From a virus, in IMG/VR virus record IMGVR_UViG_3300006919_000489, positions 1-22,845 of that record: 22,845 bases of DNA; one strand, 5' to 3'. The notes under the pieces are model-generated. The model ran no database searches. It worked only from the letters and a program-made list of their open reading frames with translations, and was not told the origin of the DNA. Shown here piece after piece: positions 1 through 22,845 of this stretch (position 1 is the first letter of the stretch; every line of letters starts with the position of its first letter). The translations under genes were made by a program, and so were the position numbers.

Positions 1-809
1 CCTTTAATCATTTCATTTGTTATTTGATTTCTTGGCAAATGTTTGTTATTGTCTCGCAATGTAACATAAGCATTTCTGTACATACTGTCTGTCTTCATCC
101 TACCTTCATCGATAGAAGAAGCAGATTGTTTTACAGAATCGCCTTTGTCTGCGTCAAACACTTCAGTTCCTTTTTTACCAAACGGTAAGCCTAAACTTTT
201 GCCTACCATTTCGACAGCAGATTTATAATCGGGGTTTTCTCCATCAGTCGTGATAAAGTCATCTCCATTACGAATAGCAAATGTGTCGCCTTCGATTGCG
301 AACATATCCTTGGCTTTCATCAATGTAATAACATTTTCTTTGGCCTCGGGTGTCCAACTGTTGGGCATTTCATTTTGTAGTTTACCAATATGATTGGTTA
401 AAACAAAATCCGTTTTTACACGGTTTAGTTCACTACGCAACTCTTCTACTGTTTGCTCTCTTTTAGCAATAGTAGATTTTAATGCTCCTACATCTAAAGT
501 GTTGACTTCTTCAATATTCGCGGTTTGTAGTTGTTGTACAACATCTTTAACCTGCTTTAAGTCGTCTACATTTAGATCAGTTAGAATACTCTGTTCTACT
601 TCTCTTTTGGCTTTTGCGGCTATTTGGTTAGTGTCGTCTCTTGTGAAAACTCTAACTCCATCCACAAAAAGTTTGCCATCCTTTTGCTCTACTGTAGGTC
701 CTTTCGGTGCTACTTCAGCCTTTGCTTTGGTTGTATCCGCGGCATCAGTGTCTGTTACTGGTTGGATTGTTTCACCTCCAACTGGTGTATCTATGTCCAT
801 CTCCGACAT
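1..809 (-). CDS. Scaffold-like head assembly protein (partial, C-terminus outside window)
   Basis: An open frame without a stop runs from an ATG at 809 to the window edge (269 codons seen). A strong AAGGAG-type site lies just upstream (rc of 816-823). The product begins MSEMDIDTPVGGETIQ, is acidic and rich in Ala, Thr, Lys and Glu, and has a central charged heptad-like helical region (about residues 75-140, e.g. KAKREVEQS, KSTIAKREQTVEELRSEL). It lies directly downstream of the portal gene, with a 48-bp gap, where phages commonly carry the capsid scaffold or protease ahead of the major capsid protein. The scaffold role is inferred from position and the low-complexity, coiled-coil composition; I see no diagnostic catalytic motif. 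The major capsid gene would be expected beyond the left edge. Confidence 0.72.
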   Translation of the reverse strand, partial: MSEMDIDTPVGGETIQPVTDTDAADTTKAKAEVAPKGPTVEQKDGKLFVDGVRVFTRDDTNQIAAKAKREVEQSILTDLNVDDLKQVKDVVQQLQTANIEEVNTLDVGALKSTIAKREQTVEELRSELNRVKTDFVLTNHIGKLQNEMPNSWTPEAKENVITLMKAKDMFAIEGDTFAIRNGDDFITTDGENPDYKSAVEMVGKSLGLPFGKKGTEVFDADKGDSVKQSASSIDEGRMKTDSMYRNAYVTLRDNNKHLPRNQITNEMIK

Positions 810-857
810 TATTACTCTCCTTTTTTAACGATAGAAGTTTAATCGTATGTCAAAATA

Positions 858-2555
858 TTAAACACCATTATCAGTTGTGCTGGAATCCAGTAACTGTTCA
901 AGGCGTTTGCGTATTTTGTCACGCATTTCTTCTACAAATCCTGTGTCTTCTTCATAGTCGACACCATTTTGGCTTTCAAGTGCGGCTTCATAATCATTGT
1001 GATTAGCAAATGGCATATAAACTACGCCATCGTCTGTCTCGTGAGTATGATGCCCACTGCCACCTAACTCCTGTGCTCTGCTTTCTGCCTGCTGAGCAGT
1101 AGGAAAAACTTCTGCTTGGAACATAGTAGCACCTGCGAATAACTGTTGGTATGTGGTAAATGCCGACATCAAACTGTTTATTTCGCCTACTTCGTGCTCT
1201 AATGCTCTTTTGCTGTATTGTCTATTGTAACTTATGCTGAAATCTGCTGGTTTTTGACCTTCTGTCCAGTCAAACCATATATTGAACAGTTTCATTTCAG
1301 CATTTTCCAAGTTTTGTGCCTTTCTACGCACAAATGCTTCTAACTTGCTGTCATACTGTTCCATTTGTTCGCCACTTCTTGCGGCTTTAATGAGTTCATC
1401 GCTTCTTATCATTGCGATTTCAGCCATTTTTGTAATCTTTTGTTCTACAAGTTCTCGGATTTCTGTGATTGCTTGTAGTGGTGGTGCGACAAAGTCGTAA
1501 ACATAAGCAGGTGTCTCGTTACCTATACCTGCTGGGACTCTTACTATACTCCCCGGCTCTGCTCCTATGGCACCATCATTTAGGTTGTCTGTTGTTTCGT
1601 CTACTACTAATGTACCGTGTGCCCCATATGATATAACCGAATAAATCTCTGCCATATCGCCATATATACTTCTTTGGATTTGTGCCAAATCGAAGGATGG
1701 GGTTGCTCCTACGCCGTTATAAATCTTTAGGCCTTGGTAAACTGGCACACAAGGTATATAACCGAGTTCATTATCTTCTACGACTCGGTAAAAGTCCTCT
1801 ATACGCTCTAAGTTGGGACTGTCTACATCGGGGACATAGTCATCTTCCTCCGATGTCCATACTGTTTCTATAGTCTCCGGTGTGATCATCCTATAGACAG
1901 TTTGAGTTTCGTCTTCGTGTAACTTTATGACTAACTTTCGTAACACGAGATCGCCTCTGCTGTTATACCCATAGTGCCAGTTTGTAACATCTAATGGGGT
2001 ATGTATTTTCCATTTTGGAACTGTTGAATCTAATGGCTTTATACAACTTATCCAAACAACTCCAAACAAGAAACTCATTAAATCAACTTCAGCCATAAAG
2101 TTGTTCAAACTGGTTTCTTCTCCATCAACATCTTCTTTGAACTCTAACATCTCTGCTGAGTCACCTAATGTTCTCTGTGGTGGGTTTTTGAATAGTATGC
2201 TGTTGTATTCGCTTGATATAAGTCTTAGGTAGTTTAGATAAGGTGTATTTCTCAGTTTTTCATAATAAAAACTACCATCGTCAACTGGGTCTATGCCGCG
2301 AGTTGCTTCATAACTGCTTCTAACATTCTCTACTTTTGCTTTTAGTTTTTTGACATAACTGCCGTCAGCCGCTGTTTCATAAGTGTTTATGGTTTCGCTG
2401 GGCGTATTCATATCAACGGCGTATGCTTTGAGATATTTGCCATCTCGATATTCGACGCCGCCGTAAAATGCGTTTTTGGTGTGTTCCCAATCTTCGCTGT
2501 ATCGATCATACAGATTATGAACACCCGTGATAAAATCTATGTATGATTCGCTCAA
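858..2555 (-). CDS. Portal protein
   Basis: This 565-residue protein fits the size of phage portal proteins, the dodecameric ring at the capsid vertex through which DNA enters and leaves. Features typical of portals are an early helical segment ending in FKNPPQR (about residues 112-124), a central EDNELGYIPCVPVY segment, the helical SFDLAQIQRSIYGDMAEIYSV stretch, GSIVRVPAG, and a long helix rich in EIRELVEQKITKMAEI, together resembling the DUF4055-type portals. Its place between TerL and a scaffold-like gene agrees. The C-terminus (about residues 490-520) carries a separate His-rich motif, SGHHTHE...VYMPFANHNDYE, which is not part of the canonical portal core. A late-type promoter lies about 37 bp upstream and a CCGGAG ribosome site precedes the ATG. 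Confidence 0.85.
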   Translation of the reverse strand: MSESYIDFITGVHNLYDRYSEDWEHTKNAFYGGVEYRDGKYLKAYAVDMNTPSETINTYETAADGSYVKKLKAKVENVRSSYEATRGIDPVDDGSFYYEKLRNTPYLNYLRLISSEYNSILFKNPPQRTLGDSAEMLEFKEDVDGEETSLNNFMAEVDLMSFLFGVVWISCIKPLDSTVPKWKIHTPLDVTNWHYGYNSRGDLVLRKLVIKLHEDETQTVYRMITPETIETVWTSEEDDYVPDVDSPNLERIEDFYRVVEDNELGYIPCVPVYQGLKIYNGVGATPSFDLAQIQRSIYGDMAEIYSVISYGAHGTLVVDETTDNLNDGAIGAEPGSIVRVPAGIGNETPAYVYDFVAPPLQAITEIRELVEQKITKMAEIAMIRSDELIKAARSGEQMEQYDSKLEAFVRRKAQNLENAEMKLFNIWFDWTEGQKPADFSISYNRQYSKRALEHEVGEINSLMSAFTTYQQLFAGATMFQAEVFPTAQQAESRAQELGGSGHHTHETDDGVVYMPFANHNDYEAALESQNGVDYEEDTGFVEEMRDKIRKRLEQLLDSSTTDNGV

Positions 2556-2591
2556 ATGATTATCTCCGGATCTTTTGTTGTATACAAGTTA

Positions 2592-2599
2592 TATTTATC
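2592..2599 (-). promoter_or_regulatory. Late-type promoter octamer GATAAATA ahead of portal
   Basis: The minus strand reads GATAAATA, followed after four bases (TAAC) by TTGTATACAA, a perfect 10-bp palindrome near the expected start of transcription. It matches the NATAAATA form of T4/cyanophage late promoters and is one of nine copies in the window. It sits back to back with a plus-strand sigma70-type promoter at 2619. Confidence 0.7.
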
Positions 2600-2618
2600 A
2601 AAAACCAGTAAAAAAAGG

Positions 2619-2647
2619 TTGACTATAGGCTGTTTTCTTAGTATAAT
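2619..2647 (+). promoter_or_regulatory. Sigma70-type early promoter, divergent variant
   Basis: TTGACT, a 17-bp spacer and TATAAT, then an ATATGTAAGTTAAAAAT leader and GTAGGAG before the ATG at 2681. It is the most divergent member of the plus-strand promoter family: the second half of the palindrome (TATAGT) is changed to TAAGTT. Confidence 0.85.
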
Positions 2648-2680
2648 ATATGTAAGTTAAAAATATTTAGGTAGGAGTAA

Positions 2681-3055
2681 ATGTTAAAAATAACTAAAAA
2701 GTTCGATTTACAAACAATAAATCGATGTATTCGTAATAGATCATATGTTGGTGTGACTGATTGTAGTGTGCCTTATGTAGAGCATTTACCAAAAGACACA
2801 CTTGCTACTCAAATCATATTCAAAGGTTATACAAACTATTTCCAAAAAAATAAAGACGGTATCGAATATGCCAGTATATTATGGGCCAATAAAGATATCA
2901 ATATTATTAAAAAACAGTTGCTTGGTGTTTATGCTCAAATATGTAAGACAGAGCCTTCATTACAGAAAGCCTGTGTTACTGAACTACAACGACAGTTAGG
3001 TAGATACAGAGAATACAATAATAAAGCAACACAGAGATTACAAACAAGTGTGTAA
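2681..3055 (+). CDS. Hypothetical early protein, 124 aa
   Basis: I do not recognise the family. The ORF has its own sigma70-type promoter and a TAGGAG ribosome site 6 bp before the ATG. The product starts MLKITKKFDLQTINRCIRNR, is basic, has a Tyr/Phe-rich middle (IIFKGYTNYFQKNKDG) and a probably helical C-terminal half ending in RQLGRYREYNNKATQRLQTSV. No signal peptide or membrane segment is visible. The next promoter starts 5 bp after its stop, so it forms a single-gene cassette. Small basic early proteins of this kind often act on host machinery, but nothing here shows a target. Confidence 0.8.
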   Translation: MLKITKKFDLQTINRCIRNRSYVGVTDCSVPYVEHLPKDTLATQIIFKGYTNYFQKNKDGIEYASILWANKDINIIKKQLLGVYAQICKTEPSLQKACVTELQRQLGRYREYNNKATQRLQTSV

Positions 3056-3060
3056 TGTAC

Positions 3061-3088
3061 TTGACATATTATGTAAAGATGCTATACT
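3061..3088 (+). promoter_or_regulatory. Sigma70-type early promoter
   Basis: TTGACA, 16-bp spacer, TATACT, continuing into ATATGTATAGTTAG and an AAGGAG site. ACTATA-TG-TATAGT forms an inverted repeat covering the -10 and the expected start site. Confidence 0.9.
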
Positions 3089-3121
3089 ATATGTATAGTT
3101 AGTTAAAAAAAGGAGTAATAT

Positions 3122-3784
3122 ATGGCTACTAAAAAAGAAATAAAAACTTACGCAAAAGAGCATAAATGTTCTATTCGCGAAGCACAAAGACAGTTAGGTG
3201 AAACACCTACAGGTAATGTCAGTGTAATGACTGATATGGAAGACTTTATATCAAATATCAACGCCGATGCTGTTATGCGTCGTGTAGATTATATGGATTA
3301 CAATCAAGACATTGATTGGAATAAAGTTTGGGGATTTGGAATGTATTACAACAGCAACAAAGATGTTGGTTTTGAAAAAAGTTTTGGATTTTTTGATGAT
3401 CGCGACAGAGTATTAAAATACGGTCCTATTATTCAAAAAGGCACAAAAAAGTTAGCAAAAATGATGGCCGATGACAATGATGCTAAAGGATTTTTGGAAG
3501 GTATAGAGTTTCAAATCGAACAGTATTGGACATTGGCTACTGGCTCACCTATACAACCGGAGAGGCAATATATACAAGACCTTCAAGAAAAGTATAACTT
3601 TAGTGATGAAGTTGGTAAAGAAGTTGCGGGAAGAAGTATAGCACTTAGTTGTAATATATGGTATGCCACTTGTAGAGGTTGGATACGCAATGACAACTAC
3701 AATGGTTTGGTATTTAATCTAAGTAATGCTGATATCCCCACTGAGTCAGTGGTTGATATTAGGTCTAATCTTTCAACATTATAG
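3122..3784 (+). CDS. Hypothetical early protein, 220 aa, with shared N-terminal EI..YA.EH.CS module
   Basis: Not assigned to a family. The first 24 residues (MATKKEIKTYAKEHKCSIRE...) match the start of the neighbouring 3847 product (EI.xYA.EH.CS..EA), a small helical module joined to an otherwise different body. The body is acidic and aromatic-rich (DYMDYNQDIDWNKVWGFGMYYN; FEKSFGFFDDRDRVLKYG) with a later SIALSCNIWYATCRGWIRN stretch; no clear membrane segment or catalytic motif. Its own promoter and an AAGGAG site 7 bp before the ATG support the start. The next promoter begins 1 bp after the stop codon. Confidence 0.85.
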   Translation: MATKKEIKTYAKEHKCSIREAQRQLGETPTGNVSVMTDMEDFISNINADAVMRRVDYMDYNQDIDWNKVWGFGMYYNSNKDVGFEKSFGFFDDRDRVLKYGPIIQKGTKKLAKMMADDNDAKGFLEGIEFQIEQYWTLATGSPIQPERQYIQDLQEKYNFSDEVGKEVAGRSIALSCNIWYATCRGWIRNDNYNGLVFNLSNADIPTESVVDIRSNLSTL

Positions 3785-3785
3785 A

Positions 3786-3814
3786 TTGACAAATAAACAA
3801 TATTTTAGTATAAT
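3786..3814 (+). promoter_or_regulatory. Sigma70-type early promoter
   Basis: TTGACA, 17-bp spacer, TATAAT, then ATATGTATAGTTAAAAATAAGGAG-type leader (3813-3838). It begins immediately after the stop codon of the upstream gene. Confidence 0.9.
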
Positions 3815-3846
3815 ATATGTATAGTTAAAAATAAGGAGAAAAAACT

Positions 3847-4464
3847 ATGGCAACGAGTAGAGAAATAAGAGCATACGCAAATGAACACAACTGTTCAAAT
3901 GCTGAGGCAAAAGCACACTTTATTGAACAAGCAGTTCAAAAAGTAAAAGAAAACTATACCAGTTTTTTAGATGAACAAGATAATAACCAAGACGGCTTTA
4001 GACCCGATGCTGGTATATCAATGGCTATGACAAATGACACAGGCATTGTGATAAATGTCAGTGAGTTTGTTTCTAATGTTTCACAAACAGCAAAACAGTT
4101 CGGCGGCTTTATGTTTCACGAATATGATGACAAAATAGAAATAACCGAAACTGTGGGTCTGTTAAATGATACCGAAAGAGATTATTGTGGCACATTGTGG
4201 TTTAATGACAAAACATTAGATGCTTTTATCACAGAAATAGAAAAAGGTGCCTTCAATATTGAAATGCGTGGCACACCTGCTAAAGAAACTAAAAGTGGTA
4301 ATGGTGAAAACTTTAGACCCATAATCATAGAAGATGTAAAGGTAAAAGGTTGCTACAGTGATGCTGGTAGTGATTTTATGACATTCAGTATGGCAGGTTC
4401 TGTAAGTCACGGAGACTTTGCTAAACAGTTTAGACAAGCAATAAACAACAAGGTAGAAGCATAA
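3847..4464 (+). CDS. Hypothetical early protein, 205 aa, paralogous N-terminus to the 3122 product
   Basis: The product starts MATSREIRAYANEHNCSNAEA and shares this N-terminal module with the preceding gene, but the rest is unrelated by eye. The body includes a mixed alpha/beta region (GIVINVSEFVSNVSQTAKQFGGFMFHEYDDKIEITETVG) and a C-terminal IIIEDVKVKGCYSDAGSDFMTFSMAGSVSHG segment. No membrane segment is seen. A strong AAGGAG site precedes the ATG. Its stop overlaps the ATG of the next gene (TAATG), so the two form a bicistronic unit. Function unknown. Confidence 0.85.
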   Translation: MATSREIRAYANEHNCSNAEAKAHFIEQAVQKVKENYTSFLDEQDNNQDGFRPDAGISMAMTNDTGIVINVSEFVSNVSQTAKQFGGFMFHEYDDKIEITETVGLLNDTERDYCGTLWFNDKTLDAFITEIEKGAFNIEMRGTPAKETKSGNGENFRPIIIEDVKVKGCYSDAGSDFMTFSMAGSVSHGDFAKQFRQAINNKVEA

Positions 4465-4649
4465 TGATAACAGAACTAACACGAGAACAACAAGATTTCG
4501 CAGAAGAAATGGCTGATTGGAGGAAGGCAGAAGTACACATTGAAGCACTAATGCGTTTGTTCATCGGCAACAAAAACATAACTGATAAGCAGAAGGACAA
4601 AGTGTATGAAGCACTTGGTGTAGTAAGTGATTTAAGGAGTGAACTATAA
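4464..4649 (+). CDS. Hypothetical small helical protein, 61 aa
   Basis: The start codon shares one base with the stop of the 205-residue gene upstream (TAATG), which implies translational coupling; GGTAGAAG upstream is a weak ribosome site. The product (MITELTREQQDFAEEMADWRK...) is highly charged and predicted by eye to be almost entirely helical, with no membrane segment. The next promoter begins 2 bp after its stop. Function unknown. Confidence 0.72.
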   Translation: MITELTREQQDFAEEMADWRKAEVHIEALMRLFIGNKNITDKQKDKVYEALGVVSDLRSEL

Positions 4650-4651
4650 GG

Positions 4652-4679
4652 TTGACAAATAATCATTATTTGTTATAAT
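4652..4679 (+). promoter_or_regulatory. Sigma70-type early promoter
   Basis: TTGACA, 16-bp spacer, TATAAT, then ATGTGTATAGTTAGAAAATAAGGAG-like leader. One base in the palindrome core differs from the family (GTGTATAG instead of ATGTATAG). Confidence 0.88.
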
Positions 4680-4709
4680 ATGTGTATAGTTAGAAAATAA
4701 GGAGTATAT

Positions 4710-5117
4710 ATGATAACTTTAGATAAAGAAAAAGACATAGTAAAATCCAGTGTAAAAAACGAGGATTTTACTATAGAACTACAAGCAAAGTTGAATGTGC
4801 TACAACTGTTACAATCGCAGAGTATTATCCAGTTTTTCTTAAATGATCAAACTCAATCATTAAACTTGCTAAACACTATGAGAACAGCCGATTATATTGA
4901 TGATCCAAAATCTGTATTGAAAAGATCTATACTTACTGTAGATTATTTGTATAGACATTTTCGCGATACAGGACTTGTGAAGTTTGACAGCACAGACACT
5001 TATCCTGTAGAAGTATGTTTTGATCACGAACCTACTGTTGAAACACACACAAAGTTTGTAGAAGATGTTCGTGCTATATTTAGAACTTATACATTCATAG
5101 AACAAATAGATGTATAA
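4710..5117 (+). CDS. Hypothetical early protein, 135 aa
   Basis: Own promoter and AAGGAG site 7 bp before the ATG. The product (MITLDKEKDIVKSSVKNEDF...) has a long Leu/Gln-rich helical stretch (ELQAKLNVLQLLQSQSIIQFF) and a C-terminal DHEPTVETHTKFVEDVRAIF segment. No transmembrane segment or known motif is recognised. The 3' end overlaps the next small ORF by 8 bp. Function unknown. Confidence 0.8.
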   Translation: MITLDKEKDIVKSSVKNEDFTIELQAKLNVLQLLQSQSIIQFFLNDQTQSLNLLNTMRTADYIDDPKSVLKRSILTVDYLYRHFRDTGLVKFDSTDTYPVEVCFDHEPTVETHTKFVEDVRAIFRTYTFIEQIDV

Positions 5118-5289
5118 AGTAGTAGCAGAAAAACCACACAGAGTTAGCATACAGTACTGGCGAGATAAAAAGTGTGCTCAAGCATACACTCGTAAGTTAC
5201 AGAACACTTTTGCCAACGAAGAGTTTAGGTTAAAAAAAGTTAGCAAAACACTTGACAAACAGTCAAACGATGCTATACTATGTATATAG
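5110..5289 (+). CDS. Hypothetical basic small protein, 59 aa
   Basis: The short ORF starts with ATG inside the last codons of the preceding gene (8-bp overlap) and ends at TAG 5287-5289. The product (MYKVVAEKPHRVSIQYWRDK...) is strongly basic, with several aromatic residues and a helical AQAYTRKLQNTFANEEFRLKK part. There is no good ribosome site, so expression would depend on coupling to the upstream gene; the same 8-bp ATG/stop overlap recurs at 6564. Its last 13 codons contain the next gene's promoter, which constrains this sequence and could alternatively explain the open frame. The call is therefore moderate. Confidence 0.55.
   Translation: MYKVVAEKPHRVSIQYWRDKKCAQAYTRKLQNTFANEEFRLKKVSKTLDKQSNDAILCI
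5252..5279 (+). promoter_or_regulatory. Sigma70-type early promoter, inside the 59-aa ORF
   Basis: TTGACA, 16-bp spacer, TATACT, then ATGTATATAGTTTTTAATAAGGAG-like leader. The promoter lies wholly within the 3' end of the overlapping small ORF. Confidence 0.88.
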
Positions 5290-5311
5290 TTTTTAATAAG
5301 GAGTAACTAAT

Positions 5312-5752
5312 ATGGCAACATTCAAATACAAACAAGATGGCAAAGACGGTAGTCTTGCCTACCCAGCAGGTATGTATAAAGTGAGTAACAATGACGGTTC
5401 TCCCTTTTTCATACAGATATTAGATGATCTAAGTTCAAAACAGATGGAGACTTATATCAATAACAACTATGCGGATTTCTTAGAAGACTTTCCAAACGGT
5501 GACTTTGTTACTGATCTATACAGATACGCCGACATAGACGATGTTACTGATGTAGCAATGAAACAAGTTACCCGTGCGTTGGCTACTTGGTGGAATCCAG
5601 TATTGTTAGAAAGACCAGTAGATATGGATGAATGGATGGATTGGCACCAAGCAAATGGGCCGGGGAACTATACTTACAGCAAACAAGCATTAGCAAAAGA
5701 ATATAAATCACAAGATGAAGGCGGTCCTCAGTTATTGTTTGACCCAGCATAA
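5312..5752 (+). CDS. Hypothetical acidic early protein, 146 aa
   Basis: Own promoter and AAGGAG site 9 bp before the ATG. The product (MATFKYKQDGKDGSLAYPAG...) is acidic with many aromatic residues (DFLEDFPNGDFVTDLYRYADIDD; TWWNPVLL; MDEWMDWHQANGPG). No membrane segment or recognised motif. A cluster of three hairpins ending in a T-run follows 4 bp after the stop, so it ends the leading block of sigma70-driven cassettes. Function unknown. Confidence 0.82.
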   Translation: MATFKYKQDGKDGSLAYPAGMYKVSNNDGSPFFIQILDDLSSKQMETYINNNYADFLEDFPNGDFVTDLYRYADIDDVTDVAMKQVTRALATWWNPVLLERPVDMDEWMDWHQANGPGNYTYSKQALAKEYKSQDEGGPQLLFDPA

Positions 5753-5756
5753 GTTT

Positions 5757-5850
5757 AGCATTGGTATCAATGCTCATATAGTGTGTGTAAGACTAACACA
5801 CATACTCCTACTATGGTGCGTGTATTTGGATCTATATACGCACCATTTTT
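5757..5850 (+). terminator. Three tandem hairpins, the last a probable intrinsic terminator
   Basis: Three stem-loops follow the stop of the 146-aa gene: AGCATTG/CAATGCT (5757-5774, GTAT loop), TGTGTGT/ACACACA (5782-5802) and an 11-bp stem GGTGCGTGTAT/ATATACGCACC with one G-U pair (5815-5844) followed by ATTTTT. The last has the form of a rho-independent terminator for plus-strand transcripts. The first two could protect the 3' end of the message. Confidence 0.78.
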
Positions 5851-5860
5851 ATGTAAAAGA

Positions 5861-5868
5861 GATAAATA
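5861..5868 (+). promoter_or_regulatory. Late-type promoter octamer GATAAATA on the plus strand
   Basis: GATAAATA, four bases (AGTA), then TGTTGGCAACA, a small hairpin, and AGGAG before the ATG at 5894. It has the same octamer-N4-TGT layout as the minus-strand late promoters and follows directly after a terminator. It is the only plus-strand copy, and suggests that the 5894-7459 genes are expressed with the late class. Confidence 0.65.
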
Positions 5869-5893
5869 AGTATGTTGGCAACAAGGAGAAACA

Positions 5894-6571
5894 ATGAAAA
5901 TACACACAAAATATTTCGGCGACGGCCCAAGACAATCAGTTCCTAAAGATATAGACTTAGTTACACCACATTGTATTGATATACCTAAGTGTTGGGATTA
6001 TGATATGAACAAAAGTTTTACTAAACCTGTTAAACTTATACCATTTAACATTCAAAAAGCACCAAATGGTGTTGATAACTGGGTTTATTTTGATTTAGAC
6101 ACAGAAGATTGGATATATGAATGGTTAAACAGAATAGTGTTAGAGTATCATCACAAAGTAGGCACATTTCCCACAGCATTAGCCAAGTTAGAGCAAACAA
6201 TCAATAAAAAAGGCACATACGATAGATTAAACAGTTTCAATACAGTACTAACTACTTGTAGTGGATTGGTGTTAAACCGCAAAAGAGCAACTGAAATAAA
6301 GTTTACTACCAAACAGTTAGCAGATATAGAAAAAGTGTTTGACATAGCAACTTATGTGTTACGAAACACCAGTGCTAAGAATCATATTACTGGAGAGATT
6401 GAAAAAAGTGTGCTAAACACAAAAGATATTGGCTATCACAGAACTACCAAACTGCCCAATGAAGACATTATGCGTATATACTTTACTAAAAACACAAGAC
6501 TAACTATTGCGGCGGATGGTCAAACATACGACAACACACCGCAAACAATATTATTTGGTTCTAATGCGTAA
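5894..6571 (+). CDS. Hypothetical protein, 225 aa, first gene of a probable late plus-strand operon
   Basis: An AAGGAG site 6 bp upstream supports the ATG. The product (MKIHTKYFGDGPRQSVPKDI...) has no recognised family. It contains an acidic aromatic stretch (WVYFDLDTEDWIYEWLNRIVLEYHHK), a segment KGTYDRLNSFNTVLTTCSGL, and KFTTKQLADIEKVFDIATYVL, which looks helical. No signal peptide or membrane helix. It is preceded by a late-type octamer and not by the sigma70-type promoter of the cassettes to its left, and overlaps the next gene by 8 bp. Confidence 0.8.
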   Translation: MKIHTKYFGDGPRQSVPKDIDLVTPHCIDIPKCWDYDMNKSFTKPVKLIPFNIQKAPNGVDNWVYFDLDTEDWIYEWLNRIVLEYHHKVGTFPTALAKLEQTINKKGTYDRLNSFNTVLTTCSGLVLNRKRATEIKFTTKQLADIEKVFDIATYVLRNTSAKNHITGEIEKSVLNTKDIGYHRTTKLPNEDIMRIYFTKNTRLTIAADGQTYDNTPQTILFGSNA

Positions 6572-6962
6572 AGGTAGCACAAAAATAACATTAGAAGACG
6601 GTAGTAAGATTACTCAGTTTGAACACAAATGGGGGATAGATGCTATAAAGTTAGCCAAGTTAGAAGGCGTAACCCCCGATGCTATTCATATGAGAGTTCA
6701 ACTGTATGGCACACCCTTTCAAAGACGCAAAAAACTCACATTGTGGGAAGAACAGTATGGTAAACCATTGGGTCAAATGGCATTGGAAGAAGGCTTACAC
6801 CCTGTAACACTTGCTAATAAACATTACAGGTTTGGTTCAGTGTTTGCCAAAACAGACCAAAGATTTGCTCGTGGTAAACACACCAAAGTGGATTGGTGGA
6901 ATCAGCCAAGATATAAAAGAATGATAAAATCCACATATTTCACATTAGAAGACATATTATGA
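6564..6962 (+). CDS. Probable small DNA-binding protein with two tandem HTH-like repeats, 132 aa
   Basis: I start the gene at ATG 6564, which overlaps the upstream stop by 8 bp; the frame is open further upstream to a TTG at 6507 and ATG at 6516, but no start has a good ribosome site. The product has an internal duplication with an exact, gap-free offset of 42 residues: residues 23-52 and 65-94 share G24/G66, A31/A73, E34/E76, G35/G77, P38/P80, G49/G91 and F52/F94. The pattern (A..E G[VL].P..[IL]......[YF]G) resembles the small helix-turn-helix modules attached to homing endonucleases. No nuclease motif is present. A basic C-terminus (ARGKHTKVDWWNQPRYKR) follows. DNA binding is inferred. Confidence 0.72.
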   Translation: MRKGSTKITLEDGSKITQFEHKWGIDAIKLAKLEGVTPDAIHMRVQLYGTPFQRRKKLTLWEEQYGKPLGQMALEEGLHPVTLANKHYRFGSVFAKTDQRFARGKHTKVDWWNQPRYKRMIKSTYFTLEDIL

Positions 6963-7459
6963 AACAACATTTAGAATACTTAAACCAACTGGATCAAAAC
7001 ACTTACAGCACATTTAATCTTGCTCAAAAGATGACAGTTATAAATGACATAGCCGAAAGTGTAGACTTACACCCTGTAGCACACAATAACATATATTGGA
7101 CATACAATGATCACAATGCTTCACCTAATCCAAGAGCACCATACATAGCAGTATATTTCAATGCGGCTCGTGTGTTAGACAACAATATGGAAATAATGAA
7201 TAAGCAGTATCTAAATGATTGGTATGAAAGCATAGAGTTTGAAGCAGGATTCAAAAGACCCAGTGATGAATGGTATGAACAGCAGGAACACAGAAAGTTA
7301 GGCTTACCGCACTTAAAAGCCATAGAGATACATCAAGAAAGTATAAATGTGGATTATAACGATTTAGATAGTGTAAAACGGTTGTTTACTATGTGGAGCA
7401 AAGTAATAAACTATGATTGGGTTGGTAAACTTATTGATCCCAGTATTAAAGGACTATAG
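6959..7459 (+). CDS. Hypothetical protein, 166 aa
   Basis: The ATG overlaps the upstream stop (ATGA), so it is translationally coupled to the HTH-like gene. The product (MKQHLEYLNQLDQNTYSTFN...) is rich in His, Tyr and Asn and includes VDLHPVAHNNIYWTYNDHN and EWYEQQEHRKLGLPHLKAIEIHQES. No membrane segment or familiar motif is recognised. It ends convergently with the minus-strand 7446 gene, the two coding regions overlapping by 14 bp with no separate terminator between them. Confidence 0.78.
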   Translation: MKQHLEYLNQLDQNTYSTFNLAQKMTVINDIAESVDLHPVAHNNIYWTYNDHNASPNPRAPYIAVYFNAARVLDNNMEIMNKQYLNDWYESIEFEAGFKRPSDEWYEQQEHRKLGLPHLKAIEIHQESINVDYNDLDSVKRLFTMWSKVINYDWVGKLIDPSIKGL

Positions 7460-7643
7460 TAGTATTATTATCTAACTCTTTTTTAGGTTCGGTATACTCA
7501 ATACCATCAAACTTTATACCGGCTCTCGCACACAATGATATCATATGTGGCATATCATATATGCTAAACTTATAACCTATACTTTGTGCTAAACGCCTTG
7601 CGCCTTCCTGTGTGTTAGTATTGTATTTGTGTTTTGCTTTCAT
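7446..7643 (-). CDS. Hypothetical small protein, 65 aa, last gene of TerL operon
   Basis: Starts with an ATGA overlap to the 72-aa gene upstream, the same coupling as between that gene and TerL. The product (MKAKHKYNTNTQEGARRLAQ...) has a basic N-terminal helix and a short compact segment, GYKFSIYDMPHMISLCARAGIKF (quoted here only as a marker of the middle of the protein), ending in a polar tail. No family is recognised. It is the last minus-strand gene before the opposing plus-strand block and overlaps its end by 14 bp. Confidence 0.68.
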   Translation of the reverse strand: MKAKHKYNTNTQEGARRLAQSIGYKFSIYDMPHMISLCARAGIKFDGIEYTEPKKELDNNTTIVL

Positions 7644-7858
7644 TTTTTATCCTTTTTTCCAAATATTCTGTCCCAACCTTCGGCATAAGCATCTTCATTG
7701 GCATTTCTACGAGCACTTCCTTTGCCGCCGTGTGTTTGACCCAGTTTGCCACTGAAGCCTTCTGCTTTATCACGCATCTGTTTAAGATGTGGATTGTTGT
7801 TTATAATCTTTTCATTGCGAACCCATTCTTTACTGCCTTTTTTAGGTATATCTGTCAT
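7640..7858 (-). CDS. Small phage protein with HGGKGSARR motif, 72 aa
   Basis: Linked to the TerL gene by an ATGA overlap. The product is polar and basic: PKKGSKEWVRNEKI at the start, GQTHGGKGSARRNANEDAYAE (around residues 40-60) and a WDRIFGKKDKK end. From memory, short proteins ending with a HGGKGS..R......Y...WD.IF pattern recur beside structural genes of marine phages; their role is not established. Absence of a membrane segment and the position next to TerL suggest a virion-assembly or packaging accessory, which is inference. Confidence 0.75.
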   Translation of the reverse strand: MTDIPKKGSKEWVRNEKIINNNPHLKQMRDKAEGFSGKLGQTHGGKGSARRNANEDAYAEGWDRIFGKKDKK

Positions 7859-9087
7859 CTCATACTCCTTCCTGTGCTACGCCTTGTGGGCATATATTTT
7901 TCTGTTCTGTTGTTGCGTATTGGCCAAGTTCTTTCTATATAGTAACCCAAAGCATCTGTGATATGGTCATATCCACTGCTTTTATCCGGCTGTCTTGTGC
8001 CTTCTTTGTATGTCATTTTGATTAAGCCTTCTCTAAGTTGTTTACACTTGGGGTCTATGTACAGTTTGTGTTGATTCTCATTGTTACGCAATCTGCTGTT
8101 TACTGCGGCTATACGCTCTGCTACAGGCGGATTTATACTGCCTGTTCGCACATTAAAGCCGTGTTGTTGTAATATAAGGTGGTCTGTGATACCTGTTGAA
8201 GCAGTAGTTCGCCTCACACCACTGGCATCGGGGTATACAATAACACCTCTTTTTGGATATCTGCGTTTTATCTCTTCACACATCTCATTGGTGTTTGAAC
8301 TGTATATGGTTATTTCATCTATTACCCAAGCATTCTCTCCATCTTGAATACACACTACAGCACTCATTGGATCTATGTTAAAGTCCATTCCTATGTGTAG
8401 TGGTGCTGTGGGCGGTATTTCTGTCATACTCTTTATGTTGTGTTCAGTAAAGGAATAGTAACATACACCACTGTAACTCACAAACTTGGCTTCATACTCT
8501 TGTTCAAATGTTCTTTCGTCTAAATCCTGTTTGGCTTGGATTATTTCGTTTTCATCAACATTGCCACCATCAAGAGTGGTAAACTGCCAACTGTTCCAAT
8601 CATTTTCACCGCCTTGACTGTATAAGTCATAAAACCAGTTTCTGCCTTTGGGGGAACCAATAAACAATGCGTGGCCACCGGTGTCACTGAGTGTGGGACG
8701 CAAAACTTGATACCAAGTATCACTGTGGATATCGGCACACTCATCCATTACTATAAAGTTGTATTTGGCACCTCTAAGTGCTTCGCGGTTATCAGCACTA
8801 CGAATATATATAATGCTACCATTTTTGAGAACTATGTGTAAATCACTTTCATTTACTCGTTTTATCCAGTTTACCAAATGTAAACGGTTTTTCAGTTCGT
8901 CCCAAATAACCTGCTTTGCTTGTCGATATGTTGGTGCTACATACAGACATTTGGTATTGGGCATTCTGCTAAACTTGGCAAGTTCATTTATACTTAAAAA
9001 ACTTTTACCAAAACGACGCCCTGCCGCGACTACTCTAAATCGACTGTCACTGCTACTGATAGTTTTTTGTGGATCAGTGAGTTTCAC
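7855..9087 (-). CDS. terL: Terminase large subunit (packaging ATPase-nuclease)
   Basis: The 410-residue protein has the complete two-domain plan. ATPase: Walker A GRRFGKS (residues 23-29), Walker B FIVMDECAD (111-119) with the acidic pair, and the coupling motif GSPKGRN (144-150). Nuclease (RNase H-like): GMDFNIDP with D235, VYPDASG with D287, and DHITDALGYY with D378. It cuts concatemeric DNA and pumps it through the portal into the prohead. It is short for TerL (T4 gp17 is about 610 residues) but all core motifs are present. It overlaps the preceding 62-aa gene by 14 bp and the following one by ATGA, and is probably transcribed from the late-type promoter at 9297. Confidence 0.96.
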   Translation of the reverse strand: MKLTDPQKTISSSDSRFRVVAAGRRFGKSFLSINELAKFSRMPNTKCLYVAPTYRQAKQVIWDELKNRLHLVNWIKRVNESDLHIVLKNGSIIYIRSADNREALRGAKYNFIVMDECADIHSDTWYQVLRPTLSDTGGHALFIGSPKGRNWFYDLYSQGGENDWNSWQFTTLDGGNVDENEIIQAKQDLDERTFEQEYEAKFVSYSGVCYYSFTEHNIKSMTEIPPTAPLHIGMDFNIDPMSAVVCIQDGENAWVIDEITIYSSNTNEMCEEIKRRYPKRGVIVYPDASGVRRTTASTGITDHLILQQHGFNVRTGSINPPVAERIAAVNSRLRNNENQHKLYIDPKCKQLREGLIKMTYKEGTRQPDKSSGYDHITDALGYYIERTWPIRNNRTEKYMPTRRSTGRSMR

Positions 9088-9262
9088 TTTTTGGTTGTTG
9101 TAGTTCGCTACCGTAACCTATCATCAGTGTTAGTACTGTGAGTGGTGTGAACCACGGATTTAACATTCCCAACATTTGACCCCATAACAGACTGACACCT
9201 GCTATGCTCATTGTGTTGATGTATCTTGTTTTTTGATTGTATTGTTCTAAGTTCATTCTCAT
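9074..9262 (-). CDS. Small two-helix membrane protein (holin-like), 62 aa
   Basis: I choose ATG 9262 because a GGAG lies 10 bp upstream and the late promoter at 9297 leaves a short leader. The frame is open further to a TTG at 9331, but that would place the start codon upstream of the promoter. The product (MRMNLEQYNQKTRYINTMSI...) has a charged N-terminus and two hydrophobic segments (about residues 17-36 and 41-55) separated by NPWFTP, then a polar tail. That layout fits small holins or other inner-membrane proteins; the location next to TerL is common for holins. Family not proven. Confidence 0.7.
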   Translation of the reverse strand: MRMNLEQYNQKTRYINTMSIAGVSLLWGQMLGMLNPWFTPLTVLTLMIGYGSELQQPKSETH

Positions 9263-9296
9263 ATCTATATATCTCCGTAAAGTTGCGTTACAGTAG

Positions 9297-9304
9297 TATT
9301 TATC
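9297..9304 (-). promoter_or_regulatory. Late-type promoter octamer GATAAATA ahead of TerL operon
   Basis: GATAAATA-CTAC-TGTAACGCAA on the minus strand, about 35 bp before ATG 9262. The downstream TGTAACGCAA is shared with the promoter at 12474, showing that the conservation extends beyond the octamer. A GTAA/TTAC stem can form at the 5' end of the transcript. Divergent from the plus-strand promoter at 9325. Confidence 0.75.
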
Positions 9305-9324
9305 ATTTATTTGTATTTTGACTC

Positions 9325-9353
9325 TTGACAAATGAACAATATTGTCATATACT
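9325..9353 (+). promoter_or_regulatory. Sigma70-type early promoter
   Basis: TTGACA, 17-bp spacer, TATACT, then ATATGTATAGTTAAAAAATAAGAG. It starts 21 bp from the divergent late octamer at 9297-9304, giving a compact two-class promoter region. Confidence 0.9.
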
Positions 9354-9382
9354 ATATGTATAGTTAAAAAATAAGAGATTAT

Positions 9383-9700
9383 ATGAAAGGTTTTATTGAA
9401 GAAGGTAGATTAAATAAAGGAGTATATGAAATAAAAGGTCCCATTACGGACTCGACATATATTATCAAACGCAATAAAGGCCCTAAAGTTGAGTTAGGAC
9501 AGATCGATGCTTATAGTGTTTACTCTCGCAGGGGCACAGCAGTATATAGTGGTAGCACAATAGAGGATTGCGAAGAGTGGATCGAAATGATCCACACTTT
9601 AGTAAATGCCGAATGGATAGTGGCATCGGTAGAGGAGAATGAGCATAACAGGTGTCAAACTGTTGTGGGGTCAGTAGAGGTGAAGAAACCCAAAAAATAG
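9383..9700 (+). CDS. Hypothetical early protein, 105 aa, paralogue of the 9784 product
   Basis: The product (MKGFIEEGRLNKGVYEIKGP...) carries IKRNKG.K at residues 28-35, DAYSV at 42-46, and VYSGST...CE.WI......NAE at 54-77, all shared in order with the next gene, showing tandem duplication. Its first residues, FIEEGRLNKGVY, match the C-terminus of the 10197 product (VIEEGTLNQGVF). The compact Tyr/Ser-rich beta pattern followed by an amphipathic helix suggests a small folded domain; no known motif is recognised. AAGAG lies 7 bp before the ATG. Confidence 0.8.
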   Translation: MKGFIEEGRLNKGVYEIKGPITDSTYIIKRNKGPKVELGQIDAYSVYSRRGTAVYSGSTIEDCEEWIEMIHTLVNAEWIVASVEENEHNRCQTVVGSVEVKKPKK

Positions 9701-9722
9701 TTTTTTATAGACCATTATGGGG

Positions 9723-9750
9723 TTGACACAGATTAAAAATGTAGTATACT
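9723..9750 (+). promoter_or_regulatory. Sigma70-type early promoter
   Basis: TTGACA, 16-bp spacer, TATACT, then ATATGTATAGTTAAAAAATAAGGAG-like leader. The TTGACACAGATTAAAAA part is nearly repeated at 10142, so the promoter was copied together with the cassette. Confidence 0.9.
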
Positions 9751-9783
9751 ATATGTATAGTTAAAAAATAAGGAGTAACTAAT

Positions 9784-10155
9784 ATGAAAGATATGAAACC
9801 AAAAAAAGATATGAAAAAGATTGTCCGCGATGGGAAGGTTTATTACAAAAGAAAAAAGAAGGATATGATTTTACCCTCGCAATATACTATTAAACGCAAT
9901 AAAGGCGCTAAAGACGAGGATGCTTATAGTGTTTGGTGGATTGAGCGTAACAAAGAAGTATATAGTGGTAGCACAAGAAAGATATGCGAAGACTGGATCA
10001 CTGTGCTTTGTGCTGTATGTAATGCTGAAGTTAGAATGGAAGTGAAAGAAGAAACCACTGAAGAGTTTTTTGCTAACGCAAAGAAAAGAGCAAAACAAAA
10101 AGGTATGGATCACGATGGTATTGTCATTTTTGCGGCAGAGGTTGACGCAGATTAA
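9784..10155 (+). CDS. Hypothetical early protein, 123 aa, paralogue of the 9383 product
   Basis: An AAGGAG site is 9 bp upstream. The N-terminus is a long Lys run (MKDMKPKKDMKKIVRDGKVY, KRKKKDM), absent in the paralogue, followed by the shared domain (IKRNKG at residues 36-41, DAYSV 46-50, VYSGST 59-64, CE.WI 68-72, NAE 80-82) and an extra charged C-terminal helix (TEEFFANAKKRAKQKG). The basic leader could bind nucleic acid; that is inference. The last codons (Val-Asp-Ala-Asp-stop) overlap the -35 region of the next promoter. Confidence 0.82.
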   Translation: MKDMKPKKDMKKIVRDGKVYYKRKKKDMILPSQYTIKRNKGAKDEDAYSVWWIERNKEVYSGSTRKICEDWITVLCAVCNAEVRMEVKEETTEEFFANAKKRAKQKGMDHDGIVIFAAEVDAD

Positions 10156-10169
10156 AAAGATGTTATACT
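10142..10169 (+). promoter_or_regulatory. Sigma70-type early promoter overlapping the end of the upstream gene
   Basis: TTGACG, 16-bp spacer, TATACT, then ATATGTATAGTTAGATAAGGAG leader. The -35 and the first spacer bases are coding for the last residues of the 9784 product. TTGAC.CAGATTAAAAA matches 9723. Confidence 0.88.
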
Positions 10170-10196
10170 ATATGTATAGTTAGATAAGGAGATTAT

Positions 10197-10424
10197 ATGA
10201 AATATGTTATTTTAGTTAAAGGATGGGGCGATGATGAAAATCGTTACTATTATGCTAACAGTGGCGACAACTTAGAACAACTGAAAACTGATACTTTCCA
10301 AGATTTCGATATGGAAGTCCAGTATGTTATTGTTGCTGAAAGAGTATATAATGCTTATGGCACAGAACCATACTTTAGTGATGTTATTGAAGAAGGCACT
10401 CTAAATCAAGGAGTGTTTGCTTAA
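10197..10424 (+). CDS. Hypothetical early protein, 75 aa
   Basis: Preceded by AAGGAG 7 bp before the ATG. The product (MKYVILVKGWGDDENRYYYA...) is acidic, with a beta-like start, a DNLEQLKTDTFQDFD segment and the C-terminal motif DVIEEGTLNQGVFA that matches the N-terminus of the 9383 product. No membrane segment. It is the last gene of the second plus-strand block and is followed by a structured junction. Function unknown. Confidence 0.78.
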   Translation: MKYVILVKGWGDDENRYYYANSGDNLEQLKTDTFQDFDMEVQYVIVAERVYNAYGTEPYFSDVIEEGTLNQGVFA

Positions 10425-10432
10425 AAGTTTTA

Positions 10433-10497
10433 GGCTGGGCCCACTGGGTTTGTAAAAGAGTTTAGTCCACTCTTCAGCCGAAACGGACTACTTTTAA
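10433..10497. terminator. Structured convergent junction: bidirectional hairpin with pseudoknot potential
   Basis: Between convergent genes lies AAGAGT/ACTCTT (10456-10461/10469-10474), whose 7-base loop contains TAGTCC (10463-10468). GGACTA (10485-10490) is complementary to that loop, and GGCTG (10433-10437) to CAGCC (10475-10479). Loop-to-downstream pairing makes an H-type pseudoknot possible. On the plus strand CTTTTAAT follows; on the minus strand the hairpin is followed by TTTAC. Termination in both directions is the simple reading. Confidence 0.55.
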
Positions 10498-10802
10498 TCT
10501 TCCAAGTTTTCGTTTAGCCAACCGGTAATCCCCGGATATCCCCACAGAGCCATTGCCAATATAACACCACCGTCAGTGATGTCTTTACCTTGCTGTCTTG
10601 CTCTCTCATAGTTGGGTTTGTGTCTTGCTATAAAACTTTTTATTCGCTTGAGAGTATCATTACTCAAGTTATCACCATTTGCTAACTGTTTAGCACGAGC
10701 AATACCTACTGGTGTTCCTGCTCGTTTAGAAGGCGGTAACTCACTTCTAACTTCTAATGCTCTGCGAGCCAGTTTACGCACATTGTTTGGTGGTACTGGC
10801 AT
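10494..10802 (-). CDS. Small conserved phage protein (LR...GTPVG.ARA..L), 102 aa
   Basis: The ATG shares a base with the upstream stop (TAATG). The product shows a pattern I recall from many phage proteins: ARRALEVRSELPPSKRAGTP (about residues 12-31), VGIARAKQLANG, LSNDTLKRIKSFIARHKPN, and a C-terminal MALWGYPGITGWL. In other phages the equivalent reads LR..GG..VG.ARA..L..R..LS..TV.RM.SFF.RH...LWGG..G..W, alone or as part of larger structural or head-associated proteins. Its biochemical role is not known to me. Location directly after TerS suggests a packaging or virion role. Confidence 0.75.
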   Translation of the reverse strand: MPVPPNNVRKLARRALEVRSELPPSKRAGTPVGIARAKQLANGDNLSNDTLKRIKSFIARHKPNYERARQQGKDITDGGVILAMALWGYPGITGWLNENLED

Positions 10803-10930
10803 TATATGATTATTCCAATAACAAATCCTGCTACTAATCCGCCTACAGCATAGTAATATGCCATATGACGCTCACTTAGTTCAAAACCGTCTTTGATAGT
10901 GTAATATATCTGTTTATTCTTCCATTTCAT
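10802..10930 (-). CDS. Small single-pass membrane protein, 42 aa
   Basis: An ORF too short for usual cut-offs lies between TerS and the 102-aa gene. ATG 10930 is preceded by GAGGAAG inside the 3' end of terS (17-bp overlap), and its TAA forms TAATG with the next start, so spacing on both sides is that of a real coupled gene. The product begins MKWKNKQIYYTIKDGFELSE and ends with a hydrophobic segment from about residue 25 to the C-terminus (YYYAVGGLVAGFVIGIII). Possible roles are holin, lysis regulator or membrane anchor; none can be proved. Confidence 0.72.
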   Translation of the reverse strand: MKWKNKQIYYTIKDGFELSERHMAYYYAVGGLVAGFVIGIII

Positions 10931-11309
10931 TGTTTTCTTCCTCATTCCAAGGCAGTATGTCACTGCTGTTTTTGTCTTGTGGATTCTCCGACATTGAGAG
11001 CCATTGTTTGGAAAGCCATATCATCATAACTCTGTCGCCATTGAGAGCAGTTTCCAACATCTTTTGGCGTAACTTGCGTTTAGTGGTTTGCCTTGCTTTT
11101 GTGTATAAATCCGCGAAGTTGTTGCGTAATGTGGTTTCTGCTACTCCATAATACTCACTGAAGTCTTTCCAAGTACTAAACAAACAAGCCATTTGATAGA
11201 ACTCATCCTCGGGTATAACAGTTTTATCACGGCCCACTATTCTGCCTGTGACTGTTTTTTCACCTCGTTTTATGTTTTTTACTTGATATGGTGGTTTCTC
11301 ATTTGCCAT
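10914..11309 (-). CDS. terS: Terminase small subunit-like DNA-binding protein
   Basis: The 131-residue protein has the organisation of small terminases: a helix-turn-helix-like region around residues 30-70 (EDEFYQMACLFSTWKDFSEY then GVAETTLRNNFADLY), a basic helix KARQTTKRKLRQKM, and the typical end-of-core pattern LETALNGDRVMMIWLSKQWL, followed by a disordered acidic tail. TerS binds the packaging start site and loads TerL. Here TerL is not adjacent: a 42-aa gene, a 102-aa gene, three opposing cassettes and a membrane protein lie between. A GGAG site is 8 bp upstream. Confidence 0.8.
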   Translation of the reverse strand: MANEKPPYQVKNIKRGEKTVTGRIVGRDKTVIPEDEFYQMACLFSTWKDFSEYYGVAETTLRNNFADLYTKARQTTKRKLRQKMLETALNGDRVMMIWLSKQWLSMSENPQDKNSSDILPWNEEENNEMEE

Positions 11310-11345
11310 TGCGACTCCTGTAAATCAGTTATACTGTATATGCTA

Positions 11346-11353
11346 TATTTATA
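11346..11353 (-). promoter_or_regulatory. Late-type promoter octamer TATAAATA ahead of terS
   Basis: TATAAATA on the minus strand, exact T4 late consensus, 36 bp before the terS ATG. A CAGT/ACTG stem-loop follows in the leader (11325-11335). Confidence 0.68.
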
Positions 11354-11354
11354 C

Positions 11355-11606
11355 TTATCGTGAAGTTTTTTGCCATTTACCTTGAGTTTTGCGGTAATAT
11401 TTGCGATTTGTGGGTGATTTTACTCGTTTGTCGTCGATTATCACATATTGCCGTTGCTCTGCTATTTTGCTGTCTAACAGCCAAGTCATAGTGCGTTTTT
11501 GTTGTGGTGTTGGTGAGTCTATTACACCTCTTACCCAGTTCATATGTCCTTCATATACCTGTTTTGCGTCAAGAAGTGGATTTGTTTTGATGTATGATGA
11601 TCCCAT
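11355..11606 (-). CDS. Hypothetical basic protein, 83 aa
   Basis: The product (MGSSYIKTNPLLDAKQVYEG...) has a helical middle (PTPQQKRTMTWLLDSKIAEQ) and a strongly basic C-terminus (KRVKSPTNRKYYRKTQGKWQKT). No ribosome site is evident; a TATAAATA lies only 6 bp before the ATG, which would leave an almost leaderless message, so the start or the promoter may be wrong. Its stop lies just before the terS late promoter. Basic composition and location beside terS fit a DNA-associated role, which is inference only. Confidence 0.62.
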   Translation of the reverse strand: MGSSYIKTNPLLDAKQVYEGHMNWVRGVIDSPTPQQKRTMTWLLDSKIAEQRQYVIIDDKRVKSPTNRKYYRKTQGKWQKTSR

Positions 11607-12089
11607 TAAAACTATTTATAATAGAAATACAAAAACTCACAGATACAGCAAAATACGAAGTATTTTGTGTGTAGATGTGTGTTTTTTGAGGTATTGCGTA
11701 AGCAATACATCAGTAACAGTTACTTGCGAATGCTACGCATTCACAACAAACAAAACACAAACACTCGTTACACTCGTGTAGTTGTTGTTTTGTTTATTAC
11801 TTAGATAAGACTTTATGTAGATTGATCAGTCAAGAAAACACTACTTTTCAGTGTCTTCTTGCTGTGTCTTTATGTGAGTATCACAGCCTTTCAAACAGAG
11901 GTGTTTGTTTATACATATATCAGCAATGGATTCTGTCCTTCTCCAACCTCAACGACTATACCTAAGTATAAGTTATATCTCGTGTTAGTATATAACTGTT
12001 TATGCTATATGTTTTTTGAAGTTTACTCTTCCTAAGTGTGCTGTAACTGTTCCAACCAGCCTTTTCCACTACCCAAACTTGTTTAGGTG
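11607..12089. other. Gene-free, hairpin-dense 483-bp region
   Basis: No credible ORF or tRNA is seen. At least eight stem-loops lie almost end to end: CAAAATAC/GTATTTTG (11649-11667), GTATTGC/GCAATAC (11691-11708), AGTAAC/GTTACT (11712-11724), GAATGC/GCATTC (11728-11742, extendable), AAACAAAACA/TGTTTTGTTT (11748-11795), CAAGAA-ACACT/AGTGT-TTCTTG (11831-11861), GCTGTG/CACAGC (11861-11887) and CAAACA/TGTTTG (11892-11907). From 11908 to 12089 only weak pairing is visible. A packaging or replication site near terS, or a long structured RNA, are the plausible readings. Confidence 0.6.
11613..11620 (-). promoter_or_regulatory. TATAAATA octamer, uncertain promoter
   Basis: Exact TATAAATA on the minus strand, 6 bp before ATG 11606. 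Its position would give a leader of only one or two bases, and the N4-TGT extension is missing, so its use is uncertain. Confidence 0.4.
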
Positions 12090-12398
12090 TTATTGTGATT
12101 TATTTTGTAGGGTTCTGTATTCGTGCCTGTGTATGCCATAAGTGCTTTTGATTTTTGTTTGTGTTTTGCCGTGTGCGTCTGTGTATACTGACTCAGTGTC
12201 GCCAGTACGCAAGACTTGTTGCCAAGTTTTTGCCTGTTCAGTTTCAGTTTTAGTGCCTTGAGTTTTGTTTATAGCATCAACTAACTGCCATCTTGCTGGG
12301 CCACTGAGATCTTTGGGAACTCTGTTGGCTTTGCTGTGCTGATTAGCAATGCGTATTGCTTTGTTATGTGCTCGTTGTTGCTTTCTGTTCTTTGTCAT
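12090..12398 (-). CDS. Hypothetical basic protein, 102 aa
   Basis: I start at ATG 12398 (MTKNRKQQRAHNKAIRIANQ...); a GTG at 12446 is in frame but has no better signal. The first 30 residues are strongly basic and probably helical, followed by SGPARWQLVDAINKTQGTKT, TWQQVLRTGDTES and a C-terminal KIKSTYGIHRHEYRTLQN. No known family or membrane segment. The ribosome site is weak (AAAAGA). The late-type promoter at 12474 with a TGTAAC hairpin just after it gives the gene a leader of about 70 nt. Confidence 0.65.
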   Translation of the reverse strand: MTKNRKQQRAHNKAIRIANQHSKANRVPKDLSGPARWQLVDAINKTQGTKTETEQAKTWQQVLRTGDTESVYTDAHGKTQTKIKSTYGIHRHEYRTLQNKSQ

Positions 12399-12453
12399 AG
12401 TTATATTAAATCTTTTTAGTTTTAAGTTTATACAGCAGGTTGCCACTACTGTT

Positions 12454-12469
12454 TGTAACTTGCGTTACA
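12454..12469 (-). repeat. Start-site hairpin TGTAAC-GCAA-GTTACA
   Basis: A perfect 6-bp stem with GCAA tetraloop (a GNRA-type loop on the minus strand) begins four bases after TATAAATA at 12474-12481, so it would form the very 5' end of the transcript for the 12398 gene. Confidence 0.65.
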
Positions 12470-12473
12470 TTTT

Positions 12474-12481
12474 TATTTATA
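12474..12481 (-). promoter_or_regulatory. Late-type promoter octamer TATAAATA ahead of 12398 gene
   Basis: TATAAATA-AAAA-TGTAACGCAA on the minus strand. TGTAACGCAA is shared with the TerL-operon promoter at 9297, and the N4-TGTA arrangement with those of both RNA candidates. Confidence 0.75.
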
Positions 12482-12490
12482 CAAAACTCA

Positions 12491-12529
12491 AAAAAAAGAG
12501 CAGTTTTTTAAGTAAAACTGCCCTTTTTT
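12491..12529. terminator. Bidirectional intrinsic terminator
   Basis: GCAGTTTT/AAAACTGC (12500-12507/12514-12521) with loop TTAAGT, flanked by seven A at 12491-12497 and six T at 12524-12529, so it works in either direction. On the minus strand it ends the RNA candidate that starts at 12675; on the plus strand there is no gene to its left that needs it. Confidence 0.85.
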
Positions 12530-12548
12530 AGTATAGTTAAAAATAAGG

Positions 12549-12675
12549 TGTAGAAGGCAACAAGAACTATGATATAAATGTAAACAGTGGAACCACTATC
12601 TACGAAGTTTGGCAACTTTGGATTTAATACATATTGTATTGTTTCTTTTAGGGGAAACTAAAGTTGCCTTCTACA
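12549..12675. ncRNA. Structured RNA candidate 1 (multibranched, 13-bp closing stem)
   Basis: A perfect 13-bp inverted repeat, TGTAGAAGGCAAC (12549-12561) and GTTGCCTTCTACA (12663-12675), encloses four hairpins: 12586-12597 (AGTG/CACT), 12603-12620 (7 bp with one wobble, TGGC loop), 12626-12640 (AATACA/TGTATT) and 12641-12658 (GTTTC/GAAAC), the last two directly adjacent. No ORF is present. On the minus strand, GATAAATA-AAAA precedes TGTAG, and transcription would end at the 12491-12529 terminator after about 185 nt. On the plus strand, an 18-base copy of the cassette leader lies just upstream (12531-12548) and wobble pairs in two hairpins favour that strand. Orientation is unresolved. Confidence 0.7.
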
Positions 12676-12679
12676 TTTT

Positions 12680-12687
12680 TATTTATC
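12680..12687 (-). promoter_or_regulatory. Late-type promoter octamer GATAAATA ahead of RNA candidate 1
   Basis: GATAAATA-AAAA-TGTAG on the minus strand; the spacing from octamer to TGTA equals that at 12944 and 12474. No gene follows it, only the structured RNA. Confidence 0.65.
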
Positions 12688-12696
12688 ACATAAAAG

Positions 12697-12722
12697 AAAA
12701 CCCGTTACGGATAACGGGTTTT
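12697..12722. terminator. Bidirectional intrinsic terminator
   Basis: CCCGTTA/TAACGGG (12701-12707/12712-12718) with a CGGA loop, flanked by AAAA and TTTT, which extend the stem to 11 bp. It separates the two RNA candidates and can stop transcription from either side. Confidence 0.85.
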
Positions 12723-12756
12723 CACGATAACCGAACATTTCTGTTCAATATTTAGG

Positions 12757-12782
12757 AAAAATCATCTATGTCATTAGATGAT
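12757..12782 (-). terminator. Intrinsic terminator of RNA candidate 2
   Basis: An 8-bp stem ATCATCTA/TAGATGAT (12761-12768/12775-12782), loop of six, with a T-run on the minus-strand side only (five A at 12756-12760 on the given strand). The plus-strand side has no T-run, so the signal is directional. Confidence 0.75.
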
Positions 12783-12939
12783 AAAATGGCACATTATTCA
12801 AAAACCTTGGTCTTTGTACAAGTGCTGTAACGACTATTGCTTATTCGAGTGAGTGTCTTCAACGCCGACCACAGGCTCAAACACTCTTGGCTACTGTCAT
12901 TATAGAATCAATGTTATGTTGATGACAACAGCCGTTACA
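12757..12939 (-). ncRNA. Structured RNA candidate 2 (three-way junction, own promoter and terminator)
   Basis: On the minus strand, GATAAATA-TTAT is followed by a domain closed by TGTAACG/CGTTACA (12939-12933/12832-12826). Inside are a 12-bp helix (12933-12922 with 12900-12889) containing two adjacent G-U pairs, which would be mismatches on the other strand, and a GAGTGT/ACACTC arm (12886-12881/12856-12851) with an inner GCC/GGC. The unit ends in ATCATCTA/TAGATGAT followed by five T, a terminator polar for the minus strand, giving about 184 nt. It has no ORF and does not fit a tRNA. It lies downstream of the holin-like gene. Confidence 0.75.
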
Positions 12940-12943
12940 ATAA

Positions 12944-12951
12944 TATTTATC
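12944..12951 (-). promoter_or_regulatory. Late-type promoter octamer GATAAATA ahead of RNA candidate 2
   Basis: GATAAATA-TTAT-TGTAACGG on the minus strand, located in the 26-bp gap after the stop of the holin-like gene. Confidence 0.75.
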
Positions 12952-12965
12952 TGTTTTGTGGTTTT

Positions 12966-13190
12966 TTAGGGCGATAACAGTTCAACTACCACTGTTATGA
13001 GTGTAGTTACCACAAGTGCCATAATAGTCCATATTCTTGTGTCCAATCTGTCTAATCTTGTGGTGAAAAATGATCTGTTATCTTTGACTTCGTCTTCTAA
13101 TCTGTGTATACAGTCGTGAATATGCTTTACATCTGTTTCCATCATTATCATTTTGCTATTCAAATGCTGATTAGTAATATTTTTAGCCAT
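12966..13190 (-). CDS. XhlA/holin-like protein: coiled coil plus C-terminal membrane helix, 74 aa
   Basis: Residues 10-50 form a charged heptad pattern (MMETDVKHIHDCIHRLEDEV), followed by LDTRIW and one hydrophobic helix (about 53-71, IMALVVTTLITVVVELL) at the C-terminus. This is the shape of XhlA-type cell-lysis accessory proteins and small membrane-anchored phage proteins; exact membership cannot be proved. The ATG overlaps the preceding 46-aa ORF by 8 bp. Position after the tail fibres fits a lysis module, although no endolysin is seen in this window. Confidence 0.75.
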   Translation of the reverse strand: MAKNITNQHLNSKMIMMETDVKHIHDCIHRLEDEVKDNRSFFTTRLDRLDTRIWTIMALVVTTLITVVVELLSP

Positions 13191-13323
13191 TGTCTTTGTC
13201 TTTTATCCACTGGTCTATTTCGCTGTTAGACGCAATGTCGCCGCCTGTAACAGCATCAAATAGATGATTGTAGTCTTGATGCTCACCATATGTAGTGTAA
13301 GCATAGTTTAATAGTTCTTCCAT
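13183..13323 (-). CDS. Hypothetical acidic small protein, 46 aa
   Basis: ATG 13323 with AGAGG upstream (rc of 13334-13338, overlapping the stop of the 23-aa ORF); the stop lies inside the start of the holin-like gene (8-bp overlap). The product begins MEELLNYAYTTYGEHQDYNH and is acidic and helical, ending in SEIDQWIKDKDNG. The dense packing on both sides supports a real gene. No function recognised. Confidence 0.65.
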   Translation of the reverse strand: MEELLNYAYTTYGEHQDYNHLFDAVTGGDIASNSEIDQWIKDKDNG

Positions 13324-13335
13324 ATCTTTATACCT

Positions 13336-13407
13336 CTAATATCTTTTTTTACCTTTACCTTTTTTCATTGGTTTTTTCTTCTTTTTGCCTTTTGAGTGGT
13401 AAGCCAT
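13336..13407 (-). CDS. Lysine-rich micro-protein, 23 aa
   Basis: ATG 13407 has a textbook AAGGAG site 7 bp upstream, placed in the 10-bp gap after the 64-aa gene. The product is MAYHSKGKKKKKPMKKGKGK followed by KRY: 13 of 23 residues are Lys or Arg. Very short Lys/Gly-rich peptides with KKPMKKGKK-like runs occur, from memory, beside structural genes in other phages. Binding to nucleic acid or to acidic virion proteins is a guess based on charge alone. Confidence 0.65.
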   Translation of the reverse strand: MAYHSKGKKKKKPMKKGKGKKRY

Positions 13408-13417
13408 CGGTTTCTCC

Positions 13418-13612
13418 TTATAATGCTACTTTTGTCCAAGTATTTGAATCCTCATCAAATACTGCTTTTTCCGTATAAGCAGGAAAGTTTGCCGCATCGT
13501 GTTCTAACTGCGGAACTTCTACAGTTGTGCTACTGGCACCTGCTATTTCTAACTGTTGGTTTTTATGGTATAAAAACTCTTTTGTTGTTGAATCGTAATA
13601 ATAATATTCCAT
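13418..13612 (-). CDS. Small tail-fibre-associated protein, 64 aa
   Basis: Starts 3 bp after the stop of the 770-aa adhesin. The product (MEYYYYDSTTKEFLYHKNQQ...) has a YYYD..TKEFLY start, a central VEVPQLEHDAANFPAYTEKA and a WTKVAL end, similar in layout to the N-terminal part of tail-fibre assembly proteins (Y.Y...TGE[FY]......P......P......W). A chaperone or fibre-tip partner role is inferred from position and pattern. Confidence 0.65.
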   Translation of the reverse strand: MEYYYYDSTTKEFLYHKNQQLEIAGASSTTVEVPQLEHDAANFPAYTEKAVFDEDSNTWTKVAL

Positions 13613-13615
13613 AAT

Positions 13616-15928
13616 CTAATCGTTGTTGTTGTATGGTGATACAAAATATGCGTGATTTATTGTATTAGCACCTGTTGTTTGTATAGTTAGTGCTCCACTG
13701 GTGCTTGATGCCGCTATGATTTTGCCATCACCTGCTATACTGCCGCCCCAACAGTTACCCGTAAATATACTACTTACACTTTCTATTCTGTGAGTTTGAT
13801 AACCAGCACTATCGGGGTCTGTGTCAATACTCAATACATCGTTTGTGTTACTTGGGAACATATATACTCTGCCGTCTGCTCCTAAGGCTCCTCTACCATA
13901 TCTACCAGTGATATTACCACTTGGATCGTGTCTTGTATATGTGTTTGTATCTATATCAAAAATACCTATATCAGCACTACTCCAAGGAGTACAATATATT
14001 TTACCATCAACACCTAATACAGCATCTTGATATCTATCATTACTGCCGGAGACTGAATCACTGCCGCCACTTAGTGTTATTGTGCTGTAAGTATCTGTTG
14101 AAGGATCCCATTTTTTCCACACATTAAATCTGTATGGAGGCAAATACACTATATTGTCTTTAGGATGTTGAACCATTGGTGGATGGGCAAAACCGCTGGG
14201 GATACCGTTGTTTGCTATATTAGTTGAACTGTAACTGCCATCACTTGGATCATATACATAATGATTATAACTACCACTATCCGGCTTCATTATTATTCTA
14301 CCATCTCTAAGTCCATAAGCACCATAACCATTAGTCATACCACTTATGCTGATTGCTGTTGCTGAATAGTTAGTTGGGTCTATTTCTATAATGTTAGTTT
14401 TATTGTTTGGACACAAATAAACATTACTGTTATGTGTGCTGATGGCACCACCTTGGTGTGTTACATCACTGCTTGATACACCTGTAAGTGTAGTTATAGC
14501 ATAAGTTCCTGCTGAGTTACTGTATTCTAAAACAGTATTTGTGCTTCTTGGATACACTATAACATTACCATTAGGTAAACTTCCTGCGTATTGATAACTG
14601 TTTGTGCCACCACTTGTTGTGCCATTAAACTCGTATGCGTAAGTTTCACTACCGCCACTGCTGATAAGATTACTTGCTGTTTGCCATTCACTGTATGTTG
14701 GCATACTTGGATAGTTTGGATAACTACCTGCTGGAACAAACTCTGTTATGCTAACGGTGTTTGAAGTTGCTACTATGGTACCACTTACACTACCTGTTCT
14801 TAAACTTACATTAAATGTTTCTGTGCCACTAACATTACCACTGACTGTGTCTACATTGAATGTTGCGGCATCACTTTGTATTGTGATGTTACCACTTGTT
14901 GATACAAAATCATTATCTGCTGTAGTTATATTGTTTACTGTCCAATATAAATCTGTGCCACTGTTTACATTACCTGTTGCTACTGTGAATACTGAAGTAT
15001 TGCCTTCTACTACACTTGATGGTGAACCACTTAAACTGTATGTTAGGACTGGTGCTACTGGGTCCTCTACTACTAAAACAACTACACCACTACCACCTTG
15101 GCCACCGGCTCCTCCGCCGCCACCAAGTCCATTAGTTCCTGTTATAGGGTGTTGACTGGATCCTCCACTTGGAACATCTCCACGGCCCCAACCGCCACCA
15201 CCTGTGCCGCCTGCGCCGCCACTACCTGCTGATGTGCCACCTACATTGTCTCCACCACCTCCACCACCACCATATGTAGTGCTGTTTACTGACCAAGTGT
15301 AACCGTCTCCGCCTTTACCACCTGCTGATCCATTAGCACCTGCCTGTGTGGCACCACCGCCACCAGCACCGTGTTGGCCATTTGAACTGCTACCACCTGC
15401 TGATCCAAAACTTTGATATCCACTTGCTGTAGCAGATCCGCTACTGCCTAAGTTATCCCAACCGGCACCACCACCGCCACTACCACCACTGTTTCCACTA
15501 CCACCACCGCCACCTGCGGCTGAGTATGGACCTATGCTTGTTGCTTGACCGTTATTGCTTGGGGGTGCTGATATAGGACCTGTTCCACCGGCACCTATAG
15601 TTACTGCGGTTGATGACACAGTATCATCTCCTCCTGTGAGTTCCCAAGTAAATACATCACTGAGTATTTTGACTTCTCCACCACCACCGCCTCCTCCACG
15701 GAGACCGGCTGGGTTTGAAACTATAATGGAACTATCTCCACCACTGCCTCCACCGCCTACAAGTAAGATGTGTTTGATTGCGCCGTGTTCGTTGAATGTA
15801 ATACTACTGTTTGATGTAAAAGTAAGTGCTTTTAATCTGTCAGCACCATTACCGATGAAACTGGCTGTTCCACCACTTATATTTGCTGGTTCTTGATTAC
15901 CTGCTACAAAACTGGCACTTAGTGGCAT
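13616..15928 (-). CDS. Tail adhesin: glycine-rich domain, Calx-beta-like domain, beta-propeller-like repeats (770 aa)
   Basis: Three parts are visible. Residues about 50-290 are packed with Gly runs (GGGGGGG, GGGGGSG, GGAGGTGGGG) like the polyglycine sandwich of receptor-binding phage adhesins. Residues about 290-395 (YSLSGSPSSVVEGNTSVFTV...) look like a Calx-beta or Ig-like strand domain. Residues about 440-765 hold seven repeats of a G.[IL]..[DG]G.[IV]Y..P........D...NTYT pattern (e.g. GALGADGRVYMFPSNTNDVL), consistent with a seven-bladed propeller. Its start overlaps the stop of the long fibre gene by one base (TAATG). It is probably a distal receptor-binding subunit. The start region matches fibre N-termini in that no signal peptide is present. 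Confidence 0.82.
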   Translation of the reverse strand: MPLSASFVAGNQEPANISGGTASFIGNGADRLKALTFTSNSSITFNEHGAIKHILLVGGGGSGGDSSIIVSNPAGLRGGGGGGGEVKILSDVFTWELTGGDDTVSSTAVTIGAGGTGPISAPPSNNGQATSIGPYSAAGGGGGSGNSGGSGGGGAGWDNLGSSGSATASGYQSFGSAGGSSSNGQHGAGGGGATQAGANGSAGGKGGDGYTWSVNSTTYGGGGGGGDNVGGTSAGSGGAGGTGGGGWGRGDVPSGGSSQHPITGTNGLGGGGGAGGQGGSGVVVLVVEDPVAPVLTYSLSGSPSSVVEGNTSVFTVATGNVNSGTDLYWTVNNITTADNDFVSTSGNITIQSDAATFNVDTVSGNVSGTETFNVSLRTGSVSGTIVATSNTVSITEFVPAGSYPNYPSMPTYSEWQTASNLISSGGSETYAYEFNGTTSGGTNSYQYAGSLPNGNVIVYPRSTNTVLEYSNSAGTYAITTLTGVSSSDVTHQGGAISTHNSNVYLCPNNKTNIIEIDPTNYSATAISISGMTNGYGAYGLRDGRIIMKPDSGSYNHYVYDPSDGSYSSTNIANNGIPSGFAHPPMVQHPKDNIVYLPPYRFNVWKKWDPSTDTYSTITLSGGSDSVSGSNDRYQDAVLGVDGKIYCTPWSSADIGIFDIDTNTYTRHDPSGNITGRYGRGALGADGRVYMFPSNTNDVLSIDTDPDSAGYQTHRIESVSSIFTGNCWGGSIAGDGKIIAASSTSGALTIQTTGANTINHAYFVSPYNNND

Positions 15929-18900
15929 TACGCATATCCTTTACTTAAAGCAAAGTAGTAAACTGAACCATCGTAAAAGAAGTTTATGATATCAACTTCT
16001 GCTGGTGTTGTACTTAGTGTATTCAAGCCTCCTGCCCATTTTATATTAGCACCTGTTGTAAGTGCTCTTGATCCAGTGCCATCTTGTGTTATTATAATAA
16101 CACCACTACTACCTGCCGCCGCATTGGCTATACTGTTTATTGTTATAGCACCTGTGGCAGTTAGTTTGAATATACTACCATTTGCTAAATCTAATGTGCT
16201 ACTGATGTCACCACTTTGGTTTCCGTGACTAATAACTGTTTCTTGGAACTGTTTTAGTGTTATATCATCAGCACTGATACTTGCTACACTACCGCTGTTT
16301 AATCTTGCGTCTACTCTTGCGTCTGTGTAGTATAAGTTTGAGGAACCTTCACTTAAATCATCAGTATCTTTACTGCTTATATCTAAGTTTGAACCAGTTT
16401 GTAAGTTTACTCTTGCGTCAGCACGGGCATCTGTGTAATACAAGTTTGTGCCTTCGCTGAGGTCACTTGTTGATTTGTTTGATAAATCTAAGTTACTACC
16501 TGTTTGTAGATTTACACGAGCATCTGCTCTTGTGTCAGTATAATATAAGTTTGTGCCTTCAGTTAAATCTGTTGTGCTAAACACACTCATATCTACTGCT
16601 ACATTGTCAGCATTTACTGTTATACCATTACCAGCACCTATATCAAGTGTAACATTGCCAGTGTCTCCACCGCCTGTTAAACCACTGCCTGCTGTGACAC
16701 CACTGATTAAATCAGTATCACTTAAACTGAATAAACCTGTGCTATTGTCATAACTTATACCATTATGAGCACCTAAACTTGTTCTTATGTAGTTTTGATG
16801 ATTGCTGATATCACTTACTGTTCCTGTAACATTACCTGTTAGATTACCTGTGAATGTATCTGCGTGTATACCTATGCTACCATAGTTAAAGTTTGTGTTA
16901 GCACTATCATATCTCCACAGTTGTGTTCCACTGTTGGAGCCATCTTTATACATAAACAAGTCATCACTGTTACTTGGTAAGAACCAACTATACATTCTGT
17001 GAGCACCACCAACATATTTGGCGCCTCTGTTTATAAATGTTATTGTGGCAGTTTTATTTTCATCAATGTTTGTGTTGGTTGCTACACCTGTGTTTAATCC
17101 TGTTGTTAAACCACTGTCAGTATACAATGTAAATATTAAACCATAATCCAGTTTAGCATAATATGTGTTACCATTTACTGCTGTTCCAAAACTACCACTA
17201 AATCCATCTAATAATACTTCGTCGCCGTTGGCAAAATCTGCTGGATATGTGTTTTGTTTAGCATTCATCTGTGATCTAACAGCATCACCGGCACTTACAG
17301 TACCTATGGCGTAAAAGTTTTGTTGAACTTGAGTAGCAGTTGTACCTCTTTGATTATGTTCACCCCTATCTACATTTATAGTAACATTAGCAAAGGCATT
17401 GCCATTACGGAATAAACCCAGTTCTATATCATTGCTAACACTTGCGTTATGTCCGCTAAAAGCATACAAGGCACTACCTTGTCCTGTTGCTTCTACAGTT
17501 CGTGCTACAGCATATTTTTGTAATGGTGCTCTGTTTTGTGCTGTAGTATTGTTTTCAAGTGGTCCTAAATATACTTCTCCACCACTTAAATGTAAACTTG
17601 TAGAACTCTTATTAGAGTTTTGGAAATCACTGTCTGTGGCAATATGCTGTCTTACAGTTGAACCAGTTGCTTTGGATAACACAAAATCTGTTGTTTTATT
17701 TGTGCCTTCATAATCCACAGCATAAAAACTAAGTTTAGAAGAAGGATTGTATGTGCTTGGTGATGATAGATTTTGACTTCTACCCCAAGCCATAACACGA
17801 CCTATTTCTGTTCCTGCTCTTGGATACTGTAGTGATAAAGGCGTATCAACATCACCTTCGAAACTACTAAACATCAATCTTGGACCTGCTTGTGATCTAA
17901 AGTTACCTAACTCGTTTTGAGCACTAAAGTCTGTGAATGCCCCTAATCCTACTTGTGTTACAGGTAAGTTTTTAGTTGCGTGGTTAAATCCTAAACTTTC
18001 TGCTTTTCCGTCCCATCCTATGTTTAAGCCGTTTACTTCAAAACCATCTCTAAATGGTCTGTTACCTAACTCAGTTTCATTACCTATAACAATACCACGA
18101 GGTGCTCTAAATGTGCTTTCGTCTTGGTAAGTATCTCCAGCAAGTGTGCTTTTGCCCATTTTCCAGTATGATCTTCCAGTAAGTAAGTTATTTCCTGTCA
18201 TACTAAAGTCTTGTCTATATAAGCCGGCACTATAACTTAAATCATCTAAATCAAACTCAACATTGTGATTTTTTCTGTTTGTGCTTGGAATAGCAAAAAA
18301 ACCTAAGTCTACATTGGACTTTGGATTACTGGGAGTACTAATCCATTCACCATCTAAAACAACCGCTCTTAGTCCTGTGGTGCTATTATAAACACCTTCA
18401 CTTACTGTTAAATAAGTACGATTTGTTATACCATTTACAGTATCGCCTGTGATATTAGCATCTGCTACATCATTTAGTGTGATTGTGCTGTTTGCGTGAT
18501 CAGTACTGACAACATATAATGGTTTTTCATTAAATCCAGTAACACCATATGTGCCCACAGGATCTGCTTCTTGTGTTATAACTTGTCCTGTTCTTATATT
18601 GCTTTGTATAAATCCACTTATGTCATTGGTGTTTATATTAGTATTGCTGTTAAAGTTAAAATCTTTCATTCCACCGTAACCAGTAATAGTAAGTGTGGTA
18701 CTACCTGCTGTTGCGTTATATATTATGTTGTATGCCTCGGGTATAACATTACTGCTATGTGTGAGAGTTCTATTATAGTCTGTGGCTTCTAAACCTTCCC
18801 ATTGTAGTTCACCGTATTTGAATACGCCGTCACCAATACTACCACCTTGACTGTTAGGCGCACTACCTTCTACACCTGTTTGTGATAGTTGTATATTGTC

Positions 18901-21096
18901 AGCAGTTATTTTGTATTTGTCAGTGAGGTTGATTGGTCTTGCTTCTGCTGTTTGACTTAGTGTTGTGGTTTTACTATTAGTTGTAGTTATAATACCACTG
19001 TTTGTGATATTACCGCTGTCTATATTACCACTTAAATATAAGTTTGCTGGGCCATATGTGGTTGTTGTAGTTGTGCCAGTTACATTTTTAACAACTGGTG
19101 AACCTGCCGGAGGATTTATATAAACATCTGTTGTGGCAGGATGAGCAGGTGTTACTAACCCACTGTCTTCATACAGTTCATAACCATTTTCGTGAATATT
19201 CCATTTTGTATAATATGGACTGCTGTCATTTATTTCTGTAGCACCACTATTGATAATGCCTTCTACTTCTATATAAGTGCCATCACTGAATACTTGCGAA
19301 CCGTGTCCACTTAGTGTTAGTATATCTGCCGGTCTTCCACTGTTTTCGCGTGATATTATACTTGTAATGGCTGTTGAAGCATATACATTTGCTATAACTG
19401 ATCCTGTTGGATTTACACCCACAATAACATTAGCATTCATTACAATGTTACTGCCAGTGTTGTTATCTATAGTGTCAACTTTAAGTGTATCTGTTACAGT
19501 TACATTACTTGAACTTATAGCATCACCATCAACAAACAGATTGTGATATGTGCTACCGTCATTTGTGAATGTCCATCTGTTATCTGTGGCATTCCACAGC
19601 ACATATACACCTGTGCCATCACTTTTGTTTATACCTAAACCACCATCTACATTACCGTGGGTTGTGTAATCAGTGTTTAATACGATGCCGTGTTCGTTAG
19701 TATATAATCCACTACCAACTGTACTACTTGATGTTTGTATCCAACTGTCTGCGCCACTGGCACCCTTGTTAAATATTATTTTAGGATTTTGACTGTCTTT
19801 TGCTGTTACTCTTATGTTATCTTCAAACTTAGTATGATCACTAAACTCAAATCTATCATCTGTTTCATTCCATTTGAGTTGAGCATTTGCTAAACTACTA
19901 CCACTTCTGTCCACAGTGATAAAGGCATCTCTTGCTGTTACATTACCATAGTTTAATACTATTTTGTTATCTTGTAACAATAAATCTACTTTTTCTACAA
20001 CATTTAAGTTGCCTTCTACTTCCATATTACCTGCTACAGTTATTGTGTTGCCTGTAAGTGGTGTTATGTTGTTTGTTATTATATGTTGAGTAGTGCTGAT
20101 ATTACTGTTTGCTTGTAATGTGCCTTCTACAGTAACATTATCTGTAAATGTAGTTGCTACTTTTGTATCTGCTAAATCGCTAAATGGTATAAAAGCACCT
20201 TGGTCAAAACTCCCTTCATTATTATCTACCCAACCCATTTTCATTGAGTAGTCAGTTGTGCCGTATCTGTTTCTTCTACTTGCTAAAATACTACCATATT
20301 GTGCCGCGTTATCTGTGCCTATAGCACCTAAACCAAAGTTTATTCTAACATTGCCGGGGGTTGTATCACTGTTCCAAGTGCTAAAATCACTATGTTGGTC
20401 AGCACCTACATATAAATATCTACCACCAAAATATAAACCAGCATCTACGGAAAGTATGCCACCAACACCTAAACTTTCTCCAGTGTGTCCACCCGCAAAG
20501 TTACCATATGGTATATTTGTCTCATCACCAACTAATAATCTGCTACCATAGTTGATCCCCGGTTTGACTTGAACTGTGTCTACACTACTTGTTCCTGTGC
20601 TTGTTCCTAAAACAAGAGTATTTGAACTGGCAAACAAGTTATTGCCAACAAAATGACTACCACTTGTGATATTACCGCTTGTTTGTATTGTTGCTACACT
20701 ACCACTGCTGAGTCTACTATCTACACGAGCGTCTGTGTAGTATAGATTAGTGCCTTCATTTATGTTTGTTGTAGTTAAAACAACATCACCTGTTTGTCCA
20801 TTTACACTATCTACTAAACCTACATCAGCACTCCAATATAGTGTGCCATTTGCGTATGCTCTTAAACCTTGATCTTCTGTTGGAGCATCTATTGGAAATG
20901 TGTATTGAGTTGTTGATGTATTACCTACATTCAGTGTTCCAAATGTTCCATTAGCAGTTACAAGATTAGTAGGTACTGTTACAACTGATACCTCACCTAC
21001 TACAACATTACTGTCTGTTTGATTTACAGTTATTATACTGTTTGTTGAATCTACTGTAATACTTGGATTAGAAGTAGTTACTGTTACATTAGCCAT
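15928..21096 (-). CDS. Very long tail fibre protein, 1722 aa
   Basis: The Asn/Thr/Gly-rich protein (MANVTVTTSNPSITVDSTNS...) has the low-complexity beta-strand character of trimeric fibres. It contains repeated NLYYTDAR.D.RL units, once near residue 115-130 and three more times near residues 1510-1600, GNLTGNVTGTVSDISN-type segments, and a terminal globular-looking domain ending TTPAEVDIINFFYDGSVYYF. It carries no recognisable enzymatic domain. It is followed by the adhesin gene with a TAATG overlap and preceded by a 169-aa gene with a 9-bp gap and GGAG site. It should form the shaft that binds the host surface. Confidence 0.88.
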   Translation of the reverse strand: MANVTVTTSNPSITVDSTNSIITVNQTDSNVVVGEVSVVTVPTNLVTANGTFGTLNVGNTSTTQYTFPIDAPTEDQGLRAYANGTLYWSADVGLVDSVNGQTGDVVLTTTNINEGTNLYYTDARVDSRLSSGSVATIQTSGNITSGSHFVGNNLFASSNTLVLGTSTGTSSVDTVQVKPGINYGSRLLVGDETNIPYGNFAGGHTGESLGVGGILSVDAGLYFGGRYLYVGADQHSDFSTWNSDTTPGNVRINFGLGAIGTDNAAQYGSILASRRNRYGTTDYSMKMGWVDNNEGSFDQGAFIPFSDLADTKVATTFTDNVTVEGTLQANSNISTTQHIITNNITPLTGNTITVAGNMEVEGNLNVVEKVDLLLQDNKIVLNYGNVTARDAFITVDRSGSSLANAQLKWNETDDRFEFSDHTKFEDNIRVTAKDSQNPKIIFNKGASGADSWIQTSSSTVGSGLYTNEHGIVLNTDYTTHGNVDGGLGINKSDGTGVYVLWNATDNRWTFTNDGSTYHNLFVDGDAISSSNVTVTDTLKVDTIDNNTGSNIVMNANVIVGVNPTGSVIANVYASTAITSIISRENSGRPADILTLSGHGSQVFSDGTYIEVEGIINSGATEINDSSPYYTKWNIHENGYELYEDSGLVTPAHPATTDVYINPPAGSPVVKNVTGTTTTTTYGPANLYLSGNIDSGNITNSGIITTTNSKTTTLSQTAEARPINLTDKYKITADNIQLSQTGVEGSAPNSQGGSIGDGVFKYGELQWEGLEATDYNRTLTHSSNVIPEAYNIIYNATAGSTTLTITGYGGMKDFNFNSNTNINTNDISGFIQSNIRTGQVITQEADPVGTYGVTGFNEKPLYVVSTDHANSTITLNDVADANITGDTVNGITNRTYLTVSEGVYNSTTGLRAVVLDGEWISTPSNPKSNVDLGFFAIPSTNRKNHNVEFDLDDLSYSAGLYRQDFSMTGNNLLTGRSYWKMGKSTLAGDTYQDESTFRAPRGIVIGNETELGNRPFRDGFEVNGLNIGWDGKAESLGFNHATKNLPVTQVGLGAFTDFSAQNELGNFRSQAGPRLMFSSFEGDVDTPLSLQYPRAGTEIGRVMAWGRSQNLSSPSTYNPSSKLSFYAVDYEGTNKTTDFVLSKATGSTVRQHIATDSDFQNSNKSSTSLHLSGGEVYLGPLENNTTAQNRAPLQKYAVARTVEATGQGSALYAFSGHNASVSNDIELGLFRNGNAFANVTINVDRGEHNQRGTTATQVQQNFYAIGTVSAGDAVRSQMNAKQNTYPADFANGDEVLLDGFSGSFGTAVNGNTYYAKLDYGLIFTLYTDSGLTTGLNTGVATNTNIDENKTATITFINRGAKYVGGAHRMYSWFLPSNSDDLFMYKDGSNSGTQLWRYDSANTNFNYGSIGIHADTFTGNLTGNVTGTVSDISNHQNYIRTSLGAHNGISYDNSTGLFSLSDTDLISGVTAGSGLTGGGDTGNVTLDIGAGNGITVNADNVAVDMSVFSTTDLTEGTNLYYTDTRADARVNLQTGSNLDLSNKSTSDLSEGTNLYYTDARADARVNLQTGSNLDISSKDTDDLSEGSSNLYYTDARVDARLNSGSVASISADDITLKQFQETVISHGNQSGDISSTLDLANGSIFKLTATGAITINSIANAAAGSSGVIIITQDGTGSRALTTGANIKWAGGLNTLSTTPAEVDIINFFYDGSVYYFALSKGYA
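16295..16570 (-). repeat. Three tandem in-frame fibre repeats
   Basis: Three coding units of roughly 100 bp encode LSEG(T/S)NLYYTDAR.DAR(V/L) followed by NLQTGSNLD(L/I)S in two of them. A related single unit lies near 20700-20760 at the other end of the same gene. The repeats are diverged at third positions, so they are old or selected at the protein level. Confidence 0.75.
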
Positions 21097-21105
21097 TTTC
21101 TACTC

Positions 21106-21615
21106 CTATGTTAAACTTGTAAAGCCACCTTGGGCGGTTGTTTCTTCTGTGGGGTCTCCAATAGGCACTTCTGCTGTATAAGTTTCTGTTATAATATATC
21201 TGTGAATATTTGTTGTTGCTGGAGAAGTTGTGTCAGTCCATTTTACACTAAAACAAGTTGTTGCTACATTACTTCTTGCGTTAGGTAATATATTACCTGT
21301 GTATCGCTGTGAAGGTATAGTTATTGTTACATTGCCATTTGAAGCATCATTGTCATCAACATACAGACTTACATTTCCTTGCTGTCCGTCGAAATAACCT
21401 AAAATCGTGCTGTTGGTGTAGTTGGGTTGTCCTGTATTGCGGTCGAACGCAACACTATCTACTACTACTGTTTGATAATCTATGTCCCAAGTATAACCTG
21501 CTACACTTGATCCAAAGTTGTATGTAAACTTTTTTTGTTCTGCGGGAAACATAGAAAGGGAGATTACATTATCTGCGCCTCCTACAAACTGTTTCCAATC
21601 TAATAATCTTGACAT
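21106..21615 (-). CDS. Virion/tail structural protein, 169 aa
   Basis: The product (MSRLLDWKQFVGGADNVISL...) is beta-strand rich, with KKFTYNFGSSVAGYTWDIDY, GQQGNVSLYVDDNDASNGNV and a C-terminal RYIITETYTAEVPIGDPTEE. No catalytic motif. A GGAG site lies 8 bp upstream, and a late-type promoter and hairpin lie in the 90-bp gap before it. Location between tail-tip and long-fibre genes points to a baseplate or fibre-attachment component, which is inference. Confidence 0.75.
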   Translation of the reverse strand: MSRLLDWKQFVGGADNVISLSMFPAEQKKFTYNFGSSVAGYTWDIDYQTVVVDSVAFDRNTGQPNYTNSTILGYFDGQQGNVSLYVDDNDASNGNVTITIPSQRYTGNILPNARSNVATTCFSVKWTDTTSPATTNIHRYIITETYTAEVPIGDPTEETTAQGGFTSLT

Positions 21616-21637
21616 TTGCTCTCCTGTGGGTATAAAA

Positions 21638-21657
21638 TATGTTACTATGGTAACATA
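21638..21657. repeat. Perfect 8-bp inverted repeat in the 21615 gene leader
   Basis: TATGTTAC and GTAACATA separated by four bases. On the minus strand it lies about 12 bp after the late octamer, in the leader of the 21615 transcript; it could be a 5' stem-loop or an operator. Confidence 0.7.
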
Positions 21658-21669
21658 CAGTTGCTTTAG

Positions 21670-21677
21670 TATTTATC
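21670..21677 (-). promoter_or_regulatory. Late-type promoter octamer GATAAATA ahead of the fibre operon
   Basis: GATAAATACTAAAG on the minus strand in the 90-bp gap between the 113-aa and 169-aa genes. The GATAAATACTA core is also seen at the TerL promoter. It would drive the 21615 gene and the fibre genes below it. Confidence 0.72.
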
Positions 21678-21705
21678 TATTATTGTGTTTTTAGTGTTAT
21701 TACGA

Positions 21706-22047
21706 CTAAGTATGCGTAGGATCTACTTCTTCCCAACCATAATGTTGCCAAGTTAAATATCCATCTATTTGTTCGTCTGTTGTTCCTTCTAAAACCCAAT
21801 CTATCATTTGCTGATCAGTTATTTCATCTACAGGTATAAAACTCTCGGGTAAATCTTGGCTTTGATGTTTGAGATAATCGATACTTCTTGTTTCGTCAAT
21901 GCTTATAGTTTGTGTGGCATCTGCGGCATCTACGGCATCTATAGTTATAGTAACTTTTGTTATCAACATAGTAGGATCATCAACACTTCTTGGTTTTTGA
22001 TATCCTTGTTTGAATGTGTATGTTTTATTCCAAGTATGAAGTGCCAT
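21706..22047 (-). CDS. Hypothetical small tail-associated protein, 113 aa
   Basis: Starts 2 bp after the stop of the tail-tip gene. The product (MALHTWNKTYTFKQGYQKPR...) has a beta-like first half (TMLITKVTITIDAVDAADAT) and an acidic helical second half (ESFIPVDEITDQQMIDWVLE) ending in YLTWQHYGWEEVDPTHT. No family is recognised with confidence. Transcription probably ends or restarts downstream, where a late promoter lies. Confidence 0.72.
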   Translation of the reverse strand: MALHTWNKTYTFKQGYQKPRSVDDPTMLITKVTITIDAVDAADATQTISIDETRSIDYLKHQSQDLPESFIPVDEITDQQMIDWVLEGTTDEQIDGYLTWQHYGWEEVDPTHT

Positions 22048-22049
22048 CT

Positions 22050-22845
22050 TTATGTCTCCGTCAATCTGTGGAAACTATACTCAACATTTTGTAAGTATCT
22101 TGGTCCACCGTCGCCTTGTGCTAAAATATACATACGAGTAGGAACTGTATTAGCACTGGTTTTTCTAAACATTACTGTCAACTGAGCAACTGAGTTTGTG
22201 CTACTAAAACGAGCAATACTACTCCAGTTTTCGGCTGCTGTGGAGTGATACTGAGCATAACCTGTGCTGGTTCCTCCACTTGTTGTACTACTTAGCGGTA
22301 AAGTAGGCGTAGAACTGTTATTTGTGTATTGTATATCATTACGCAACTGATAACTTGATCCACTACCGTATGTTCCGTCACCTATAACAATAGAAGCAGT
22401 TTTTACCTGTCCAGTTCCGCCCCATATTCTCACATAACCTTGATAAAACCCCGGTTCGTAACCTACAATAGCAACATCAAGTAATCTCATTGTGTTATCA
22501 TACCAAGGACCTATTGTAAATCCACTAACAACATTGTGTTCACTTTCTAAAACCAAGTCTGTAACATCTATTCTATTTGCTGTAAGTTGTCCTGCTGTTA
22601 TATTGTTTGCGTTTAAGTTTGTTACATTTACTAAACTTGCGTTTAATGTGCCTGTGTTTATAATACCACCATTTATACTGGTTATGCCACCATTACTGTT
22701 TCTTGTGACATTTGTATCTGCTACTAATAAACTACCTGCTGAAATAACAGTTGCGGCTGTTAAATCACCACCACTTACAGGACTACCATTAAAACTTGCT
22801 AACACTAAGTTTTGTGATGTTAAACTACTTACAAAAGCACTATCA
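22050..22845 (-). CDS. Tail tip / host-specificity protein, C-terminal part (N-terminus outside window)
   Basis: The frame has no stop up to the right edge, so the gene continues beyond it; a GTG at 22805 is not needed as a start. The 264 visible codons contain LNA-type repeats (INTGTLNASLVNVTNLNANN, ITAGQLTANRIDV), the pattern found near the C-terminus of lambda gpJ-like tail-tip and central fibre proteins, then VVSGFTIGPW, a strand-rich domain and RYLQNVEYSFHRLTET. A siphovirus- or myovirus-type tail is suggested; the assignment rests on the repeat pattern and position. Confidence 0.7.
   Translation of the reverse strand, partial: DSAFVSSLTSQNLVLASFNGSPVSGGDLTAATVISAGSLLVADTNVTRNSNGGITSINGGIINTGTLNASLVNVTNLNANNITAGQLTANRIDVTDLVLESEHNVVSGFTIGPWYDNTMRLLDVAIVGYEPGFYQGYVRIWGGTGQVKTASIVIGDGTYGSGSSYQLRNDIQYTNNSSTPTLPLSSTTSGGTSTGYAQYHSTAAENWSSIARFSSTNSVAQLTVMFRKTSANTVPTRMYILAQGDGGPRYLQNVEYSFHRLTET

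Follow-up and report, generated by a model that had tools for sequence, protein, structure and literature searches.

A predicted tandem pair of structured RNAs with T4-type late-promoter boxes, and a candidate antisense target, in a group of uncultured marine phages

Background

What does a tailed phage encode in about 520 bp that hold no gene? The window analysed here, the whole 22,845 nucleotides of IMG/VR record IMGVR_UViG_3300006919_000489, contains such a region at 12447-12965, in which a sequence-only reading had placed a stand-alone structured RNA driven from a phage late promoter on the minus strand, with a possible function as a small regulatory RNA (sRNA), a decoy or a packaging RNA. 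Comparison with relatives reveals two elements in this region, RNA1 and RNA2, each with its own promoter box. RNA2, the wider RNA family and a complementarity to the leader at 5861-5888 lie outside the interval and the account of that first reading, and no report of such RNAs was found in the literature. Coordinates of all features are collected in Table 1.

Results

RNA1 and its fold

Most of what had been proposed for RNA1 is confirmed, namely a late-promoter box, the absence of an ORF or tRNA, and the lack of a known RNA family. The box GATAAATA at 12951-12944 (minus strand) is followed by N4 and TGTA, and the minus strand from 12951 to 12757 reads GATAAATA, TTAT and TGTAACGGC, ending in a final hairpin followed by TTTTT. 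In T4 the late box occupies positions -13 to -6 (PMC2988020), so that, if this layout holds here, the expected first base of the RNA1 transcript is G12938, one base inside the 5' end of P1. None of the frames of 12447-12965 accommodates an ORF, the ARAGORN search for tRNA and tmRNA was negative, and Rfam 15 gave no family at gathering score in the window. A scan of 12400-13000 with E up to 10 likewise listed nothing at gathering score and no pRNA, and eleven homologous loci had no Rfam match, pRNA included.

The minus strand of RNA1 folds at -55.5 kcal/mol (z = -4.4, with none of 200 shuffles equally good), better than the plus strand (z = -2.7). The exact three-way junction with stems of 7, 12 and 6 bp did not survive refolding: the proposed 12-bp P2 has a probability of ~0.015, and P1 is instead 14-15 bp long, with a probability of at least 0.98 for every pair except the outermost. 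The hairpin formerly called P3 is present, as hairpin II; its loop is UGGU in the window, not UGGC, and reads UGGC in L004 and UAGC in G003, while RNA1 of G002 has no hairpin II. The idea of a terminator specific to the minus strand stands in part, as TTTTT follows the hairpin at 12782-12761 on the minus strand only and the position of this hairpin is kept in relatives; however, it is A+U-rich with 2 G-C pairs and is absent from the list of a terminator scan that required at least 3.

Two candidate readings of RNA1 segments were tried and rejected. A tRNA-like interpretation of the P4 region (GTTCAAAT, ...GCCA) failed in ARAGORN, and in L011 a plain hairpin takes the place of this region; for the invariant UGCCAUUUU as antisense to AAAUGGCA start sites, the sites are present and no consistent target was found. 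A sigma-70-like TTGTCA-N18-TATAAT with 11 of 12 matches lies inside RNA1 at 12928-12899 (minus strand) and has no obvious conservation in relatives.

Table 1. Features of the RNA region, the candidate target and the packaging genes in the window
Feature	Position	Strand	Basis or remark
Late-promoter box of the 225-aa gene	5861-5868	+	
UUGGCAAC, proposed RNA2 target	5875-5882	+	Adjoins Shine-Dalgarno AAGGAG (5883-5888)
225-aa gene, proposed RNA2 target	5894-6571	+	
Large terminase (TerL)	7855-9087		Window gene
Putative small terminase (TerS)	10914-11309		Recognised by eye and place, no profile
Third box TATAAATA	12474-12481	-	Leader of 118-aa ORF
RNA2	12490-12675	-	3' end approximate, inferred from terminator 12529-12492
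Terminator-like hairpin and U-run downstream of RNA2	12492-12529	-	Terminator scan
RNA2 P1 3' arm GUUGCCUUCUACA	12549-12561	-	Fold and covariation
RNA2 loop-I hairpin AAGUU-GCCA-AACUU	12605-12618	-	Carries candidate pairing sequence GUUGCCAA
RNA2 P1 5' arm UGUAGAAGGCAAC	12663-12675	-	Fold and covariation
RNA2 late-promoter box GATAAATA	12680-12687	-	
Hairpin GAAAACCCGUUAUCCGUAACGGGUUUUC between RNA1 and RNA2	12696-12723	.	Terminator-like on minus strand
RNA1, stand-alone structured element	12757-12939	-	Fold z -4.4, covariation, no ORF
RNA1 P5, terminator-like hairpin and U-run	12757-12782	-	CCUAAA after U-run in relatives
RNA1 P4, GCAC...GUGC, then invariant CAUU	12789-12825	-	Alignment, folds, covariation
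RNA1 P1 3' arm CAAUAGUCGUUACA	12826-12839	-	Fold and covariation
RNA1 hairpin II (formerly P3), loop UGGU	12851-12886	-	Folds of relatives
RNA1 P1 5' arm UGUAACGGCUGUUG	12926-12939	-	Fold and covariation
RNA1 late-promoter box GATAAATA	12944-12951	-	All homologues with [G/T]ATAAATA at same place
Short protein, hydrophobic C-terminus	12966-13190		Neighbour of RNA region; ORFs without assigned function also nearby

Homologues and compensatory changes

Homologues of RNA1 were found in ten records representing ~7 diverged forms, and a pattern scan found none beyond this set; the corresponding scan for RNA2 had no match. Single-sequence folds of the RNA1 forms agree on P1, internal hairpins, P4 directly after P1, and then the terminator-like hairpin. 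Because a MAFFT alignment of whole RNA1 followed by RNAalifold misaligned the arms and gave 6 pairs, anchored arms were aligned without gaps, those of P1 and P4 in RNA1 being set by promoter offset and conserved anchors. The closing stems of RNA2 were located by complementarity, with 8 of the 10 rows anchored by the following C-rich end (rows L014 and L177 have no downstream CC anchor).

The sequence-only reading had staked its stems on compensatory changes in homologues, and these were found. Across seven forms of RNA1, 12 of 22 pairs are changed on both sides with the closing stem P1 and hairpins P2 and P4 kept, and 93.4% of cells are paired, compared with 78.5% in shuffled and at most 50% in slid alignments; none of 500 shuffles reached the observed covariation. 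The counts for P2 lean towards structure, since its arms were picked from visible hairpins in four forms only. For P1 of RNA2, 97.5% of cells are paired in ten forms and 36 cells are double-changed, against 70% paired when shuffled and at most 53% when slid. This pattern indicates that the structure of both RNAs is kept by selection.

The tandem region and a promoter-anchored family

The 127-nt core of RNA2 folds with z of -6.9, and further along the minus strand the leader of the 118-aa ORF contains GUGGCAAC at 12446-12439. With a box each, ORF-free sequence and terminator-like hairpins, RNA1 and RNA2 are predicted to be stand-alone noncoding transcription units, and judging from folds and covariation together they are very probably real stand-alone structured RNAs.

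They belong to a larger family. A closing stem, defined by a score of at least 12.5 and by running from the first transcribed base and closing 50-170 nt later, starts at 47 of 433 distinct [G/T]ATAAATA sites, compared with 1.75 in dinucleotide shuffles, and in 36 of the 47 cases the stem arm has an offset of 4 or 5 bases from the box. The family comprises stand-alone RNAs of the RNA1 and RNA2 types as well as 5' leaders, for example of terminase genes; its mean z of -4.2 over 52 elements is biased because the elements were chosen for having a stem. Many of these RNAs carry a GCCA or UGCC loop on stems of differing sequence, and some a UGGC loop.

Boxes of the GATAAATA type lie upstream of most late genes in the relatives, preceding the portal, putative small terminase, tail and other ORFs, and the window has 10 late boxes where 4.8 are expected. 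By their TATAAATA-like sequence and position they are classified as putative T4-type late promoters. An 8-bp TATAAATA-like box is shared with the late promoters of the T4 gp55/gp33/gp45 system, with no -35 element described. Marine T4-like cyanophages have the late box NATAAATA (PMC2984593). Unlike in T4, the box here is mostly GATAAATA, often with TGTA after 4-5 bases, and the genomes are of ~27-30 kb. A gp55-type sigma factor, which would also mark a T4-type late promoter, was not detected: the gp55 profile (phrog_234) found the T4 positive control and had no match in 22 records, several of which are fragments.

Several other recurrent elements were noted in the leaders. Closed-stem leaders before terminase-type genes share GGAGGAAACUGUU (L144:8879, L159:7135, L151:9539, L156:5315, L131:7430), which is a strong Shine-Dalgarno sequence, and no consistent ORF occurs within the structure. 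The conserved hairpin segment GACGANUGGYCUCCGA (L005:6945, L007:1382, L135:916, L155:5943, L161:2631, L175:5026, L176:838 on the minus strand, and others) is found only 3' of late boxes, apart from one copy at a contig end, and has the look of a separate RNA motif. The leader of the putative small terminase gene (11353-11310, minus strand) holds a hairpin-like element, ACAGTA...ACTGATTTACAGGAG, that recurs in most relatives.

The phage group

The window terminase is up to 99% identical to relatives on uncultured IMG/VR contigs. The closest named terminase records are those of Pelagibacter phages HTVC111P, HTVC112P and HTVC026P and of Phage DSL-LC06, at 44-46% identity with HTVC026P first, and the portal protein is 24-25% identical to its closest named records, from HTVC111P, HTVC112P and DSL-LC06; these phages are thus distant relatives of the window phage. 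The RNA region had no DNA match in the phage collection searched, and a search for the host through the portal gave no match among 84,980 species genomes.

Related contigs G004, G005, G006, G008, G009 and G019 (L193-L202, L221-L222, L226-L228) are apparently complete, with terminal repeats. The complete genome size is put at ~27-30 kb from the terminal repeats or concatemeric make-up of several contigs in the group. G005 is concatemer-like with a 27.35-kb unit whose copies are partly out of register (65% ungapped identity). PHROGs scans of G009 (25 of 69 families listed) and of one G005 unit revealed virion, packaging, methyltransferase and acetyltransferase families, with no replication or transcription genes among the families listed. 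The DNA polymerase A profile had no match in the 22 records, several being fragments, and the profile for single-subunit RNA polymerase was run without a positive control. Because T4-type late boxes are combined with no recognised replication or transcription genes or gp55, it is a possibility, not a result, that these phages depend on the late transcription of a T4-like helper.

A candidate target of RNA2

The GUUGCCAA segment at the GCCA-loop hairpin of RNA2 is complementary to UUGGCAAC, which lies on the opposite strand in the 225-aa gene's leader, the clearest of the candidate targets. Among the genomes, GGCAAC occurs 13 times in leaders (1.17 expected) and its complement GTTGCC 17 times in the RNAs (1.44 expected); in other leaders, a part of the hits fall on start codons (ATGGCAA), unlike the sites used for the 225-aa leaders. 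Within the 225-aa family, GGCAAC is kept in five leaders that are orthologous or more distantly related and otherwise dissimilar.

A further observation comes from G003, where RNA2 reads GUUGCUAA: UUAGCAAC was predicted beforehand for the orthologous leader and then found there. This leader reads CUUUUGUUAGCAACAAAAGGAG, with 11 contiguous bases complementary to G003 RNA2, and its duplex energy is -16.9 kcal/mol with its own RNA2, compared with -7.8 to -11.5 for the other five; the RNA1 loop of G003 is altered likewise, from UGGC to UAGC. The match is good but not decisive, because its chance probability is ~5%, as estimated from 4-5 differences in the 30-base leader. This intermolecular compensatory change is one evolutionary event, repeated in the close relative L315.

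Permutation of RNA seeds and leaders with one genome per subgroup gave p = 0.0002, and within clade A p = 0.57, both on lists that were hand-curated after the motif had been seen, a source of bias, and with shared ancestry ignored. A less biased comparison of own and foreign targets over all start regions of 22 genomes gave p = 0.067. The best site in this comparison is the 225-aa leader for the window and G003 and lies elsewhere for most genomes, and in the window it runs through the P1 3' arm of RNA2, not the loop. UUGCCA is also conserved in some genomes that have no clear leader partner. L139 and L166 carry an RNA2-type element directly within the 5' UTR of a gene that has weak similarity to the 225-aa family (E ~3e-4, 24% identity), an arrangement that links this element to the gene family in cis too.

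The 225-aa protein of the window has no Pfam match above cut-off and no fold match in PDB (best E 3.3), and the BFVD entries that its structural model (pLDDT 73, moderate confidence) resembles are all uncharacterised proteins of phages. A different complementarity was seen in a second clade (G004, G019, L181, L125, G017, L277, L278), which has UGAGCUCC in the RNA and, in most members, GGAGCUCA in the leader or Shine-Dalgarno sequence; in G004, G019 and L181 there is a second pairing, between UUGCCAUU and AAUGGCAA, and both sites come in parallel, not antiparallel, order.

Discussion

The elements themselves, their boxes, the conserved base pairing and the leader complementarity with one compensatory change were computed directly; we infer from these that both RNAs are transcribed and that RNA2 forms a duplex with the leader, and likewise the direction of regulation and the role of RNA1. 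RNA1 would be made late in infection from its T4-type late promoter as the first of two tandem RNAs. The RNA2 hairpin would present GUUGCCAA for pairing with UUGGCAAC beside the Shine-Dalgarno sequence of the 225-aa mRNA, and a duplex of at least 8 bp at this leader would block ribosome loading and reduce translation. The target-like UGGY loop of RNA1 could pair with the GCCA loop of RNA2, making RNA1 a sponge or co-regulator. Because the test over all start regions was weak, antisense control of late mRNAs through their leaders by RNA2 is put forward tentatively, a little short of an even chance. A role of RNA1 as sponge or partner of RNA2 is doubtful, if conceivable. A late antisense regulator RNA2 with RNA1 as its partner or sponge is the best explanation overall, and we consider it about evenly balanced between right and wrong. 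Among the functions first suggested, the sRNA option is favoured and a packaging RNA is unlikely.

As in trans-encoded base-pairing sRNAs, each element is a short structured noncoding RNA with its own (here predicted) promoter and terminator, and a short loop is complementary to the ribosome-binding region of a separately encoded candidate target mRNA. Unlike these sRNAs, RNA1 and RNA2 have no Rfam match, follow T4-type late boxes, start their closing stem at the 5' end and lie in tandem, with loops that are complementary to each other; no chaperone is known here.

Among the alternatives, it is unlikely, though less so than the others, that the GCCA-loop and GACGANUGGYCUCC hairpins are sites for an RNA-binding protein of the phage, a helper or the host, with the leader match being secondary. 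Retention of the GCCA or UGCC loop on stems that change in sequence would fit protein recognition, as would the presence of GACGANTGGNCTCC in 11 distinct contexts (in 10 it follows a box at 37-118 nt, and the remaining copy is at a contig end) and the occurrence of the motif without an obvious target, whereas the leader change in G003 mirrors that in RNA2, and the words enriched in leaders and in RNAs are complementary, not identical.

An improbable reading is that RNA1 and RNA2 are untranslated 5' leaders or spacers of longer late transcripts with a role in stability or termination in cis, as suggested by similar closed-stem elements that terminase genes, among others, have in their 5' UTR and by the third box with the 118-aa ORF downstream; against it, each RNA has its own box and terminator-like hairpin within the ORF-free region. 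We regard as equally improbable that they act as decoys or regulators against host or helper-phage RNAs in translation, decay or defence. The pairing motif is indeed conserved beyond genomes with a phage leader partner, and the genomes look reliant on outside factors, but the one compensatory change between RNA and target concerns a leader of the phage itself.

A DNA-level feature such as an origin, a cos/pac site or a recombination site, in which inverted repeats with compensatory changes also occur, is very improbable given that the position of the stem is tied to the promoter box, that folding is stronger on the minus than on the plus strand, and that the terminator has a polarity. Least probable of all is a packaging RNA of the phi29 pRNA type, which RNA1 resembles in size class, in its closed 5'/3' helix, in lying a few kb from terminase genes and possibly in loop-loop complementarity (UGGC/GCCA within one RNA in L014 and L128/L133 and between RNA1 and RNA2 in L004, with UAGC/GCUA between these two in G003), but from which it differs by the presence of two unlike RNAs per genome, of TerL and a putative TerS, and of mRNA-leader relatives, and by the lack of pRNA architecture and of any sequence or covariance-model match.

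Conclusions

In its fullest form, the antisense explanation would describe a three-member circuit in which RNA2 is the antisense RNA, RNA1 a sponge that mimics the target, and the late mRNA leaders the third member, all co-evolving by compensatory changes in tailed phages of ~27-30 kb that carry virion and packaging proteins, have no recognised replication or transcription genes, and use late promoters apparently designed for a T4-like helper's sigma factor; as a whole this circuit is speculative and rather improbable. The RNAs would represent a previously undescribed family of noncoding RNAs in phages, for which comparative support is strong, across a group of uncultured marine phages. The proposed pairing is precise and testable, with a natural compensatory double change, and may provide a handle on the control of small phages whose late promoters are of the T4 type although no late sigma factor is recognisable in them.
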